Assembly: GCF_018388465.1 (NCBI RefSeq)
Contig: NZ_CP074404.1
Location: forward strand, 2,728,001-2,792,000
Source of the DNA: Cellulomonas fengjieae
Lineage (GTDB): Bacteria > Actinomycetota > Actinomycetes > Actinomycetales > Cellulomonadaceae
Length of the DNA stretch: 64,000 nt
Reading direction: 5' to 3'
In this document: positions 1 through 64,000 of the stretch, piece after piece
Layout: each line of letters starts with the position of its first letter
Numbering within the stretch: position 1 is the stretch's first letter
Translations under genes and position numbers: made by a program
Notes under the pieces: model-generated
Databases searched by the model: none
Told to the model about the DNA's origin: nothing
What the model saw: only the letters and a program-made list of their open reading frames with translations

Positions 1-1213
1 CGACCTCCTGCTCGGCGCGACGGCCGCGACGGCCTGGAGCTCCGCGTCCGCCGCGCACGACCGGCCGATCCTCGTGATCGTCTCCAGCTACCCCTACGCG
101 GTGCAGGACGAGGCCGCGCAGGCCGGCGCTGTGGTGTGGAGCTCGCACGCCGGCCAGGAGCTCGGGCACGGCCTGGTCGACGTCCTCTCCGGCGACGTCA
201 ACCCCTCGGGGCGCATCGCACAGACCTGGTGGCGGCGGGTCGAGGACGCCGGCGACCTGCTCGACTACGACGTGACGGGCGCGGGTGGCCAGGGCGGCCA
301 GACCTACCGGTACGCCGAGGCCGACCCGCTCTACGGGCTCGGCCACGGCCTGGGCTACTCCGAGATCGCCTACCGCAGGCTCGAGCTCTCCGCCGGCAGC
401 GTCGCGGCGCCCGCACCGACCTTCGGGCACACGCCCGCGCGGGACGCCGAGGCCCCCGGCACGGACCTCACGGCCACGGTCACCGTCGAGAACACCGGGG
501 ACCGCCCGGTGGACGAGCTCGTCGCGGTCTACTCCCACGCCCCGCAGGACCTGACCGTCCGGGCCCCGCGTCGCCGCCTGCTGGCCTGGACCCGCGTCGA
601 GGTGGCCCCGCACTCCACGCTCGACGTGCGACTGCCGCTCCCCCTGGGTGCCCTGGCCGTCTGGGACGTCGCCGCCACGGCGCCCGACCGCACCGCGCTC
701 GTGGCGACCCCGGGCGCCTACGTGGTCCAGCCCGGCGCCTACGTCGTCGCGAGCGGGCCGAGCGTGACCGAGGCCGCCCTCACCGCCCCGCTCACCGTCA
801 CCGGTCCCGAGCCCGCGGTCCTGCGTCCGGGGACCCTGCCCGCAGCGGCCTTCCACTCCTACCGCTCCCTCGTCACGTCGGCTCGCGAGCGCACGCTCGG
901 CAGCTGCATCGAGGTCCACCCGGCGCACGAGGCGGGCTGGGCGCAGTACGGGCGGATCGCGCTCGACGGCGCCCGCGTGGTGCGGATCCTGGTGGCGCGC
1001 CGGTGGCTTCCTGCCTCGTCGGCCCCGCGGGTCCGGTTGACCGCCGGCGGCACCGGGTGGGCACCGCTGACGGAGTGGGCGGACGTGACGAGCACCGAGC
1101 AGTACGACTGGCAGGAGCTGCGCCTGGAGCTCCTCTCGCCGCCGGCGGGACCCGTCGACCTGCGGGTCGAGATCGAGGGTGCCGCGCGGGTCGCGGAGCT
1201 GATCTTCGACTGA
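1..1213 (+). CDS. GH3 family beta-glycosidase, C-terminal part (5' truncated by window edge)
   Basis: The reading frame is open from base 2, so the N-terminal (beta/alpha)8 domain with the catalytic Asp lies outside the window. What remains is the end of the GH3 C-terminal domain (AGQELGHGLVDVLSGDVNPS, then a Gly-Arg turn), a fibronectin-III-like domain (about residues 150-225 of the visible part) typical of GH3 enzymes, and a C-terminal beta-rich module of about 120 residues that resembles a carbohydrate-binding domain. GH3 enzymes release terminal glucose, xylose or arabinose from oligosaccharides; the substrate cannot be read from this fragment. A GH43 gene follows 52 bases downstream on the same strand, so the two probably share a transcript for hemicellulose breakdown. 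Confidence 0.85.
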   Translation, partial: DLLLGATAATAWSSASAAHDRPILVIVSSYPYAVQDEAAQAGAVVWSSHAGQELGHGLVDVLSGDVNPSGRIAQTWWRRVEDAGDLLDYDVTGAGGQGGQTYRYAEADPLYGLGHGLGYSEIAYRRLELSAGSVAAPAPTFGHTPARDAEAPGTDLTATVTVENTGDRPVDELVAVYSHAPQDLTVRAPRRRLLAWTRVEVAPHSTLDVRLPLPLGALAVWDVAATAPDRTALVATPGAYVVQPGAYVVASGPSVTEAALTAPLTVTGPEPAVLRPGTLPAAAFHSYRSLVTSARERTLGSCIEVHPAHEAGWAQYGRIALDGARVVRILVARRWLPASSAPRVRLTAGGTGWAPLTEWADVTSTEQYDWQELRLELLSPPAGPVDLRVEIEGAARVAELIFD

Positions 1214-1265
1214 GGCCGACCGGCCCGCCGTCCCTTGTGCCGAGCCGACCACCCGGAGTCGCCGC

Positions 1266-2816
1266 GTGCGTCCTGTCACCAACCCCGTCCTGCCCGGGTG
1301 CCACCCGGACCCGTCGGTCTGCCGCGTCGGCGACGTCTACTACCTGGTGGTCTCCTCGTTCGGGTACTACCCCGGCATCCCGGTGTACCGCAGCACGGAC
1401 CTCGTGGACTGGGAGCTCGTCGGCCACGTCCTGGACCGTCCCGGCCAGCTCGACCTGACCGGGCTCGACCTGTCCGACGGGATCTGGGCCTCGACCATCC
1501 GCCACCACGACGGGGTGTTCTACGTGGTCTCGGGCATCGCGCGGGGGCGCACCGGGGCGTCGACCTTCGTCGTCACCGCCACGGACCCCGCCGGTCCGTG
1601 GTCGGACCCGGTGGAGCTGGACGCACAGGGCATCGACCCGTCGCTCTTCTTCGACGACGACGGGCGCTGCTGGTTCACCGGTGCGCGGGACGCTCCGGAG
1701 CCCGCGGTCACCGGTCCGGGCGAGCTGTGGCTGCGCGAGCTGGACCTCGACACCCTCCGCCTCGTCGGACCGGAGCACGTGCTGTGGCACGGCGCCCTGC
1801 GCGGTCAGTGGGTCGAGGGTCCGCACCTGTACAAGCGCGACGGGCGCTACCTGCTGCTCGCGGCCGAGGGCGGTACCGAGCGCAACCACGCCGTCACGGC
1901 GGCGAGCGCGACCCACGTCACCGGCCCGTACGTGACCGACCCCCGCAGCCCGCTGCTCACGCACCGCCACCTCGGGCCGGACCATCCCGTGCAGAACGTG
2001 GGGCACGCCGACCTGGTCGACACCCCCTCCGGCCAGACCTGGGCCGTCGTGCTCGCGGTGCGCGCCGTCGACGACACGCACGTGCTGGGCCGCGAGACGT
2101 TCCTCGTTCCCGTCGAGTGGTCGACCGCGGGCCCCGTCTTCGCCCCGGGTGCCGGGGCGATCCACGTCGGTGAGGCCGCGACCGCAGCGCCCGTCGAGGT
2201 GCTCGACCTCGCCGCGCCACTCGCCGCGCAGGGCTGGGCGAGCCTTCGTGGGCCGGTGACCGGGCTCGTCGAGCCGGTGCCGGACGGGCTGCTGCTCACC
2301 CCGGCGGGGGCCGACCTGGCGGGCCGCGGCACGCCGACGTTCGTGGCGCGACGCCAGCAGCACCCGCGGTTCCGCACCCGGACCCGGCTGCGAGCCGACG
2401 GGCTCACCGGCGCGGAGCAGGCCGGCGTGGTGGCGTTCCTGCACCAGGACCGGTTCGTGACCCACGCGCTGGGCGTCGACGCCGACGGCTCGCGCGAGGT
2501 TCGCGTGACCGCCTGGACCTCCGCCGGCGGGCACGTCCTCGGCCGGGCCCCGCTGCCGGGGGACTCGGCCACGCTGCTGATCACCGGCGACGACTCCACG
2601 TACACGTTCGCGCTCGAGACCGGTGCGGAGCAGACCGTCGTCGCGGCGGTCGACCGGGCCTTCCTGAGCACCGAGGTGGCCGGCGGCTTCCTCGGCGTGC
2701 ACCTGGGCGTGTTCGCCGACGGGGCGAGCGGGCCGAGCACCGCACAGGCCCTCGTCGAGGCGTTCAGCTACGAGCCGCTGGCGGCGCCGCGGCAGCAACG
2801 GCCCGGCCCCGGCTGA
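1266..2816 (+). CDS. GH43 family glycosidase (beta-xylosidase / arabinofuranosidase type)
   Basis: 516 residues from a GTG start, the usual size of two-domain GH43 beta-xylosidases. The N-terminal five-bladed propeller carries the three expected acids: Asp15 in the CHPDPS motif (general base), Asp134 in GIDPSLFF (pKa modulator) and Glu194 in VEGPHLYK (general acid). Residues from about 320 to 505 form the C-terminal beta-sandwich of this subfamily. There is no signal peptide, so the enzyme probably trims short xylo- or arabino-oligosaccharides in the cytoplasm. It follows the GH3 gene, and a convergent LacI gene begins 3 bases after its stop. The precise substrate (xylose versus arabinose) is inferred only at family level. 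Confidence 0.9.
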   Translation: MRPVTNPVLPGCHPDPSVCRVGDVYYLVVSSFGYYPGIPVYRSTDLVDWELVGHVLDRPGQLDLTGLDLSDGIWASTIRHHDGVFYVVSGIARGRTGASTFVVTATDPAGPWSDPVELDAQGIDPSLFFDDDGRCWFTGARDAPEPAVTGPGELWLRELDLDTLRLVGPEHVLWHGALRGQWVEGPHLYKRDGRYLLLAAEGGTERNHAVTAASATHVTGPYVTDPRSPLLTHRHLGPDHPVQNVGHADLVDTPSGQTWAVVLAVRAVDDTHVLGRETFLVPVEWSTAGPVFAPGAGAIHVGEAATAAPVEVLDLAAPLAAQGWASLRGPVTGLVEPVPDGLLLTPAGADLAGRGTPTFVARRQQHPRFRTRTRLRADGLTGAEQAGVVAFLHQDRFVTHALGVDADGSREVRVTAWTSAGGHVLGRAPLPGDSATLLITGDDSTYTFALETGAEQTVVAAVDRAFLSTEVAGGFLGVHLGVFADGASGPSTAQALVEAFSYEPLAAPRQQRPGPG

Positions 2817-2819
2817 CCG

Positions 2820-3827
2820 TCAGCGCGGCGGCGCGGTGCTGCGGCGCACCACGAGCTCCGGCTCGAGCTTGCGATGGCCGACGACGTCACCGCGCAGCGC
2901 CGCGAGAAGGGACTCGATCGCGGCCTCCCCCAGGGCCGCGAAGTCCTGGCGCACGGTGGTCAGCGCGGGCACGAGGTAGCCCGACCCCACCTGGTCGTCG
3001 AAGCCCACCAGGGACACGTCGCCCGGAACGCTCACTCCCCGCTCGGCGAACGCCGCGAGCACGCCCATCGCCATCTGGTCGTTGCCGGCGAACACCGCGC
3101 CCGGCGGGCCGCCCGGCCGCGACACGAGCTCGTGGGCCAGGCGGTACCCGCTCTCGGCGGTGAAGTCGCCCTCCAGCAGGTCACCGCTCAGCCCCGGCGT
3201 CGCCTCGAGCTCGGCCCGCCAGCCCTCCACCCGAGCGCGCGCGTCCCAGGTCCGCAGCGCCCCGCTCAGGTGGACGATCTCCCGGTGCCCGAGGCCGGCC
3301 AGGTGGCGCACCACCAGCCCCGCCCCCAGGTCCTGGTCGACCTCGACCGACGCCACGCGCGGGTTCGGGACGTCACCGGACATCACCACCGACAGCGGGA
3401 TCCGGCTGGTGATCGTCGCCAGCGCGTCGACCGCGACGGGCCGGTCCGCGACGACCGCGACGGCCTCCACCGACTGGTCCGCCAGCCGTTGCACGGTCTC
3501 GGCGAGGTCGCCCGCGCCGTCCATCCAGCTGGCGAGGCTGACCCAGTACCCCGCCCGGCGCGCTGCGGTCTCCAGGCCGAGCAGGAGCCGGGGCAGCTCG
3601 TACAGCTCCGACCCGGCGATGACCACGCCGATCGTCGAGGAGCTGCCGGACTTCAGCGCCCGGGCCATCGAGTTGCGGCGGTAGCCCAGCTCGGCGATGG
3701 CGGCCTCCACCCGCGCGCGGGTGTCCGCGCTCACCGACGGGTGGCCGTTCACGACCCTGGACACCGTCACGTGCGACACGCCAGCGAGGCGAGCGACGTC
3801 GACCATCCCCGGTGCGCGTTCCTTCAC
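2820..3827 (-). CDS. LacI family transcriptional regulator
   Basis: 335 residues from GTG with a GGAG Shine-Dalgarno 6 bases upstream; an in-frame ATG 7 codons later is an alternative. The N-terminal helix-turn-helix MVDVARLAGVSHVTVSRVVN is classical LacI, followed by a periplasmic-binding-like sensor domain (about residues 65-335) that would bind a sugar. It lies downstream of and in the same direction as the secreted GH3 gene, and convergent with GH43, so it is the obvious candidate to control the glycosidases around it. Its own upstream region has an 8-bp-arm inverted repeat. The inducing sugar is not evident from sequence. Confidence 0.92.
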   Translation of the reverse strand: MKERAPGMVDVARLAGVSHVTVSRVVNGHPSVSADTRARVEAAIAELGYRRNSMARALKSGSSSTIGVVIAGSELYELPRLLLGLETAARRAGYWVSLASWMDGAGDLAETVQRLADQSVEAVAVVADRPVAVDALATITSRIPLSVVMSGDVPNPRVASVEVDQDLGAGLVVRHLAGLGHREIVHLSGALRTWDARARVEGWRAELEATPGLSGDLLEGDFTAESGYRLAHELVSRPGGPPGAVFAGNDQMAMGVLAAFAERGVSVPGDVSLVGFDDQVGSGYLVPALTTVRQDFAALGEAAIESLLAALRGDVVGHRKLEPELVVRRSTAPPR

Positions 3828-3869
3828 CAGGGGCTCCGCTCTCGCCTCACGCGTGGCGGCAGCTCGGTC

Positions 3870-3901
3870 GGGGTACCAGGCCGCTCAGCACACGGTACCC
3901 C
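3870..3901. promoter_or_regulatory. inverted repeat upstream of the LacI gene (possible operator)
   Basis: GGGGTACC and GGTACCCC are perfect 8-bp inverted arms separated by 16 bases, centred about 58 bases upstream of the lacI-type start codon and about 70 bases past the end of the secreted GH3 gene. It could be an autoregulatory operator or a weak hairpin ending GH3 transcription. Function is inference. Confidence 0.35.
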
Positions 3902-3973
3902 TGCGACCTGCGGATACACCGCCATCACCGGTCGACGCGACGTGTCGAGACTGCGCTCGACGACGGCGGCGCG

Positions 3974-6694
3974 TCAGCGCCGGCCGCCGCCGACCCGCAC
4001 GGTCCCGGTGAGTCGGACGTCCGCGGACGACGAGCCGACGAACACCGGGATGTCACCGCGCGGCGTGCGCCACCGGTCCCGGTCGACGTCCCAGTACGAC
4101 ACCGACTCCGGGCTGAGCGCCACGGTCACCTGCCTGCGCTCCCCCGGCTGGAGGGTCACGGTCGCCCACCCGGCCAGCACCTTCGGCGCGCTCTGCACCT
4201 GGCGGGTCGGCAGGTTGCCGACGTACACCTGCACGGTCTCGGTCCCGGCGACCGCACCGGTGTTGCGGACGGCGACCCTGACCTGCAGCGCCCCGTTCGC
4301 TGCGGGAGCTGTGCGCAGGTTCCGGTAGTCGTAGGTCGTGTACGACAAGCCGTGCCCGAAGGGGTACTGGGGCGCGATGCCGAACTCCTCGTACCCGCGG
4401 TAGCCGACGTAGATGCCCTCCGTGAACTGCTGGTCCAGCCCGATGCCCGAGTACTGCTCCGGCGTGCTGACCGGCGTGCTGTCCTCGTCGACCGGAAGCG
4501 TGATCGGCAGGCGTCCGGACGGGTTGACGTCCCCGAACAGGATGCCGGCCAGCGCGTTGCCCTGCTCCTGCCCCCCGAACCACGAGTGGATGATCGCCGG
4601 CACGCCACCCTCCCAGTCGGAGGTCTGGACCGCGCCACCGGTGGCCAGCACCACGACCGTGCGGGGGTTCGCCGCCGCGACCTCGCGGATGAGCTCGGCC
4701 TGACCGTTGGGCAGATCGAGGTCCGGCTTGTCTCCGCCCTCGGTGGAGTAGTCGCGCACCACGACGACCGCCGCCTGTGACGAGCGCGCGAGGTCGGCCG
4801 CTGCCTGTGCCTGCGGCGCGACGACGCCGTCCGGCGGGGTCCAGCCGAGCTGGAACACTGCCCCGGCGTCGGTGCCGGTCACCCCGGGGTTGTTGTACTC
4901 GACCCGCAGGTCGTGCGCGACGCCGGCGGTCAGCGGGACCGCTGCCGTCACGGTGGCCAGGACGCCGTCCTGGTCCGCCGACAGGACGAGCGCGTCGTCG
5001 AGGTAGACGTCCGCCCGGCCGATGGTGGTCACGGCGAGCTCGTACGTGCCGTCGACCGGAGCGGTGAGGGCCCCCGTCCACCGGATCGACGGTCCCATGT
5101 CCCGGGTCTGCGTCGGGAAGTGCGGGGACTGGGAGTTGAACCCGGGGAACACGAAGAACCCGGCGTTGATGGCGGCATAGGGCTCGGTCCGGTCAGCGAG
5201 CACCGTGCCGGCGAACTCCGGCTCGGAGAAGTACTCCGCCCGCAGCCCGGGAGCCCCGGCGCCGTCCGTGAGGTAGTCCGAAGGGATCGGGTCCGGGCCG
5301 CCGATGAGCGACGCGGAGGTCACGGGATCGGCCCCGGCGACGTGCCGGACCAGGACACCCGCGCCCGCCCGCGCCCGGATTCCGTCGAGCGGGCTCACCG
5401 TGTAGGTCGGCTTCACCAGCGAGCTGCCGCCACCCGCGACGACGGTGTCCGCGTCGGCGCCGATCACCGCGATCGACCCGACCGACCCGCTCAGCGGGAG
5501 CGCGCTCGCCTCGTTCTTCAGCAGCACCATCGCCCGCTCGGCGACCTGCCGCGCGAACGCGCCGTGCTCCGCCTCGGGCAGCGCCGAGATGACCGGCGGG
5601 TTGTCGAACAGCCCGAGCGCGAACATGGGCCGCAGGATCCGCAGGACGGCGTCGTCGATCCGGGAGACCGGGACCTGACCTGCGCGGACGGCGTCGAGCA
5701 GCGGTCCGCAGAAGAAGCACGTGCCGGGTCCCGTCTGCGGGGTGGTGTTGCCCGGCATCTCCTGGTCGAGCCCGCCCAGGATCGCCTGCACGGTGCTGTG
5801 CGTGGCGCCGTAGTCGCTCATCACCCAGCCCTCGAAGCCGAGCTGCTCCTTGAGGATCCGGTTCAGCAGCTCGTCGCTCTCGCACGCGAACACGCCGTTC
5901 ACCTTGTTGAACGCGCACATCGCGGAACCCGGCCGCCCTTCCTCCACGCCGATCGCGTACGGCCGCGTGTAGATCTCCTGCAGAGCCCGCTCGTCCACCA
6001 CCGCGTTGCCACCGCTGAGCCGGTTCACCTCCTGCGTGTACACGTTGTAGTGCTTGATGTCGGCGACGACGGGGTGCGACTGGATCCCCCGGATCTCGGC
6101 CGCCGCGATCGTGCCGGACAGCAGCGGGTCCTCGCCCAGCGCCTCGAACGCGCGGCCCGCCTGCGCCACCCGCGCGATGTCGACGGCCGGGGACAGCAGG
6201 ACGTTGTGGCCCGTGCGGAAGGCCTCGTCACCCGCGACCTGCCCGTACTGCTCGGCCAGGGCGGTGTCCCAGGTGGCCGCCAGGGCGATCGGCGCCGGCA
6301 GCTGCGTCGCCTCCTGGTCATTGACGCCGGGGTTGGCGATGCGGACCCCCGCCGGACCGTCGGCCATGGTCAGCGCGGGGATGCCGAGGCGCTCGATCGG
6401 GCCGTTGTAGAAGCCGTAGAAGTTGTTCTGCTCCCCGTGCAGCATGTCGACCTTCTCGTCGAGGGTCATCTGCCGCAGCAGGGCGCGGGCGCGCCGGGTG
6501 TCGGGGCCGGACTCGTCCCACCACCACTGCGACGGCAGGGACTTCACGTCCTGCAGGCTCTCGGTGACGGCCGCCTCGCCATCGGGATCGTCCGGGGCCG
6601 CGACCGCACCACCCGCCGGCACGACCATCGCCGCCACACTGACGGCCGCCACGATCGACAGCCTGAGGGACCTGGTTCGGATGTCGGTACGCAT
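3974..6694 (-). CDS. secreted GH3 beta-glycosidase with PA14 domain
   Basis: 906 residues with an ATG start and a GGGGGAGGG Shine-Dalgarno. A signal peptide (hydrophobic residues about 12-30, cleavage near AVA-AP at 33) sends it outside the cell. The GH3 N-terminal domain contains KHYNVYTQ (about 214-221) and the nucleophile Asp294 in VMSDYG. The GH3 C-terminal domain is interrupted by a PA14 carbohydrate-binding insert (about residues 482-620), as in PA14-type GH3 beta-glucosidases, and a fibronectin-III-like domain ends the protein (about 825-895). It would hydrolyse gluco- or xylo-oligosaccharides extracellularly, complementing the GH43 and GH3 enzymes nearby. The LacI gene lies downstream in the same orientation. 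Confidence 0.93.
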   Translation of the reverse strand: MRTDIRTRSLRLSIVAAVSVAAMVVPAGGAVAAPDDPDGEAAVTESLQDVKSLPSQWWWDESGPDTRRARALLRQMTLDEKVDMLHGEQNNFYGFYNGPIERLGIPALTMADGPAGVRIANPGVNDQEATQLPAPIALAATWDTALAEQYGQVAGDEAFRTGHNVLLSPAVDIARVAQAGRAFEALGEDPLLSGTIAAAEIRGIQSHPVVADIKHYNVYTQEVNRLSGGNAVVDERALQEIYTRPYAIGVEEGRPGSAMCAFNKVNGVFACESDELLNRILKEQLGFEGWVMSDYGATHSTVQAILGGLDQEMPGNTTPQTGPGTCFFCGPLLDAVRAGQVPVSRIDDAVLRILRPMFALGLFDNPPVISALPEAEHGAFARQVAERAMVLLKNEASALPLSGSVGSIAVIGADADTVVAGGGSSLVKPTYTVSPLDGIRARAGAGVLVRHVAGADPVTSASLIGGPDPIPSDYLTDGAGAPGLRAEYFSEPEFAGTVLADRTEPYAAINAGFFVFPGFNSQSPHFPTQTRDMGPSIRWTGALTAPVDGTYELAVTTIGRADVYLDDALVLSADQDGVLATVTAAVPLTAGVAHDLRVEYNNPGVTGTDAGAVFQLGWTPPDGVVAPQAQAAADLARSSQAAVVVVRDYSTEGGDKPDLDLPNGQAELIREVAAANPRTVVVLATGGAVQTSDWEGGVPAIIHSWFGGQEQGNALAGILFGDVNPSGRLPITLPVDEDSTPVSTPEQYSGIGLDQQFTEGIYVGYRGYEEFGIAPQYPFGHGLSYTTYDYRNLRTAPAANGALQVRVAVRNTGAVAGTETVQVYVGNLPTRQVQSAPKVLAGWATVTLQPGERRQVTVALSPESVSYWDVDRDRWRTPRGDIPVFVGSSSADVRLTGTVRVGGGRR

Positions 6695-6986
6695 GGACCC
6701 TCCCCCGGGTCACGGCGTCGGGCACCACGGCCTCATTGCCGCTGGCGCTGCCCCCGCCACATCCCAGTAGTCCACCGGTGGCGCACAGGCGTCAAGGGCG
6801 GTTCTGCGCGGCGACCACGCCATGGGTGCTGCCCACGACGCCCGAAGCGGCCCTCAGGGCTTGCTCGTCCGTCGTCGAGACCGCGGTGCGCCGGCACGCC
6901 ACGACGCCGGCCGAGCGGCACTCGCCCCAGCCTGAGGACCGGTGAGCGGTATACCCACCGTCGATCCATGCGCCCGGTCAGCACAC
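6695..6986. other. 292-bp intergenic region before the secreted GH3 gene
   Basis: This gap lies between the GH3 start (minus strand) and the end of the MarR gene. It must hold the GH3 promoter. The only symmetric element I see is the 10-bp palindrome CCACCGGTGG at 6772-6781, about 80 bases upstream of the GH3 start, which could be a repressor site. I see no open frame with convincing codon use and no clear -10 box. Confidence 0.3.
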
Positions 6987-7496
6987 CTAGCCGTCGCCGC
7001 GGGGCGGCGTCGCGGGTCCGGGCGCTGCGTGTGCGTCGTCGGGCTGCCCGTCCCCGTGGTGCGCGTCGCCGAGGAGCACCGTCTGTTCGCGCAGCACGGT
7101 GATCATCCGACGAAGGTAGTCCGTGATCGCGGCCTGCTGCTCGGGGGTGTACTCGGCAATGAGCCCACCGAGCGCCCCACCGAGTCGCGCGAAGGCGTCG
7201 TCGAGCTCCGGGTTCGTCGAGGGGACTGCGCGGATGATCGCGCGCCGGCGGTCAGCAGGGTCCGTCTCGCGCTGCACGTGCCCGCCCGCGGCCAGACGTC
7301 CGACGAGGCTGGTGATCGCCGCAGGGGTCAGGCCCGTCCGTCGGGCGAGCTGGGTGGCACTGAAGGGCCCTTCCTGGTCGATGAGCTCGAGGGTCTTCAG
7401 GTCGCCCGCCGACAGGCGGACGCGCGCGGCGACCGCTTGGTGGAAGAGGACGACGGCACTGCTCAGCTCGCGCCCGAGGGACGGAGTGCTTGACAC
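6987..7496 (-). CDS. MarR family transcriptional regulator
   Basis: 169 residues using the GTG at 7496; the frame stays open further upstream, but that extension is Arg-rich, covers the operator and has no family similarity. The winged helix spans about residues 35-100 (LKTLELIDQEGPFSATQLAR, then LTPAAITSLVGRL, then the DPADRRRAI wing). Long helices at both ends would form the dimer interface. It is transcribed divergently from a SnoaL-like gene across a 38-bp near-palindrome, the layout of a local autorepressor that also controls its neighbour. The ligand is unknown. Confidence 0.92.
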   Translation of the reverse strand: MSSTPSLGRELSSAVVLFHQAVAARVRLSAGDLKTLELIDQEGPFSATQLARRTGLTPAAITSLVGRLAAGGHVQRETDPADRRRAIIRAVPSTNPELDDAFARLGGALGGLIAEYTPEQQAAITDYLRRMITVLREQTVLLGDAHHGDGQPDDAHAAPGPATPPRGDG

Positions 7497-7512
7497 GGGA
7501 CCCCTCAAATCA

Positions 7513-7550
7513 CTTAGATCGGTCGTAGTAATTACTACGACCCATCTAAG
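7513..7550. promoter_or_regulatory. 38-bp near-perfect palindrome, probable MarR operator
   Basis: The arms CTTAGAT and ATCTAAG enclose GGTCGTAGTA-ATTACTACGACC; only one symmetric base pair (position 8 versus 31) breaks the palindrome. It sits midway between the divergent MarR (start 7496) and SnoaL-like (start 7568) genes in an unusually AT-rich patch that must also contain both promoters. A bound MarR dimer or pair of dimers would block both. The sequence is direct; the regulator assignment is inference from context. Confidence 0.75.
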
Positions 7551-7567
7551 TAGATCAGGAGGCGCGC

Positions 7568-8011
7568 ATGGATGCCACCGAGGCGATCGACGCGACGATG
7601 AGCGGGATCGAAGAGGCCTGGGCTGCAGGGGACGCGGGCGCCTTCGCTGCGCTCCATGCGCCGATGGCGACCTATCTGGCATTCGACGGCACGTTGATGG
7701 TCGGACGGCGCGAGATCGAGAGCGGGCACGCGCCGCTCTTCCGCGGGATCATGCGCGGCTCGCGGCTCCTGAGCTGGGACCGTCGCGTGCGCCTGGTTTC
7801 GAGCGATGTCGCGGTCGCCACGCAGATGGGCGGGATCGTCATGCGGTGGCAGGGCGACCGCGCGACGCCGTCGGCGAAACGGGTCTCGGCGAACACGACG
7901 GTGCTCGTCCGCGACGGGGACCGGTGGCTGGTGACGGCGTTTCAGAACACCCGGTACCGGCCGTGGGCGGACACCCTGCTGGGCCGCCTGATGACGAGAT
8001 CGTCGGGGTGA
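7568..8011 (+). CDS. SnoaL-like / DUF4440 (SgcJ-EcaC type) NTF2-fold protein
   Basis: 147 residues from an ATG with an excellent AGGAGG 5 bases upstream. The pattern of an N-terminal helix (IEEAWAAGDAGAFAALHA), then a curved sheet ending in DGDRWLVTAFQNTR, is that of the SnoaL/SgcJ-EcaC family of small cone-shaped NTF2-fold proteins. Family members bind or isomerise small hydrophobic molecules, but no specific reaction can be assigned. It is divergent from the MarR gene over a shared operator, and the next gene starts inside its stop codon, so the three downstream genes probably form one MarR-controlled operon. Confidence 0.85.
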   Translation: MDATEAIDATMSGIEEAWAAGDAGAFAALHAPMATYLAFDGTLMVGRREIESGHAPLFRGIMRGSRLLSWDRRVRLVSSDVAVATQMGGIVMRWQGDRATPSAKRVSANTTVLVRDGDRWLVTAFQNTRYRPWADTLLGRLMTRSSG

Positions 8012-8247
8012 CCGGCGTGCTGCACCACGTGTGCGCGGGCGTGGTCCTGCTGGGCTCGGCGGCGACGTTGTACGTGACGGCGCCGCTCCTGCTCGGGCTC
8101 GCGATCGTGCCGGCGGGCCTGCGCAGCTACCAGCTGTACAGCGGCGACACCAACGGCTGGCTGGAGCTGCTCGTCGAGCTCCTGCGCGTGGCCCTGGTCG
8201 TCGCCATGGTCGCCGTCGGTCGGCGGTGGCGCGGCGTCGCGGGGTAA
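8008..8247 (+). CDS. small two-helix membrane protein of unknown function
   Basis: 79 residues starting at the GTG that overlaps the previous stop (GTGA), a sign of translational coupling. Two hydrophobic stretches, about residues 8-35 (a Leu/Ala-rich segment) and 55-72 (LLVELLRVALVVAMVAVG), predict two membrane helices linked by a polar loop, with an Arg-rich cytoplasmic end. I do not recognise a family. Its position in the MarR operon suggests a role linked to the SnoaL-like protein, but that is inference. Confidence 0.6.
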   Translation: MTGVLHHVCAGVVLLGSAATLYVTAPLLLGLAIVPAGLRSYQLYSGDTNGWLELLVELLRVALVVAMVAVGRRWRGVAG

Positions 8248-8259
8248 CCGTGGCGGCAG

Positions 8260-8553
8260 GTGCGGGCCGACGTGGCGCGGGCGTACCGCGCGGGCTGGTT
8301 CGGCATCCTTGTCCAGCTGGGCGTCGTCACCCTCGCCGCGCTCGCCGTCGGAGCGGTCGTCACCGAGTCGTCGGTGCGCGACGTGCTCGGCGCGCTGGGG
8401 GCGGACAGCGTGCCTGCACGGCGTGCGGCCGACGCCGTGACGTTCGCCGTGAAGAACGTCGTCGTGATCCCCGTCTACCTCGCGGCCCTGCTCATCGCGA
8501 GCGGTGCGGTGCCGGTGGAGCGCACCGCGGCGCGCGCAGGTGCTGCGGGCTGA
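8260..8553 (+). CDS. small membrane protein of unknown function
   Basis: 97 residues from a GTG 12 bases after the previous stop. Hydrophobic segments at about 15-35 (ILVQLGVVTLAALAVGAVV) and 63-82 (NVVVIPVYLAALLIASGAV) predict two membrane helices around a polar loop. No family is recognised. It is the last gene of the putative MarR-controlled operon and is followed by a hairpin at 8667-8700. Confidence 0.6.
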   Translation: MRADVARAYRAGWFGILVQLGVVTLAALAVGAVVTESSVRDVLGALGADSVPARRAADAVTFAVKNVVVIPVYLAALLIASGAVPVERTAARAGAAG

Positions 8554-8666
8554 GGGCGAGCGTCCGCCGGACGTCGGTCCCGGCCCGGATCTACCCGCAC
8601 GCATCCGCTCGTGGCCGGCAACGTCTCCACGCGACCGCTGCGTACCTCCTGGGTGCACCAACGCCG

Positions 8667-8700
8667 GAGGCCCTCTCTCCCCGAAGGGAGAAAGGGCCTC
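8667..8700. terminator. hairpin between the small membrane gene and tRNA-Met
   Basis: Arms GAGGCCCT-C-TCTCCC and GGGAGA-A-AGGGCCTC pair over 14 of 15 positions around a CGAA loop. It lies 20 bases past the tRNA end on the minus strand and about 110 bases past the last gene on the plus strand, so it can stop either transcript. There is no U-run, as is common in GC-rich actinobacteria. Confidence 0.7.
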
Positions 8701-8719
8701 TGAGCTGCAACTTCACTTG

Positions 8720-8793
8720 TAGCGGGGGCAGGATTTGAACCTGCGACCTCTGGGTTATGAGCCCAGCGAGCTACCGAGCTGCTCCACCCCGCG
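8720..8793 (-). tRNA. initiator tRNA-Met (anticodon CAU)
   Basis: A 74-nt cloverleaf: acceptor CGCGGGG/CCCCGC, anticodon arm with loop CUCAUAA, and T-loop TTCAAAT between GCAGG and CCTGC. The first base C1 does not pair with U72 and the anticodon stem carries three consecutive G:C pairs (GGG/CCC); both are identity elements of initiator tRNA. The CCA end is not encoded. The gene stands alone with its own promoter and downstream hairpin. Confidence 0.95.
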
Positions 8794-8804
8794 TCGGTGA
8801 GTAC

Positions 8805-8833
8805 AACTTACCCCACCCCTGGAGGGGGGCCAA
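8805..8833 (-). promoter_or_regulatory. promoter of the initiator tRNA gene
   Basis: On the minus strand TTGGCC (8828-8833) and TAAGTT (8805-8810) are spaced by exactly 17 bases, and the predicted start of transcription falls about 5 bases before the mature tRNA end. This is a housekeeping sigma-70-type promoter. Confidence 0.7.
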
Positions 8834-8844
8834 ATCGCAGGCAC

Positions 8845-8881
8845 CCGGCCGGTGGTGGTGTGCGTCACCCCCACCGGCCGG
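8845..8881 (-). terminator. terminator hairpin of the UPF0182 gene
   Basis: CCGGCCGGTGG and CCACCGGCCGG are perfect 11-bp arms with a 15-base loop, beginning 8 bases after the UPF0182 stop on the minus strand and just before the tRNA promoter, so it insulates the tRNA gene. Confidence 0.7.
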
Positions 8882-8888
8882 ACCCGCG

Positions 8889-11870
8889 TCATTCAGCCAG
8901 TCGCGCCTCGGCGTCCAGGGCGGCCTGGATCGCCGTGTCGAGGCGCTTCTGCGCCTCGCCGTAGGTGGCGAAGTCGCCGGTCGCGAGGGCAGCCTGGCCC
9001 TCGGCGATGGCCTCCTTGGCCTGCTGCAGCGCGCGGTCCAGGTCGGCGCGCGCCGTCGTGTCCGTCCCGGTGCCCGCGCCCGGGTCGGCCGGTGCGGCGG
9101 GGGTGTCGGTCGGCGTGTCCGTCGGTTCCTGCGTCGGCGGGGTCTCCGCGTCCGGATCGGTTCCGGCGTCACCGGCATCGGCACCCGAGTCGCCCCCGAA
9201 CACCTGGTCCAGGGCACCGTCGAGGGTGTCCGCGAACCCGATGTCGTCACCGAAGGCCACGAGCACGCGCTGCAGCAGCGGGAACGTGGTGCCGGAGCGT
9301 GCCTGCACGTAGACCGGCTGCACGTACAGCAGGCCGCCGCCCATGGGCAGGGTCAGCAGGTTGCCGCGGACCACCTGCGAGTCGCCACGGCCGAGGATGT
9401 TGAGCTCGTTGGACACGTCCGGGTCGGCGACGAAGTTGTTGTTCACCTGACCCGGCCCGGGCACCGTCGAGTCGCGCGGCAGCTCGAGCAGGCGCATCTT
9501 GCCGTAGTCCTCGGACACCTTCCCGTCCTCGTTGCCCGCCTCGGCGTCCACCGCCAGGTAGCCGGTGAGCACGTTGCGCGCGTTGGTACCCGTCGGGATG
9601 AACGACGACATCAGCGAGAAGCTGGCCTCGTCCTGGTCGGGCATCCGCAGCGTGAGGTAGTACGGCGGCTGCGGGACGGCGACCTCGCTGGTCGGGTCGT
9701 TCGGGTTGGCCCAGAAGTCGTTGCCGGAGAAGAACTGGCCGGCGTCGGTGACGTGGTACCGGGCGAGCAGGTTGCGCTGCACCTTGAACAGGTCCTCGGG
9801 GTAGCGCAGGTGGCTCATCAGGGCGCCGTCGATCTCGGACATCGGCTCGAGCGACGACGGGAACACCGAGTCCCACGCCCGCAGGATGGGGTCCTCGGCG
9901 TCCCACGCGTACAGCGTCACGGACCCGTCGTAGGCGTCGACCGTGGCCTTCACCGAGTTGCGGATGTAGTTCACGGTCTTCGGCTGGAGCGCCTCGACCG
10001 TCTCCGACGTCGCGGTCAGGGAGTCCGTCGTCGCGTCGTCGAGCGAGCGGGTCGCGGCGTACGGGTACTGGTCGGACGTCGTGTAGCCGTCGACGATCCA
10101 GACGACCTTCTCGTTCACCACGGCCGGGTAGGCGCGACCGTCGAGCGTCAGGTACGGCGCCACCTTCTGCACCCGGTCACGCGGGTCGCGGTCGTAGAGG
10201 ATCTGCGACTCGCTGGTCACGCGCTCCGAGAACAGGATCTGCTCGGAGCCGAACTTCAGCGCGTACAGGAGCTTGGCCAGCGGGTTGCCGATCGAGGGTC
10301 CCGCCGACACCTCCTGCGTGGGGAACGTGCTGTTCACCGCGCCCTCGGAGTCGTCGGCCGGGTAGTCCAGCTCCCACGGCGTGGCGTCCTCCGGCGCACC
10401 GACGATCGAGTACGCCGGGGCCTTCGGGCTGAAGTAGATGCGCGGCTCGTACGGGCCCATCTGGCCGGTCGACGGGATGCCCTGCTCCCAGAACGCCGGG
10501 GCGCCCCGTCCCGCCGTCGTGTTGCCGTAGGCCGCGACCACGCCGTACCCGTGCGTGTAGACGGTGGCGTCGTTGGTCCAGTTGCGCTGCTGCGCGTCCA
10601 GGCCGTCGAGCGACAGCTCGCGCACGGCGATGACCGTGTCGCGGCTCTCCCCGTCGATCTCGTACCGGTCCACCGACAGGGAGTCGGGGAAGTCGTAGAA
10701 CGCGCGGATCTGCTCGAGCTGCTTGAACGACGGGCTGACGATCTGGGGGTCGAGCAGGCGGATCGAGGCCGTGGTGTCGGCGTCGGCGCGCAGCGCGCCG
10801 GCCTCGGCGGTGACCTCGGCGTCGTAGGCGGTCTTCTCGACGTCCGTGAGGTCGTAGGCGTCGAGGGTCGCGTCGATGTTGCGCTTGATGTACTCCGCCT
10901 CGGCGTCCTGCTGGTTCGGCTGCACCTGGAAGCGCTGGACGATCGCCGGGTAGATGCCGCCGACCGCGATCGCGGCCACGACCATGAGCCCGACGCCGAT
11001 GGCCGGAAGGCGCCAGTTGCCACGGATCGCGGTGACGATGAACATCACCGCGACGAAGATCGCGATGCCCGCCAGGATCGCCTTCGACGGGATGACCGCG
11101 TGCACGTCGGTGAACGACGCACCGACGAACTTCTCCCCCGACTTGGTCAGGATCGAGTACCGGTCCAGCCAGTAGCTCGAGGCGATGAGCAGCATCAGCA
11201 CGGCCGCGATCAGCGACAGCTGCACCCGGGCGGCCCGGGTGGTGCGGGGCGCACCCCCGCGCTGGCCGCCGACCCGCAGGCCGCCGTACAGGTACTGGGT
11301 GGCCACGGCGCCGATGCCGGCGAGCACGACGACCGCGGTGAGGAACGAGACCACGAACCGCAGGCCGGGCAGCGTGAACAGGTAGAAGCCCAGGTCGATG
11401 CCGTACTGCGGGTCGGTCTCGCCGACGGACTTGCCGTGCATCCACAGCTGGACCGTCTGCCACTGCTGCGACGCGGCGGCGCCGGCGAACAGGCCGAGGA
11501 CGGCCGGCCCGACGATCATGACCAGGCGACGCAGCGGCTCGATGGCCTCGCGGTACTGGTCGAGGTTCGCCTGCTCCTGGGTGGACGGCGCGTACACCGG
11601 CCGCGACCGGTAGCCGAAGTTCAGGCTCCAGAAGACCGCACCGGCCATGACGAGGAACCCGGCGACGAACAGCGCCGCCCGGGTGAGCCACTCGGTGCGG
11701 ATGACGTCGGTGAACCCCAGCTGCTGGAACCAGAGCACCTCCGTCCACACCTGGGCGAGGAGCAGGACGGCGACGACCAGCACCCCGAGGACGACGAGCG
11801 TGGGGGCGAGTGCTCCGCGTCGGCGGGGGCGAGCCGGGCTCGGGCGGGGCGGCGGGCTTCCGAAAGTCAC
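8889..11870 (-). CDS. UPF0182 family large membrane protein
   Basis: 993 residues. After a Pro/Arg-rich cytoplasmic start there are about seven membrane helices in the first 340 residues, beginning with LAPTLVVLGVLVVAVLLLAQ (about 20-40) and followed by VWTEVLWFQQLGFTDVIRTE, a hallmark of the COG1615/UPF0182 family (M. tuberculosis homologue Rv3193c). The remaining 600 residues are a large extracellular domain, ending in a disordered Asp/Thr/Pro-rich tract (about 900-955) and a C-terminal helix. The family is widespread in actinobacteria but its function is not established. It heads the conserved block shared with mycobacteria. Confidence 0.95.
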   Translation of the reverse strand: MTFGSPPPRPSPARPRRRGALAPTLVVLGVLVVAVLLLAQVWTEVLWFQQLGFTDVIRTEWLTRAALFVAGFLVMAGAVFWSLNFGYRSRPVYAPSTQEQANLDQYREAIEPLRRLVMIVGPAVLGLFAGAAASQQWQTVQLWMHGKSVGETDPQYGIDLGFYLFTLPGLRFVVSFLTAVVVLAGIGAVATQYLYGGLRVGGQRGGAPRTTRAARVQLSLIAAVLMLLIASSYWLDRYSILTKSGEKFVGASFTDVHAVIPSKAILAGIAIFVAVMFIVTAIRGNWRLPAIGVGLMVVAAIAVGGIYPAIVQRFQVQPNQQDAEAEYIKRNIDATLDAYDLTDVEKTAYDAEVTAEAGALRADADTTASIRLLDPQIVSPSFKQLEQIRAFYDFPDSLSVDRYEIDGESRDTVIAVRELSLDGLDAQQRNWTNDATVYTHGYGVVAAYGNTTAGRGAPAFWEQGIPSTGQMGPYEPRIYFSPKAPAYSIVGAPEDATPWELDYPADDSEGAVNSTFPTQEVSAGPSIGNPLAKLLYALKFGSEQILFSERVTSESQILYDRDPRDRVQKVAPYLTLDGRAYPAVVNEKVVWIVDGYTTSDQYPYAATRSLDDATTDSLTATSETVEALQPKTVNYIRNSVKATVDAYDGSVTLYAWDAEDPILRAWDSVFPSSLEPMSEIDGALMSHLRYPEDLFKVQRNLLARYHVTDAGQFFSGNDFWANPNDPTSEVAVPQPPYYLTLRMPDQDEASFSLMSSFIPTGTNARNVLTGYLAVDAEAGNEDGKVSEDYGKMRLLELPRDSTVPGPGQVNNNFVADPDVSNELNILGRGDSQVVRGNLLTLPMGGGLLYVQPVYVQARSGTTFPLLQRVLVAFGDDIGFADTLDGALDQVFGGDSGADAGDAGTDPDAETPPTQEPTDTPTDTPAAPADPGAGTGTDTTARADLDRALQQAKEAIAEGQAALATGDFATYGEAQKRLDTAIQAALDAEARLAE

Positions 11871-12009
11871 GGCGGGGCAGTCCTCGTCATCGGCAACAGG
11901 TGAGACACATCGGCACGGTCATGGACCGTGCGAGCGACGCGCGACAGGCACGTATCACTCGCACTCAGAACGCGCCGGTCGAGGCACAGGTTCCCACACG
12001 GATGCGACC

Positions 12010-12564
12010 ATGAACCCTGTGAGTGCACCCACCCCTGACCTGGCCGCGCTGGCCGACTCCGTCCGCGAGATCGAGCATCACGTCGCCGAAGCCGGTTGGG
12101 ACGGCCCGGTGCGCGTCTTCGCGCTCGTCCGCACCCAGGAGATGCTGCGCACCGAGCCCGGCCTGGCTGCGCAGCTCGACGAGTCGGTCCTGGAAGCCGC
12201 CCGGTCCCAGCCGTGGCACCTGACGTCGATCGAGCAGGAGGACCTGCCGGCCGCACCCGACCTCGAGACGCTGCTCGCGGGCCTGTCGTGGCCGTCGACC
12301 GTCGACGGCATGGCCGTCACCGTGGAGCGCGTGGTCCTGCCGCCCGCCGCCGAGGAGGAGATGCCGCAGGACACCGACGCCGCGCTCGACTACCTGCTGT
12401 CGCACCCGGAGCGCCAGGACGTCCGGCTGGTCGTCGGTGCGCTGCGCGGCGGCCCGTCGTGGTGCGCGGTGCGCACCCGCGCCAACGACGCCGACGACCA
12501 GGTCGGCCAGGGCGCCGACCTGGTGCCCGGGCTCGTCGCCGCGGTGCGCTCGACCCTCGACTAG
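12010..12564 (+). CDS. PPA1309 family protein
   Basis: 184 residues; ATG at 12010 is chosen, with a GTG three codons later as alternative. The sequence (LADSVREIEHHVAEAGWDGP, RVFALVRTQEM, later LEEEMPQD-like acidic loop and DVRLVVGALRGGPSWCAVR) matches the actinobacterial PPA1309 family, soluble proteins of unknown function. It overlaps the convergent YlbL gene by its stop: the two genes share CTAG at 12561-12564. In actinobacteria this family commonly sits beside UPF0182 and ylbL, as here. Confidence 0.85.
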   Translation: MNPVSAPTPDLAALADSVREIEHHVAEAGWDGPVRVFALVRTQEMLRTEPGLAAQLDESVLEAARSQPWHLTSIEQEDLPAAPDLETLLAGLSWPSTVDGMAVTVERVVLPPAAEEEMPQDTDAALDYLLSHPERQDVRLVVGALRGGPSWCAVRTRANDADDQVGQGADLVPGLVAAVRSTLD

Positions 12565-13718
12565 GTCGACCGGCTCGACTGGCAGCTCGGCAGGTCCTCG
12601 GTCGTCCCCGCGCCGATCGCGACGACGGTCTCGCGCGCCTCGTGCAGGGTCTCGACCGGGACCACGCGCAGGCCGTCCGGGACGTGCCCGACGACCTCCG
12701 GGCAGTTGTCGGCGGGGGCCAGGAACCAGGTGGCGCCGTCCCGGGCCGCACCGGCGAGCTTCTGCCGGATGCCGCCGATGGGCCCGACCTCGCCCGTGAC
12801 GTCGATGGTCCCGGTGCCGGCGATGTGCTCGCCGGCGGCCTCGTCCTCGGGCGTCATCTTGTCGATGATCCCGAGCGCGAACATGGTCCCCGCGCTCGGG
12901 CCGCCGATGTCGTCGATGCTGATCGAGATGTCGACCGGCATGTCGAACGTCGGGTCGATGAACACCCCGATCTGCGCCTTGCCGTCGTCCCTCGTGCCGG
13001 TGACGATCGGGATGTCGAGCGCCTGCCCGTGCCGCCGCACCGTGAGCGTCACGGTGGTCCCGGGCTCGACGCGCTCGAGCTGCGTGATGAGCCCCTGGTA
13101 GTCGGGCACGGGGGCCCCGTCGAGGGCGACGATGACGTCCCCCTCCTCCACCTTGCCCTCGGCGTCCGTCCCCTCGACGGCCCCGGCGACGACGAGGGTC
13201 GCGGGAACCTCGTAGCCGAGCTCGGTGAGCGCCGCGACGGCGGCGTTCTCCTGCGACGAGACCATCTCCGCGGTGTTCGACTCGTCGATCTCGTCCTGCG
13301 TGCGGTCCGGCGGGTAGAGCAGCTCGACGGGCTGCACCACCGCATCGGGAGAGAACCAACCCTCCAGGACGCCGACGACGCTGGAGGGGAAGCCCGGTCC
13401 GCCCGTGCCGGACACCGTGGTCAGGCGGAGCTCGCCCGTGGCGTCGAACGTCTCGGCGCCCTCGATCTGGATCAGGGGCGTGCCGTCGTGCTCGCCCAGC
13501 ACGTCCCGCGTCGGCCCGGGGCTGCTGACCGCGTACGGCACGGGCATGACGGCGAGGACGGCGACCAGCACCGCCGTGGACAGCAGCCCGACGGACAGGG
13601 TGAGCGACCGCGGGCTGACGCGGTCGGGCGCGCCGAAGGGCGCGTCGACGTCGGACGGGAGCGAGGGCTGGTCGAGCACGCCCACATCATCCCCCGGCAC
13701 GGCGGGGTCGGCCGTCAC
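12561..13718 (-). CDS. YlbL-type PDZ / Lon-like (S16) membrane protease
   Basis: 385 residues if started at the GTG that overlaps the upstream stop (GTGA, with AGGAAG upstream); GTGs at 13685 or 13679 are shorter alternatives. One membrane anchor spans about residues 39-60. A PDZ domain follows (VEEGDVIVALDGAPVPDY), then a Lon-type proteolytic domain with Ser in GGPSAGTMFALGI and a downstream Lys (around GGIRQKLAGAARDGA) as the Ser-Lys dyad. No AAA+ domain is present. M. tuberculosis Rv3194c is the homologue; the B. subtilis relative YlbL is a protease linked to cell-division checkpoint control. The substrate here is unknown. Confidence 0.92.
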   Translation of the reverse strand: MTADPAVPGDDVGVLDQPSLPSDVDAPFGAPDRVSPRSLTLSVGLLSTAVLVAVLAVMPVPYAVSSPGPTRDVLGEHDGTPLIQIEGAETFDATGELRLTTVSGTGGPGFPSSVVGVLEGWFSPDAVVQPVELLYPPDRTQDEIDESNTAEMVSSQENAAVAALTELGYEVPATLVVAGAVEGTDAEGKVEEGDVIVALDGAPVPDYQGLITQLERVEPGTTVTLTVRRHGQALDIPIVTGTRDDGKAQIGVFIDPTFDMPVDISISIDDIGGPSAGTMFALGIIDKMTPEDEAAGEHIAGTGTIDVTGEVGPIGGIRQKLAGAARDGATWFLAPADNCPEVVGHVPDGLRVVPVETLHEARETVVAIGAGTTEDLPSCQSSRST

Positions 13719-14788
13719 GGCCGCTTCCTGGACCGTGCCTGGCGCCACACGGCCGCGGTGCCGATGACCGCGACCGCCGCCCCGGCGGCACCCAGCGCCG
13801 CCACGTCGCGCGACGCGACCCGCCGCCCCGCCACCGCCAGGCGGCCCTGGACGCCCTCGAGCAGCACGTCCAGGCACGCGGCGCTGGACCAGCGCGGCTC
13901 CCACCCGGCCTCGCGCAGCCGGTCGGACGCGACCGTCCAGGGGTAGACGACGTACGCGAGCTCCGACGCGGGCGCGGGGAGGGCGCCGACGCGGTGGAGC
14001 CGCTCCGCGGTGCCGAACGCCGTCGCGGCGGCCAGCTCGATCCGGCGCATGCCCGCGGCCGCCTCGACCTCGGCCGGCTCGAGCACGTCGTCCGCTCCGA
14101 CGGTGAGCACGCCGGACAGCCGCTCCTCCACCGCGAACCGGGCGGCGGCGGCGAGGTCCTCGACGTGCACGAACTGCCACTGCCGGGCGGCACCGCGCAC
14201 GGTGAGCAGGCGCGGCGCCTCGAAGTGCCGGGTGACGAACGTGTCGATGCCCGGCCCGACGACCGCGGCGGGTCGCAGCACCGTCACGAGCGGCGACCTG
14301 CGACGGCGGCCACGCTCGAGCACCGCCTCGGCCGCCACCAGGTCGCCCACCAGGCCGTCGCGCGGCACCTCGTCGGCACGCGGGAGCGGGTCGTCGTCGT
14401 GGATCACGGGACGGTCGGGCCAGGCCCCGTGCACGACTGCGGAGCCGATGGCCACCACGTGTCTCGTCCCGACCGCGCGCGCGGCGGCCAGGACCCGCTG
14501 CGTGTGCGCGACGATCGTCGCCTCGCTCTCCCGGCCGGGCTTGCCCGACGCCCCGGCGAGGTCGGCCTCGTGCGTCACGAGCACGACGACACCGGCCCCC
14601 TCGAGCGCGTCCTGCGGACGTCGCGCGGGGAGCTCGGCGACCGTCCGCACCCCCGTGCCCCACGCGGTCGCGACCGCGGCGGCGACGGGTCCGCGGCCGA
14701 CCACGACGACGTCGTCGTCGCTCGTCCGCGCCGCCGACGCGCCGAGCGGACGCGCGCTGCGCCCTGAGCGAATCTGCCCGCCCACCAT
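13715..14788 (-). CDS. NAD-dependent epimerase/dehydratase-like protein (atypical SDR)
   Basis: 357 residues from the ATG at 14788, preceded by a G-rich ribosome site. A Rossmann-type start ([20 protein letters not shown]) is followed by atypical extended-SDR signatures: VVAIGSAVVHG, VLRPAAVVGPG and WQFVHVEDLAAAARFAVEE. The usual GxxGxxG is GRGPVAAA, and the catalytic YxxxK is not obvious, so it may bind NAD(P) without normal redox chemistry. A C-terminal hydrophobic helix (AALGAAGAAVAVIGTAAVW) may attach it to the membrane. It is directly upstream of, and overlaps, the YlbL gene, so they are co-expressed. Confidence 0.8.
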   Translation of the reverse strand: MVGGQIRSGRSARPLGASAARTSDDDVVVVGRGPVAAAVATAWGTGVRTVAELPARRPQDALEGAGVVVLVTHEADLAGASGKPGRESEATIVAHTQRVLAAARAVGTRHVVAIGSAVVHGAWPDRPVIHDDDPLPRADEVPRDGLVGDLVAAEAVLERGRRRRSPLVTVLRPAAVVGPGIDTFVTRHFEAPRLLTVRGAARQWQFVHVEDLAAAARFAVEERLSGVLTVGADDVLEPAEVEAAAGMRRIELAAATAFGTAERLHRVGALPAPASELAYVVYPWTVASDRLREAGWEPRWSSAACLDVLLEGVQGRLAVAGRRVASRDVAALGAAGAAVAVIGTAAVWRQARSRKRP

Positions 14789-14852
14789 CCCCCGTCCCGG
14801 TGCCACGCAGTTACCGTGTTCGCAGCCCGCCCTATCGTCGCAGGAGGTCCAC

Positions 14853-16253
14853 GTGAGCCCCGACAACTCCGCCGTACCGGGAGCCGATGGTGGCATGCCC
14901 GCGTGGGAGCAGGTGATGCGCGCGATGCTGGGTGACGGCGCCGACGAGGCCATCCGTGAGCTGCAGGAACGGGGCTTCGACCCCGACGCGATGGCCGCCG
15001 CGTCCGGCCTGCCCAACGACCCCGCGGTCCTCCAGCAGGTGTTCGCGCAGGTGCAGGCCATGCTGGCCGCGTCGGGCGACGATCCCGTGAACTGGCAGAT
15101 GGCCCACGACCTGGCGCGTCAGCAGGCCGCCGCCGGCGGCGACCCGTCGCTGACCGCGGCGCAGACGCGGCAGGTGCTCGACGCGCTCGGCGTCGCCGAG
15201 CTGTGGCTCGACGCCGCCACCGACCTTCCGCCGTCCACCGGGACCCCGCGTGCGTGGAGCCGGGCCGAGTGGGTCGAGGCGACCCTGCCCGCCTGGCGCA
15301 CGCTGACCGAGCCGGTGGCCAGCTCGCTGTCGTCCGCGCTCGTCGGCGCCCTGGGCGGCGCCCTGCCCGACGAGTCGCCCGAGGGGTTCGGTCTGCCGGG
15401 CGGCATCGAGCCGGCGCAGCTCCTGCGCCAGCTCGGCTCCGCGGTGTTCGGCATGCAGGTCGGCCAGGCCGCCGGCACGCTCGCGCACGAGGTGTTCGGC
15501 ACCACCGACATCGGGCTCCCGCTCCTCGACCGCCCCGCCCCCGCGCTGGTCGCCGCCAACGTCGACGCCTTCGCGGAAGGTCTCGATGCGCCCGTGGACG
15601 AGGTGCGGCTGTTCCTGGCTCTGCGCGAGGCGGCCGCCACGCGCCTGTTCACCCACGTCCCCTGGCTCCGCGCCCACCTGCTGTCCACGGTCGAGGCCTA
15701 CGCGCGCGGGATCACGATCGACGCGGAGCAGCTCGAGGAGGCCGTGCGCTCCGTCGACGTGACGGACACCGCCGCCCTGCAGCAGGCACTCTCCGGCGGG
15801 GTGTTCGCGCCGCACACCACGGCCGCGCAGAAGGCCGCGCTCGAGCGCCTGGAGACCGCGCTCGCGCTCGTCGAGGGCTGGGTCGACGAGGTCACCGCGA
15901 CCGCGGCGCTCCCCCACCTGCCGCACACGATGGCCCTGCGCGAGATGATCCGCAGGCGCCGTGCCGCCGGTGGTCCGGCGGAGCAGACGTTCGCGAACCT
16001 GGTCGGCCTCGAGCTGCGACCCCGCCGGCTGCGCGACGCCGCGGCGCTGTGGGCACAGATCACCCGGGACAACGGTGCGACCGGACGCGACGCCGTGTGG
16101 GACCACCCCGACCTGCTGCCGAGCACCGAGGACCTCGACGACCCGGCCGGTTACGCGGCACGTCGGGCGACCGCGGTGGACGACGCCGCCGAGGTGGACC
16201 GGGCGCTGGCCGAGATCCTCGGCGACGACCCGGACGCCGGCCCCACAGCCTGA
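14853..16253 (+). CDS. DUF2342 family protein (annotated as zinc-dependent metalloprotease / putative hydrolase)
   Basis: 466 residues from GTG at 14853 with AGGAGG 5 bases before it. An acidic helical N-terminus is followed by the characteristic segments AWSRAEWVEATLPAWR, FGMQVGQAAGTLAHEVFG and LREAAATRLFTHVPWLRAHL of the actinobacterial DUF2342 family (homologue of M. tuberculosis Rv3195). The family is often called a zinc protease, but I see no HExxH; the conserved His residues in AHEV and FTHVPWL could bind metal. Its function is not established. It is divergent from the SDR-like gene. Confidence 0.85.
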   Translation: MSPDNSAVPGADGGMPAWEQVMRAMLGDGADEAIRELQERGFDPDAMAAASGLPNDPAVLQQVFAQVQAMLAASGDDPVNWQMAHDLARQQAAAGGDPSLTAAQTRQVLDALGVAELWLDAATDLPPSTGTPRAWSRAEWVEATLPAWRTLTEPVASSLSSALVGALGGALPDESPEGFGLPGGIEPAQLLRQLGSAVFGMQVGQAAGTLAHEVFGTTDIGLPLLDRPAPALVAANVDAFAEGLDAPVDEVRLFLALREAAATRLFTHVPWLRAHLLSTVEAYARGITIDAEQLEEAVRSVDVTDTAALQQALSGGVFAPHTTAAQKAALERLETALALVEGWVDEVTATAALPHLPHTMALREMIRRRRAAGGPAEQTFANLVGLELRPRRLRDAAALWAQITRDNGATGRDAVWDHPDLLPSTEDLDDPAGYAARRATAVDDAAEVDRALAEILGDDPDAGPTA

Positions 16254-16296
16254 CCCGACCAGCCGGCCGCGGCCGACGGGCCTGCGGCGTGGACGC

Positions 16297-17007
16297 TCAG
16301 CGCCTGCCGTCGTCCCCGAGGTCGTCGAGCTCGAGATCCTCGGCCACCTCGACGACCTGCACCTCGTCGAGCTCGTCCACCTCGTCGGCCAGCACGTCGT
16401 CCAGCACGTCGTCCAGCACGTCGTCCGGCTCCGCCAGCGCACCGCCGTCGACGTCGCCCACGCCGTCCTCGGCTCCCCCGGCCGGGGCCTCCTGACCTCG
16501 TTCCGCCGCGTACGCGTACCCCTCGAGGAAGCCGCGTGCGCGCTGGGTGCGCGGATAGGCCTCGAGCACGGCCCAGAACTCGGGCCCGTGCCCGGCGTGC
16601 AGCAGGTGCGCGAGCTCGTGCAGCAGCACGTAGTCGAGCACCCACCGCGGCATGCCACGCACGCGGTCGGAGATCCGGATCGTCCCGTCGGACGGCGTGC
16701 AGGACCCCCACCGCCGGCCCTGGTTGGTGGACCACCGGACCGTCGTCGGCCGCGCCCGCCCGCCGAGGTACCTGGTGGAGAGCTCCGTGGCCCTCGACAT
16801 CAGCTCGTCGTCGGACGGCCGACGGCGGCGCTCCTGGGTGGCCAGCCGCGTCAGCATCCGACGCACCCACTCGCGTTCCTGGGCACGCGTGAACCGTGCG
16901 GGGATGGCCACGATGGTGCGGTCGCCCTCGCGCCAGGCCGTCACCGTGCGCACGCGTTTGCGCGATCGGCGGATCTCGACCTGTGACAGGTCCTGCGGGG
17001 GCTGCAC
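16297..17007 (-). CDS. YgjP-like (DUF45) zinc metallopeptidase with acidic tail
   Basis: 236 residues. The catalytic site is HELAHLLH (His130, Glu131, His134) with a third ligand at His140 in GHGPEFW, the pattern of the YgjP/DUF45 family. The preceding RRWGSCTPSDGTIRIS is the family's substrate-cleft motif. The last 70 residues are a highly acidic, low-complexity tail encoded partly by three perfect 12-base repeats, which is unusual for the family. It is a cytosolic peptidase of unknown substrate, convergent with the DUF2342 gene. Confidence 0.88.
   Translation of the reverse strand: MQPPQDLSQVEIRRSRKRVRTVTAWREGDRTIVAIPARFTRAQEREWVRRMLTRLATQERRRRPSDDELMSRATELSTRYLGGRARPTTVRWSTNQGRRWGSCTPSDGTIRISDRVRGMPRWVLDYVLLHELAHLLHAGHGPEFWAVLEAYPRTQRARGFLEGYAYAAERGQEAPAGGAEDGVGDVDGGALAEPDDVLDDVLDDVLADEVDELDEVQVVEVAEDLELDDLGDDGRR
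16391..16426. repeat. three perfect tandem 12-base repeats
   Basis: AGCACGTCGTCC is repeated exactly three times in the 3' part of the YgjP-like gene, coding (on the minus strand) for the Asp-Asp-Val-Leu units of its acidic tail. Copy number could vary between strains without shifting the frame. Confidence 0.8.
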
Positions 17008-17199
17008 ACCGGAACGCTAGCGCCCCGCGTCCCCGGCCCCGGGTTCACCCGTCCGCACACGGCGAGTCCTGCACGATTCCGGGGGCTGTGGGCGTCTCGG
17101 CCACTACTGTGAAAGCCGCTCGGACGTGGCAGCACCACCACGCCCGGCCGCCGGCCGGCGGTTTCCCGGTCCGGTGCACGACACCGAGGGAGGACCCCC

Positions 17200-17358
17200 A
17201 TGGCCGAGACGTATGCAGGCGAGTTCTATTGCGTGAAGTGCAAGGAGAAGCGTGAGGCCGAGGGCGACGTCGTCATCTCGGAGTCCGGCCGCCGGATGGC
17301 CAAGGCCGTCTGCCCGGTCTGCGGGACGAAGCTGAACCGGATCCTCGGCAAGGCCTGA
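17200..17358 (+). CDS. small zinc-ribbon protein (DUF5679-like)
   Basis: 52 residues, ATG with a GAGGGAGG ribosome site about 8 bases upstream. Two CxxC knuckles, CVKC (11-14) and CPVC (38-41), form a compact zinc ribbon with Lys-rich surroundings. This small family is common in high-GC actinobacteria and its role is unknown; nucleic-acid or ribosome binding is a guess from charge. A probable -10 box TACTGT lies at about 17105, giving a leader of about 85 bases, and a terminator hairpin follows, so it is a single-gene transcript. Confidence 0.85.
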   Translation: MAETYAGEFYCVKCKEKREAEGDVVISESGRRMAKAVCPVCGTKLNRILGKA

Positions 17359-17377
17359 GCACCGCACGTACCGCCCG

Positions 17378-17405
17378 AGGGCATCGTCCACCCGGACGGT
17401 GCCCT
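17378..17405 (+). terminator. terminator hairpin after the zinc-ribbon gene
   Basis: AGGGCATCGTCC pairs with GGACGGTGCCCT (12 bp with one G:U) around a 4-base loop and is followed by TT. It starts 20 bases after the stop codon. Confidence 0.75.
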
Positions 17406-17492
17406 TTCGGCGTTCCTGGGGCTGTGGATGACCTGCGCGCGGCGTCGGCCGTGCTGCGAGAGTGACGCCGTCGTTCTCGGAAGGGGGCATCC

Positions 17493-18509
17493 ATGCGACT
17501 GCGTGACGGGCTGCAGGTGCTGCGACGCACCGCGACCGAGGTCCAGGTCGGCACCGACCCGCGCTGGGCCGTCCGGCTGACCGACCTCACCTCCGCGGAA
17601 GCGGACCTGCTGCTCTCCGTCGGGCCGCGCACCGACCTGGGTCGCGTCCTCGGGGCCGCGGCGCGTCGGGGCCTGGACGGCGAACGGGTCCAGGCGCTCG
17701 TGGGCGTGCTGGTGGAGGCGCGGCTCACCGACGACCATCCGCCTCGGGCGGTCCTGCGAGGTCCAGCGGCGGCGGACGCGACCACGTGGTCCCTCCTGCG
17801 CGCCGACGGCGACGGCGCCGGCCTGGTCCGGGCGCGTGCGCAGCGGGTGGTCGCGGTGCTGGGCCTCGGACCCACCGGCCTCGGCATCGCCGTCGGCCTC
17901 GCGGCGGCGGGGGTCGGCACGCTCCTGCTCGACGACGAGCGTCCGGTGCGATCGACGGACGTCGGCGTGTGCGGATACCGGTGGGCGGACGCCGGAGCGC
18001 CGCGCGAGCACGTGGCCGCACGCATCCTGCGGGACGTCGCGCCGCACGTGTCCACGCTGTCGCAGCGCCCGGCGGACGCCGTGGTGCTCGTCGAGGACGG
18101 GGTGGCGGACCCCATGCGCGGGCCCGTCCTGGTGTGCGGGGCCACCGCCCACCTCAGCGTGGTGATCCGCGAGGCCGACACGGTCGTCGGGCCGTTCGTC
18201 GTCCCCGGCGCGGGGCCGTGCCTGCGCTGCCTCGACCTGCACCGCGCCGACGCCGACGCGTCGTGGCCGACCATCGCCACGCAGCTGCGTGCCGGGACCG
18301 CCGACGAGTCCGGCGTCGTCGCGGCGGTGTGCGCCGGGCTGGCCGCCTCGGCCGTGCTCGCGCACCTGGACCGCGTCGCCGGGCTCGCACCCGGCGTCAC
18401 GTTCGAGGTCGCCCTGCCGGACGCCGTTCCCCGCAGACGCACGTGGGCGGTGCACCCCGAGTGCGGGTGCACCGCCCTTCCGGCGTCGCCGGCGGGCGCG
18501 CCGGTCTGA
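17493..18509 (+). CDS. ThiF-like (E1-type) protein, no partner gene nearby
   Basis: 338 residues, ATG with GGAAGGGG upstream. Residues 1-115 form an N-terminal domain like those preceding the E1 fold in TOMM/RiPP-type ThiF proteins. The Rossmann core has GLGPTGLG (124-131) and acidic Asp147-Asp148 at the end of strand 2 for nucleotide ribose. A zinc site is likely from CLRC (243-246) and CGC (324-326). The usual ubiquitin-like or ThiS-like substrate is absent next door and the catalytic Cys of true E1 enzymes is not evident. It is part of the conserved block before whiB7. Adenylating activity is inferred, not shown. Confidence 0.8.
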   Translation: MRLRDGLQVLRRTATEVQVGTDPRWAVRLTDLTSAEADLLLSVGPRTDLGRVLGAAARRGLDGERVQALVGVLVEARLTDDHPPRAVLRGPAAADATTWSLLRADGDGAGLVRARAQRVVAVLGLGPTGLGIAVGLAAAGVGTLLLDDERPVRSTDVGVCGYRWADAGAPREHVAARILRDVAPHVSTLSQRPADAVVLVEDGVADPMRGPVLVCGATAHLSVVIREADTVVGPFVVPGAGPCLRCLDLHRADADASWPTIATQLRAGTADESGVVAAVCAGLAASAVLAHLDRVAGLAPGVTFEVALPDAVPRRRTWAVHPECGCTALPASPAGAPV

Positions 18510-18517
18510 GCCGACCG

Positions 18518-18871
18518 TCAGACCGCGGTGTCCGGGTTCTTGCGAGGGCGTCCGCGACCACGCTTGGTCGCGACCACCACCCCACCGACGAACACCTCGC
18601 CGCCCCAGACGCCCCACGGCTCGGCGCGGTCGATCGCGCCGGCCAGGCACCCCTCGATCAGGGGGCACTCCCGGCACAGGGCCTTGGCCTTCTCGACGTC
18701 GGCCGTCCGCTCCGCGAACCAGAGCTCCGGGTCGTTGGACCGGCAGGGGACGCATCCGGCGACGAGCTGGTCGAACGTCTGGCGGTCGTCGGTCGCCGAA
18801 GTGCAGTCGGTAAGGGGCCACGGACCGGATCCGCCGTGGTTCACCGTGTCGAGCAGCGCGGTGAGCCGCAC
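18518..18871 (-). CDS. whiB7: WhiB7 redox-responsive transcriptional regulator
   Basis: 117 residues from GTG at 18871, chosen because AGGAGG lies 5 bases before it; the ATG 26 codons upstream has no ribosome site and lies next to the attenuator. Four cysteines for the [4Fe-4S] cluster are Cys43, Cys66, Cys69 and Cys75 (CRECPLIEGC), followed by the WhiB turn EPWGVWGGE (84-92) and a C-terminal AT-hook RGRGRPRKN (104-112), the diagnostic WhiB7 combination. WhiB7 binds SigA at AT-rich promoters and switches on intrinsic antibiotic resistance. Its neighbour uvrD2 is the same as in M. tuberculosis (Rv3197A/Rv3198c). The leader carries a uORF and terminator-like attenuator. Confidence 0.95.
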   Translation of the reverse strand: MRLTALLDTVNHGGSGPWPLTDCTSATDDRQTFDQLVAGCVPCRSNDPELWFAERTADVEKAKALCRECPLIEGCLAGAIDRAEPWGVWGGEVFVGGVVVATKRGRGRPRKNPDTAV

Positions 18872-18962
18872 GATGTCCTCCTGATGTCCTTGCTGGTGAA
18901 CGTGTTGCGTCGGTGCCGGACCGACTGCCAACCCGTCCGCCCGACTCATCGGGAGAACAGAA

Positions 18963-18995
18963 AGGCCGCGGGTCCGAGTTCGGACTCCGCGGCCT
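18963..18995 (-). terminator. attenuator hairpin in the whiB7 leader
   Basis: On the minus strand AGGCCGCGG-A-GTCCGA pairs with TCGGAC-CCGCGGCCT (15 bp with one bulge) and is followed by TTTCTGTTCT, a U-rich run. It lies 18 bases after the stop of the leader ORF and 92 bases before the whiB7 start, so transcription would end before whiB7 unless the hairpin is prevented. Translation-coupled attenuation by a uORF is established for whiB7/wblC in mycobacteria and Streptomyces; here it is inferred from this layout. Confidence 0.85.
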
Positions 18996-19012
18996 GGTGC
19001 CTCGTCGAGAGG

Positions 19013-19213
19013 TCAGATCATGGGAGTCCGGATGAGCTGCACGTGGTGATCGGTCGCCGGACGACGCTTCCACCCACCGAGGAGCTCGAGAGCAGTGCCG
19101 CCGATAGGCGCAGCTGTCCCCGGGATCGGGAACATGGCGGGTGCGACAGATCGCGGCAGGAACGCAGCAGCGTTCGGCATCTCGCTCTTCGTGGAATTCA
19201 TCGGTGCACCCAC
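19013..19213 (-). CDS. whiB7 leader peptide (upstream ORF)
   Basis: 66 residues from GTG at 19213, which has GGAG 5 bases upstream; ATG at 19201 is an alternative giving 62 residues. It ends 18 bases before the attenuator hairpin, so a ribosome translating its last codons would cover bases near the hairpin. The product (MNSTKSEMPNAAAFLPRS near the start, KRRPATDHHVQLIRTPMI at the end) has no recognised family. Ribosome stalling on it under translation-inhibiting antibiotics would let transcription continue into whiB7. It is longer than the short whiB7 uORF of M. tuberculosis. Confidence 0.65.
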   Translation of the reverse strand: MGAPMNSTKSEMPNAAAFLPRSVAPAMFPIPGTAAPIGGTALELLGGWKRRPATDHHVQLIRTPMI

Positions 19214-19271
19214 CCCCTCTCCGGCTCGGACCCTCGCCTCTCGGCGCGATCCCTCAACAAGGACGTCGCCA

Positions 19272-19310
19272 ACCCTAGGACCGGCCTCACACGGCGAACA
19301 ACCGAATTAC
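19272..19310 (-). promoter_or_regulatory. whiB7 promoter with AT-rich element
   Basis: On the minus strand TTGTTC (19296-19301) and TAGGGT (19272-19277) are 18 bases apart, and GTAATTC lies just upstream of the -35. WhiB7-dependent promoters are known to carry an AT-rich stretch immediately upstream of the -35 element, so this site is consistent with autoregulation. It overlaps the last bases of uvrD2. Confidence 0.65.
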
Positions 19311-21352
19311 CGAACATTCCTCGACGAGTTTCTGCCAACACCCGATCGGCCCAGCGAGCCGGCGTCCGCGCGGCTTCCGCGGACGGCAGCCAGCACGTCC
19401 TCGCCGACGTCCGCGAGCGTCATCGGGCCCACGCCGCGGACGGCGCCCAGCTCTTCCAGCGTGCTGGGATCGGCCTGGGCGATCGCACGGATCGTGGCGC
19501 TCGTCAGGATGGAGGCGGGCTGGCGGCGCAGCTGCGCGGCGTGCTCGTCGCGCCACGAGGTGAGGCCCTCGACCACGGCCTGCTCGCGGCCGTCCAGGTC
19601 GCGGAGCGGGACGCCCGGCCGACGTCGCTCGTCGGGCCACAGGTCCGTGAGGAACCGCGAGACGCCGCGGCCGGCCCTGGCGCGCGGGTGCCGCGCCCGC
19701 GAGTACGACAGGTGAAGGTGCTCGCGCGCCCGGGTGATCCCGACGTACAGCAGCCGCCGCTCCTCGGCGAGCGCCGCGTCGGTCTGCGCCTGGACCGTGG
19801 GCAGCAGGCCGTCCGAGAGACCGACGAGGAACACCGCGTCCCACTCGAGGCCCTTGGCGGCGTGCAGCGACGCGAGCGTCACGCCCTCGACGGTCGGCGC
19901 GTGCTGGGCGGTGGCCCGCTCGTCGAGCTCCGCCACCAGGTCCGCGACGGTCGGCGGGCCGCTGCCCGTGGGCGGCGCCGCCGCGAGGGCGTCGGCGAGC
20001 GAGACGAGCGCCTGCAGCGCGTCCCAGCGCTCGCGGCTCGCGCCCCGGCCCTCCGGCGGGGTGTCCGTCCAGCCCGCGTTGCGCAGGATGTCCCGGACCG
20101 AGTCCGGCATCGGGGTCTCGGGGTCCGCGGCCCGGGCGCCGCCGCGCAGCAGCACCATGGCCTTGCGCACGTCGGCGCGCGCGAAGAACCGCGCGTTGCC
20201 CCGGACCTGGTAGGCGATGCCCCGGTCGGCGAGCGCCGCCTCGAACGCCTCCGACTGCACGTTGGTGCGGAAGAGCACGGCGATGTCAGCGGGCCCCACC
20301 CCGCCCCGGATCAGCCGCGCGATCTCGTCGGTCACGCCGGCGGCCTCGGCCTCGTCGTCCGGGTACGTCACGAACGACACGTCGGGTCCGTCGGGCCGCT
20401 GCGCCCGGAGCTCCAGCGGGCTGGGCCCGCCCGCCTTGCGGGCCGCGTGCATCACGTGGTTGGCCAGGCCCACCACCTGCGGCGTCGAGCGGTAGTCGCG
20501 GACCAGCTCGACGGTGGTGGCGCGCGGGTACGTCTTGGTGAACGACATGAGGTGGTGCGCGGAGGCTCCGGCGAACGAGTAGATGGTCTGGCTGGGGTCC
20601 CCGACGACGCAGAGCTCCTGCCGGCCACCGAGCCACTGGTCGAGCAGGTACTGCTGGAGAGGGCTGACGTCCTGGTACTCGTCGACGACGAAGTGCTGGT
20701 ACTGCTCGCGGACCGAGTCGGACACGTCCCGCCGCTCGGCCAGCATGGCCGCGAGCAGGAGCAGCACGTCCTCGAAGTCGATGACGCCCTGCTGGTCCTT
20801 GGTCGACTCGTACGCGGCCATCAGCCGCGCCACCGACTGCGGGTCGATGCCGCCGGGGCCGGGTCGATCGGTGGCGGCGGCAGCCTTCACGTAGTCGTCC
20901 GCGGTGACCAGGCTGACCTTGGCCCACTCGATCTCCGACGCGAGGTCACGCACGCTCTCCCGGTCGGTCTCGATGCCGACCAGCTGCGCGGCGTGCGCGA
21001 CCAGCTTGGCCTTCTGCTCGAGGATCCGCGGCGGCGGACCGCCGACGACCTTGGGCCAGAAGAAGCCGAGCTGACGCAGCGCCGCGGCGTGGAACGTGCG
21101 GGCCTGGACACCGGACGCACCCAGCAGCCGCAGCCGGGTGCGCATCTCACCGGCGGCGCGGGCGGTGAACGTGACGGCCAGCACGTTGGCCGGCCGGTAC
21201 GCGCCCACCTGGATGCCGTAGGCGATGCGGTGCGTGATCGCCCTCGTCTTGCCCGTGCCGGCACCCGCGAGCACGCGCACGGGTCCCCGCAGCGTGGTGG
21301 CGACGGCGCGCTGCTCGGGATCGAGGGCGTCGAGGAGGGCTTCGGCGGACAT
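19307..21352 (-). CDS. uvrD2: UvrD2-type superfamily 1 DNA helicase with HRDC domain
   Basis: 681 residues from the ATG at 21352; the open frame reaches further upstream but that part is not helicase-like. Walker A is GAGTGKT (30-36), Walker B is DEYQDVS, and GDPSQTIYSFAGA and the VTLASLHAAKGLEWD motif V/VI regions follow. An HRDC domain occupies about residues 590-665. Only one Cys is present (in LCVVGDPSQ), so the tetracysteine zinc module of mycobacterial UvrD2 is missing. It would unwind DNA 3'-5' during repair. whiB7 lies downstream on the same strand and mycoredoxin is divergent. Confidence 0.93.
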   Translation of the reverse strand: MSAEALLDALDPEQRAVATTLRGPVRVLAGAGTGKTRAITHRIAYGIQVGAYRPANVLAVTFTARAAGEMRTRLRLLGASGVQARTFHAAALRQLGFFWPKVVGGPPPRILEQKAKLVAHAAQLVGIETDRESVRDLASEIEWAKVSLVTADDYVKAAAATDRPGPGGIDPQSVARLMAAYESTKDQQGVIDFEDVLLLLAAMLAERRDVSDSVREQYQHFVVDEYQDVSPLQQYLLDQWLGGRQELCVVGDPSQTIYSFAGASAHHLMSFTKTYPRATTVELVRDYRSTPQVVGLANHVMHAARKAGGPSPLELRAQRPDGPDVSFVTYPDDEAEAAGVTDEIARLIRGGVGPADIAVLFRTNVQSEAFEAALADRGIAYQVRGNARFFARADVRKAMVLLRGGARAADPETPMPDSVRDILRNAGWTDTPPEGRGASRERWDALQALVSLADALAAAPPTGSGPPTVADLVAELDERATAQHAPTVEGVTLASLHAAKGLEWDAVFLVGLSDGLLPTVQAQTDAALAEERRLLYVGITRAREHLHLSYSRARHPRARAGRGVSRFLTDLWPDERRRPGVPLRDLDGREQAVVEGLTSWRDEHAAQLRRQPASILTSATIRAIAQADPSTLEELGAVRGVGPMTLADVGEDVLAAVRGSRADAGSLGRSGVGRNSSRNVR

Positions 21353-21495
21353 CGGGACCAGTCTCGCAGCACGAGCCGACACGCTCGTCACCGCCCTGTG
21401 CGCGACGGGTACCGTCGGGAAGAGACCAGCTCGGCCGGGCGTTGACATGCACGGCGACCCGTCGCACCCGTCCGCACACCAGCACAGAGGGACCG

Positions 21496-21756
21496 ATGAC
21501 CACCCAGACCCTGCCCGAGGCCGGCACGATCACGATGTACTCCACGACCTGGTGCGGCTACTGCCGCCGGCTCAAGACGCAGCTGGACTCCGCAGGGATC
21601 GGCTACACCGAGGTGAACATCGAGGACCACCCGGACGCCGCCGCCCTGGTGGAGTCGGTCAACGGTGGCAACCAGACCGTCCCGACGGTCGTGTTCCCGG
21701 ACGGTTCCGCGGTGACCAACCCGTCCCTCGCGCAGGTGCGCGACCGGCTCAGCTGA
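21496..21756 (+). CDS. mrx1: mycoredoxin (glutaredoxin-like)
   Basis: 86 residues, ATG at 21496 with GAGGGACC upstream. The active site is TTWCGYCRRLK, a CxxC glutaredoxin-type dithiol, followed by the cis-Pro loop QTVPTVVFPDG and the GG pair. Mycoredoxin-1 reduces mycothiol mixed disulfides in actinobacteria using mycothiol. It is divergent from uvrD2, exactly as Rv3198A is in M. tuberculosis, and its 3' end overlaps the convergent nudC gene by 8 bases. Confidence 0.93.
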   Translation: MTTQTLPEAGTITMYSTTWCGYCRRLKTQLDSAGIGYTEVNIEDHPDAAALVESVNGGNQTVPTVVFPDGSAVTNPSLAQVRDRLS

Positions 21757-22807
21757 GCGGTCCGCCGAACCACTCCTCGACCAGCGCCCGCGCGATCGAC
21801 GCCCGTCCGGGCGGGATGACGTCGCCCGCGCGCACCGCGTCCGCGAGCTCGCCGCGGGTGAACCAGCGCACCTCGGTCAGCTCGACGCCGTCCGCGCGTG
21901 CGTCGGTCGTCTCCGCCGTGGCACGGAAGCCGATCATCAGCGACGCCGGGAACGGCCACGGCTGGCTGCCGCGGTAGGACACCGCCCCGACGACGACCCC
22001 CGCCTCCTCGGCGACCTCGCGGCGCACGGCGTGCTCGAGCGACTCCCCCGGCTCGACGAAGCCCGCCAGGGTCGACCAGCGACCCTCCGCCCACTGCGCG
22101 GCGTGGCCGAGCAGGATCCTGTCGTCCGCGTCCACGACCGCCATGATCACGGCCGGGTCGGTGCGCGGGTAGTGCTCGGAGGCGTCGGCGACGCAGACCC
22201 GCGTCCAGCCGGACTGGGCCACCCGGGTGCGGGCGCCGCAGCGCGGGCAGCGCGGGTGCCGTGCGTGCCAGCCGTCGAGCGCGACGGCCGTGGTGGCCAG
22301 GCCCGCGTCGTCCGCGGACAGCTCCGCGCCCATGTCCCGCAGCGGCGTCCATGTCAGACCGTCGGGCAGGGCACGCCGCTCGGGCGTCGGGTCCGGGCCG
22401 GCCGGGACCGGGTGCACGAGGACGTCGGACGGCACGCCGACCGGCGGTGCGGGACGACGCTGCGCGACGCGCCGCGCGAGATACGCCTCGCCGGCCTCGC
22501 CGCGGCCGAGCAGCAGCCACCCGCCGTCGTCCGCGTCGTCCATGCGCTCCGTACCGTCTGTGCCGGCTGTGCCGTCTGCGCCGGCCGTCCCGGCCATCCC
22601 GGCCAGGTGCGCCGCCTGTGCCGGCTCCAGCAGCGCCACCCGCGGTCCCGTGGACGTCACGACCGCTCCGTCACTCACCAGCAGCACGCGCGTCGCGGGG
22701 TCCGCGAGCGCCGCACGCAGGTGGTCGCCCCCGGGGCGCAGGTGCGCGGCACGGTCGATTCCGGCACGGGACAGCGGCAGGGCATCCGGATCGATCACGC
22801 CGGTCAC
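21749..22807 (-). CDS. nudC: NADH pyrophosphatase NudC (NAD-capped RNA decapping / NAD(H) hydrolase)
   Basis: 352 residues. The Nudix box GFVEPGESLEHAVRREVAEE with the following AGV is complete. Upstream is the NudC zinc ribbon, but only three Cys are seen (RCPRC and RVC); the fourth ligand position is Asp. The motif SQPWPFP and the family SYRGSQPWPF confirm NudC, which cleaves NAD(H) to NMN(H) and AMP and removes NAD caps from RNA. Residues about 72-90 hold a Gly/Thr/Asp-rich repeat (AGTAGADGTAGTDGTE) that looks like an expanded loop. Its order next to mycoredoxin and uvrD2 matches M. tuberculosis (Rv3199c). Confidence 0.92.
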   Translation of the reverse strand: MTGVIDPDALPLSRAGIDRAAHLRPGGDHLRAALADPATRVLLVSDGAVVTSTGPRVALLEPAQAAHLAGMAGTAGADGTAGTDGTERMDDADDGGWLLLGRGEAGEAYLARRVAQRRPAPPVGVPSDVLVHPVPAGPDPTPERRALPDGLTWTPLRDMGAELSADDAGLATTAVALDGWHARHPRCPRCGARTRVAQSGWTRVCVADASEHYPRTDPAVIMAVVDADDRILLGHAAQWAEGRWSTLAGFVEPGESLEHAVRREVAEEAGVVVGAVSYRGSQPWPFPASLMIGFRATAETTDARADGVELTEVRWFTRGELADAVRAGDVIPPGRASIARALVEEWFGGPLS

Positions 22808-22922
22808 GGTACGCGGCGGTGCCCCGTGGGGCGCGCGCGGGCCCGGCGACGCGGGCCGGGACGGGACGAACCGGGCGCAGACACGCCGGGCCGGTCCACG
22901 GGGGTCGGCCGTGCCGCCTGCC

Positions 22923-22928
22923 TATCCT
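22923..22928 (+). promoter_or_regulatory. -10 box for a leaderless phosphotransferase mRNA
   Basis: TATCCT lies 6 bases before the GTG at 22935, with no Shine-Dalgarno sequence between. Transcription would start at or next to the start codon. This also supports GTG 22935 over GTG 22929. Confidence 0.6.
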
Positions 22929-22934
22929 GTGCGG

Positions 22935-23882
22935 GTGGTTCGATCCCCTCTCGCCCTCGCCGCGCTGGCGACCGTCGCCGTCCCGGGACTCGACGCCTTC
23001 GACGTCCGGCGTCCGGCCCGACCCGGGACCGACTTCGACACCGCGGTCGTGATCGACGGCCACCGCAACCGGTGGGTCGTGCGCGCGCCGCAGCACGCCG
23101 CCGCGGGCGCCGCGCTCGAGGCCGAGGTCGTGCTCCTGAGCATGCTCAGCGCCGAGTGCGAGGCGGGACGGCTCCCGTTCGCCGTCCCCGCCCCCGTCGG
23201 GTTCGCGCACCTGCCCGAGGGCGGTCGCGCGGCCGTGCACGCCGAGATCCCCGGCGGTCCCCTCCGCCTCGAACGTCTCGCTCCCGGACCCGGCCTGGCC
23301 GCCGCGCTCGGCCGCGCGATCGCCGCGGTGCACGAGCTGCCCACCAGCCTGGTCGAGAATGCCGGTCTGCCCGCCTACGACGCCGGCGAGTACCGCCAGC
23401 GCCGTCAGGCGGAGGTGGACGAGGCCGCCCGCACGGGCAAGGTCCCGCCCGCCCTGCTGCGGCGCTGGGAGGAGCGGCTCGAGGACGTCGCGCTGTGGCG
23501 CTTCCGGCCGACGGTCGTGCACGGCGACCTGACCAGCGACCGCGTGCTCGTGCACGGGGACACCGTGACCGGGCTCCTGCACTGGGGCGACGCCTGCGTG
23601 GCCGACCCGGCCGACGACCTCGCGTGGCTCCTGGTCACCGCGCCTGCGGACGCCATGGACTCGATCATGGAGGCGTACCAGATGCGCCGGACCGAGCTCA
23701 CCGACCCGCACCTGGCCGACCGTGCGCTGCTCGCAGGTGAGCTGGCACTGGCTCGGTGGCTGCTCTACGGGGTCCGGACGCAGGACGACGAGATCATCGA
23801 CGACGCCGTCGCGATGCTCGAGGACCTCGACGCCCACACCCGTGAGGACCACGACGCAGAGGCCGCACCGCAGCTGGCGTGA
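22935..23882 (+). CDS. aminoglycoside/macrolide phosphotransferase-like kinase
   Basis: 315 residues. The C-lobe shows the phosphotransferase catalytic loop VVHGDLTSDRVLVHGD and the metal-binding HWGDACVADPADDLAWL, as in the APH family. In the catalytic loop the Asn that normally binds magnesium (HGDLxxxN) is replaced by Arg, so substrate or metal handling may differ. The N-lobe (residues 1-95) is kinase-like. Family members phosphorylate aminoglycosides, macrolides or small metabolites; a true resistance role is not shown, although the neighbouring whiB7 makes it worth noting. It is divergent from nudC and convergent with adnB. Confidence 0.85.
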   Translation: MVRSPLALAALATVAVPGLDAFDVRRPARPGTDFDTAVVIDGHRNRWVVRAPQHAAAGAALEAEVVLLSMLSAECEAGRLPFAVPAPVGFAHLPEGGRAAVHAEIPGGPLRLERLAPGPGLAAALGRAIAAVHELPTSLVENAGLPAYDAGEYRQRRQAEVDEAARTGKVPPALLRRWEERLEDVALWRFRPTVVHGDLTSDRVLVHGDTVTGLLHWGDACVADPADDLAWLLVTAPADAMDSIMEAYQMRRTELTDPHLADRALLAGELALARWLLYGVRTQDDEIIDDAVAMLEDLDAHTREDHDAEAAPQLA

Positions 23883-24044
23883 CCGAGCGTCCCGTCGCCT
23901 GGGGCGGGCTGCACGACGCGCGCGACCTGACGCTGCCGGCCGGTGTCGTCCGGCACCACCGCCCCGGCGAGGGGTGGGGCGCCGAGTTCATAGGCCGCCG
24001 GGGCGAGCTGCTCACGCCCGGCTGCTCCGAGCACCCCGGCCCCC

Positions 24045-27000
24045 TCAGTCGGTGTCGAACAGCGTCGGCGCCGCGCGTGGCGCGGCTTTCGGCCGCTCCC
24101 AGCCCGCTCGACGCCGCCCGCCCGCGTTCGCCCGGGCGCCCGGGCGGTTGACGCGCGGCGCGACGGCATCGGCACCCTGCGGGCCGTCCGTCCGCGTGGT
24201 CGCGCGGAGCAGCGCGGCGATCTCCGCCTCGTCGAGCAGCCGCTCCGGGTACACCGTGACTCCCGCGCCCACGTAGCAGAACGCCGCACGGACGCGTTCG
24301 AGCGGGGTGCCCGTCCAGCGCGACCAGGCGAGGCGGTAGACGGCCAGCTGCAGCTCGCGGGCCGCACGGGCGGTCTCGTCCTTCGGTGGCGCCCCGGTCT
24401 TCCAGTCGACGACCACCACCCCGTCCGGTCGGCCCGCGTCGGCACCGGTAACCGTGCCGGTCCTCGTGCTCGTGCCAGTGCCGGTGCCGGTGCCGGTGCC
24501 GGTGCCGGTGTCCGGGAAGACCGCGTCGATCCGGGAGCGCAGCACGTAGCCCTCCACCGAGATCTCGATGTCGACCTCCACGGCCACCGGCGACCGGTCC
24601 GCCCACTCCGTGGCCAGGAAAGCCTCACGCAGCGCCCGCTCGTCCAGGTCGACCACCGCCGAGTCGTCGTCGGCACCCGGCAGGGCGTCGACGTCCACCA
24701 GCGACGCGCGGCCGTACCAGCCCTCGACCCAGGCGTGGAAGCGCGTGCCGCGCCGCGCCTGCGGCGACGGCTCCGCCGGCACGGGCCTGCGCAGGTGCTG
24801 AGCGAACTCCGCCGGGTCACCCTCGAGCCGCACCAGCGCTGACGCGGACAGGTGCGCGGGCAGCTCCACCTCGCCCGACGGCGTGCGGACGCGCTCACGC
24901 TCGGCGAGCAGGCGGTCGGCCAGCACCTCCCAGGGGTGCGGGAGCGACTCCTCCCCGTCCTGCGTGCTGGCCTGCGCCGCACCCTGGGCGTGCGCCGCCA
25001 TCGCGGCGCGGACCCGGTCGGCGGCGTCCTCGACGTGCGTGCGCCTGCTCGGCCCGCTCTCGGTGCCGAACGGGTCCGCTGGCCACGTCGCCGTGAGCAC
25101 GAGCGACGCCCGGGGGTTGCTCCCCGCCGCGTCCGGAGGCTGCTCCCAGCCGGCCGCCTCGACGAGGCCGGCCTCCGCGAGCTCGGTGAGGAACGTCGAG
25201 ACCTTCCGCACGCGCGTGCCGTCGCCCCACCACGCCGCGGTGAGGAGGAGGTCGGAGCGCGCGCGAGTCAGGGCGACGTACGCCAGCCGCCGTTCCTCCG
25301 CGACCTGGTGGTCCCCGGCGTCGAGCACAAACTGCTTGCGCCGCTCCTCCAGCTCCTTGGGGTCCTCCGCGCCGGCGTAGGCGAAGACCGGCAGGTCGTG
25401 ACGGTCGCCGCGCAGCGGGTACGGCAGGGACCCGAGGCCGGTCAGCCAGGCCGAGTCCTTCGGTCCGTCCTTGCCCTGGGTGGCCGTGGCGGGCAGACCG
25501 CCGTCGACCAGACCGGCCACCGCGACGACGTCCCACTCGAGCCCCTTGGCCGCGTGCACGGTGATCAGCTGCACCGCGTCGGGATCGGGCTCGGAGACCG
25601 GCATGTCGAGGCCGTTCTCTCGGCTGTCGGCCGCCTCGAGCCAGGCGAGGAACCCGCCGAGGTTCGGGTGGTCCGCCGAGCGGGCGAACTCCACGGCCAC
25701 GTCCCGGAACGCGTCGAGCTGCGCCCGGGCACGGCCGGGCGACGTGCGCGCCCGCGCGGCGACCTCGATGTCCAGGCCCAGGAGTCGCTCGGCCTCCCCG
25801 ACCAGCTCCGGCACCGACAGGTACGTATGCGAGCGGAGCACCCGCAGCGTCGCCGCCAGGTCCGCGAGCCGGGCCCGGCCCACCGCACTGAGGGTCCGGC
25901 CGCCACGGCTGGTCCAGCCCTCGACGGGCAGCTCGGTGATCGCGTCGAGCGCATCCACGATGCTGCGTTCGTCCACGGCGTCCGCCTCGACGACGACGTC
26001 GTCGGCATCCGTGCCCGCCTCGACGTCGCCGACGCCCGTGCCCGCCGCGCCCTCACCGGCACCCGGGCCCGCCGTGCCGTCGCCCGTGACGCCGTCGAGC
26101 GGCACACCACGAGCGCGCCCGCGGGCCGTGCCACCGTGCCGCGCGGCCAGCTCGCCGGACCAGGCCGCGAGCGCGTGCAGGTCCGAGGCGCCCAGCCGCG
26201 TGCGCGCCCCGGTGAGCAGGCGCATGAGCGCATCCCCGCGCGACGGGTCGTGCGCCGTCTGCAGGAGCGCGACGAGGTCGACCACCTCGGGAGCGGACAG
26301 CAGCCCGCCGAGCCCGACCACCTCGACCGGCAGCCCGGCGTCCCGCAGCGCCCGTCGCAGGACCTCGAACTGGGACCGCTTGCGGCACAGCACCGCGGCG
26401 GTGACCCGGTCGCGTCCGGGACCCGCCGGCCGCCAGCGTTCGCGGACGAACTCGGCAACCGCCCGTGCCTCGTCCTCGACCGTCTCGCCGACGTGCGCGT
26501 GCACCCGACCCTCGCCCGCCCCCGGCCGGGCGGCCAGGACCGGCACGGCCACCCGCGTCGCGGCGGCACGCAGGGGCGCCGCGACGTGGTTCGCCGCGGC
26601 GAGGATCACACGGTCGTTGCGCCACGAGGTCGACAGCTGGTGCACGTCCGCCGGGGAGCGGGAGCCGTCCGCGTGGACCTGCGGGAAGGACGTCGGGAAA
26701 CCCTCGAGGCCACCGGCGCTCGCGCCACGCCACCCGTAGATCGACTGGTGCGGGTCGCCCACCGCGGTCACCGGGTGGCCACCGCCGAACAGCGCTCCGA
26801 GGAGCGTCAGCTGGGCGTAGGAGGTGTCCTGGTACTCGTCGAGCAGCACCACGCGGAACCGTTGCCGCTCACCGGCACCCACCTCCGGCACGTCCAGCGC
26901 GAGCTGCGCGGCGAGCGCCACCTGATCGCCGAAGTCGATCGCGTCGGCCGCGCGCTTGCGCGACCGGTACTCCGCGACCAGGTCCAGCACGCGGACGCGC

Positions 27001-27695
27001 TCGCCGAGCGAGCGCATCAGCCGCCTCACGTCCGCGTACGGCTCGCGCGGCGGCGTGCCGGGCGGCGTCGCGGCGAGCGCCTCGAGGATGGCCTCGATCC
27101 CCGACCGGGCACCGGCTGCGTCCAGCAGGTGCTCGTCGAGCGCACCGGACAGCGCGAGCACCGCCTCGATCACGGTCGAGGTCGCGGCGTCGGTGTCCAG
27201 GTCGTCGCTCCACGCCTCCACCACCTCGGACGCCAGCTGCCACTGCGCGGCCTCGCCCAGCAGCCGCGCGGACGGGTCGAGGCCGATCCGCAGGGCGTGG
27301 TCGGCCACGAGGGATGCCGCGTAGGAGTTGTAGGTGGAGATCGTCGGGCGGGCCAGCCCCGCGAGCCCGGCAGCACGCTCGGGGTCGACCTGGCCACCGA
27401 GGGTGACGCCCTCGGCCGCGGCCGACCGGGCCAGGGTGCGCAGCCGCTTGCGCACCCGCTCGGCCAGCTCGCCCGCCGCCTTGCGGGTGAAGGTCAGCCC
27501 CAGCACCTGCTCCGGCTCCACCAGACCGTTCGCCAGCAACCAGACGACCCGCGCCGCCATCGTCTCGGTCTTGCCCGAGCCGGCACCCGCCACCACCAGC
27601 GACGGGCCGAGCGGCGCCTCGATGACCACGCGCTGCTCGTCCGTGGGCGAGGGCTGGCCGACCAGGGCAGCGATCTGTTCCGCGGAGAGCCTCAC
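24045..27695 (-). CDS. adnB: AdnB: UvrD/PcrA-like helicase-nuclease subunit of AdnAB
   Basis: 1,216 residues from the GTG at 27695, which overlaps the adnA stop (GTGA). Intact SF1 motifs: Walker A GAGSGKT (37-43), LDEYQDTSYAQ, VGDPHQSIYGWRGA and VQLITVHAAKGLEWD. A RecB-type nuclease domain ends the protein (VVVVDWKTG near residue 1,100). In mycobacteria AdnB is the active motor of the AdnAB complex, which resects double-strand breaks for recombination. A tandem hexamer repeat (24481-24510) codes a Gly-Thr run just before the nuclease motif. Same order as Rv3201c-Rv3202c. Confidence 0.95.
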   Translation of the reverse strand: MRLSAEQIAALVGQPSPTDEQRVVIEAPLGPSLVVAGAGSGKTETMAARVVWLLANGLVEPEQVLGLTFTRKAAGELAERVRKRLRTLARSAAAEGVTLGGQVDPERAAGLAGLARPTISTYNSYAASLVADHALRIGLDPSARLLGEAAQWQLASEVVEAWSDDLDTDAATSTVIEAVLALSGALDEHLLDAAGARSGIEAILEALAATPPGTPPREPYADVRRLMRSLGERVRVLDLVAEYRSRKRAADAIDFGDQVALAAQLALDVPEVGAGERQRFRVVLLDEYQDTSYAQLTLLGALFGGGHPVTAVGDPHQSIYGWRGASAGGLEGFPTSFPQVHADGSRSPADVHQLSTSWRNDRVILAAANHVAAPLRAAATRVAVPVLAARPGAGEGRVHAHVGETVEDEARAVAEFVRERWRPAGPGRDRVTAAVLCRKRSQFEVLRRALRDAGLPVEVVGLGGLLSAPEVVDLVALLQTAHDPSRGDALMRLLTGARTRLGASDLHALAAWSGELAARHGGTARGRARGVPLDGVTGDGTAGPGAGEGAAGTGVGDVEAGTDADDVVVEADAVDERSIVDALDAITELPVEGWTSRGGRTLSAVGRARLADLAATLRVLRSHTYLSVPELVGEAERLLGLDIEVAARARTSPGRARAQLDAFRDVAVEFARSADHPNLGGFLAWLEAADSRENGLDMPVSEPDPDAVQLITVHAAKGLEWDVVAVAGLVDGGLPATATQGKDGPKDSAWLTGLGSLPYPLRGDRHDLPVFAYAGAEDPKELEERRKQFVLDAGDHQVAEERRLAYVALTRARSDLLLTAAWWGDGTRVRKVSTFLTELAEAGLVEAAGWEQPPDAAGSNPRASLVLTATWPADPFGTESGPSRRTHVEDAADRVRAAMAAHAQGAAQASTQDGEESLPHPWEVLADRLLAERERVRTPSGEVELPAHLSASALVRLEGDPAEFAQHLRRPVPAEPSPQARRGTRFHAWVEGWYGRASLVDVDALPGADDDSAVVDLDERALREAFLATEWADRSPVAVEVDIEISVEGYVLRSRIDAVFPDTGTGTGTGTGTGTSTRTGTVTGADAGRPDGVVVVDWKTGAPPKDETARAARELQLAVYRLAWSRWTGTPLERVRAAFCYVGAGVTVYPERLLDEAEIAALLRATTRTDGPQGADAVAPRVNRPGARANAGGRRRAGWERPKAAPRAAPTLFDTD
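24481..24510. repeat. five perfect tandem CCGGTG hexamers in adnB
   Basis: CCGGTG is repeated five times without error, flanked by imperfect copies from about 24446 to 24480. It encodes an alternating Gly-Thr linker in AdnB immediately before the conserved VVVVDWKTG nuclease motif. Hexamer changes would alter linker length but not frame. Confidence 0.85.
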
Positions 27696-30600
27696 GCGAC
27701 CACCTGCCCGCCCTCGCCGCGGACCGGGCAGGACCGGCGCACGGGGCACCGGTCGCACAGGTCGTTGGCGGTCGCCTCGAACGTCGACGCGGCCATGCGG
27801 TCCGCCACCTGGTCGACCATCGTGCGCGCCCAGCTGGGGCCGTCCACCTCGGGCCCGAGCGCGTCCTGCGAGCGCGTCACGGCGGTCGCGCCGGTGCCGA
27901 GGAAGACCAGCTGCGCACCACCGCTGGTCGCCCCCTCGGGCAGGCCCTCGAACGCGCCCGCGTCGACCGCCAGCTGGTAGGCGCCCAGCTGCGGGTTCTC
28001 CGCCGCCTTGCTCACGCTGGGTGGGCTGGCGCCGGTCTTCAGGTCGACCACGCGCACCACCGGCCCGGCGTCGTCGTCCTGCACGAGCTCGATCCGGTCG
28101 ACCGAGCCGCGCAGCGACGCGCGGTCGGTGTCAAGGGCGAAGGCGCCCTCGACCAGGAGCGGTCTGCCGGACGTCCGCAGGTACACGGCGAGCCGGTGCA
28201 CCATCGCGTCCGCCTTGCGCCGGGTGGCGAGCGCGGGCCAGCCGGCGCCGAGCCCCAGCTCACCCCACCGTCGGTCGAGCTCCGCGGACAGCTGCTCCTC
28301 GGTGCCCTGCGGGTGCTCCTGCGCGATCGCGTGCAGCAGCGTGCCCAGGCTCTGCCCCCCGCTGGCCGACGACGTGCCGCCGGCGGCCTCCAGCGCCCAC
28401 CGCAGGGCGCAGCGCTGCGCGGTCTCCACCTTGGACGGCGAGACCGGCACCCGCTCGTCCGGCGCCCACAGCGGCGCGTCGCTCGACGGCGCTGCGAGCC
28501 CGGACCACTGCGCGGGGTCCGCTCCCGTGACGTCGGCGGCGGCCAGCCGTGCGAGCGTGCGCGCGGCCGCCGGGTCCGGCTCGACACCGTCCACCGCCGC
28601 CTGCTCGAGGTGGGCCCGCAGCTGCGCGACGAGTCCCCGCAGGTCGAGCGGAGCGGGCACGCTGGTGCGTCGGGTCTCGGCCTCGTCCCCGGAGGGGTCC
28701 ACCAGCTCGAGGAACGGTGACGGCTGGTGGTCGGCGTCGTCGACTGCGGCGACCAGCAGACGACGGCGCGCGCGCGAGCACGCCACCAGGAACGAGCGCA
28801 GCTCGTCCGCCAGCACCGCGTCGCGCGCAGCGGCGGCCGCCTCGGCGTCGTCCGACGCGCCGGGCACCGAGCGGCCCGCGACGAGGTCCACCAGCGCCTG
28901 CGCGCCGAGCAGCGAGTCGCGCAGCCGCAGGTCGGGCCACGACCCCTCCTGCACCCCGGCGACCACGACGACGTCCCACTCCCGCCCCGCGGCGCCGGCC
29001 GGGGTGAGCACCTGGACCGACGCCCTGCGCGCGCGTGCCGCCAGGGAGTCCGACGGGAGGTCCTGCGCCTGCAACCAGTCCACGAACGCGGCCGGCGTCG
29101 AGCGCGGCATGCGGTCGACGAACGTCTCCGCCGCACGGAACAGGGCCAGCACGGCGTCGAGGTCGCGGTCCGCCCGCTCCCCCGCCGCACCGCCCGCGAG
29201 CGCCGACCGTCGCCAGGGGTCGGCCTGCTCGGCCGCGCGCCACAGCGCCCACAGGACGGTCTGCGCGTCGGCGCCGGTCTGCGCCGCCGCCTCGCGACCG
29301 GCCGCCAGGACCCGCGCCAGCCGCCCGATCGGCCGCGCGCCGCCGGGCAGGTCCGCGGGCTCGCCGGAGCCGAGGGCCTCGACCAGCAGCGCGTCGCTGG
29401 TGCGCCCGCCACCCGCCGCGAGCTCGTCGGTGCGCAGCGCCCGGCGCACCCGCCGCAGGCCCACGGTGTCGAGCCCGCCCAGCGGTGAGCAGGCCAACCG
29501 GGCGGCCGTGGTCGCGTCCAGCGGAGCGGCGCCGACGCTCACCCGCATCGCGTCGAGCAGCGGCCGGACCGCCGGCTCCTCACGCAGCGGGACGTCGCTG
29601 CCCAGCACGCTCACCGGCACCGACGCGGCGGCGAGCGCACGGCGCAGCGCGGTCACCTGTGCACCGGAGCGCGCCACGACGGCCATCGCGTCCCACGCGA
29701 CACCCTCCTCGACGTGGGCGCTGCGCAGCGCGTGCGCCACGAACGCCGCCTCCTGCGCGGTGCTCGGCAGCACGGCCACCCGCACGTCGCCCGCGCCGGG
29801 GCGCGCCGCGCCCGCACGGCGGTGCTGCACGCCGCCGACCGCGCCGACACGCTCCGCGATCCGGCCGGCCACGGACCGCAGCCCGGCATCGTGGCGCCAC
29901 GCGGTGCGCAGGACGATCGTGCGCGCGCCCAGCTCCCCCGGGCCGGGTCCGTGCAGGCCGGCGCGGCCGACCAGCGACGGCGTGGCACCGCGGAACGTCT
30001 GCACGGCCGCGTCGGGGTCCGCGAGCAGCACCACCCGGGCGCCGTCGTCGGCCAGCACCCGCAGCAGGCGCGCGGTGGCCGTCGTGCTCTCCTGGTGGTC
30101 GTCGACCACGACCAGCCGCCAGCGCGGCCGGGAACCCGGGAGCTCGTCGTCCCACGTGAGCAGGGCCTGCGCGGCCTCGTCGACGACCACCGCGGGATCC
30201 AGCCGTGCGCCCAGGTCCGGGGTGCCGGTGCGCAGCTCGACCACGTCGAGGTACTCCTCGTACAGCCGGGCGGCGCTGGCCCAGACGGGCCGGCCGTGCG
30301 ACCGGGCGAGCGCCGCCAGGTCGACCGGGCTCAGGCCGCGCTCCGCCGCGCGCATGAGCAGGTCGCGCAGCTCGTCGCGGAACGGGCGCAGGCCGAGCAC
30401 GTCCGGGCGCACCTCGGGCGGCCAGGCGAGCGGCACGCCCTCGCCCGCGGCGTGCCCGGCCAGCAGGTCGGCGATCAGGAGATCCTGCTCGGCGCCGGAC
30501 ACCAGCGTCGGCACCGGCTCTCCCAGCAGGGACGCGCGCGCACGGAGGACCGAGAACGCGGCCGCCGCCGCCGTCTGGACGAGCGGGCGGCCCGACGTCC

Positions 30601-30922
30601 GTCGCAGGCGCGCGGACACCCGGTCGCGCAGGTCCGCGGCCGCGCGGCGCCCGGAGGCGAGCACCAGCACGTCCTCGGGGGACAGCCCGCCCTCCACCGC
30701 CGCCACGACCGTCTCGAGCGCGACCGTCGTCTTGCCGGTGCCGGGCGCACCGAGCACCAGCACCGCGGGGTCCGTCGCGGCGACCGCCGCCGCCTGCTCG
30801 GGATCGAGCTGGACCGTGGCCCCCGGCCCACCCGCGGGGACGTCCGCGAGAGCCGGACGCACGAGGCGCAGGCCGGGCGGAGAGCTGGTCACACGAACGA
30901 TCCCATCACGAGCCACCGACAC
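27692..30922 (-). CDS. adnA: AdnA: helicase-nuclease subunit of AdnAB with Fe-S nuclease domain
   Basis: 1,076 residues from the GTG at 30922 (later GTGs are possible starts). Walker A is GAPGTGKT (58-65), but the Walker B region reads VVVDDHQES in place of DEYQD, fitting the vestigial motor known for mycobacterial AdnA. The C-terminal RecB-like nuclease has VVDLKTGASPP and Fe-S cluster cysteines: one in QRCALRW and three in LCDRCPVRRSC. With AdnB it forms the DNA end-resection machine. Its 3' end overlaps adnB by four bases, so the subunits are translationally coupled. Confidence 0.94.
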   Translation of the reverse strand: MSVARDGIVRVTSSPPGLRLVRPALADVPAGGPGATVQLDPEQAAAVAATDPAVLVLGAPGTGKTTVALETVVAAVEGGLSPEDVLVLASGRRAAADLRDRVSARLRRTSGRPLVQTAAAAAFSVLRARASLLGEPVPTLVSGAEQDLLIADLLAGHAAGEGVPLAWPPEVRPDVLGLRPFRDELRDLLMRAAERGLSPVDLAALARSHGRPVWASAARLYEEYLDVVELRTGTPDLGARLDPAVVVDEAAQALLTWDDELPGSRPRWRLVVVDDHQESTTATARLLRVLADDGARVVLLADPDAAVQTFRGATPSLVGRAGLHGPGPGELGARTIVLRTAWRHDAGLRSVAGRIAERVGAVGGVQHRRAGAARPGAGDVRVAVLPSTAQEAAFVAHALRSAHVEEGVAWDAMAVVARSGAQVTALRRALAAASVPVSVLGSDVPLREEPAVRPLLDAMRVSVGAAPLDATTAARLACSPLGGLDTVGLRRVRRALRTDELAAGGGRTSDALLVEALGSGEPADLPGGARPIGRLARVLAAGREAAAQTGADAQTVLWALWRAAEQADPWRRSALAGGAAGERADRDLDAVLALFRAAETFVDRMPRSTPAAFVDWLQAQDLPSDSLAARARRASVQVLTPAGAAGREWDVVVVAGVQEGSWPDLRLRDSLLGAQALVDLVAGRSVPGASDDAEAAAAARDAVLADELRSFLVACSRARRRLLVAAVDDADHQPSPFLELVDPSGDEAETRRTSVPAPLDLRGLVAQLRAHLEQAAVDGVEPDPAAARTLARLAAADVTGADPAQWSGLAAPSSDAPLWAPDERVPVSPSKVETAQRCALRWALEAAGGTSSASGGQSLGTLLHAIAQEHPQGTEEQLSAELDRRWGELGLGAGWPALATRRKADAMVHRLAVYLRTSGRPLLVEGAFALDTDRASLRGSVDRIELVQDDDAGPVVRVVDLKTGASPPSVSKAAENPQLGAYQLAVDAGAFEGLPEGATSGGAQLVFLGTGATAVTRSQDALGPEVDGPSWARTMVDQVADRMAASTFEATANDLCDRCPVRRSCPVRGEGGQVVA

Positions 30923-30956
30923 CGGGACGCACGACCCGCGCGGGCGGGTCAGACGG

Positions 30957-31901
30957 TCAGGGGAACGGCCACGCGTTGGGGATGCAGGGCGCCGCGCGGT
31001 ACGACTGCTGCTGCATCAGCGGCGCCAGCTCGCCCGGCCCGGAGCAGCGCTCGTGCCGGTGACCGAGCAGGTGCCCGACCTCGTGGTTGACCAGGTACTG
31101 CCGGTACAGCACTTTGTCGGCGGCGAGCTCCTCGGTCGCCAGCACCCAGCGGCGCAGGTTCAGCACCGCGTGCCCCCGCGTCCCGCAGGACACCTCGCCG
31201 GCCGTGTCGAGCGGGGCGCACAGGTCGTCGACCGCCGTCGGTGAGGCCAGGAGCACCCGCAGCTCGGCAGCGCCGTCGGTGCGGGCGAAGGAGAGCGACC
31301 CGTCGGCGCCCCAGCCGCGCGGGTCGTTCAGCGTCGCCATGACGGTCGCCGCGAAGGCCGGCCCGTCGACGGCCAGCCCGTCCTCGACCTCGACGCGCAC
31401 GGTGCGTACGGCGCCGGTGCCCGGTCCGGGGTCGGTGCCGGGTACGACGCTGAACGTCCCCGCACCCGACTCGGGGATGTCGGCGGACAGCAGCCCGGCC
31501 GCCATGTCCTGCGCGGTGAGGCCGGGTGGGAGCGCGACGATGCCCGGAGGCGGTTCGCTGGGGAGCATGCCGAGCGGTACCTCGACGGGGTCGGGCGCCA
31601 GCATCGCGCGGTCCCCGGACCGGCTCTGCGCGCCGAACCTCTCGACCGCGTCCGCGCCGGGCAGTGCCGCCGCCGCGGGTGCCTCCTCGGCCGCCGCCGA
31701 CGTCCGCGGCCGGTGCTCCGTCCACAGCCCGGTCCCGACACCGACGGACAGGCCCAGCGCGACCGCGACCAGCGCCGGGACCGTCCGGCCGGCGCGCGAC
31801 GGCCCGCGACGGACCCTGCGGGTACCCCGACGAGGGACCGGGCGGAGTCGGCGTGCTCGCACCGGTCCCTGGTCCGTCCCGAGCGGTTCCGGGGTCGTCA
31901 C
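30957..31901 (-). CDS. DUF3152 membrane-anchored zinc metalloprotease-like protein
   Basis: 314 residues from GTG. After a basic cytoplasmic start, one membrane helix (about residues 41-61) is followed by a Pro-rich linker and the DUF3152 domain. The zinc site is NHEVGHLLGHRHERC, an HExxHxxGHxH arrangement typical of metzincin-like peptidases. Four Cys in the domain (DLCAPL, VSCGT, RC, APC) could pair into disulfides outside the cell. DUF3152 proteins occur across actinobacteria; the substrate is unknown. The gene is divergent from the TetR gene, 47 bases apart. Confidence 0.88.
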   Translation of the reverse strand: MTTPEPLGTDQGPVRARRLRPVPRRGTRRVRRGPSRAGRTVPALVAVALGLSVGVGTGLWTEHRPRTSAAAEEAPAAAALPGADAVERFGAQSRSGDRAMLAPDPVEVPLGMLPSEPPPGIVALPPGLTAQDMAAGLLSADIPESGAGTFSVVPGTDPGPGTGAVRTVRVEVEDGLAVDGPAFAATVMATLNDPRGWGADGSLSFARTDGAAELRVLLASPTAVDDLCAPLDTAGEVSCGTRGHAVLNLRRWVLATEELAADKVLYRQYLVNHEVGHLLGHRHERCSGPGELAPLMQQQSYRAAPCIPNAWPFP

Positions 31902-31936
31902 CGGGACATCGTCGCATCCCGGACACCTGTCGTCGC

Positions 31937-31942
31937 TACCAT
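31937..31942 (+). promoter_or_regulatory. -10 box for the leaderless TetR gene
   Basis: TACCAT lies 6 bases before the ATG at 31949 with only CGCGGG between, so the mRNA would begin at the start codon. Confidence 0.5.
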
Positions 31943-31948
31943 CGCGGG

Positions 31949-32617
31949 ATGACGGACGGGACAGGCGACACGAACCCGCGGGCGAGGAGCCCTCGCATGG
32001 CTCGTGACGAACGCCGAGCGCAGGTCCTGCGCATCGCGCAGGAGCTGTTCTCCTCCGAGGGGTTCCACCACGTCTCGATGGACGACATCGCGGACCGGGC
32101 CGAGGTCAGCAAGCCCGTCCTGTACCGCCACTTCCCCTCCAAGCTCGACCTCTACCTGGCGGTCGTCGACCAGAACGGGGCGGACCTGCTCGTGGCGGTC
32201 GAGACGGCCGTCTCCGCGATCGAGCAGGGGCCGGTCCGCCGCGGTGACGGACGCGACGTCATCTCGGCGATCGTCGAGGCGTACGTCATGTTCGTCGAGG
32301 GCGCAGGAGAGTCCTCCGCGCTGCTCTTCGAGTCCGACGTCACCCACGACGCCGACGTCCGGGCCCGGGTCGAGCGCGCGTCCTCGGAGGCCGCCCGGCG
32401 CATCGCCGTCGTTCTGTCGCAGGTCACGGCCCTGCCGCTGGAGGAGGCGAGCATCCTCGCCGTCTCGCTCATCTCGATGGCGCAGGGCGCCGCGACGTAC
32501 CGCCTGCGCCAGCCGACCGAGGTCAGCGCCGAGCGCACCGTCCACCTGGTGACCCAGGTGGCCTGGGGAGGGGTGTCCGCGCTGATCCGGCCCGACTTCG
32601 TCTACGAGGACGCCTAG
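31949..32617 (+). CDS. TetR family transcriptional regulator
   Basis: 222 residues. The N-terminal helix-turn-helix (RAQVLRIAQELFSSEGFHHV, then SMDDIADRAEVSKPVLYRHF) is a clear TetR DNA-binding domain, followed by an all-helical ligand/dimer domain. It corresponds by position to the TetR gene Rv3208, which precedes TB9.4 (DUF3107) in M. tuberculosis, as here. No operator palindrome is obvious in the 47-base divergent gap, and the ligand is unknown. Confidence 0.92.
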   Translation: MTDGTGDTNPRARSPRMARDERRAQVLRIAQELFSSEGFHHVSMDDIADRAEVSKPVLYRHFPSKLDLYLAVVDQNGADLLVAVETAVSAIEQGPVRRGDGRDVISAIVEAYVMFVEGAGESSALLFESDVTHDADVRARVERASSEAARRIAVVLSQVTALPLEEASILAVSLISMAQGAATYRLRQPTEVSAERTVHLVTQVAWGGVSALIRPDFVYEDA

Positions 32618-32705
32618 GATCGGACCACGTGCCGCGGCCCACCGGGCTGTGGCACACCAGGTACGACCTGAGAAGCCACAGCGTGGAGTAAAGGACGTGA
32701 AGGAT

Positions 32706-32936
32706 ATGACGGTGGAGATCACCATCGGCGTGCAGAACCTGCCGCGGGAGATCAGTCTCGAGTCCGACCAGACGCCGGACGAGGTCGCCGCCGCCGTGGC
32801 CGCCGCGCTGAGCGGCCGGCCGGCCCTGGAGCTCGTGGACACGCGCGGTCGACGCGTCATCGTGCCGACCGCGAGCCTCGGCTACGTGGAGATCGGCTCC
32901 GAGACGAAGGGCCGCGTCGGCTTCGGCAACATCTGA
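32706..32936 (+). CDS. DUF3107 family protein (TB9.4 homologue)
   Basis: 76 residues from ATG at 32706 with AAAGGA 10 bases upstream; a GTG three codons earlier (32697) is an alternative. The sequence (TVEITIGVQNLPREISLESD, DEVAAAVAAAL, RRVIVPTASLGYVEIG, ending RVGFG) matches DUF3107, to which mycobacterial TB9.4 (Rv3208A) belongs. The fold is a small ATP-synthase-epsilon-like sandwich by family prediction; function is not known. It follows the TetR gene by 88 bases and ends at a strong bidirectional terminator. Confidence 0.9.
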   Translation: MTVEITIGVQNLPREISLESDQTPDEVAAAVAAALSGRPALELVDTRGRRVIVPTASLGYVEIGSETKGRVGFGNI

Positions 32937-32946
32937 CCGACGTACA

Positions 32947-32983
32947 CGAGAGCCCCGCCGGACCGGTTCCGGCGGGGCTCTCG
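32947..32983. terminator. bidirectional terminator between DUF3107 and ferritin-like genes
   Basis: A perfect 16-bp stem (arms CGAGAGCCCCGCCGGA and TCCGGCGGGGCTCTCG) with a 5-base loop lies 10 bases after the DUF3107 stop and 8 bases after the stop of the convergent gene. Confidence 0.9.
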
Positions 32984-32990
32984 CGCGTGG

Positions 32991-33701
32991 TCAGGCGGTC
33001 AGACCGAGCCGGCTCATGCGCCGCGTGTGCTGGGCCGTGAGCTCGCCGAAGAGCTTGCTCGGGGCGTTCGCCGGCGCCGCCTGCGGGCCGGCCGAGCCCA
33101 GGGCGACGAGGCGCACCAGGGCCGGGTGCTGCACCAGCAGCCGCTGGACCACGCCCAGCGCCTCGCCGACGAGCCGGCGGCCCCACAGCGCGAGCCGGGC
33201 GGTCAGGACCCCGTCCTTCGACCCCGCCGCGTCGAGCTCCGCGACGGCCAGCTCGGCGTGCGAGGCGTCGTCGAGCACCTCGAGCACCAGCGTGCGGGAC
33301 TCCTCGTCGAGGCCCTCGGCCGCGAGGCGGCAGAAGTCGTCGGCCACGCCGTACCCCACGTAGGCCTTCAGCAGCCGCTCCCACCACGAGCTCGGCGGGG
33401 TGCGCGCGTCGAAGTCGTCCAGCACCCCGTCGTAGGGGCGGACGGCGGCGACCGGGTCGCCGCCGATCTCGCCGATGCGGGCCAGCACGCGGTCACGGCG
33501 GGCGACCGCGGCCGACGCGAACCGGCTGAGCTCGAGGCGCTGCTCGATGGTCGGAGCGAGCGCCGAGTCCGCGGCCAGCCGTACGAAGGCCATGTGCTCG
33601 AGCTGGGCGACGAGGCCGAGGAGCTCGATCGCGTCCGCGAGGTCCGCGGAGCCCGCGGCGGGGAGCGGCTCGGCACCGGTCTGTGCGTGCGTCGTCGTCA
33701 T
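32991..33701 (-). CDS. ferritin-like fold protein (MiaE_2 family)
   Basis: 236 residues, predominantly helical. Motifs fitting a ferritin-like diiron four-helix bundle include LVAQLEHMAFVRLAAD (Glu35-His36 region) and DDASHAELAVAELD. The C-terminal 60 residues are a basic extension ending in SKLFGELTAQHTRRMSRL. The family was named for resemblance to tRNA hydroxylase MiaE, but the actual substrate in actinobacteria is unknown. It is divergent from the DEAD-box helicase gene, as Rv3210c is to rhlE in M. tuberculosis. Confidence 0.88.
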   Translation of the reverse strand: MTTTHAQTGAEPLPAAGSADLADAIELLGLVAQLEHMAFVRLAADSALAPTIEQRLELSRFASAAVARRDRVLARIGEIGGDPVAAVRPYDGVLDDFDARTPPSSWWERLLKAYVGYGVADDFCRLAAEGLDEESRTLVLEVLDDASHAELAVAELDAAGSKDGVLTARLALWGRRLVGEALGVVQRLLVQHPALVRLVALGSAGPQAAPANAPSKLFGELTAQHTRRMSRLGLTA

Positions 33702-34001
33702 CCGAGGATCGTAGCCCCGGGGCCTTGGCGGGCCGCACGGCGGGGTGCACCCGACGTGGCGGTCCCGTCGGATAGACTGTGCAGGTAATTCGGTTGCCCG
33801 GTCGTCTCGGTATTCCCGTTAGCTCGACGATCAGACCCATTCTCGCGCAGCCCCGGACCCGTCCGGACGACGCGCGCGAGTCGACTTGCACGATCGGCTG
33901 CCGGCCAACCCGCGTGGTGAACTCCGCTGTCGCCCGGGACGCTCCGACACCCGTCGGCCCCGGCGCGCGCGGCACACCACCCTTCGCAGTGAAGAGTCCT
34001 C
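33702..34001 (+). promoter_or_regulatory. promoter and long structured 5' leader of the DEAD-box helicase gene
   Basis: TAGACT at 33773-33778 is a good -10 box, which would place the mRNA start near 33785 and leave about 215 bases of leader before the GTG at 34002. The leader holds a nested hairpin at 33842-33880: outer arms CTCGCGC/GCGCGAG and inner arms CCGGAC/GTCCGG. It also contains AT-richer segments not seen in other gaps here. Long leaders of DEAD-box helicase genes often mediate cold or autoregulatory control; here that is inference. Confidence 0.5.
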
Positions 34002-35774
34002 GTGACCACCACAGACGAGTCGCCGGAGCAGGTCTCTGCTCTGGCCGAGCCCATGACCCGACCCCTGAAGAACACCTGGTCCTCCGTGCAGGCGGTGGAG
34101 GCCTCGTTCGCGGACTTCGACGTCCGCCCGGAGATCGTGCAGGCGCTGGCCGATGCCGGCATCACGCACCCGTTCCCCATCCAGGCCATGACGCTGCCGG
34201 TCGCACTCTCCGGCCACGACATCATCGGCCAGGCCAAGACCGGTACCGGCAAGACGCTGGGCTTCGGCGTCCCGCTGCTGCACCGCGTCGTCGCCCCCGG
34301 CGAGGAGGGCTACGACCAGCTGGCCCACCCCGGCAAGCCGCAGGCGCTCGTCGTCGTCCCGACGCGCGAGCTCGCCGTGCAGGTGGCCGGTGACCTGGCC
34401 ACCGCGTCCTCGCGCCGGTCCGTGCGCGTGCTGCAGGTCTACGGCGGCCGCGCGTACGAGCCGCAGATCGCCGCCCTGAACGACGGCGTCGACGTGGTCG
34501 TCGGCACCCCGGGCCGCATGATCGACCTGCTCAAGCAGAAGCACCTCGACCTGTCGCACGTGAAGGCCGTCGTGCTCGACGAGGCCGACGAGATGCTCGA
34601 CCTGGGCTTCCTGCCCGACGTCGAGACGCTGCTGTCGGCGACCCCCGCCAGCCGCCACACGATGCTGTTCTCGGCCACCATGCCGGGCGCCGTCGTCGCG
34701 ATGGCGCGCCGCTACATGACGCAGCCGACGCACATCCGTGCCGCCGACCCGGACGACGACGGCCGCCAGACCGTCAAGAACATCAAGCAGGTCGTCTACC
34801 GCGCCCACGCCCTCGACAAGGTCGAGATGCTGGCCCGCATCCTGCAGGCGCGCGGCCGCGGTCTGACGATCGTGTTCGCCCGCACCAAGCGCACGGCCGC
34901 CAAGGTGGCCGACGACCTGGTCGAGCGCGGCTTCGCCGCCGGCGCCCTGCACGGCGACCTCGGCCAGGGCGCCCGCGAGCAGGCCCTGCGCGCGTTCCGG
35001 CACGGCAAGGTCGACGTCCTCGTGGCCACCGACGTCGCGGCCCGCGGCATCGACGTCGAGGCCGTCACGCACGTCATCAACTACCAGTGCCCCGAGGACG
35101 AGAAGACGTACCTGCACCGCACCGGCCGCACCGGCCGCGCGGGTGCCAAGGGCACGGCCGTCACGTTCGTCGACTGGGACGACATCCCGCGCTGGGGCCT
35201 GATCGACAAGGCGCTCGGCCTGGGCATCCCCGCCCCGATCGAGTCCTACTCCAGCTCACCGCACGTCTACGCGGACCTCGACATCCCCGAGGGGACCAAG
35301 GGCCGGCTGCCGAAGGCGCAGCAGACCCGCGAGGGGCTGGGCGCCGAGAAGCTCGAGGACCTGGGCGAGACCGGCAAGCGCGGCGGGCGCCCGGGCGGCT
35401 CGCACTCCGACCAGATCCGCGGCAACGGCCGTGACTCGCGCGGCGACTCGCGTCGGGGCAGCGACTCGCGCTCCGGGGCGTCCGCCCCGCGGCGCACCGA
35501 GGAGCCGGTCGCCCGCACGCCCGAGCCGAGCGCTCCGAGCGCCGGCGACGAGACCGGCGACGGCCGTGAGGGCGGCGCGCGCCGCCGCCGTGGCGGTCGC
35601 GGGCGCGGTCGCGCGGAGGGCGGGTCCGACGTGACCCAGCCCGCGTCGGCGTCCGACGGTCCGGCCGCGGCCGAGGGCACCTCCGCTGAGGGCACCAGCC
35701 GCCGCAGCCGCAACCGCCGCCGGACGCGCAGCGGGCAGGACGGCGCCGCGCAGGCGACCGCCACCGAGGGCTGA
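34002..35774 (+). CDS. DEAD-box ATP-dependent RNA helicase
   Basis: 590 residues from GTG. All DEAD-box motifs are present: Q-motif region FPIQAMTLP, Walker A AKTGTGKT (78-85), PTRELAVQV, GTPGR, VLDEADEMLDLGF, SATMPG, TDVAARGID and HRTGRTGRAG. After residue about 455 comes an Arg/Gly/Ser-rich disordered tail with RG repeats (SRRGSDSRSG, RRRRGGRGRGRAEGG) that would bind RNA or drive condensation. It corresponds to mycobacterial RhlE (Rv3211). Its role is remodelling RNA, probably in ribosome assembly or decay. A strong terminator follows. Confidence 0.94.
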   Translation: MTTTDESPEQVSALAEPMTRPLKNTWSSVQAVEASFADFDVRPEIVQALADAGITHPFPIQAMTLPVALSGHDIIGQAKTGTGKTLGFGVPLLHRVVAPGEEGYDQLAHPGKPQALVVVPTRELAVQVAGDLATASSRRSVRVLQVYGGRAYEPQIAALNDGVDVVVGTPGRMIDLLKQKHLDLSHVKAVVLDEADEMLDLGFLPDVETLLSATPASRHTMLFSATMPGAVVAMARRYMTQPTHIRAADPDDDGRQTVKNIKQVVYRAHALDKVEMLARILQARGRGLTIVFARTKRTAAKVADDLVERGFAAGALHGDLGQGAREQALRAFRHGKVDVLVATDVAARGIDVEAVTHVINYQCPEDEKTYLHRTGRTGRAGAKGTAVTFVDWDDIPRWGLIDKALGLGIPAPIESYSSSPHVYADLDIPEGTKGRLPKAQQTREGLGAEKLEDLGETGKRGGRPGGSHSDQIRGNGRDSRGDSRRGSDSRSGASAPRRTEEPVARTPEPSAPSAGDETGDGREGGARRRRGGRGRGRAEGGSDVTQPASASDGPAAAEGTSAEGTSRRSRNRRRTRSGQDGAAQATATEG

Positions 35775-35783
35775 CTCAGGACA

Positions 35784-35828
35784 CGCACGAAAGGGGCGCG
35801 GCTCGACGAGCCGCGCCCCTTTCGTGCG
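35784..35828. terminator. bidirectional terminator between DEAD-box helicase and MarC genes
   Basis: A near-perfect inverted repeat with arms of about 21 bases (starting GCACGAAAGGGGCGCGGC) centred at 35806, 10 bases past the helicase stop and 2 bases from the convergent marC stop. The AAAGGGG/CCCCTTT segment gives a short T-run on both strands. Confidence 0.9.
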
Positions 35829-35829
35829 C

Positions 35830-36453
35830 CTACGCGGCCTTGACGAAGGCGGTCACCGCGTCGGCCACCAGCTGGACGGCGATCGCGGCGAGCAGGAGCC
35901 CCGCGATGCGCGTGACCAGGATCGTCCCCGAGTCGCCCAGCACGCGGTTGACGACGTTGGCGAACCGCATGGCCAGGTACAGGGCCACGTGCACCGCGAC
36001 CACGCCGAGCCCGATGGTGACCCAGTCGACGAGGGTCTTCTCGGACTGCTGGACGAACACCATGGTCGCCACGATGGCCCCGGGGCCCGCGAGCAGCGGG
36101 GTGCCCAGCGGCACCAGCGCGACGTTGACCTTGCCGTTCCCGGAGGGTTGCGGCTCCTCCATCTTGCCGGTCAGCAGCTCCATCGCGATCAGCAGCAGGA
36201 GCAGCCCGCCGGAGGCCTGCAGCGCGGGCAGCGTGATGTGCATGTAGTCGAGCAGCGACTGCCCGAACAGGGCGAACGCGACGATCACCCCGAGCGCGAC
36301 GAGCACCGCCTGGCGCGCTGCCCGGTTGCGCTGCTGGCGCGTCATGGCGCCCGTGAGGCCGAGGAAGATCGGCACCACCCCGGGCGGGTCCATGATCACG
36401 AACAGGGTGATGAAGACCGACGCGAACAGATACGCGTCGAACACGTTACTCAC
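35830..36453 (-). CDS. MarC family integral membrane protein
   Basis: 207 residues with six predicted membrane helices; the family signatures VIMDPPGVVPIFLGLT near the N-terminus and PLGTPLLAGPGAIVATM in the middle are clear. MarC proteins were once linked to multiple antibiotic resistance, which was later disproved for E. coli, and their transport substrate is unknown. The gene starts at a GTG overlapping the stop of the upstream PHP gene, so the two are translationally coupled. Confidence 0.92.
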   Translation of the reverse strand: MSNVFDAYLFASVFITLFVIMDPPGVVPIFLGLTGAMTRQQRNRAARQAVLVALGVIVAFALFGQSLLDYMHITLPALQASGGLLLLLIAMELLTGKMEEPQPSGNGKVNVALVPLGTPLLAGPGAIVATMVFVQQSEKTLVDWVTIGLGVVAVHVALYLAMRFANVVNRVLGDSGTILVTRIAGLLLAAIAVQLVADAVTAFVKAA

Positions 36454-37292
36454 GGCCGAACCACCTTCGTCATGCCTTGCTCCTCGATCGCCCCGAGTAC
36501 CTCGGGCGCCGTGAGATTCTCTCCCAGCCGGTTGGCCTTCCCTGCACCGTGGTAGTCGCTGGACCCGGTGACGAACAGGCCGAGCCGGTCGGCGATCGCC
36601 GTGAGCCGTGCCCGCTGCTGCGGGGAGTGGTCGCGGTGGTGCACCTCGATGCCGGCCAGCCCGGCCGCCGCCAGGCGGTCGAACACCCGGTCCGGCACGA
36701 TCCGGCCGCGCCCGTCCGCGCCGGGGTGCGCGAAGACGGGGACCCCGCCGGCAGCCCGGATCGCGCGCACGGCATCGGGTCCGTCGGGCGCGTAGTGCGG
36801 CACGTAGTAGGGCCCGCTGGAGGCCAGCAGGTGCGTGAACGCGGCGTCCCGGTCGGGCACGACGCCGCGCGCGACCAGGGCGTCGGCGATGTGCGGGCGG
36901 CCGACGACGACGGCGTCGCGGGAGTGCTCCAGCACGTCGTCCCAGGTGATCGGGTAGTCGGCGGCGAGCAGGTCGACGATGGCACGGGCGCGGCCCACGC
37001 GGGCCTCCCGGGTGCGGTCCAGCTCGGCGGTGAGAGCGGGATGCGTCGGGTCCTGCAGGTAGGACAGCAGGTGGATGCTGATGCCGCTGGAGCGGGCGGA
37101 GACCTCCGTCCCGCGGACCAGCGCGACGCCGTGCTCCCGTGCGGCGTCAGCCGCCTCGTCCCACCCCGCCGTCGTGTCGTGGTCCGTCAGGGCCACCACG
37201 TCCAGGCCGGCGGTCGCGGCGTCGAGGACGACCTGTGCCGGGGCATCCGTCCCGTCGGACGCCGTGGAGTGGGTATGCAGGTCGATGAGCAC
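36450..37292 (-). CDS. PHP domain phosphoesterase (TrpH / RNase AM-like)
   Basis: 280 residues. PHP metal-binding motifs: DLHTHSTASDGT (His5, His7 region), LTDHDT, and a C-terminal FVTGSSDYHGAGK. The closest known group includes E. coli YciV/TrpH, a 3'-phosphoadenosine/RNA-5' end phosphoesterase acting on 3',5'-nucleoside bisphosphates and short RNA. It is cytosolic and needs Mn2+ by family knowledge. It precedes marC with a 4-base overlap and is divergent from the aminopeptidase gene. Confidence 0.88.
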   Translation of the reverse strand: MLIDLHTHSTASDGTDAPAQVVLDAATAGLDVVALTDHDTTAGWDEAADAAREHGVALVRGTEVSARSSGISIHLLSYLQDPTHPALTAELDRTREARVGRARAIVDLLAADYPITWDDVLEHSRDAVVVGRPHIADALVARGVVPDRDAAFTHLLASSGPYYVPHYAPDGPDAVRAIRAAGGVPVFAHPGADGRGRIVPDRVFDRLAAAGLAGIEVHHRDHSPQQRARLTAIADRLGLFVTGSSDYHGAGKANRLGENLTAPEVLGAIEEQGMTKVVRP

Positions 37293-37374
37293 GACCTCAC
37301 GCTATCCGCGCCCGAGCCACCCTCCGCACCGGCGGCTCGGCACCACGTCCGGCCGGGATGGGAAGATGGGTGCC

Positions 37375-38901
37375 ATGAGCGAGGACCTGACTCCCGAGAC
37401 CACCACCGCCCAGCCGCTCGCCGACCGGGGCAGCAACAGGTCGCAGCGTCCGCGCTCGGCGGAGTTCGTCCGGTTCATCACCTCCGGCTGGGGCGAGCGG
37501 CCGTCGTCGACCCTGGAGCGCAGCCCCGCCGCGGAGCACACGGCGGCCCGCCGGGCGGCGCTGTCCGCGAAGTTCCCCGGCGAGCGGCTCGTCGTTCCCG
37601 CCGGCACGTTGAAGGTCCGCTCGAACGACACCGACTTCCGCTTCCGTCCCCACTCGGCGTTCGCCCACCTCACCGGTCTGGGCGTCGAGCAGGAGCCGGA
37701 CGCGGTGCTGGTCCTGCACCCGGTCGAGGACGGCACCGGGGACGACGGCAGCGGCCACCGGGCCGCGCTGTACATCCGTCCGCTGGCCGGCAGGGACACC
37801 GAGGAGTTCTTCTCCGACTCCCGCAGCGGCGAGTTCTGGGTCGGCGCGCGCCCCACGCTCGAGGACCTCGAGACGCTCACCGGGATCCGTACCCTGCACC
37901 TCGACGACCTGCCCGACGGGCTGGCCAAGGACGTCGGCGAGGGCGGCGTGCAGGTGCGGGTGGTGCCGGACGCGGACGAGGCGATCGAGGAGCTGGTGGA
38001 GCAGATCCGCGCCACCGAGGCGGCCGGGCAGCGCGACGACGTGCTGGCCGAGGCCCTCTCGGAGCTGCGGCTCGTGAAGGACGCCTACGAGCTCGAGCAG
38101 ATGCGCCTCGCGGTCGCCACCACGATCGAGGGCTTCGAGAAGATCGTGCGCTCCCTTCCCGACGCGGTCGCGCACCGGCGCGGTGAGCGGGTGATCGAGG
38201 GCACGTTCCTCGGCCACGCCCGCCAGGAGGGCAACGCGGTCGGTTACGAGACCATCGCGGCCGCCGGCGAGCACGCGACGACGTTGCACTGGACGGACAA
38301 CGACGGCCAGGTGCGCGCGGGCGAGCTGGTCCTCGTCGACGCCGGCGTCGAGGTCGACTCGCTGTACACCGCCGACCTCACACGCACCCTGCCGGTCGAC
38401 GGGACGTTCACCGAGGTCCAGCGCCGCGTCTACCAGGCCGTCCTCGACGCCGCCGACGCCGGCTTCGCCGCAGCGGTGCCCGGGGCGCGGTTCCGCGACG
38501 TGCACAGCGCCGCCATGCAGGTCATCGCCGAGCGGCTGGCCGAGTGGGGTCTGCTGCCGGTGACCGCTGAGGAGTCGCTCCAGCCGGAGAACCAGCACCA
38601 CCGCCGCTGGATGGTGCACGGCACCAGTCACCACCTCGGCCTCGACGTCCACGACTGCGCACAGGCCCGGGCCGAGCTCTACCTGGACGGCGTGCTGGAG
38701 CCCGGCATGGTGTTCACCATCGAGCCGGGTCTGTACTTCAAGTCGGACGACCTGCTCGTGCCGGCCGAGTACCGCGGCATCGGCGTGCGGATCGAGGACA
38801 ACGTCCTCGTCACCGCGGACGGGAACGAGAACCTGTCGGCGGCGCTGCCGCGCGAGCCGGACGCCGTCGAGGCCTGGATGGCGGGGCTGCTCGGCCGCTG
38901 A
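37375..38901 (+). CDS. aminopeptidase P (Xaa-Pro aminopeptidase, M24B)
   Basis: 508 residues from ATG at 37375 (a GGAAG lies 9 bases upstream; ATG at 37366 also possible). An N-terminal AMP_N domain (about 30-215) precedes the pita-bread catalytic domain. Metal ligands are seen in VDAGVEVDSLYTADLTRTLP (both Asp), HGTSHHLGLDVHD (His), the EPGLYF Glu and RIEDNVLV Glu, typical of a dinuclear Mn enzyme that removes N-terminal residues before proline. It has no signal peptide and is cytosolic. Confidence 0.94.
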   Translation: MSEDLTPETTTAQPLADRGSNRSQRPRSAEFVRFITSGWGERPSSTLERSPAAEHTAARRAALSAKFPGERLVVPAGTLKVRSNDTDFRFRPHSAFAHLTGLGVEQEPDAVLVLHPVEDGTGDDGSGHRAALYIRPLAGRDTEEFFSDSRSGEFWVGARPTLEDLETLTGIRTLHLDDLPDGLAKDVGEGGVQVRVVPDADEAIEELVEQIRATEAAGQRDDVLAEALSELRLVKDAYELEQMRLAVATTIEGFEKIVRSLPDAVAHRRGERVIEGTFLGHARQEGNAVGYETIAAAGEHATTLHWTDNDGQVRAGELVLVDAGVEVDSLYTADLTRTLPVDGTFTEVQRRVYQAVLDAADAGFAAAVPGARFRDVHSAAMQVIAERLAEWGLLPVTAEESLQPENQHHRRWMVHGTSHHLGLDVHDCAQARAELYLDGVLEPGMVFTIEPGLYFKSDDLLVPAEYRGIGVRIEDNVLVTADGNENLSAALPREPDAVEAWMAGLLGR

Positions 38902-38961
38902 GCCTGTCGCCCGCTCCTTCTGCCGACCCGTGTCGATCGGCTCGGCCCGCCCGCGTCACCC

Positions 38962-38990
38962 CCTGTGAGAGCACCATCCCCCACAGGAGG
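38962..38990 (+). promoter_or_regulatory. hairpin overlapping a strong ribosome-binding site
   Basis: CCTGTG (38962-38967) pairs with CACAGG (38982-38987), and the second arm runs into AGGAGG, the Shine-Dalgarno of the small ORF starting at 38996. Folding would partly hide the ribosome site. Confidence 0.45.
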
Positions 38991-38995
38991 CAACC

Positions 38996-39292
38996 ATGGA
39001 CGGACCGCATCTGGCCCTACTGCTCTGGAAGCGCGAGATGAACAGCCTGTCACTCAGCGCACGGCCGGACGCGCCGCAGGTGGACCCGGCACCGACCTGG
39101 CGTGAGCGGCTCAGGGCCCGGTCGGCGGCCCGCTCGGCGGCGCGGCGTTCCCGGGCTGGTCGGCGGGCGGTCCGCTCGGCGGAGCGGGTGGTGCGGGCGG
39201 CCCGACGGGCGGCACCGACGGAGAGCCCCACGGCTGGGAGCTGGGAGCCTGCGGGTACGTGCCCGACGGGTCCGACGGGTTCGTCGTCGTGA
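38996..39292 (+). CDS. small Arg-rich protein of unknown function
   Basis: 98 residues from ATG with a perfect AGGAGG 5 bases upstream, the best ribosome site in this area. The first 40 residues (MDGPHLALLLWKREMNSL, then SARPDAPQVDPAPTWRERL) look like a real protein; the rest is Arg/Ala-rich and then low in complexity where it overlaps the 3' end of the convergent stress-protein gene by 182 bases. No family is recognised. Expression is plausible from the ribosome site, but the overlap could mean that only the first part is conserved. Confidence 0.5.
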   Translation: MDGPHLALLLWKREMNSLSLSARPDAPQVDPAPTWRERLRARSAARSAARRSRAGRRAVRSAERVVRAARRAAPTESPTAGSWEPAGTCPTGPTGSSS

Positions 39293-39809
39293 CGGGTGCG
39301 GCCGGACGGGCCGGCCAGCCGGACTGGACCCCACCGATCTCGCGCAGCAGCTCGCGGGCCTTGTGCGCCTGCTCCTGGCGGCACAGGACCGCGTAGGACG
39401 AGGCGACGATCTGGCTCGTCGACGTGAAGTCGCGCTTCCCCCGTGAGAACGAGTACGTCAGGACGGCGAACAGCAGGCCGAACGCGCCACCGATGAAGAT
39501 CGCGGGCACGAGCGGGCTCTGCGTCCCGGGCGCGCTGAACAGGCTCAGGAGCAGGCCGACGAAGAGGCCGAACCAGGCGCCCGACAGGAACCCGCCCAGC
39601 GCCACCCGCGGGTAGGACAGCCGGCCGGTCACGCGCTCGACCATCTTCAGGTCGGTGCCCACGATCGTCACCAGCTGCACCGCGAACGCGCTGTCCGCCA
39701 GGTGGTCGACCGCCTTCTGCGCCTCGAGATAGGTGGCGTAGGACGCTACGACCTCTCCCTGAGGAGGCGTCGGGGTGCTCGGCGTGCGGGTGTTTCCGGA
39801 GAGCGACAT
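39111..39809 (-). CDS. general stress protein 17M-like (YflT-type) membrane protein
   Basis: 232 residues from ATG at 39809 with GGAGG upstream. Residues 15-70 form a small ferredoxin-like domain (VVASYATYLEAQKAVDHLAD, then VQLVTIVGTDLKMVERVTGR) seen in general-stress 17M/YflT proteins, followed by two membrane helices (about 75-95 and 102-122). The last 75 residues are Pro-rich and disordered (SVPPVGPPAPPAPPSGPP). The role is unknown; some relatives are sigma-B or stress induced. It is divergent from the MgtE-N/CBS gene. Confidence 0.82.
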   Translation of the reverse strand: MSLSGNTRTPSTPTPPQGEVVASYATYLEAQKAVDHLADSAFAVQLVTIVGTDLKMVERVTGRLSYPRVALGGFLSGAWFGLFVGLLLSLFSAPGTQSPLVPAIFIGGAFGLLFAVLTYSFSRGKRDFTSTSQIVASSYAVLCRQEQAHKARELLREIGGVQSGWPARPAAPVTTTNPSDPSGTYPQAPSSQPWGSPSVPPVGPPAPPAPPSGPPADQPGNAAPPSGPPTGP

Positions 39810-39875
39810 GCCGCGATCCTCCCCCAGCGGGGGGTGGATCGCCAGGCCGACGACCGGGATCTCCCGCGCCCGGTC

Positions 39876-39881
39876 TAGGCT
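39876..39881 (+). promoter_or_regulatory. -10 box for the leaderless MgtE-N/CBS gene
   Basis: TAGGCT is followed by 7 bases and then the GTG at 39889. No Shine-Dalgarno is present, so a leaderless mRNA is likely. Confidence 0.55.
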
Positions 39882-39888
39882 GACCGAC

Positions 39889-41196
39889 GTGAGCAGCGTC
39901 GGTACCAGGGTGTTCGTCGCGCGCCTTGCCGGGACCAACGTGTTCGACCCCCTCGGTGACCAGGTGGGACGGGTGCGCGACGTCGTCGTGCTGGTGCGTC
40001 CCAAGGGCGCGCCCCGAGCGGTCGGGCTGGTCGTCGAGGTGGCCGCCCGGCGCCGGGTCTTCCTGCCGCTCACCCGCGTGACCGCGGTCGACTCCGGTCA
40101 GGTCATCTCGACCGGTCTGGTGAACATGCGCCGCTTCGAGCAGCGCACGTTCGAGACGCTCGTCGTGGGCGAGCTGCTGGACCGGACCGTCGAGTTCGTC
40201 GACGGCTCGGGCCCCGCCACCATCGAGGACGTGGCCATCGAGCTGCAGCGCAACGGCGACTGGGTGGTGTCCAAGCTCTTCGTCCGGCGCCAGACCCCCG
40301 GCCGCTCGAGCATCCTGCGCCGCCGCGGCGAGACGCTGCTCGTGTCGGTCGACGAGGTCACCGGGCTCGGTCAGGCGACCGCCGCCCAGGGTGCGGAGCT
40401 CCTGCTCGCGCAGTGGGAGGACCTCAAGCCGGCGGACCTCGCCGACGTCCTGCACGACCTCGGCCTGACCCGTCGCCTCGAGGTGGCCCGGGCGCTGGAC
40501 AACGAGCGCCTGGCCGACGTGCTCGAGGAGCTGCCCGAGGACGACCAGGTGGGCATCCTGCAGGCGCTCGCGCTCACCCGTGCTGCCGACGTGCTCGAGG
40601 CGATGCAGCCCGACGACGCCGCCGACCTGCTGGGCGAGCTGCCCAAGGAGCAGGCCGCGGAGCTGCTCGAGCTCATGGAGCCGGAGGAGGCCAAGGGCGT
40701 GCGCCGCCTGCTGGCCTACGCGGACAACACCGCAGGTGGTCTGATGACCACCGAGCCGGTGATCCTGGGCCCCGAGACCCCGATCGCCGCCGCGCTCGCG
40801 CACGTGCGTCGCCAGGACCTGACCCCGGCGCTGGCGTCGATGGTGTTCGTCGCCCGGCCGCCGCTGGAGACCCCCACGGGCCGGTTCATCGGCGTCGTGC
40901 ACCTGCAGCGGCTGCTGCGCGAGCCCCCGCACGAGGCGATCGGCTCGATCGTGGACACCGACATCGAGTCCATCCAGGTCGACGCGCCGCTGCTGTCCGT
41001 GACCCGCAACCTGGCGACGTACAACCTGCTCGCACTGCCCGTCGTCGACTCGGAACGGCGCCTGCTCGGGGTGGTCTCGGTGGACGACGTCCTCGACCAC
41101 CTGCTGCCCGAGGACTGGCGCGAGACCGACGACGAAGGGAACTTCTCCGACGCCGACGAGCTCGGCATCCACCGTCCGGGGGTGGCCCGTGGCTGA
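39889..41196 (+). CDS. MgtE N-domain and CBS-domain protein lacking the transport domain
   Basis: 435 residues. A PRC-barrel-like start (residues 1-160) is followed by the MgtE N-terminal superhelical domain (LADVLHDLGLTRRLEVARAL and repeated LADVLEELPEDDQVGILQAL segments, about 165-285) and two CBS domains (about 290-420; GLMTTEPVILGP and YNLLALPVVDSERRLLGVVS). The membrane pore domain of MgtE is absent, so this is a soluble sensor or scaffold, probably binding Mg2+ or nucleotide. It overlaps the DUF1003 gene by 8 bases and precedes mrp, as in mycobacteria. Confidence 0.88.
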   Translation: MSSVGTRVFVARLAGTNVFDPLGDQVGRVRDVVVLVRPKGAPRAVGLVVEVAARRRVFLPLTRVTAVDSGQVISTGLVNMRRFEQRTFETLVVGELLDRTVEFVDGSGPATIEDVAIELQRNGDWVVSKLFVRRQTPGRSSILRRRGETLLVSVDEVTGLGQATAAQGAELLLAQWEDLKPADLADVLHDLGLTRRLEVARALDNERLADVLEELPEDDQVGILQALALTRAADVLEAMQPDDAADLLGELPKEQAAELLELMEPEEAKGVRRLLAYADNTAGGLMTTEPVILGPETPIAAALAHVRRQDLTPALASMVFVARPPLETPTGRFIGVVHLQRLLREPPHEAIGSIVDTDIESIQVDAPLLSVTRNLATYNLLALPVVDSERRLLGVVSVDDVLDHLLPEDWRETDDEGNFSDADELGIHRPGVARG

Positions 41197-41725
41197 CCGC
41201 CTCGACACGCCGCTGGAGACCCGCCGGCGGTTCATCCGCCGGCCGCAGCTCGACGCGGACGCGTCCGGCAAGGTCTCCGAGAGCATCGCGCGGTTCCTGG
41301 GCACGCCGCGGTTCATCATCTACCTGACGCTGTTCTGCCTGGTCTGGATCGCGTGGAACGTCTGGGCACCCCCGGACGTGCGGTTCGACAAGTCCGCCAA
41401 CGGCTTCACCGCCCTGACGCTCATGCTCTCCCTGCAGGCCTCGTACGCCGCGCCGCTCATCCTGCTCGCGCAGAACCGGCAGACGGACCGCGACCGGGTG
41501 CAGGCGGAGCAGGACCGCCAGCGCGCGGAGCGCAACCTGGCGGACACGGAGTTCCTGGCCCGTGAGATGGCTGCGCTGCGCATCGCGCTGTCCGAGGTGG
41601 CCACCCGCGACTTCGTCCGCTCCGAGCTGCGCAACATGCTCGAGGACCTGACGGTGGAGCGCGAGGCCGAGTCCGACAGAGGTCACGAGGGGTCCGACCG
41701 AGGACGGAAGGCCCCCCGGGGCTAG
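41189..41725 (+). CDS. DUF1003 membrane protein
   Basis: 178 residues, overlapping the previous gene by 8 bases. The DUF1003 core has two membrane helices (about 46-66, FIIYLTLFCLVWIAWNVW; and 80-102, with LMLSLQASYAAPLILLAQNR), then a long charged coiled coil (about 103-165). The two genes are linked in many actinobacteria, suggesting that the MgtE-N/CBS protein regulates or docks onto this membrane protein. Function is unknown. Confidence 0.88.
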   Translation: MADRLDTPLETRRRFIRRPQLDADASGKVSESIARFLGTPRFIIYLTLFCLVWIAWNVWAPPDVRFDKSANGFTALTLMLSLQASYAAPLILLAQNRQTDRDRVQAEQDRQRAERNLADTEFLAREMAALRIALSEVATRDFVRSELRNMLEDLTVEREAESDRGHEGSDRGRKAPRG

Positions 41726-41738
41726 TCCGCTCGGCACC

Positions 41739-41744
41739 TACGAT
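41739..41744 (+). promoter_or_regulatory. -10 box for the leaderless mrp gene
   Basis: TACGAT is followed by GGACCCC and then the ATG at 41752. An in-frame ATG at 41743 lies inside this box, so 41752 is the better start. Confidence 0.55.
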
Positions 41745-41751
41745 GGACCCC

Positions 41752-42891
41752 ATGCCGGAGCCCACCGACCCCCTGCTCGACGCCCTCCGCGAGGCGCTCA
41801 CGCACGTCCTCGACCCCGAGATCAAACGCCCGATCACGGAGCTCGGCATGGTCCGGTCGATCGAGGTGGCAGGGACGCGCGCGACGGTCGGCATCGACCT
41901 GACGACGCCGGGCTGCCCCCTCAAGGACACGCTCACGCGCGACGTCAGCGCCGCGGCCGCGACGGTCCCGGGCATCGCCGACGTCTCCGTGGTGTTCGGC
42001 GTGATGTCGGCCGAGCAGCGCACCGCGCTGCGGACGCTGCTGCGGGGCACGGACAGCGAGCCGGTCATCCCGTTCGCGCAGCCCGGCTCGCTGACCAAGG
42101 TGTTCGCGATCGCGTCGGGCAAGGGCGGCGTGGGCAAGTCGTCGGTCACCGCCAACCTCGCGGTCGCGATGGCCGCCGACGGCCTGAAGGTGGGCGTGGT
42201 CGACGCCGACATCTACGGGTTCTCCATCCCGCGCATGCTCGGCGTCACGCGCCAGCCCACCCGGGTGGACGACATGCTGCTGCCGCCCGAGGCGTTCGGC
42301 GTGCTCGTGGTCTCGATCGGCATGTTCGTCCCGCCCGGCCAGCCCGTCGTGTGGCGGGGACCGATGCTGCACCGCGCGCTCCAGCAGTTCCTCGCGGACG
42401 TGTTCTGGGGCGACCTGGACGTGCTCCTGCTCGACCTGCCGCCCGGCACCGGGGACATCGCGATCTCCGTGGCGCAGCTGCTTCCCGGCTCGGAGCTGGT
42501 CGTGGTGACGACGCCGCAGCTGGCCGCCGCGGAGGTGGCCGAGCGCGCCGGCTCCGTGGCCGTGCAGACGCGCCAGCACGTGGTCGGCGTCGTGGAGAAC
42601 ATGTCCTGGCTCGAGCAGCCGGACGGGTCGCGGCTCGAGCTGTTCGGCGCCGGCGGCGGTCAGACCGTCGCCGACAACCTCTCCCGGATCACCGGTGGCG
42701 AGGTGCCGCTGCTCGGGCAGGTGCCGCTGGACGTGCGGCTGCGGGAGGCGGGTGACGCGGGAACCCCGGTGGTCCTGAGCGCGCCGGAGTCCCCCGCTGC
42801 GCAGGCCCTGGTCGGCGTGGCCCGGTCGCTGACCGCCCGCCGCCGCGGCCTGGCCGGCCGTTCCCTGGGCCTCACCCCGGCCGGCCGGTAG
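41752..42891 (+). CDS. Mrp/NBP35 family P-loop ATPase, Fe-S cluster carrier
   Basis: 379 residues. An N-terminal MIP18/DUF59 domain (about 5-90; GCPLKDTLTRDV) precedes the deviant Walker A GKGGVGKSS (123-131) and the DVLLLDLPPGTGD switch motif. Mrp proteins bind and deliver [4Fe-4S] clusters as dimers. The C-terminal CxxC that bridges the cluster in many Mrp proteins is absent here (VVENMSWLEQPDGSRLELFG), as in other actinobacterial forms, so cluster binding may differ. A promoter inside the gap suggests transcription independent of DUF1003. Confidence 0.9.
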   Translation: MPEPTDPLLDALREALTHVLDPEIKRPITELGMVRSIEVAGTRATVGIDLTTPGCPLKDTLTRDVSAAAATVPGIADVSVVFGVMSAEQRTALRTLLRGTDSEPVIPFAQPGSLTKVFAIASGKGGVGKSSVTANLAVAMAADGLKVGVVDADIYGFSIPRMLGVTRQPTRVDDMLLPPEAFGVLVVSIGMFVPPGQPVVWRGPMLHRALQQFLADVFWGDLDVLLLDLPPGTGDIAISVAQLLPGSELVVVTTPQLAAAEVAERAGSVAVQTRQHVVGVVENMSWLEQPDGSRLELFGAGGGQTVADNLSRITGGEVPLLGQVPLDVRLREAGDAGTPVVLSAPESPAAQALVGVARSLTARRRGLAGRSLGLTPAGR

Positions 42892-43105
42892 CCGGGCAGC
42901 CCCGACTCACCCGTCGGCAGGTGGCCGACCGGCGCCAGCCGGCCCGCCGCAGCCGGCCGCGCGTATCCGATCCGGCCGCTCCTGGTGCACCTGGTACGGG
43001 AGTGGCCCCTGGGGCGGCCCGGCAGTCCCGCCTGTCCCATCCGCCACAAGCGCGGCTCCATCGGACAGGTGCGACGGTCCCGTAGACGGCAGCCACGCCC
43101 ACCAC

Positions 43106-43140
43106 GTGTGTGAGCCTGTTGGATTGTGTGCGAGCATGTT
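43106..43140 (+). promoter_or_regulatory. direct repeats upstream of the DeoR gene (probable operator)
   Basis: GTGTGTGAGCCTGTT (43106-43120) and GTGTGCGAGCATGTT (43126-43140) match at 13 of 15 bases and start exactly 20 bases apart, about two helical turns, ending 3 bases before the DeoR start. A regulator dimer or tetramer on this site would block the deoR-galT-galK operon. Confidence 0.6.
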
Positions 43141-43143
43141 CAC

Positions 43144-43929
43144 ATGCTTGCGTCGCAGCGTCAGGAGCGGATCCTCGCCGCCGTGCGCGCCGAGGGAGCC
43201 GCTCGCGTGGCCGACCTGGTGGAGAGCCTCGACGTCTCGGACATGACCGTCCGGCGCGACATCGCCGAGCTCGCTCGCGCCGGGCTGGTCCGGCGCGTGC
43301 ACGGCGGCGCCGTCGCGCCCACCGTCGGGGGCCGACCCACCGACGAGCCGGGCTTCGAGGCCAAGCGCTCGCTCGCCGGTCCGCAGAAGGCCGCCATCGC
43401 CCGGGCCGCGCTGGCCACGATCCAGCCGGGTCAGGCGATCGCGCTGTCCGCGGGGACGACGACGTACCTGCTGGCGGAGCTGCTCGCGGGCTCCGGCGTC
43501 GAAGGGCTCACGATCGTCACGAACGGGCTGCGCATCGCCGACGCGCTCCAGGACGTGGCCGGCATCGAGGTGATCCTCACCGGCGGGGTGCGCACGCCGT
43601 CGGACGCGCTCGTCGGGCCCGTCGCCGACGCGACGCTGGCCAACCTGCGCGTCGACCGCACCTACCTCGGCGTGCACGGGCTCGATGCCAGCGGACTCAC
43701 CACCCCCAACCTCGCGGAGGCCGCCACGGACCGCGCGCTCATGGCGTGCGCGGCCGCGACCACCGTCCTGGCCGACCACACCAAGTGGGGCCTCGTCGGC
43801 CTGGCCCGCATCGCCCCGCTGGAGGACGTCGACACCCTGCTCACCGACGACGGCCTGCCCCCCGACGCCCGACGACACCTGACCGCGACCACCCTGGTCA
43901 CGGTCGCCACCGATGGAGCCACCCTGTGA
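43144..43929 (+). CDS. DeoR/GlpR family regulator of the galactose operon
   Basis: 261 residues from ATG at 43144. The DeoR helix-turn-helix (QRQERILAAVRAEGAARVAD, then VSDMTVRRDIAEL, then GLVRRVHGGA) is followed by the sugar-phosphate-sensing domain (ALSAGTTTYLLAELL, TNGLRIADAL, LTGGVRTPSDALVGP). It overlaps galT by four bases (GTGA) and leads galTK, so it very likely senses a galactose-pathway phosphate and represses its own operon through the adjacent direct repeats. Confidence 0.93.
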   Translation: MLASQRQERILAAVRAEGAARVADLVESLDVSDMTVRRDIAELARAGLVRRVHGGAVAPTVGGRPTDEPGFEAKRSLAGPQKAAIARAALATIQPGQAIALSAGTTTYLLAELLAGSGVEGLTIVTNGLRIADALQDVAGIEVILTGGVRTPSDALVGPVADATLANLRVDRTYLGVHGLDASGLTTPNLAEAATDRALMACAAATTVLADHTKWGLVGLARIAPLEDVDTLLTDDGLPPDARRHLTATTLVTVATDGATL

Positions 43930-45101
43930 ACGTCCGCATCACCCCGACCACGCTCGCGGATGGTCGCGAGCTCATCTACTTCGACGACTCCGAGCCGTAC
44001 GTGTCCGGCGGCGCGACGCGCACGCTGGTCGATGCCCGCCCGCTGCCGGACAGGTTCGCGCCCGTGCCCGGCCCGGACGGCGTGGCGCAGCCGGTCACCG
44101 GCCCGGAGCTGCGGCGCGACCCGCTGACCGGCGAGTGGATCCCGATGGCTGCCCACCGGATGAACCGCACGTTCCTGCCCCCGGCGGACGCCAACCCCCT
44201 GGCGCCCGCCAAGCCCGGAGCGGTGTACCAGGACGGCGAGATCCCGGCCGAGGACTACGACGTCGTCGTGTTCGAGAACCGGTTCCCCTCCCTGCTGGCG
44301 ATCCCCGGGGTCCCGGACGCGCCCGTGCAGCGCGACGGCGAGCCGCTGTGGACGGTGCGGCCGGCCGCGGGTCGGTGCGAGGTCATCTGCTTCTCGTCGG
44401 ACTCCAGCGCGTCGCTGAGCACGGTCTCCCCGAAGCGGATGCGCACGATCGTGGAGGCGTGGACGCAGCGGACCGAGGCGCTCAGCGCCCTGCCCGGCAT
44501 CGAGCAGGTCTTCGTGTTCGAGAACCGCGGCAAGGAGATCGGCGTCACGCTGCACCACCCCCACGGCCAGATCTACGCGTTCCCGTACATCACGCCGAAG
44601 ACGACCGCGATGCTGGCGCAGGCGCGCGCCCACCGCGAGCGCACCGGACGCCTGCTGGGCCGAGACGTCCTGGACGCCGAGCTGGCGCACGGCGAGCGCA
44701 TCGTCCTGGAGTCGGAGCACTGGGTGGCCTACGTGCCGTTCGCCGCGCGCTGGCCCGTCGAGGTGCACCTGGCGCCGCGCCGCGACGTGCCCGACCTGCC
44801 GGCGCTGACCGACGCGGAGCGCGACGACCTGTCGAGCGTGTACCTGACGCTGCTGCAGCGGCTGGACCGGTTCTTCGTCGGACCCGACGGCGAGCCCATC
44901 CCGCTGCCGTACATCTCCGGCTGGCACCAGGCCCCGACCCGCGAGGGCCGGGACGACTCGCGCCTGCACCTGCAGCTGTTCTCGGTGCTGCGCGCGCCGG
45001 GCAAGCTCAAGTACCTGGCGGGCGTCGAGTCCGGCATGGGCGCCTGGATCAGCGACACCACCCCCGAGCGCATCGCGACCCGACTGCAGGAGCTGGCATG
45101 A
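43926..45101 (+). CDS. galT: galactose-1-phosphate uridylyltransferase
   Basis: 391 residues from the GTG overlapping the deoR stop. The nucleophile motif HHPHGQIYAFPY contains the His-Pro-His in which His forms the uridylyl-enzyme intermediate; upstream are the NRFPSL and PAAGRCEVICF segments of the GalT fold. The enzyme exchanges UMP between UDP-glucose and galactose-1-phosphate in the Leloir pathway. Its last base overlaps the galK start (ATGA), so expression of the two is coupled. No galE is in the window. Confidence 0.95.
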   Translation: MNVRITPTTLADGRELIYFDDSEPYVSGGATRTLVDARPLPDRFAPVPGPDGVAQPVTGPELRRDPLTGEWIPMAAHRMNRTFLPPADANPLAPAKPGAVYQDGEIPAEDYDVVVFENRFPSLLAIPGVPDAPVQRDGEPLWTVRPAAGRCEVICFSSDSSASLSTVSPKRMRTIVEAWTQRTEALSALPGIEQVFVFENRGKEIGVTLHHPHGQIYAFPYITPKTTAMLAQARAHRERTGRLLGRDVLDAELAHGERIVLESEHWVAYVPFAARWPVEVHLAPRRDVPDLPALTDAERDDLSSVYLTLLQRLDRFFVGPDGEPIPLPYISGWHQAPTREGRDDSRLHLQLFSVLRAPGKLKYLAGVESGMGAWISDTTPERIATRLQELA

Positions 45102-46297
45102 GCATCGACTGGCTCGAGGACTGGGCACCCACCGACGGCGCGGAGCGCGCCGCGAGCGTGTTCCGGACCCGGTTCGACACCGAGCCCGAGGGCACCTGGT
45201 CGGCCCCGGGCCGCGTGAACCTCATCGGTGAGCACACGGACTACAACGGCGGCCTCTGCCTGCCGATCGCGCTCCCCCACCGCACCTACGCGGCGGTCCG
45301 CCGCCGCGACGACGACCTGGTGCGCCTGGTCTCCGCACAGGAGCCGACCGGGCTGCGCACCCTCGACCTCGCCGACGTCGCGCCCGGCGCGGTCGACGGC
45401 TGGGTGGGCTACGTGGTCGGTGTCGCCTGGGCGCTCCGGCAGGCCGGGCACGCCATCGGCGGGTTCGACGTCGCGATCGACTCGTGCGTGCCGTACGGCG
45501 CTGGCCTCTCGTCGTCGGCCGCGCTGGAGGCCTCGGTCGCGGTGGCGCTCGACGCGGTCTTCGGCCTGGGCCTCGAGGGGTCCGACGAGGGCCGCACGAC
45601 GCTGGCCGCCCTCTGCGTGCGCGCCGAGAACGAGATCGCGGGGGCGCCCACCGGTGGCATGGACCAGGCCGCGGCCCTGCGCGCCCGCGAGGGGGACGCG
45701 CTCCTGCTCGACTGCCTCGACGGGTCGGTCCGGCACGTGCCGTTCGATCTCGCGGCGCACGACCTGGCCCTCCTCGTCGTCGACACCCGCGCCGAGCACG
45801 CTCTGGTGGACGGCCAGTACGCGGCGCGTCGGGCGGCGTGCGAGGCGGCTGCCGCCACCCTGGGCGTCGAGACGCTCCGGGAGATCAACAGCGACCCCCG
45901 CGGGCTGGAGTGGGCGCTCGACAAGCTCGACGACGAGGACCAGGTGCGACGGGTCCGGCACGTCGTGACGGAGATCGACCGGGTCACCTGGTTCGTCGCG
46001 TTGCTCGACGCGGGCGAGGTCAGCCTGATCGGGACGCTCATGAACCAGTCGCACGCCTCCCTGCGCGACGACTACGAGGTGTCCTGCCGCGAGCTCGACC
46101 TGGTGGTCGACACGGCGCGCGCGGCCGGTGCGCTCGGTGCGCGGATGACCGGTGGCGGGTTCGGCGGGTCGGCGATCGCGCTGGTCGCCGCGGACGAGGT
46201 GGACCGCGTGGCGCACGCCGTCGCGGACGCGTTCGCCGACGCCGGCCTGCGCGCCCCGGGCTTCCTGGTGGCGACGGCGTCGGCCCCCGCAAGCTGA
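45098..46297 (+). CDS. galK: galactokinase
   Basis: 399 residues. GHMP-kinase motifs are complete: GRVNLIGEHTDYNGG (galactokinase signature, about 31-45), the ATP loop GAGLSSSAALEAS, and MTGGGFGGSAIAL near the end. It phosphorylates alpha-D-galactose at C1, supplying galT. It is the third gene of the deoR-galT-galK operon and is followed by a long inverted repeat that should terminate the transcript. Confidence 0.96.
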   Translation: MSIDWLEDWAPTDGAERAASVFRTRFDTEPEGTWSAPGRVNLIGEHTDYNGGLCLPIALPHRTYAAVRRRDDDLVRLVSAQEPTGLRTLDLADVAPGAVDGWVGYVVGVAWALRQAGHAIGGFDVAIDSCVPYGAGLSSSAALEASVAVALDAVFGLGLEGSDEGRTTLAALCVRAENEIAGAPTGGMDQAAALRAREGDALLLDCLDGSVRHVPFDLAAHDLALLVVDTRAEHALVDGQYAARRAACEAAAATLGVETLREINSDPRGLEWALDKLDDEDQVRRVRHVVTEIDRVTWFVALLDAGEVSLIGTLMNQSHASLRDDYEVSCRELDLVVDTARAAGALGARMTGGGFGGSAIALVAADEVDRVAHAVADAFADAGLRAPGFLVATASAPAS

Positions 46298-46318
46298 GCC
46301 GGCCAGTCCCGGCGCCCG

Positions 46319-46386
46319 CGAGATCGTGGGTTCGGCGCGAGATCGTGGCTGCGCATGCACGAGCTCGTGCCGAACCCACGATCTCG
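46319..46386. repeat. long inverted repeat after galK
   Basis: Perfect 18-bp arms CGAGATCGTGGGTTCGGC (46319-46336) and its complement (46369-46386) enclose 32 bases whose outer parts add about 5 more pairs and which hold a second partial copy of CGAGATCGTGG (46338-46348). It starts 22 bases after the galK stop. It can act as terminator, but its size and internal direct repeat resemble dispersed intergenic repeats of actinobacteria. Only this copy is in the window. Confidence 0.75.
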
Positions 46387-46551
46387 ACACGCGGGCTCAC
46401 GTGTGCCCGGTAGTGCACATCGCGCAGTAGTGTTCGGCGCACGGTAACGCGGTGCCCGCGCGAGCAGATCATCCTCACGACGGATCCCCTGCTCACGGCG
46501 GCGCCGATACGTTCCCGGAACACCTGCCGCATCGACACGAGGAGCCCGACC

Positions 46552-47571
46552 GTGGGGGTCACCCGCCGGATCATCTTCCCGACCATCCGCCTGATCCTGT
46601 GGGCGATCATCGCGGCCGCCCTGGTGAAGATCGCCTTCGCCGGTGCGGACGTGAGCACCGTCGACACCTCGCTCCAACCCACGGGCGCGGTCATGGAGCC
46701 GACCGTCGAGGTGGCCACCGGCACCGTGACCAACGCCGTGAGCGTGCAGGCGTCGGTCGTCGCCGACCCCGCGGTCGTCGTGCGGGCGACCCTGGCCGGC
46801 ACGGTGTCCAAGCTGCTCGTCGGGAACGGCGCGGCCGTGGCCGCCGGCACCCCCATCCTGACCATCCGCCAGGAGACGCCGCAGGACCCGGTCGTGAAGA
46901 CCGACCCCGAGACCGGTGAGGTGACGACGACCGAGCGCAAGCCCAAGGTGGTCGTCGAGACCGTCACGGCACCAATCGCCGGCACGCTCACCCTCCCCAC
47001 CCTCAAGGATCAGGTGGTGGCCGTGGGCGACGAGATCGGCAAGGTCGCCCCGGGCACGCTGTCGGTCACCGGGACGCTGACGCCCGACCAGCAGTACCGA
47101 CTCGTCGGCGCCCCGACCCAGGCCAGCGTCACCCTCAACGGCGGGCCCGCCCCGTTCGAGTGCACCAACCTGCGGGTCGGCGCGGCTCCGAGCGCCGGCT
47201 CCGACGCGGACGAGACCGCCGCGGCGAGTGCGTCCGGCATCATCACCTGCGCCATCCCGGCCGAGGTCACCGCGTTCCCGGGGCTGGGCGCGACGATCGA
47301 GATCACCAACGGCTCCGCCGCCGACGCCGTGGTCGTCCCGATCACGGCCGTGCAGGGCACCGTGCAGAAGGGCAACGTCTGGGTGGTCGCCGCGGACGGG
47401 ACCAACGAGAAGCGCGCGGTGGGCCTCGGGCTCACGGACGGCCAGCACGTGCAGATCACCGAGGGCCTCGCGGCGGGTGACACCGTGCTGGAGTTCATCC
47501 CGGTGCCCGGCGGTACGGGAAGACCCGTGGACTGCGACGTCGACTACGACCCGGCTGCGTGCGGCGGATGA
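46552..47571 (+). CDS. MacA/HlyD-like membrane fusion (adaptor) protein
   Basis: 339 residues from GTG with GAGGAG 8 bases upstream. One N-terminal membrane helix (about 9-30; IRLILWAIIAAALVKIAF) is followed by a secreted lipoyl/barrel-sandwich core (VVVRATLAGTVSKLLVGNGA, then VETVTAPIAGTLT) and a beta-barrel (VVVPITAVQGTVQKGNVWVV). This is the adaptor of a MacAB-like export system whose ATPase and permease follow with 4-base overlaps. A possible -10 box TAGTGT lies near 46428. Confidence 0.85.
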   Translation: MGVTRRIIFPTIRLILWAIIAAALVKIAFAGADVSTVDTSLQPTGAVMEPTVEVATGTVTNAVSVQASVVADPAVVVRATLAGTVSKLLVGNGAAVAAGTPILTIRQETPQDPVVKTDPETGEVTTTERKPKVVVETVTAPIAGTLTLPTLKDQVVAVGDEIGKVAPGTLSVTGTLTPDQQYRLVGAPTQASVTLNGGPAPFECTNLRVGAAPSAGSDADETAAASASGIITCAIPAEVTAFPGLGATIEITNGSAADAVVVPITAVQGTVQKGNVWVVAADGTNEKRAVGLGLTDGQHVQITEGLAAGDTVLEFIPVPGGTGRPVDCDVDYDPAACGG

Positions 47572-48347
47572 GCCTCCTCGAGCTGACCGACGTCACCCGC
47601 TCGGTCCGGCTGCCCGACGACCGCCTGCTGCACATCCTGCAGGGCGTGACCGTCGCGGTGGACGCCGGCGAGCACGTCGCCATCGTGGGCCGCTCCGGCA
47701 CCGGGAAGTCGACGCTGCTCAACATCCTCGGCCTGCTCGACGCGCCGACGACCGGGCAGTACCTGCTGGAGGGTGTGCCCATCGGCACCCTCTCGAACGG
47801 CGCGCGCACCAAGCGGCGCGGCCGGGACTTCGGCTTCGTGTTCCAGCAGTTCAACCTGCTGCCGGGCCGCACCGCCCTGGAGAACGTGGCCGCTCCCCTG
47901 CTCTACGCCAGCGGCCGGCAGTTCTGGTCCCGCACCCGGCTCGCCGCGCAGATGCTGGAGCGCGTCGGGCTGGGCGACCGCTTGGACACGATGCCCGAGA
48001 AGCTGTCGGGCGGCGAGCAGCAGCGCGTGGCGATCGCCCGCGCGCTCGTGCGCGGTCCTCGGGTGATCCTCGCCGACGAGCCCACCGGGGCGCTCGACGT
48101 GGAGACCGGCGGCGAGGTCATGGACCTGCTCGACGAGATCGCGTCCCAGACCGGCGCCGCCCTGGTCACGATCACGCACGACCTGGCCGTCGCGGCCCGC
48201 GCGGAGCGGCAGTACCGCCTCGCCGAGGGGGTCCTCCTGCCGATCTCGCTGGACACCACGTCCGAGTGGGTGGGCGACGTGCCGCTCGTGGCCGACCGCT
48301 CGTCGCACACCGAACGCCGGTTGCCGGACGCGGAGGTCCGCGCGTGA
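47568..48347 (+). CDS. MacB/LolD-type ABC transporter ATP-binding protein
   Basis: 259 residues from the ATG overlapping the previous stop. Walker A GRSGTGKST, Q-loop FQQFNLLPGRT, signature LSGGEQQRVAIARALV, Walker B VILADEPTGALD and H-loop ITHD are all intact. LolD/MacB ATPases power extrusion of lipoproteins, peptides or drugs by a mechanotransmission mechanism together with an FtsX-like permease, which is encoded next. Confidence 0.95.
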   Translation: MSLLELTDVTRSVRLPDDRLLHILQGVTVAVDAGEHVAIVGRSGTGKSTLLNILGLLDAPTTGQYLLEGVPIGTLSNGARTKRRGRDFGFVFQQFNLLPGRTALENVAAPLLYASGRQFWSRTRLAAQMLERVGLGDRLDTMPEKLSGGEQQRVAIARALVRGPRVILADEPTGALDVETGGEVMDLLDEIASQTGAALVTITHDLAVAARAERQYRLAEGVLLPISLDTTSEWVGDVPLVADRSSHTERRLPDAEVRA

Positions 48348-49582
48348 CCGGGGTGGTCGGTGCGATCGTCGAGGCCTGGGGCGAGCTGCGCATCCACCGG
48401 CTGCGCGTCCTGCTGGCGCTCATCGGCGTGGCCTGCGCGGTCGCTGCCATCACGGGCGTCACGGCGCTCGTCTCCATGCTCAACCAGTCCTTCAAGGAGC
48501 AGACCGAGCGCCAGGCGGGCCGGAGCATCACGCTCAACGTCGGCGCCTGGCCCCAGACCCCGGACGCGGTCGCGCCGACGGGCTGGGACGAGGAGTTCGA
48601 GCGCGTGCTGGAGCGCTACGACATCACCTATGCCAGCCGCGACGAGTGGACCCAGGCGCTGTTCCGCTTCCCCGACGGCACCCGGACGACCGAGGTGCGG
48701 GCGGTCGATGCGGACCACGGCACCATCAACCGCGTGGTGCCCGAGCAGGGCCGCTGGTTCACCGACGCGGACGACGACGCCCTGGCACCGACACTCGTCG
48801 TCAACCAGGCGTTCCTCGAGGCGCTCGGACTGGCGGACCTGTCCTCGCACCCCACGGTCCAGCTGGGCGATCGCGCCCCGGTCACGGCGTCGGTGATCGG
48901 CGTCGTGCGCAACGAGTGGGTCGACGCGGAGCCGTCCGCCTTCGTGCTGTACGAGCAGCTCCACCGCTGGATCGGCCCCGACGGGTCGGGCGCGCAGGCC
49001 GGCGGGTCCGGCGACGCCTCGGCGGGGATGCCCGCCCAGGTCCCCTCGATGCGGCTGTGGGTTCCCGCCGACCAGTCGCAGGCGATCGCGGCGAGCATCG
49101 AGCGGGACCTGGTGGCCGCCCTCCCGGGCTGGGAGGTGGGCGTGTCCGACAACAACTACGGCGACCAGTCGCTCGACGGTGCCACGAAGTGGGTCGGGAT
49201 CGGGGTCGGAGGGTTCGCGCTGCTGCTCGGCGGCCTCGGCCTGGTCAACATCGCGCTGGTGACCGTGCGGTACCGGATCCGTGAGATCGGCATCCGGCGG
49301 TCGTTCGGCGCCACGTCGGGACGGGTGTTCTTCGGGGTGCTGCTCGAGTCCGTGGTGGCCACGGTGGTCGCGGGGCTGGTGGGCGTGGTGCTGGCGGTCG
49401 CGATCATCAAGAACGTCCCGATCGAGCGGATGTTCGGCAGCGGGATCCAGGACATGCCGCCCTTCCCCGTCAGCGCGGCCCTGGTCGGGATGGCCGCCGC
49501 CGTGGGCGTGGGCGCCCTCGCCGGGCTGATCCCCGCGACGTTCGCCGTGCGGGTCAAGGTGATCGACGCCATCCGCTACTGA
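48344..49582 (+). CDS. MacB/FtsX-like ABC transporter permease
   Basis: 412 residues. One N-terminal membrane helix (about 20-45), a MacB-PCD periplasmic-type domain of about 240 residues, and three C-terminal helices (about 283-305, 335-360 and 370-395) separated by the REIGIRRSFGAT coupling-helix motif typical of FtsX/MacB permeases. It completes the first adaptor-ATPase-permease operon, closed by the hairpin at 49678-49719. Cargo is unknown. Confidence 0.92.
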   Translation: MTGVVGAIVEAWGELRIHRLRVLLALIGVACAVAAITGVTALVSMLNQSFKEQTERQAGRSITLNVGAWPQTPDAVAPTGWDEEFERVLERYDITYASRDEWTQALFRFPDGTRTTEVRAVDADHGTINRVVPEQGRWFTDADDDALAPTLVVNQAFLEALGLADLSSHPTVQLGDRAPVTASVIGVVRNEWVDAEPSAFVLYEQLHRWIGPDGSGAQAGGSGDASAGMPAQVPSMRLWVPADQSQAIAASIERDLVAALPGWEVGVSDNNYGDQSLDGATKWVGIGVGGFALLLGGLGLVNIALVTVRYRIREIGIRRSFGATSGRVFFGVLLESVVATVVAGLVGVVLAVAIIKNVPIERMFGSGIQDMPPFPVSAALVGMAAAVGVGALAGLIPATFAVRVKVIDAIRY

Positions 49583-49677
49583 AGGATGACCGCCCGCGAC
49601 GGTTCTACACCTTGCGGTGGATGTGCCCGGGGGGACGGCTTCCCTAGCCTCGGGGCGTGCCGTTGGCGCAGCAACCG

Positions 49678-49719
49678 CGAGCGCCGGGTATCCGCGGAGG
49701 GGCGGATACCCGGCGCTCG
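49678..49719. terminator. terminator hairpin between the two MacAB-like loci
   Basis: Perfect 18-bp arms CGAGCGCCGGGTATCCGC and GCGGATACCCGGCGCTCG with a 6-base loop, 96 bases after the permease stop. Confidence 0.85.
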
Positions 49720-49828
49720 TCTCGCGGTTCCGTCCGAAACGTGGTACATGCCGCCGCGCCGAGCGCTATGTTTCGTCGGCACCAGTGAGCAGGACCATGA
49801 CTCCAGCGCGCCGAAGGGGCCCGACATC

Positions 49829-50818
49829 ATGAGAACCACGCCGGTCGTCACAGCGATCACCAGCGGGGCCGTCGCCCTGGCGCTGCTCTCCGGCTGCGGC
49901 GCCGGCGGGGGCGAGGGCCCGTCGGACGACGCCACGCTCACCTACCGGGACAGCCCGCTCACCAAGTACTGGGAGGCGATGGGCGGGTCCCAGGACGAGT
50001 CCGCCGCGGACGCACAGGCGGCCCGGTCCGAGGAGATCGTCGCCGCCTGCATGCAGGACGAGGGCTTCGAGTACACGCCGCAGGACACGTCGGGGATGAA
50101 CCGGAGCCTCGAGGGGGGCGACGGCGACATGCCCGCGTGGGACACCCTCGAGTTCGCCCAGCAGTACGGGTACGGGGCCACGACGTGGGAGGACCTGCCC
50201 GTCAACGAGGGCGCCGACGAGTACGTGGACGCGAACGCCGACTATGTCGCCTCCATGAGCGAGAGCGAGCAGGAGGCCTTCTACGCCGCTCTCTACGGTG
50301 CGCAGGTCGTGTCCGAGGAGCCGATCGACGCCGAGGCCGAGCTCCCGGAGTACGACTGGACGACGGGCGGCTGCCAGGGCAAGGCGCAGCACGAGGTGTA
50401 CGAGGGCAGCCAGATCTGGGACGACCCGGAGTTCAAGGACCTGGCGGACGAGATGTCCACCCTCTACACGGACTCGCAGACGGACGAGCGCATGGTCGAG
50501 GCCCACGCGGAGTGGGCGAAGTGCATGGCGGACGAGGGGTACGACTTCGCCAACCCGCAGGAGGCCCAGCAGAGCATCTTCGACCTGATGGAGGCGATCC
50601 CGTACGACGAGGAGACCGGGATGCAGGACGAGGCGGCGCTCGACGAGATCACCGAGCAGGAGCTCGCCACCGCCACCGCCGACCGGATCTGCCAGGACAG
50701 CACCCGTGCGGGCCAGGCCGCGCTCGAGGCGCAGTTCGCGATCGAGCAGGAGTTCATCGACGCCAACAAGGAGCGACTCGACGCGATGGTCGAGAAGGCG
50801 GCGCAGGCGTCCGAGTGA
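49829..50818 (+). CDS. lipoprotein with duplicated CMxDEG motif
   Basis: 329 residues with a lipoprotein signal peptide: ALALLSGCG lipobox, acylated Cys23. The mature protein is strongly acidic and contains two related segments, AACMQDEGFEYTP (Cys74) and AKCMADEGYDFAN (Cys232), each followed by another Cys downstream (GGCQGKA; RICQDST). The pattern implies an internal duplication with two disulfide-stabilised helical domains on the outer face of the membrane. A -10 box TATGTT lies at 49767-49772. It leads the second MacAB-like operon, 31 bases before the adaptor gene, so it may be a partner or cargo-binding component. No family function is known. Confidence 0.85.
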   Translation: MRTTPVVTAITSGAVALALLSGCGAGGGEGPSDDATLTYRDSPLTKYWEAMGGSQDESAADAQAARSEEIVAACMQDEGFEYTPQDTSGMNRSLEGGDGDMPAWDTLEFAQQYGYGATTWEDLPVNEGADEYVDANADYVASMSESEQEAFYAALYGAQVVSEEPIDAEAELPEYDWTTGGCQGKAQHEVYEGSQIWDDPEFKDLADEMSTLYTDSQTDERMVEAHAEWAKCMADEGYDFANPQEAQQSIFDLMEAIPYDEETGMQDEAALDEITEQELATATADRICQDSTRAGQAALEAQFAIEQEFIDANKERLDAMVEKAAQASE

Positions 50819-50849
50819 GCGCCTCGACGTCCCCTCGCGGAGGTGCGCA

Positions 50850-52448
50850 ATGAGCACGCAGGTCGCCGGTGGCCGGCGCACGATCGTCGTCATGGCGGTC
50901 GTCGCCGTCGTCTGCCTCGCCGCCGGGCTCGGCCTGAGCCGGCTGATCGTGTCCCCGGGCAAGGACGCGGCAGACGCGGCTCCCCCGACGGCTGGTCCCA
51001 TCACCGTGCCGGTGGAGAGCCGCGTGATCGACAACGAGCTCGTGATCCGGGGAGACGTCGGGTACGAGGACCCGGTGGCGCTGCGCGTGGAGACGGGCGA
51101 CCTGGGCGGTCCCGCGGTCGTGACCGGCCAGGTGCCTGAGGTCGGCACCGAGCTCGGCGCGGCCTCCGTGGCGCTCGAGATCGTGGGGCGGCCGGTCATC
51201 GTGCTGCCGGGCGACCTGCCGACGTACCGGTCGCTGCGGGCGGGCGTCTCGGGTCCCGACGTCCGTCAGCTCAAGGCGGCGCTCGGGTCGCTCGGCATCG
51301 GCGCCGGTGATCCGGCCGGCGACACGTACGACGCGGCGACGGCCGCGGGCGTCCGCGCGCTGTACCAGCGGGTGGGCTACGAGCCGCCGTCCGCCGGCGA
51401 GGAGCTGCAGGAGGCCGTCGCGGCGGCCCGTGACGGCGTGCGAGCGGCGCAGGACGGCCTCGCGGCCGCCCAGCGCGAGCTGGCCGGTGCCGGCGGTGGT
51501 CCGGCGCGGTCGACGATCATCGGCCTGGACACGGCCGTCGCCGTCGCCCGGGCGATGCTCGCCGACGAGCAGGCGAGGTGCGCGGCGCCCACGGAGGAGG
51601 TGCCCTGCAGCCAGATCGACCTGCTCCAGGCGCAGGGCGCTGTCGCCCAGGCCGAGGCGGAGCGGGCCGAGGCGGACAGCCCGGCCGACACGGGGGCCCA
51701 GCGGGCGGCCGTCGCGGCGGCGCAGACGCAGCTGGCGTCCGCGCGCGAGGACCAGGCCGAGGCTCAGACCGCGACGCTCACGCCGTTGCCGGCCAGCGAG
51801 GTCGTGTTCGTGCCCTCGCTCCCCCGCCGCGTCGACGTCGTCAGCGCCACGCGCGGCGGGACCGTCACGGGTGAGTTCATGAGCGTGTCCGGCGCGACGA
51901 TCCAGATCACCGGCAGCGCCACGCGTGCCGACGCCGAGCTGCTCACCGTCGGCACGGTGGGCGAGATCGCGCTCGACGGGCAGCCGCTGGCGGTGACGGT
52001 GGCCGAGGTCAAGGACGCGGTCGATGCGCCCGCCGCCGGGCAGGAGGCGGGCGAGGAGGGTGGCACCGAGCAGCCCGCCGCGCCCAAGGGTGACCGCCGC
52101 TCGGTGGTCTTCACGCTCGGCGCCCTCACGCAGGAGCAGGTCATGGCCCTGCAGAACACCAACGTGCGCGTGCGGGTCCCCGTCAGCTCGACCGAGGGCG
52201 AGGTGCTCGCCGTGCCGCTCGCGGCGCTGACCGCCGGTCCGGGTGGTGAGTCGAGGGTGGAGCTCGCCGGCGCCGACGGGAAGCCCAGCTCGCTGGTGAC
52301 GGTCACCACCGGACTCGCCGCCGACGGGTACGTCGAGATCGCCGGCGCCGAGACCGAGCTCGTCGCCGGTGACCTGGTGGTCGTCGGCGTCGCGGACACC
52401 ACGAAGACGGCCGAGGCCGACGCGGACCCCGGCGAGGAGGACGGGTGA
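50850..52448 (+). CDS. peptidoglycan-binding membrane fusion protein of an ABC exporter
   Basis: 532 residues. An N-terminal membrane helix (about 12-33) is followed by a peptidoglycan-binding domain (about 132-180; SGPDVRQLKAALGSLGIG), a long coiled coil (about 186-300) and beta-barrel segments near the C-terminus (VRVRVPVSSTEGEVLAVPLA). The adaptor would link the inner-membrane permease to the cell wall. Downstream ATPase and permease overlap by 4 bases each. Confidence 0.88.
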   Translation: MSTQVAGGRRTIVVMAVVAVVCLAAGLGLSRLIVSPGKDAADAAPPTAGPITVPVESRVIDNELVIRGDVGYEDPVALRVETGDLGGPAVVTGQVPEVGTELGAASVALEIVGRPVIVLPGDLPTYRSLRAGVSGPDVRQLKAALGSLGIGAGDPAGDTYDAATAAGVRALYQRVGYEPPSAGEELQEAVAAARDGVRAAQDGLAAAQRELAGAGGGPARSTIIGLDTAVAVARAMLADEQARCAAPTEEVPCSQIDLLQAQGAVAQAEAERAEADSPADTGAQRAAVAAAQTQLASAREDQAEAQTATLTPLPASEVVFVPSLPRRVDVVSATRGGTVTGEFMSVSGATIQITGSATRADAELLTVGTVGEIALDGQPLAVTVAEVKDAVDAPAAGQEAGEEGGTEQPAAPKGDRRSVVFTLGALTQEQVMALQNTNVRVRVPVSSTEGEVLAVPLAALTAGPGGESRVELAGADGKPSSLVTVTTGLAADGYVEIAGAETELVAGDLVVVGVADTTKTAEADADPGEEDG

Positions 52449-53161
52449 CGGTCCTGGACCTGCTCGACGCGCCGGGCAGCGTCGAGCAGCCGCCCGTCCT
52501 CGAGCTGCGCGGGGCGGGGCGGCAGTTCCCCGGCGACCCGCCCGTGCACGCGCTCCACCCGGCCGACCTGGCGGTGGGGTCGGGCGACTACCTCTCCGTC
52601 GTCGGTCCGTCCGGGTCCGGCAAGTCGACGCTGCTGAACCTGCTGGGCCTGCTGGACAAGCCGACCGAGGGCGAGTACCTGCTCGACGGGATCCCGACGG
52701 CAGGTGCCGGCGAGCGGGAGCGGGCCGCGCTGCGCGCCGGGCACATCGGGTTCGTGTTCCAGGCGTTCCACCTGATGCCGCACCGGACCGTGCTCGAGAA
52801 CGTGCTCCTGGCCACCCTGTACAGCGGGGTGCCGCGATCGGAGCGCCGCGACCGCGCGCTCGCGGCGCTGGACCGGGTCGGGCTGAGCCACCGCACGGAC
52901 TTCGTCCCCACGCTCCTGTCCGGCGGCGAGCGGCAGCGGGCGGCCGTCGCGCGCGCGGTCGTGGCCCAGCCGCGGGTCCTGCTCGCGGACGAGCCCACGG
53001 GGAACCTGGACTCGGAGAGCTCCGCCAGCGTGCTCGAGCTGTTCGACGAGCTGCACGCCGGCGGACTGACGCTGCTGGTCATCACGCACGACGACGAGGT
53101 CTCCGCACGTGCGCAGCGCCGGGTCCGGATCGCCGACGGGTACCTGCGGGAGATCGCGTGA
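52445..53161 (+). CDS. MacB/LolD-type ABC transporter ATP-binding protein (second system)
   Basis: 238 residues from GTG overlapping the adaptor stop. Walker A GPSGSGKST, Q-loop FQAFHLMPHRT, signature LSGGERQRAAVARAVV, Walker B VLLADEPTGNLD and ITHDDE H-loop are all present. It is closely similar in design to the ATPase at 47568-48347 but differs in many residues, so it is a paralogue rather than a recent duplicate. Confidence 0.95.
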   Translation: MTVLDLLDAPGSVEQPPVLELRGAGRQFPGDPPVHALHPADLAVGSGDYLSVVGPSGSGKSTLLNLLGLLDKPTEGEYLLDGIPTAGAGERERAALRAGHIGFVFQAFHLMPHRTVLENVLLATLYSGVPRSERRDRALAALDRVGLSHRTDFVPTLLSGGERQRAAVARAVVAQPRVLLADEPTGNLDSESSASVLELFDELHAGGLTLLVITHDDEVSARAQRRVRIADGYLREIA

Positions 53162-54405
53162 GCGCGGTGACCGAGCGCACGGCGCGCGGTGACCGGTTCG
53201 GGTTCCCGGACCTGCTCGCGGAGGCCGCCGCCGGCATCGGTGCGCGACCCGGCCGGCTGCTGCTGACGATCCTCGGCACGGTGCTCGGCATCGCGTCGAT
53301 GGTGGTGACCGTGGGGCTGGCGCAGACGGCGTCGAGCCAGATCAACAAGCAGTTCGACGCCATCGCGGCCACCCAGGCGCTCGCCAGGCCGGAGACCAGC
53401 AGCACCTGGTCCGGCGCGGAGCGGGCGCTCGCCATGCTCCCCTGGGACGCACCGGCCCGCGCCGAGCGGCTCGCCGGGGTCGAGGACGCCGGCACGTTCT
53501 CCGTGGTCGACATCGGCACGGTCGAGATCTCGGCCGTCCCGGTGCACGACCCGTCCGCCGCACGCACCGTCGCCCCGGACGTCCTGGCCACGTCGCCGGG
53601 CGCGCTCGACGCGGTCCGCGGGCGCGTCATCCAGGGCCGCTACTTCGACTCCGGGCACGACGCACGCGCGGACCGGGTGGTGGTGCTCGGGGTCGACGCC
53701 GCGCAGCGCCTCGGCGTGGTCCGCGTGGACCGCCAGCCGTCGATCTTCATCGGCGACCGCGCGTACCAGGTGATCGGGATCGTCGACGACGTCAAGCGCC
53801 GGTCGGACGTGCTGACCTCGGTGGTCATGCCGGAGGGGACCGCTCGGGCCGACTTCGCGCTCGCGGCTCCCGGTGAGCTCCATCTGCACCTCGCGGTCGG
53901 CGCCGGGCCGGTGGTCGCCGGCCAGCTCCCCACCGCGCTGAACCCCAACGCTCCCGAGACCATCGATGTGCAGGCCCCTCCCGCCACCTCGCAGGTGCGG
54001 CAGAGCGTGCAGGCGGACGTCAACACGATCTTCCTGGCGCTCGGCGGTGTGGCGCTGCTGATCGGCGGCGTCGGGATCGCGAACGTGACCCTGCTGTCGG
54101 TGCTGGAGCGGGTCGGGGAGATCGGTCTGCGCCGCGCGCTCGGGGCCACACGGCGGGACATCGGCGCGCAGTTCATGGTCGAGTCGGTGGTGGTCGGCCT
54201 GCTCGGCGGGATGCTCGGCGCGGCGCTCGGTGTCGCGGTCGTGGTCGGGGTCAGCGCTGGCCAGGACTGGACGCCCGTCCTCGACCTGCGGATCGTGGGT
54301 GTCGCGGCCGTCTCCGGGGGCGTGATCGGTCTGCTCGCCGGGCTCTACCCGTCGCTCAAGGCCTCGTCGATCGAGCCCATCGCCGCGCTGCGCGGGGGCG
54401 TCTGA
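53158..54405 (+). CDS. MacB/FtsX-like ABC transporter permease (second system)
   Basis: 415 residues. N-terminal helix (about 32-55; RLLLTILGTVLGIASMVVT), a periplasmic-type domain of about 230 residues, then three C-terminal helices (about 294-316, 340-366 and 380-400) with the VGEIGLRRALGATRRDIGAQ coupling motif of MacB permeases. Its last 61 bases are overlapped by the 3' end of the convergent ArsR gene, an unusual but modest overlap. Confidence 0.93.
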   Translation: MSAVTERTARGDRFGFPDLLAEAAAGIGARPGRLLLTILGTVLGIASMVVTVGLAQTASSQINKQFDAIAATQALARPETSSTWSGAERALAMLPWDAPARAERLAGVEDAGTFSVVDIGTVEISAVPVHDPSAARTVAPDVLATSPGALDAVRGRVIQGRYFDSGHDARADRVVVLGVDAAQRLGVVRVDRQPSIFIGDRAYQVIGIVDDVKRRSDVLTSVVMPEGTARADFALAAPGELHLHLAVGAGPVVAGQLPTALNPNAPETIDVQAPPATSQVRQSVQADVNTIFLALGGVALLIGGVGIANVTLLSVLERVGEIGLRRALGATRRDIGAQFMVESVVVGLLGGMLGAALGVAVVVGVSAGQDWTPVLDLRIVGVAAVSGGVIGLLAGLYPSLKASSIEPIAALRGGV

Positions 54406-54920
54406 CGGGTCACGTCCTCGTGCAGGGCCCAGAACACCGAGTACGGCGTCCCGTCGGGGTCGGGCGGACGGGTGGCGAACTCCTCGAGGATCGCGTGCAC
54501 CCGTGAGGTGAGGTCCTCGAGGCCGGCCGCGTCGAGCCGCAGCCCGAGGCGGCTGATCTGGAGCTCCTCGGTGTCGACGAGCGCGACCTCCTCGAGGAAC
54601 GCGTCGATGAGCACCCGGCTCATGCTCGGCCCGCCGGGGGTGCGCCAGGACTTGCGCGTGGCGAGGTAGGGCACCTCGCGCGCCCCGCGGGCGCCACGGC
54701 GCGTCGGCTGGGCGACCAGGAACCCGCGGTCGACCAGGGTGCGCACGTGGTGCAGGACCGTGGCCGGGTTGCGGCCCAGCCGCTGGGCGATCTCCCGGTT
54801 GGTGAGCGGCTCGTCGAGGCAGAGCCGCAGGATCCGGATCCGCAGCGTGCTGGCCAGGGCGCGTGCATCGGCGTCGGCGTCGGCCGTGCTGGTGCCGAGG
54901 TCCGGCGCGCGTTCCGTCAT
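54345..54920 (-). CDS. ArsR-type winged-helix transcriptional regulator
   Basis: 191 residues from ATG. The HTH region (LASTLRIRILRLCLDEPLTN, REIAQRLGRNPATVLHHVRT, DRGFLVAQPTRRG) is an ArsR/HTH_20 winged helix. The C-terminal half (about 105-190) would bind a ligand. It is divergent from an MFS exporter across an AGTGATTG-type inverted repeat and most likely represses that exporter. The end of the gene overlaps the convergent ABC permease by 61 bases. Confidence 0.9.
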   Translation of the reverse strand: MTERAPDLGTSTADADADARALASTLRIRILRLCLDEPLTNREIAQRLGRNPATVLHHVRTLVDRGFLVAQPTRRGARGAREVPYLATRKSWRTPGGPSMSRVLIDAFLEEVALVDTEELQISRLGLRLDAAGLEDLTSRVHAILEEFATRPPDPDGTPYSVFWALHEDVTRQTPPRSAAMGSIDEALSDG

Positions 54921-54936
54921 GGACCGATCCTCCCAC

Positions 54937-54971
54937 AGTGATTGACATTTCCCAATCAGTCGCCGCATCCT
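54937..54971 (+). promoter_or_regulatory. MFS promoter overlapped by a probable ArsR operator
   Basis: AGTGATTG and CAATCAGT (54937-54944 and 54953-54960) form an inverted repeat with 8-base spacing, matching at 7 of 8 positions. Within it lies a consensus -35 TTGACA (54943-54948), 17 bases, and -10 CATCCT (54966-54971). The MFS ATG follows 6 bases later, so the transcript is probably leaderless and the repressor would cover the -35. Confidence 0.75.
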
Positions 54972-54977
54972 TGCGGA

Positions 54978-56273
54978 ATGAGCGCCGACCGCCCCACTCT
55001 CGCACCCGACCGGCCCCGGTCGCTGGTGCACCACCCCGACTTCCGCCGACTGTGGGCCGGTGACGCGCTCGGCCAGCTCGGCGCGCAGCTCACCGGCGTC
55101 GCCCTGCCGATCTTCGCCGTCCAGCAGCTCGCGGCGACCGAGTGGGAGATGGGCGTGCTCACGGCCGCGGAGTACGCCGCCTTCCTGGTGATCGGCCTGC
55201 CGGCGGGCGCCTGGGTGGACCGCATGCGCAAGCGCCGCGTGCTCGTCGTCGCCGACCTGGTGCGCGCCGCCGTGCTGGCCACGGTCGTCGTCACGGCGTT
55301 CACGGGACACGCGTCGATCCCCCTGCTCGTGGTCGCCGCCCTCGTGATCAGTGCCGCCACGGTCTTCTTCGACGTCTCCCACCAGAGCTACATCCCCGGC
55401 CTGGTGGGGCTCGAGCACCTGGTGGAGGGCAACTCCAAGCTCCAGGCCACCGCGTCGGTCGCCCAGGTGGTCGCACCGGCGCTCGGTGGCGTCCTGCTGC
55501 GGGTCATCGCCGCGCCCGCGCTCATCGCCATCACCGCGGCGAGCTACCTGGTCTCCGCGTTCGCCGTCGGCCGCATCCGGCAGCGCGAGACACCGCCGGA
55601 CCCCGCCACGCGTCGTCCGCTGCGGGTCGAGATCGCCGAAGGCCTGCGGTTCGTCGTCCACGAGCCCTACCTGCGACGCATCGTGGTCTGCACGTCGCTG
55701 GGCAACCTCGCAGGCGCGCTCTCCGCCGCGGTCACCGTGATCTACGTGCTGCGCACACTCGACCTCGGCACCGCGGCGTTCGGCGCGATCGTGTCCGCCG
55801 GTGCCGTCGGCGGGCTGCTCGGCGCGGTCGTCGCGGGCCGGCTCGCCCAGTGGGTCGGCGAGGGCCGGACCATCCCGCTGGCCGCTCTCCTGATGGCCCC
55901 GGCCGCCGCGCTGACCCCGCTGGCGTCCACGGGCATCCTCCCGGCGGCGGCGCTGCTCATCGCGGGCGGCGCGCTGTTCGGCTTCGCCGTGATCGTCTAC
56001 AACGTCGCGCAGGTGAGCTTCCGGCAGCGGGTGTGCCCGCCGCCGCTGCTCGGCCGGATGAACGCGTCGGTGCGGTTCATCGTGTGGGGGACGATGCCCA
56101 TCGGAGGGCTGCTGGGCGGCTGGCTCGGGACCCACCTCGGCGTGCTGCCGACCCTGTGGATCTCGGCCGCGATCATGACCCTGTCCGCCCTGCCGGTCGT
56201 GCTCTCGCCCCTGCTCGGGATGCGCGACCTGCCCGGCGGTCCCGTCGCGCCGGTCCCCACGCGCGACGCCTGA
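54978..56273 (+). CDS. major facilitator superfamily exporter
   Basis: 431 residues with 12 predicted membrane helices. The N-terminal FRRLWAGDALGQLGAQLTGV, the DRMRKRRVLVVADL loop (motif A region) and the MFS-typical RIRQRETPPDP mid-loop place it with enterobactin/macrolide-type MFS efflux proteins (MFS_3). The substrate is probably a drug or toxic metabolite, by family. It is divergently controlled by the neighbouring ArsR regulator. Confidence 0.9.
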   Translation: MSADRPTLAPDRPRSLVHHPDFRRLWAGDALGQLGAQLTGVALPIFAVQQLAATEWEMGVLTAAEYAAFLVIGLPAGAWVDRMRKRRVLVVADLVRAAVLATVVVTAFTGHASIPLLVVAALVISAATVFFDVSHQSYIPGLVGLEHLVEGNSKLQATASVAQVVAPALGGVLLRVIAAPALIAITAASYLVSAFAVGRIRQRETPPDPATRRPLRVEIAEGLRFVVHEPYLRRIVVCTSLGNLAGALSAAVTVIYVLRTLDLGTAAFGAIVSAGAVGGLLGAVVAGRLAQWVGEGRTIPLAALLMAPAAALTPLASTGILPAAALLIAGGALFGFAVIVYNVAQVSFRQRVCPPPLLGRMNASVRFIVWGTMPIGGLLGGWLGTHLGVLPTLWISAAIMTLSALPVVLSPLLGMRDLPGGPVAPVPTRDA

Positions 56274-56280
56274 CGGAGCG

Positions 56281-56490
56281 CTACGGCCGACGTCGCCGGG
56301 CGAGCGCCCGCAGCGCGATGCCGGTGAGCACATCGAACGTGGCCGGCAGCAGGACCGAGCCGACGCCGGCACCCGTGACCGCCAGCGTGCCCGCGGTGTC
56401 CGGCCCGTCGCGCACAGCTGCGTCGCAGGCGACCACGCCGTGGTCCGCGTCAGGGTCGTGCTCGACGGCCACGGGCCACCGCCCGATCAC
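56281..56490 (-). CDS. small hypothetical protein coupled to the SHOCT gene
   Basis: 69 residues from the GTG overlapping the upstream stop (GTGA). The sequence (RWPVAVEHDPDADHGVVACD, later FDVLTGIALRALARRRRP) has one moderately hydrophobic stretch (TLAVTGAGVGSVLLPATF) and a basic end. No family is recognised. The coupled start and position after the SHOCT gene are the only support, and codon use is typical for the region. Confidence 0.45.
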   Translation of the reverse strand: MIGRWPVAVEHDPDADHGVVACDAAVRDGPDTAGTLAVTGAGVGSVLLPATFDVLTGIALRALARRRRP

Positions 56491-56774
56491 TCCCGCGGCG
56501 CATCGGCGGCGAGCAGCACCTCGAGCCGCGCACGGTACTCCTGCTCGTCGATCTCGCCGCGGGCGTAGCGCTCGGCGAGCACCGAGCGGGCGGATCCCGT
56601 TCCTCGCGGCCCGCCGGGACCGCCCCAGCCGGCCCACCGACGCCGCCGACGGCTCCCGATCACGAAGAACAGCGCGATCAGACCGAACCAGAACAGCGGG
56701 ACGAGAAGGAACCAGGGACCGGGCCCCCAGCCCCAGCCGTAGCCGACGGGGTGGGACACGAGGGTGCTGAGCAT
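56487..56774 (-). CDS. SHOCT domain membrane protein
   Basis: 95 residues from ATG with GGAGG 5 bases upstream. A Trp/Gly-rich membrane helix (WGPGPWFLLVPLFWFGLIAL, continuing to FFVIGS) is followed by an Arg-rich stretch and a C-terminal SHOCT motif (LAERYARGEIDEQEYRARLE). SHOCT proteins are often oligomerising regulators at membranes; function unknown. It lies between the MFS exporter and a two-component system. Confidence 0.85.
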   Translation of the reverse strand: MLSTLVSHPVGYGWGWGPGPWFLLVPLFWFGLIALFFVIGSRRRRRWAGWGGPGGPRGTGSARSVLAERYARGEIDEQEYRARLEVLLAADAPRE

Positions 56775-56885
56775 GGTCAACCTCCGGGGTCGATCCGGCC
56801 GTCGTTCGACCGGACCACCACGGTCACCCGGCACGACCGCGCCCGTCGTCGTCCGTGCGGAGCGTCCGGGGCGCTCCGGCGGGAG

Positions 56886-57551
56886 TCAGCCCGCCCAGCC
56901 GGGCCGCACCACACCCGACTCGTAGGCGACGACGACCAGCTGCGCACGGTCTCGCGCACCGAGCTTGGTCGCCGCGCGCAGCACGTGCGTCTTGACCGTG
57001 AGAGGGCTCAGGAACAGCCGCGCACCGATCTCGTCGTTCGACAGCCCTTCCGCGACGAGGACCAGGACCTCGCGTTCCCGCGGCGTCAGGTCGGCGAGGG
57101 CCGGGGCCTCGGTGACGGCCCGCGTCGCGCGTGCGACGGTGGCCAGCAGGCGCCGGGTGACGGTCGGCGAGAGCAACGCGTCGCCACCCGCGACCACCCG
57201 CACGGCGCGCAGCAGGTCCGCCGGCTCGGTGTCCTTGACCAGGAAGCCCGACGCACCCCCACGGATGGCCTCGGCCACGTACTCGTCCAGCTCGAACGTG
57301 GTGACGACGACCACGCGCACGCCCGCCGCGCGCGGCTCGGCGACGATGCGCCGCGTCGCCGCCAGACCGTCGGTCCCCGGCATCCGGATGTCCATCAGCA
57401 CGACGTCCGGTAGCAGCTCGAGGGCGAGCCGGACGGCCTCGTCCCCCGTCGCGGCCTCGCCGACGACCGTCAGGTCCGGCTCGGCGTCGAGCAGCGCACG
57501 GAAACCTCCGCGCACCAGGGCCTGGTCGTCGGCGAGCAGGACGCGGATCAC
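56886..57551 (-). CDS. NarL/LuxR-family response regulator
   Basis: 221 residues. The receiver domain has the phospho-acceptor in VVLMDIRMPGTDG and Lys in FLVKDTEP; the C-terminal LuxR helix-turn-helix is LTPREREVLVLVAEGLSNDE, GARLFLSPLTVKTHV. It overlaps the kinase gene by 4 bases (ATGA), so they form one operon and a cognate pair. No target operator is recognised, though ABC or MFS genes upstream are candidates. Confidence 0.95.
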   Translation of the reverse strand: MIRVLLADDQALVRGGFRALLDAEPDLTVVGEAATGDEAVRLALELLPDVVLMDIRMPGTDGLAATRRIVAEPRAAGVRVVVVTTFELDEYVAEAIRGGASGFLVKDTEPADLLRAVRVVAGGDALLSPTVTRRLLATVARATRAVTEAPALADLTPREREVLVLVAEGLSNDEIGARLFLSPLTVKTHVLRAATKLGARDRAQLVVVAYESGVVRPGWAG

Positions 57552-58705
57552 CGCTCGCCCCTCGGGAGCTCGAGCCGGACCCGGAACCCGGTCGGCCCCG
57601 GACCCGCGACGAGCGTGCCCCCGACGGCCTCGGCCCGCTCGCGCATGCCGCGCAGGCCGAAGCCCTCGCTCACCGGGCCGCCGCCGGGACCGTCGTCGAC
57701 CACCTCCAGGACGATGCGGTCGCCCACCACGAGCCTGGCCTGCACACCGGCCCCCGGCGCATGGCGGCGGACATTGGTCAGCGCCTCCTGCAGCGTGCGA
57801 TGGACCACCCCGGCGACGGGATCGGGCAACCCCTGCGCCGCGTCGAGCACGCCGGAGTCGTCGACCCGCAGGCCGTCGGCGCGTGCCCGGACGAGAAGGT
57901 CCGCCAGGCCGCGCGGCCCGGCACCGCCCGCGGGCTCGCGCGGGGCCTCACCGTCGGCTCGCAGCACGCCCAGCACCTCACGCACCTCGTCGAGCGCGTC
58001 CTTGCTGGCCTCCCGGATCTCGGTCAGGGCACGTCGGGCGGCTTCCGGCTCGCGGTCCATGAGGTGCAGACCCACGCCCGCCTGCACGGTGATGCCGGAC
58101 AGCGAGTGCGCCAGCACGTCGTGCAGCTCGCGCGCGATGCGCAGCCGCTCGGCCGCGACCGCCGACTCCTCGCGGGACGCCCGCGCCGCCCGGAGCGCCC
58201 GCATCCGCTCGGCCCGACCGCGTGCGCCCTCGCCGAGCAGCATCGCCACCGCAAGTCCGGCGACCGTGACCGTCGCCCAGGCGACGGGCCGCGCTCCGGC
58301 ACCGGTCGTGAGGACCACCGCGGCGAGCGCGCCCGCCGTCCCGCCCGCCAGCGAGAGGACGCGCTGCCGGGTGACCCCGAGCGCGACGACGGTGAAGCCG
58401 AGCGGGACGAAGGCGGGCCCCGGCACGTACCCGAGCGCCACGTACGTCACCGGGCCGACGAGCCCGAGGCAGGCGCCGAGGACGCCGAGGACGCCGCGTC
58501 GCACGACGAGGACGAGCGACGCGGGGGCCAGCAGCAGGAGCGCCACGGCGAGCGCGTCGAACGGGCGGCCGAAGGGCTGCCGCGTGCTGATACCCGCACA
58601 GGCGACGATCGTGACGAGACCCAGCAGCGCGGCCGGAACGACGATCCACGTCTGGCGACCGCTCCCCCACGGCGGACCGGTCCACGGGTCCGGCACAGAC
58701 GTCAT
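57548..58705 (-). CDS. sensor histidine kinase (HisKA_3 type)
   Basis: 385 residues from ATG at 58705. Four to six N-terminal membrane helices (about 20-185) form a sensor without a large external domain. The dimerisation/phospho-acceptor box is ARELHDVLAHSLSGI and the ATP-binding domain has EALTNVRRHA and EVVDDGPGGG with GFGLRGMRERAEAVGG. Its partner is the downstream NarL-type regulator. A TACGGT -10 box 6 bases before the ATG suggests a leaderless transcript. Confidence 0.93.
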   Translation of the reverse strand: MTSVPDPWTGPPWGSGRQTWIVVPAALLGLVTIVACAGISTRQPFGRPFDALAVALLLLAPASLVLVVRRGVLGVLGACLGLVGPVTYVALGYVPGPAFVPLGFTVVALGVTRQRVLSLAGGTAGALAAVVLTTGAGARPVAWATVTVAGLAVAMLLGEGARGRAERMRALRAARASREESAVAAERLRIARELHDVLAHSLSGITVQAGVGLHLMDREPEAARRALTEIREASKDALDEVREVLGVLRADGEAPREPAGGAGPRGLADLLVRARADGLRVDDSGVLDAAQGLPDPVAGVVHRTLQEALTNVRRHAPGAGVQARLVVGDRIVLEVVDDGPGGGPVSEGFGLRGMRERAEAVGGTLVAGPGPTGFRVRLELPRGER

Positions 58706-58711
58706 CCCCGC

Positions 58712-58717
58712 ACCGTA
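58712..58717 (-). promoter_or_regulatory. -10 box for the leaderless histidine-kinase gene
   Basis: On the minus strand TACGGT is followed by GCGGGG and then the ATG at 58705; no ribosome-binding site lies between. Confidence 0.55.
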
Positions 58718-58793
58718 GCCAGATGTGGCGCCGGAGCGCGTCATCCAGCCGGAGCGAGGCGGCGCTCCGCACGGAGCGTCGCGAGCGGCGAGA

Positions 58794-59606
58794 TCAGAGG
58801 TCGTACTCGACGACGACGGGGGCGTGATCCGAGAACCGCTCGGCATAGGTGGCCGCACGGTCCACGGTCGCGCTGACCGCCGCGTCCGCCAGGTCGGGCG
58901 TCGCCAGCTGGTAGTCGATGCGCCAGCCGGCGTCGTTGTCGAACGCCTGCCCGCGCCACGACCACCACGTGTACGGCCCGGGCCCCTCGCCGCCGAGCTC
59001 GCGGCCGAGGTCGTGCCAGCCCAGGTCGTCGAACCAGCGGTCGAGGTAGGCGCGCTCGCGCGGCAGGAAGCCCGCGGACTTGAGGTTGCCCTTCCAGTTC
59101 TTGATGTCCGCCTCGCGGTGCGCGATGTTCACGTCCCCCGCGACGACGGCATACCCGCCGCGATCGGCGAGCTCCGCCAGCCGTGCGGTGACGTGGTCCA
59201 GGAACGCGTACTTCTCGTCCATCGACGGCGTCCCGAGCGTGCCGGAGTGCAGGTACGTCGACACGACCGTGAGGGTCCGCGCCGGTGTCCCCTCGCGCGC
59301 GGGCAGCTCCAGGTCCGCCTCCACCCAACGCCCGGAGTCCCCCGTCACGCCGGTCCCCAGACCGATCCGCACGGCGGTCATGGGCAGTCGGCTGGCGATG
59401 GCGACGCCCGCACGTCCCTTGGTCTCGCTGGCCTCGTGCGCCAGGTCCCACTCGCCCGTCGGCAGGTGGTCGGCCAGGATCTCGTCGGAGGCGCGCACCT
59501 CCTGCAGGAGGACGACGTCGGGCCGGCGCGCCTCCAACCAGGCACCCATGCCTCGCTTGTACGCGGCCCTGATGCCGTTGACGTTCACGCTCGCGATGGT
59601 CAGCAC
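58794..59606 (-). CDS. xthA: exodeoxyribonuclease III (AP endonuclease)
   Basis: 270 residues from GTG at 59606 (a TTGGAT box lies 6 bases upstream, suggesting a leaderless mRNA). EEP-family motifs: SVNVNGIRAA, LLQEVRASDE (Glu), VVSTYLHSG, VAGDVNIAHREADI (Asp/Asn), and SDHAPVVVEYD at the end with the catalytic Asp-His. ExoIII cuts DNA at abasic sites and degrades 3' ends in base-excision repair. It is followed by a convergent area with no operon partner. Confidence 0.92.
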   Translation of the reverse strand: MLTIASVNVNGIRAAYKRGMGAWLEARRPDVVLLQEVRASDEILADHLPTGEWDLAHEASETKGRAGVAIASRLPMTAVRIGLGTGVTGDSGRWVEADLELPAREGTPARTLTVVSTYLHSGTLGTPSMDEKYAFLDHVTARLAELADRGGYAVVAGDVNIAHREADIKNWKGNLKSAGFLPRERAYLDRWFDDLGWHDLGRELGGEGPGPYTWWSWRGQAFDNDAGWRIDYQLATPDLADAAVSATVDRAATYAERFSDHAPVVVEYDL

Positions 59607-59652
59607 CGGACCATCCAACCTCAGCCCGCGGAGGGCTCCGACCACGTCGAGC

Positions 59653-60132
59653 TCACTCGCCCCGGTACGCCGCCTCCAGCGCCGCGACGTCCAGCTTGTC
59701 CATCGTGAGCATCGCCGCCATGGCGCGGGCGACCCCCGGGGCGTCCGGCCGGGACATCACGTCGTCGAGCTGGACGGGCACCACCTGCCAGGAGACGCCG
59801 AACCTGTCGACGAGCCACCCGCACCGGCTCGGCCGGCCACCGTCGGCGGTGAGCGTCTCCCAGTAGTGGTCGACCTCGGCCTGGTCCTGGCAGTCGAGGA
59901 CGAAGGAGAACGCCTCGTCGAGCGTGAAGTGCGGCCCGCCGTTGAGGAACGTCGCGCGCATGCCGTCGATGGTCAGCTCGACGATGAACTCGGCGCCCTC
60001 GACGACTCCGGGGGTGCCGGGGGGTGCCGTCGCGACGGAGTGGATCGTGGTGTTCGGGATCACGGACGCGTAGAACCTGGCGGCCGGCACGGCCTGGTCG
60101 TCGAACCAGAGGTGCGGACGGACGATGCCCAT
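59653..60132 (-). CDS. VOC family (PhnB/3-demethylubiquinone methyltransferase-like) protein
   Basis: 159 residues with GGGGAGGAG upstream. The sequence PHLWFDDQAVPAARFYASV, FLNGGPHFTLDEAFSFVLD and GGRPSRCGWLVDRFGVSWQV is the PhnB-type VOC family of paired beta-alpha-beta-beta-beta modules. Its activity is unknown; metal-binding or enzyme-like roles are possible. It lies 68 bases after folD, with CCCCGATCGGGG (60183-60194) and another short hairpin in the gap, and may be read through from the folD transcript. Confidence 0.85.
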   Translation of the reverse strand: MGIVRPHLWFDDQAVPAARFYASVIPNTTIHSVATAPPGTPGVVEGAEFIVELTIDGMRATFLNGGPHFTLDEAFSFVLDCQDQAEVDHYWETLTADGGRPSRCGWLVDRFGVSWQVVPVQLDDVMSRPDAPGVARAMAAMLTMDKLDVAALEAAYRGE

Positions 60133-60200
60133 GGCGGACTCCTCCCCGACGACCGGGGCCGGCCGCCTGCACGACAGCCTGGCCCCGATCGGGGACGGTG

Positions 60201-61082
60201 TCAGCCCAGCAGCCGCTCGGCGGTCTCCACCACGTTCGTCAGCAGCATCGCGCGCGTCATCGGCCCGACGCCGCCCGGGTTGGGCGAGACCCAGGAGGCC
60301 ACCTCACGGACCCCGGGGTCGACGTCGCCGACCACCCGGCTCTTGCCGGTCTCGGCGTCGACGGAACGCGAGACACCGACGTCGATGACCGCCGCACCCG
60401 GCTTGATCATGTCCGCGGTGATGATCCCGGGAACGCCGGCCGCGGCGATGACCACGTCGGCGTTCCGGGTGTGCTCGGACAGCTCCTCGGTTCCCGTGTG
60501 GGTCAGCGTGACCGTCGCGTTGATCTCGCGGCGGGTCAGCAGGAGCCCGATCGAGCGCCCGACGGTGACACCCCGCCCGACGACGACGACGTCCGCGCCG
60601 TGCAGGTCGATGTCGTGCCGCAGGAGCAGCTCGATGATGCCCCGCGGGGTGCACGGCAACGGCGACGTGACCGGCTCGTTGACCCGCAGGACCAGGCGAC
60701 CGAGGTTCGTCGGGTGCAGCCCGTCCGCGTCCTTGCCGGGGTCGACCAGCTCCAGCACCCGGTTGGTGTCCACGCCCGTGGGCAGTGGCAGCTGCACGAT
60801 GAACCCGGTGCACTCCGGGTCCTCGTTCAGCCGGTGGACCGCCGCCTCGATCTCGTCCTGCGTGGCCGTGGCGGGCAGGTCCTCACGGATCGAGGCGATG
60901 CCCACCTCGGCGCAGTCCTTGTGCTTGCCCGCGACGTACCAGCGGGAGCCCGGGTCGTCGCCGACGAGCAGCGTGCCGAGCCCGGGACGGACGCCCCGGG
61001 CCGCGAGCGCTGCCACCCGCTCGGTGAGCTCGGCCTTGATCCGGGCGGCGGCGGCCGTCCCGTCGAGCAGCTGGGCCGTCAT
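60201..61082 (-). CDS. folD: methylenetetrahydrofolate dehydrogenase / cyclohydrolase
   Basis: 293 residues from the ATG overlapping the glyA stop (ATGA). Substrate-site Lys lies in the [12 protein letters not shown] segment (YxxxK), the catalytic region includes [10 protein letters not shown], and the NADP site is [17 protein letters not shown]. The enzyme interconverts 5,10-methylene-THF and 10-formyl-THF. It is translated with glyA, whose leader carries a ZTP riboswitch, so both are controlled by folate/purine status. Confidence 0.95.
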
Positions 61083-62371
61083 CAGTACTGCTGCAGGTCG
61101 GAGTACAGCGGGAACGCGTCGGTGAGCTTGAGCACCCGCGCGCGCAGCGCCTCGAGGTCCGTGGCGGCGCCGTTGACGAGCGCGGTCGCGATGATGTCCG
61201 CCACCTCGGTGAACTCGACGTCGCCGAAGCCGCGGGTCGCCAGTGCGGGTGTGCCGATGCGCAAGCCGGACGTGACCCGTGCGGGGCGCGGGTCGAAGGG
61301 CACCGCGTTGCGGTTCACCGTGACGCCGGCCGCGTGCAGGAGGTCCTCGGCCTGCTGACCGTCCAGCTCGGAGTGCCGGAGGTCGACGAGCACCAGGTGC
61401 ACGTCGGTGCCGCCGGTCAGGACCGAGACACCGGCCGCCGCGACGTCCGGCGCCGACAGCCGCTCCGCGATGATCCGGGCACCGTCGAGGGTGCGCTGCT
61501 GGCGGTCCTTGAACTCCTCGGTACCGGCCACCTTGAACGCGACGGCCTTGGCGGCGATCACGTGCATCAGCGGGCCGCCCTGCTGACCCGGGAAGACGGC
61601 TGAGTCGATCTTCTTGGCGTACTCCTCGCGGCTCAGGATGAAGCCCGACCGCGGGCCACCGATCGTCTTGTGCACCGTGGACGACACGACGTCCGAGTGC
61701 GGCACCGGGCTCGGGTGCAGGCCGGCGGCGACCAGGCCGGCGAAGTGCGCCATGTCGACCCAGAGCTTGGCGCCGACCTCGTCGGCGATGGACCGGAACG
61801 CCGCGAAGTCGAGCTGGCGCGGGTACGCGGACCAGCCGCCGATGATGACGTCGGGACGCTGCTCGAGCGCGCGCTCCCGGACGACGTCCATGTCCACGAG
61901 GAACGTCTGCGGGTCCACGCCGTACGCGCCGACCTGGTAGAGCTTGCCCGAGAAGTTGATCTTCATGCCGTGCGTGAGGTGCCCGCCGTGGGCCAGCTCG
62001 AGGCCGAGGATCTTGTCGCCGGCGTTGATCAGGGCGTGCAGCACGGCGGCGTTGGCCGTGGCGCCCGAGTGCGGCTGGACGTTGGCGTGCTCGGCGCCGA
62101 ACAGCGCCTTGGCGCGGTCGATCGCGATGTTCTCCGCGATGTCGACCTGCTCGCAGCCGCCGTAGTAGCGCCGGCCGGGGTAGCCCTCGGCGTACTTGTT
62201 GGTGAGCACGGAGCCCTGCGCCTGCAGGACGGCGCGGGGCACGAAGTTCTCGCTCGCGATCATCTCGAGCGTGCCCTGCTGGCGGGCGAGCTCGCCGTCG
62301 AGGACGGCGGCGATCTCCGGGTCCAGCTGGGAGATGTTCTGGTCCATCAGGGGGATCTGGTCGGCGCTCAT
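61082..62371 (-). CDS. glyA: serine hydroxymethyltransferase
   Basis: 429 residues from ATG at 62371 with AGGAG 7 bases upstream. The PLP Lys is in [16 protein letters not shown], and the motif [14 protein letters not shown] confirms GlyA. It converts serine and THF to glycine and 5,10-methylene-THF, feeding folD in the same operon. The 5' leader contains a ZTP riboswitch and a separate promoter box. Confidence 0.97.
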
Positions 62372-62440
62372 GTGGCACTCCTGTCGGCAGTCAGCGTGTA
62401 CGCGCGCGTCCGGCACCCGCACACTCGTGTGTGGTGACCG

Positions 62441-62524
62441 GGGGCCCAGGCGTCCGACCCGTTGGTCTGCTGCTGCGTCGCTCCCCGGTGGTGACCCACC
62501 TCGCTGCGCCAGTCGCGACCGGCA
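62441..62524 (-). ncRNA. ZTP (pfl) riboswitch in the glyA-folD leader
   Basis: Conserved pfl-RNA elements occur in order on the minus strand: GCGACTGGCG (62507-62516), a GGTGG/CCACC hairpin leading into CCACCGGGGAGC (62480-62491), a variable linker, then GCCTGGGC (62444-62451). The GGGGAGC and GCCTGGG blocks are the signature of this riboswitch, which senses the purine-biosynthesis intermediate ZMP/ZTP and controls folate one-carbon genes. Downstream lies a CACAC/GTGTG hairpin and the glyA ribosome site, so a switch acting on transcription or translation is possible. Confidence 0.88.
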
Positions 62525-62525
62525 C

Positions 62526-62531
62526 AGAGTA
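62526..62531 (-). promoter_or_regulatory. -10 box of the glyA-folD operon
   Basis: TACTCT on the minus strand sits 2 bases upstream of the riboswitch, giving a transcript start about 7 bases later. The -35 region is not a clear consensus. Confidence 0.55.
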
Positions 62532-62650
62532 GCAAGCGGAACGGCGTACGGGAGCCTCGGCCACCAGCCGGTCGGCGGTTCGCATGCTGCCCCTGCGCGG
62601 GACGAGCGAGCGCAACACCCCGGCGCGTGACCCGCGACGGGCGGGGCTTC

Positions 62651-63142
62651 TCACGCCTCGGCGGTGTCCCCGAGGATCTTGCGCAGGTACGCGTACGTCA
62701 GGTCACCGGCGGTCTGGTCGTGCTGGTGCTCGTACCCGTGCTTGGCGTACAGCGCGATGTTCTGCACGGAGTCGCGGCCGGTGAACACCCAGACCTCCTC
62801 GATGCCCTCGGGCAGGTGCGGCAGGATCGCCATGAGCATCTGCGTGCCGAACCCCTGCCCCTGCAGGTCCGGGGCGACCGCGAACCGGCCGAGCGTCGCC
62901 TTGGTCCCCTCGACGAGCACCCGGATCGAGCCGACGAGCCGGTGCCCGTACCAGCCACCGAGGGTGATGACGCCGTCCTGCTGCAGGTCCGCCTGGAGCT
63001 CCTCGAGGGTCTGCGTGAGCGGCGGGATGTGCGGGTCGCCGTACTGCTGCGCCTCGGTGACGAACGCGGCCCGACGCAGCGTGAGCAGCTCGCCCGCGTC
63101 GTCGGGGGTCACGAAGCGGATGTCCAGGTCAGGCTGCGTCAT
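62651..63142 (-). CDS. GNAT family N-acetyltransferase
   Basis: 163 residues from ATG at 63142. The acetyl-CoA loop is LGRFAVAPDLQGQGFGTQML, and the flanking strands (GWYGHRLVGSIRVLVEG, EEVWVFTGRD) are GNAT. Substrate cannot be deduced. It is divergent from purU across 48 bases; a CACGAT 7 bases before the ATG may make it leaderless. Confidence 0.88.
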   Translation of the reverse strand: MTQPDLDIRFVTPDDAGELLTLRRAAFVTEAQQYGDPHIPPLTQTLEELQADLQQDGVITLGGWYGHRLVGSIRVLVEGTKATLGRFAVAPDLQGQGFGTQMLMAILPHLPEGIEEVWVFTGRDSVQNIALYAKHGYEHQHDQTAGDLTYAYLRKILGDTAEA

Positions 63143-63176
63143 GCGGCCCATCGTGTCAGCCGATCCGCACGACCAC

Positions 63177-63182
63177 TACTCT
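63177..63182 (+). promoter_or_regulatory. -10 box for the purU gene
   Basis: TACTCT is followed by 8 bases and then the GTG at 63191, without a Shine-Dalgarno. The spacing fits a leaderless mRNA. Confidence 0.5.
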
Positions 63183-63190
63183 CGGACCTC

Positions 63191-64000
63191 GTGTCCTACG
63201 ACTCACCTGCCTCCGTCCACTGGGTCCTGACCCTCTCCTGCCCCGACCGCCCCGGGATCGTGCACGCGGTCGCCGGGGTGCTGGCCGAGCACGGCGGAAA
63301 CATCACCGAGTCGCAGCAGTTCGGCGACCCGCTGTCGGGGCTCTTCTTCATGCGGGTGCAGGTCACCGCATCGACGCCGCGCGCCGAGCTGGAGCAGGCG
63401 TTCGAGTCGATCGCCGCCACGTTCGAGATGGACTGGTCGCTCGACGTCGCCGGCCGGCCGGTCCGGACGCTGGTCATGGGCTCGACGGCCGCGCACTGCC
63501 TGAACGACCTGGCGTTCCGGCAGCGCTCGGAGAACCTGCCGATCGACCTGGTCGCCGTGGTCTCCAACCACACCACGCTGGCACCGCTGGCCGAGTTCTA
63601 CGACATCCCGTTCCACCACGTCCCGGTCACGGCGGCGACGAAGCAGCAGGCCGAGTCGCGCCTGCTCGAGCTGGTCGAGGAGCTGGACGTCGAGCTGGTG
63701 GTGCTCGCGCGCTACATGCAGATCCTCTCCGACGACCTGTGTCGGGCGCTGCAGGGCCGCGTGATCAACATCCACCACTCGTTCCTGCCGTCCTTCAAGG
63801 GCGCGCGGCCGTACGCGCAGGCCCACGACCGCGGCGTGAAGCTGATCGGCGCGACGGCGCACTACGTCACCGGGGACCTGGACGAGGGCCCGATCATCGA
63901 GCAGGACGTGGAGCGGGTGGACCACTCGCGCCACGTCGAGGACCTGGTGGCCCTGGGCCAGGACGTCGAGCGCCGCGCCCTCGCGCGTGCCGTCCGCTGG
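63191..64000 (+). CDS. purU: formyltetrahydrofolate deformylase (3' end cut by window)
   Basis: 270 residues are visible, about 15 fewer than the usual length, so the C-terminus lies beyond the window. An N-terminal ACT domain (SCPDRPGIVHAVAGVLAEHG, residues about 16-90) is followed by the formyl-transferase fold with VINIHHSFLPSFKGARPY and the catalytic GDLDEGPIIEQD (Asp). PurU hydrolyses 10-formyl-THF to formate and THF, balancing the folate pool served by glyA and folD next door. Confidence 0.93.
   Translation, partial: MSYDSPASVHWVLTLSCPDRPGIVHAVAGVLAEHGGNITESQQFGDPLSGLFFMRVQVTASTPRAELEQAFESIAATFEMDWSLDVAGRPVRTLVMGSTAAHCLNDLAFRQRSENLPIDLVAVVSNHTTLAPLAEFYDIPFHHVPVTAATKQQAESRLLELVEELDVELVVLARYMQILSDDLCRALQGRVINIHHSFLPSFKGARPYAQAHDRGVKLIGATAHYVTGDLDEGPIIEQDVERVDHSRHVEDLVALGQDVERRALARAVRW

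Follow-up and report, generated by a model that had tools for sequence, protein, structure and literature searches.

A ZTP riboswitch before glyA-folD in a Cellulomonas genome and a possible translational output through its interdomain linker

The window (i.e. the whole stretch of 64,000 nucleotides of Cellulomonas DNA that was analysed) contains a ZTP riboswitch aptamer before glyA, which confirms the observation made in the initial annotation. The riboswitch is real and its class, likely ligand and target genes are ordinary, while the binding of ZMP/ZTP is predicted from the aptamer sequence. As to its output, we give a probability of about one half to the reading that this riboswitch, with which the glyA-folD mRNA would begin, switches translation on in response to ligand, via a helix (the clamp, PX) between the linker that joins its two domains and the bases just before the glyA Shine-Dalgarno sequence. 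The complementarity behind this reading is matched lineage by lineage in the taxonomic family, which argues for the clamp at that level, while for this single leader it is a candidate; it would be a reasonable and testable variant of the output stage. The elements concerned, all on the minus strand, are the following.

62526..62535: extended -10-like element TTGC-TACTCT (hexamer 62531-62526), with a probable transcription start at ~62520-62519
62437..62526: ZMP-ZTP riboswitch aptamer (RF01750, 54.2 bits, E 4.8e-6)
62519-62515 with 62481-62477: P1 (sequence, Rfam alignment)
62510-62507: pseudoknot strand GGCG, in the junction with ACTGGCG (sequence, Rfam alignment)
62500-62496 with 62491-62487: P2 (sequence, Rfam alignment)
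62486-62480: GGGGAGC (sequence, Rfam alignment)
62461..62476: inter-domain linker between P1 and P3, GCAGCAGCAGACCAAC, whose first 8 bases (62476-62469) would supply the 5' side of PX
62460-62456 with 62446-62442: P3 hairpin (Rfam alignment)
62452-62449: second pseudoknot strand, P3 loop CGCC (Rfam alignment)
62410..62441: P4 hairpin, containing CACAC/GTGTG, directly after P3 and without a U-tract (genus consensus fold)
62387..62395: pre-Shine-Dalgarno box GCTGACTGC, which would provide the 3' side of PX in 8 pairs with one bulged A
62378..62382: Shine-Dalgarno AGGAG of glyA (sequence)
61082..62371: glyA, serine hydroxymethyltransferase, ATG at 62371-62369 (NCBIfam PRK00011, 582.4 bits, cut-off 335)
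60201..61082: folD, methylenetetrahydrofolate dehydrogenase/cyclohydrolase (NCBIfam PRK14193, 472.7 bits, cut-off 401)

Aptamer, promoter and genes

The Rfam model RF01750 (ZMP-ZTP, pfl) matches 62526-62437 over model positions 1-86 of 86, its E value referring to the 64-kb window searched on both strands, and the covariance-model check proposed in the initial annotation thus gave a score above the Rfam threshold (54.2 bits, the gathering score being 39). The pfl-RNA landmarks named there follow each other in order, i.e. GTCGCGACTGGCGCAGCG at 62519-62502, which contains the GCGACTGGCG that had been picked out, the GGTGG/CCACC stem within 62500-62487, GGGGAGC at 62486-62480 (sequence), and GCCTGGGC, which falls inside P3 (62460-62442). 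P1, P2, P3 and the pseudoknot strands GGCG and CGCC are in order as well (sequence and Rfam alignment), the pseudoknot being assigned by eye and unscored. At gathering thresholds the window holds two Rfam matches, namely ZMP-ZTP and a tRNA (8793-8720, minus strand, 63.6 bits, anticodon CAT (Met) as read from the alignment). Chance is excluded for the aptamer, since the family occurs in 2 of 14 well-known control genomes versus 60 of 60 genomes of the genus.

The genome itself (one contig of 3,989,908 bases) has two ZTP sites, of 54.2 and 47.4 bits, the second lying ~21 kb beyond the first and directly before purH (L121:3746-3835, 47.4 bits), with a TAGACT upstream of its core. Both aptamers are thus positioned in the 5' UTR of purine or one-carbon genes (glyA-folD and purH), the putative start being placed by promoter conservation. 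Among the 60 genus genomes searched, own included, all have the family and 55 have two sites; in the taxonomic family a site was found in 216 of 221 genomes (own included), in 195 of the 196 of good quality and in 25 of 25 genera, and in a sample of the order in 106 of 159 genomes and 47 of 65 genera. Classification of 121 loci, which include both own-genome sites twice, placed 106 before glyA and 15 before purH. In 87 of those 106 loci, and in all 42 genus leaders classified, glyA is followed by a folD start; the other 19 of the 106 have no folD within the sequence fetched, which possibly ended too early. A two-site regulon of this kind (glyA-folD and purH, 21 kb apart) joins the supply of formyl-THF to its use in purine synthesis.

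The position of the promoter is conserved. Of the glyA leaders, 44 of 52 in the genus, 60 of 64 in the family and 36 of 40 in the order carry a TANNNT hexamer 8-16 nt upstream of the aptamer core ACTGGC; the spacing is 12-13 nt in 44, 55 and 32 leaders, respectively. A control scan 30 nt further upstream gave 0/52, 0/64 and 1/40. A TG precedes the hexamer, in the style of an extended -10 element, in 43/44 genus, 28/60 family and 18/36 order leaders. The case for the -10 hexamer rests on this conservation in relatives, as the leader gave no promoter-like hit in a simple scan for the sigma-70 consensus. Since the hexamer keeps a fixed distance, the mRNA probably starts at the first base of P1. 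The initial annotation had placed TACTCT 2 bases before the RNA; the hexamer occupies 62531-62526, and the Rfam match begins at 62526, but the conserved first base of P1 (62519) comes six bases after the hexamer, so that the first bases of the Rfam match are probably not transcribed.

Part of what had been read from the locus is borne out: besides the aptamer, the identities of glyA and folD (both above their NCBIfam cut-offs), the coupling of the two genes, in which the glyA stop and the folD start overlap by one base (TGATG at 61082), the neighbouring purU (NCBIfam-based gene call in the window) and a Cellulomonas-like host, the best GlyA match among the 80 named loci kept being that of Cellulomonas sp. 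Leaf334 (96% identical). Two parts fare less well: the gene link is not new, and the hairpin as platform is weakened. The link of the riboswitch with glyA and folD, which belongs to the point of interest put forward, was already made in the 2010 paper in which Weinberg et al. described the pfl motif; of the five genes that it names, three are glyA, folD and purH, and its rationale for glyA and folD is that GlyA plus FolD produce formyl-THF from serine (PMC2864571, as excerpted). The purU gene (formyltetrahydrofolate deformylase, plus strand, region 62627-64000) runs off the window end; as it lies on the other strand beyond an acetyltransferase-like ORF (62651-63151, between the riboswitch locus and purU, no NCBIfam match at 1e-10), three formyl-THF enzymes are found within 4 kb. 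On the 3' side of folD, the same strand carries a short ORF without an NCBIfam match at 1e-10 (59653-60132), followed by exodeoxyribonuclease III (58794-59645, minus strand).

The P4 hairpin and termination

A consensus fold computed from the 39 unique leaders of the genus includes P4. Two of its pairs change on both sides, one being A-U in 16 leaders and G-C in 8, another C-G in 13, U-A in 5 and A-U in 2. The suggestion that the CACAC/GTGTG hairpin serves as the expression platform is therefore right as to the hairpin, which is real and has paired changes in the genus, and weakened as to its role: it has no U-tract, its 3' end lies 38 nt upstream of the start codon, and its 5' arm has no lineage-matched pairing with the start region in genus and family. 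The span originally marked does include the pairing now favoured (62476-62469 with 62395-62387), which is not that hairpin.

A pairing of the P4 5' arm with the pre-Shine-Dalgarno box (CGGTCA/TGACTG), as seen in several local folds, was rejected, because swaps gave a permutation p of 0.89 in the genus and 0.87 in the family; in the order it reached p 0.0098, but 0.32 against shuffles, and a non-transcribed control stretch did equally well. A direct count of P4 pairs is uninformative, since longer local folds often took the place of P4. The words GACC (62467-62464, before P3) and GGTC (62439-62436, after it) recur in most leaders inspected and could extend P3, which would put GGTC in competition with P4; both words vary little.

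Termination without a U-tract, or aided by NusG, has been discussed for high-GC bacteria, and by analogy with the canonical ZTP mechanism P4 might act as a transcription terminator of this kind unless ligand holds P3. That P4 abuts P3 without a spacer, and that its 5' arm GGTC can alternatively pair with the GACC before P3, would suit such an arrangement, as would the two-sided changes and the stability of the 42 nt after P3 relative to dinucleotide shuffles (mean z -1.20 in 52 genus leaders), and it is how the ZTP riboswitches described in PMC7337938 and PMC10085676 stop transcription. However, a terminator scan of the leader returned 0 intrinsic terminators, and a U-tract is absent between P3 and the start in the genus (at most 3 T per 8-nt window in 42 of 42 leaders). 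In the same interval, family leaders have at most 3 T per 8-nt window in 46 of 63 cases, 4 in 12 and 5 in 5. The intrinsic terminator with a U-tract overlapping P3, by which a terminator-type ZTP riboswitch is recognised, was not found in the leader. Moreover, the signal of the hairpin is weaker in the family (-0.67, 64 leaders) and in the order (-0.20, 34 glyA leaders), and termination at P4 leaves the complementarity of the linker (see below) unexplained. We consider it unlikely that termination at P4 is the output stage.

Proposed pairing between the linker and the region of the ribosome-binding site

In the window, the proposed clamp consists of GCAGCAGC (62476-62469) paired with the pre-Shine-Dalgarno box (62395-62387), and stops 4 nt before AGGAG without covering it. 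Other genera differ on both sides, with L034, L038, L042, L064 and others pairing other linkers with other boxes, and in the relatives L036, L048, L060 and L063 the Shine-Dalgarno sequence itself is paired by the linker. The RNAalifold consensus of the 39 unique genus leaders also contains the linker-box helix, with 8 pairs that are each kept in 28 to 36 of the 39. Conserved pairing that covers or abuts the Shine-Dalgarno sequence finds support when the family's genera are compared, and in the consensus fold of the genus, with the limits that the window helix abuts that sequence only and that two-sided changes within the genus are nearly absent. As to the position of the helix, its end falls 0-5 nt before the Shine-Dalgarno sequence in 34 of 64 family leaders, compared to 35% among swapped pairs. 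Its start adjoins P1 in 43 of 51 leaders in the genus and in 46 of 64 in the family, which is no evidence, because swapped pairs do the same at 84% and 67%.

For twelve pairs of leader regions, the pairing energy was compared between a leader's own partner, partners from other leaders and shuffled partners (with an earlier definition of the linker, used for the helix list too, and excluding 9 leaders with AGGGAGC for GGGGAGC as well as very short linkers). A single combination, the linker with the 40 nt that precede the start, outperformed swapped as well as shuffled partners in genus and family alike; in 48 family leaders the values were -12.2 (own), -9.7 (other leaders, 7.3e-7) and -9.4 (shuffled, 6.7e-9). 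For P1 plus linker this held in the family alone (p 0.003 and 0.005); the combination of P2 with the region after P3 was better than shuffles, not than swaps. Masking of the Shine-Dalgarno sequence by the 5' part of the aptamer or by P2 gave no signal in this test and was rejected. A second candidate, masking of the start codon by P3 (GGTCGGACGCC with GGCGCCGACC in the first glyA codons, from the free fold of the window), was dropped as well, there being no matched P3/start pairing in relatives.

To allow for the non-independence of related leaders, the comparison was made per genus, with 65 leaders in 23 genera. Own partners were better than swapped ones in 19, 19 and 20 of the 23 genera for the last 24, 30 and 40 nt, respectively (-12.42 own vs -10.14 kcal/mol swapped at 40 nt), with Wilcoxon p values of 1.1e-4, 9.1e-5 and 5.3e-5 and a block permutation p of 5e-5, which is the floor of 20,000 permutations. 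The contrary genera (3 of 23 at 40 nt, 4 of 23 at 24 and 30 nt) include those of L090, L092, L094 and L095, where a pairing of linker and Shine-Dalgarno sequence would be possible. When leader regions were mapped against positions around the start (5 x 7 cells), the two large effects are those of the linker with positions -30..-10 (-1.72 kcal/mol, p 3.4e-3) and -22..-2 (-2.21 kcal/mol, p 3.7e-3), next to two cells of the aptamer 5' part with p 0.030 and 0.049 (effects -0.78 and -0.65). In the matched-pairing controls, which used a linker one base shorter and for which 195 of 202 loci were parsed (204 less two repeats of the own sites), 192 of them unique, the aptamer 5' part, the region after P3 and the promoter stretch gave permutation p values of 0.82 to 0.87 against the same target in the family, and the linker against codons 3-8 gave 0.028.

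With definitions fixed beforehand, the comparison was repeated in fresh leaders, i.e. 30 family (7 genera) and 10 order glyA leaders left from 48 parsed of 54 loci after removal of purH sites, short linkers and repeats. The own partner was better in 30 of 30 family leaders at 24 nt and in 29 of 30 at both 30 and 40 nt (-14.70 vs -8.93 at 30 nt), the exception being a single g10 leader that disagrees at 30 and 40 nt; the 7 family genera all occur in the first set as well, and the p values of the replication treat leaders as independent.

Inside the genus, own partners beat dinucleotide shuffles (39 leaders, -12.79 vs -10.96 and -10.74, p 8e-5 and 5e-6), and swaps, which have little power here, gave p 0.016, or 0.15 with a linker one base shorter. 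With the register fixed, counted in 50 of the 52 genus leaders (2 with too short a linker excluded), all 8 pairs are kept in 24 leaders and at least 6 in 39. Most changes within the genus break clamp pairs, with an A.C at pair 6 in 14 leaders, and of 400 cells a single one has a two-sided change, its leader retaining 5 of 8 pairs; the consensus fold adds one further case, at one pair in 1 leader.

Extension of the clamp to other families or to purH is not supported. In other families of the order, own partners were better in 10, 9 and 5 of 12 (24, 30 and 40 nt), with Wilcoxon p values of 0.021, 0.026 and 0.49 and block permutation p values of 5e-5, 0.042 and 0.44; these values carry little, because control pairs in this set, even the non-transcribed promoter stretch, reach permutation p values of 0.005 to 0.01. 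The order replication was negative (4, 5 and 5 of 10 leaders; p 0.42, 0.25 and 0.31). Single order leaders have strong pairing of linker and pre-Shine-Dalgarno bases (L217 -22.7, L206 -12.3 and L207 -13.7 kcal/mol), within a set that is non-significant overall. For purH leaders a permutation p of 0.012 stands beside 0.47 against shuffles, and controls perform equally.

It could be argued that the complementarity is an accident of GC-rich, repetitive sequence, since GCAGCAGC-like repeats and CTG words are easily matched, genus swaps are uninformative, and controls are nominally significant by permutation in the order and purH sets. Within the family, however, genus-to-genus swaps, dinucleotide shuffles, the position map and the further leaders all favour the matched pair, and other leader regions (aptamer 5' part, region after P3, promoter) show no such preference against the same target; we hold such an accident to be very improbable.

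In folding predictions for the window leader, the expected number of clamp pairs is 0.1 in the free fold and 7.9 with P1 and P3 forced. With P1 and P3 forced, 29 of the 52 leaders of the genus and 45 of the 64 of the family reach at least 4 expected pairs, and the means (forced vs free) are 4.74 vs 3.73 in the genus and 5.71 vs 3.86 in the family. On paper, the clamp is compatible with P1-P3, and only tertiary docking could open it. The predicted openness of the Shine-Dalgarno sequence is similar in the free and the aptamer-forced fold (0.44 vs 0.39 in the genus, 0.40 vs 0.36 in the family), so that a model without tertiary docking shows no switching. The whole window leader folds no better than its shuffles (z 0.15).

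The same predictions would suit a permanent, stabilising helix beside P1 that does not switch, with regulation by something else, given that the secondary structure is compatible with P1, P2 and P3 and that the helix is stronger when P1 and P3 are forced. In L048 and L064, however, nearly the whole linker is paired, which would leave little single-stranded tether for P3 to dock, and a permanent helix covering the Shine-Dalgarno sequence (as in L048) would shut the gene for good. A static helix is, in our judgement, quite unlikely.

Proposed mechanism and comparison with known systems

For the Cellulomonas family in general, we put at somewhat less than an even chance the model in which the ZTP linker itself is the expression platform, pairing with the Shine-Dalgarno sequence or adjacent bases until ligand-driven docking of P3 opens the clamp mechanically, with no strand exchange within P3 and no terminator. 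In the window, the absence of ligand would allow linker bases 62476-62469 to pair with 62395-62387 just before the glyA Shine-Dalgarno sequence, in a helix that would adjoin P1, enclose P3 and P4, and crowd the ribosome-binding site (or cover it, in some relatives). When 10-formyl-THF is low and ZMP/ZTP rises, P3 would dock on P1-P2 through the pseudoknot, upon which the tether could no longer remain a stiff helix and the clamp would open. Translation of glyA, and of folD too via the TGATG overlap, would then restore formyl-THF. That ligand and clamp compete is suggested by the expectation that docking would be hindered while the linker is held in a helix, which is clearest in L048 and L064. 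The 2010 paper argued for the same direction, ON, in pfl RNAs (PMC2864571), and a demand for formyl-THF at rising ZTP agrees with it.

Blocked translation, whether by the clamp or otherwise, could also expose the leader to Rho or to RNA decay, in which case the switch would show at the mRNA level. Rho-type control is known for other actinobacterial leaders, and this one is long and has no U-tract. Alone, this route does not explain the covariation of the linker, although it is compatible with the clamp as an upstream step; as the explanation of the switch it seems rather improbable.

As for the class itself, Kim et al. (2015) is reportedly the ZMP/ZTP riboswitch paper. The ligand was settled in 2015, as told in PMC7266159. 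In its aptamer sequence and structure, its target genes and its expected ON logic, the riboswitch described here is the same as the RF01750 pfl class. The pfl RNAs of 2010 differ in that predicted terminators overlap the 3' part of many of them (PMC2864571), whereas none was seen in this leader. With the ZTP riboswitches of C. beijerinckii, T. carboxydivorans and F. ulcerans (PMC10085676, PMC10687018, PMC7337938, PMC7484762) it shares the aptamer, the ligand-dependent pseudoknot docking of P3 on P1-P2 (expected here) and a variable linker, but theirs act on intrinsic terminators that compete with P3. In C. beijerinckii, folding of the pseudoknot changes the reactivity of the P1-proximal linker bases (PMC10687018). 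A whole-riboswitch covariation study from 2026 models ZTP riboswitches selected for intrinsic terminators (PMC13273304). Among the literature matches listed, several of them represented by excerpts, no description was found of a linker pairing with the Shine-Dalgarno sequence or of a linker-based output of ZTP riboswitches, which is no proof of novelty.

ZTP riboswitches serve as a model of co-transcriptional switching, and the mechanisms described in the sources at hand are terminators. For GC-rich actinobacterial ZTP riboswitches without a U-tract, the clamp model would offer a specific answer, resting on sequences that vary together from genus to genus, and, if true, sensor and output would share the tether. 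The crystal structure of the Schaalia odontolytica ZTP riboswitch (PDB 4XW7/4XWF) likewise concerns an actinobacterial aptamer, although the Schaalia odontolytica-related entries are 64-nt constructs, with the expression platform outside what is described in the available part of that source (PMC12191101). Compared to these systems, the class and the glyA/folD targets are already known, while the element that would be new, if upheld, is the proposed output stage through a linker clamp.
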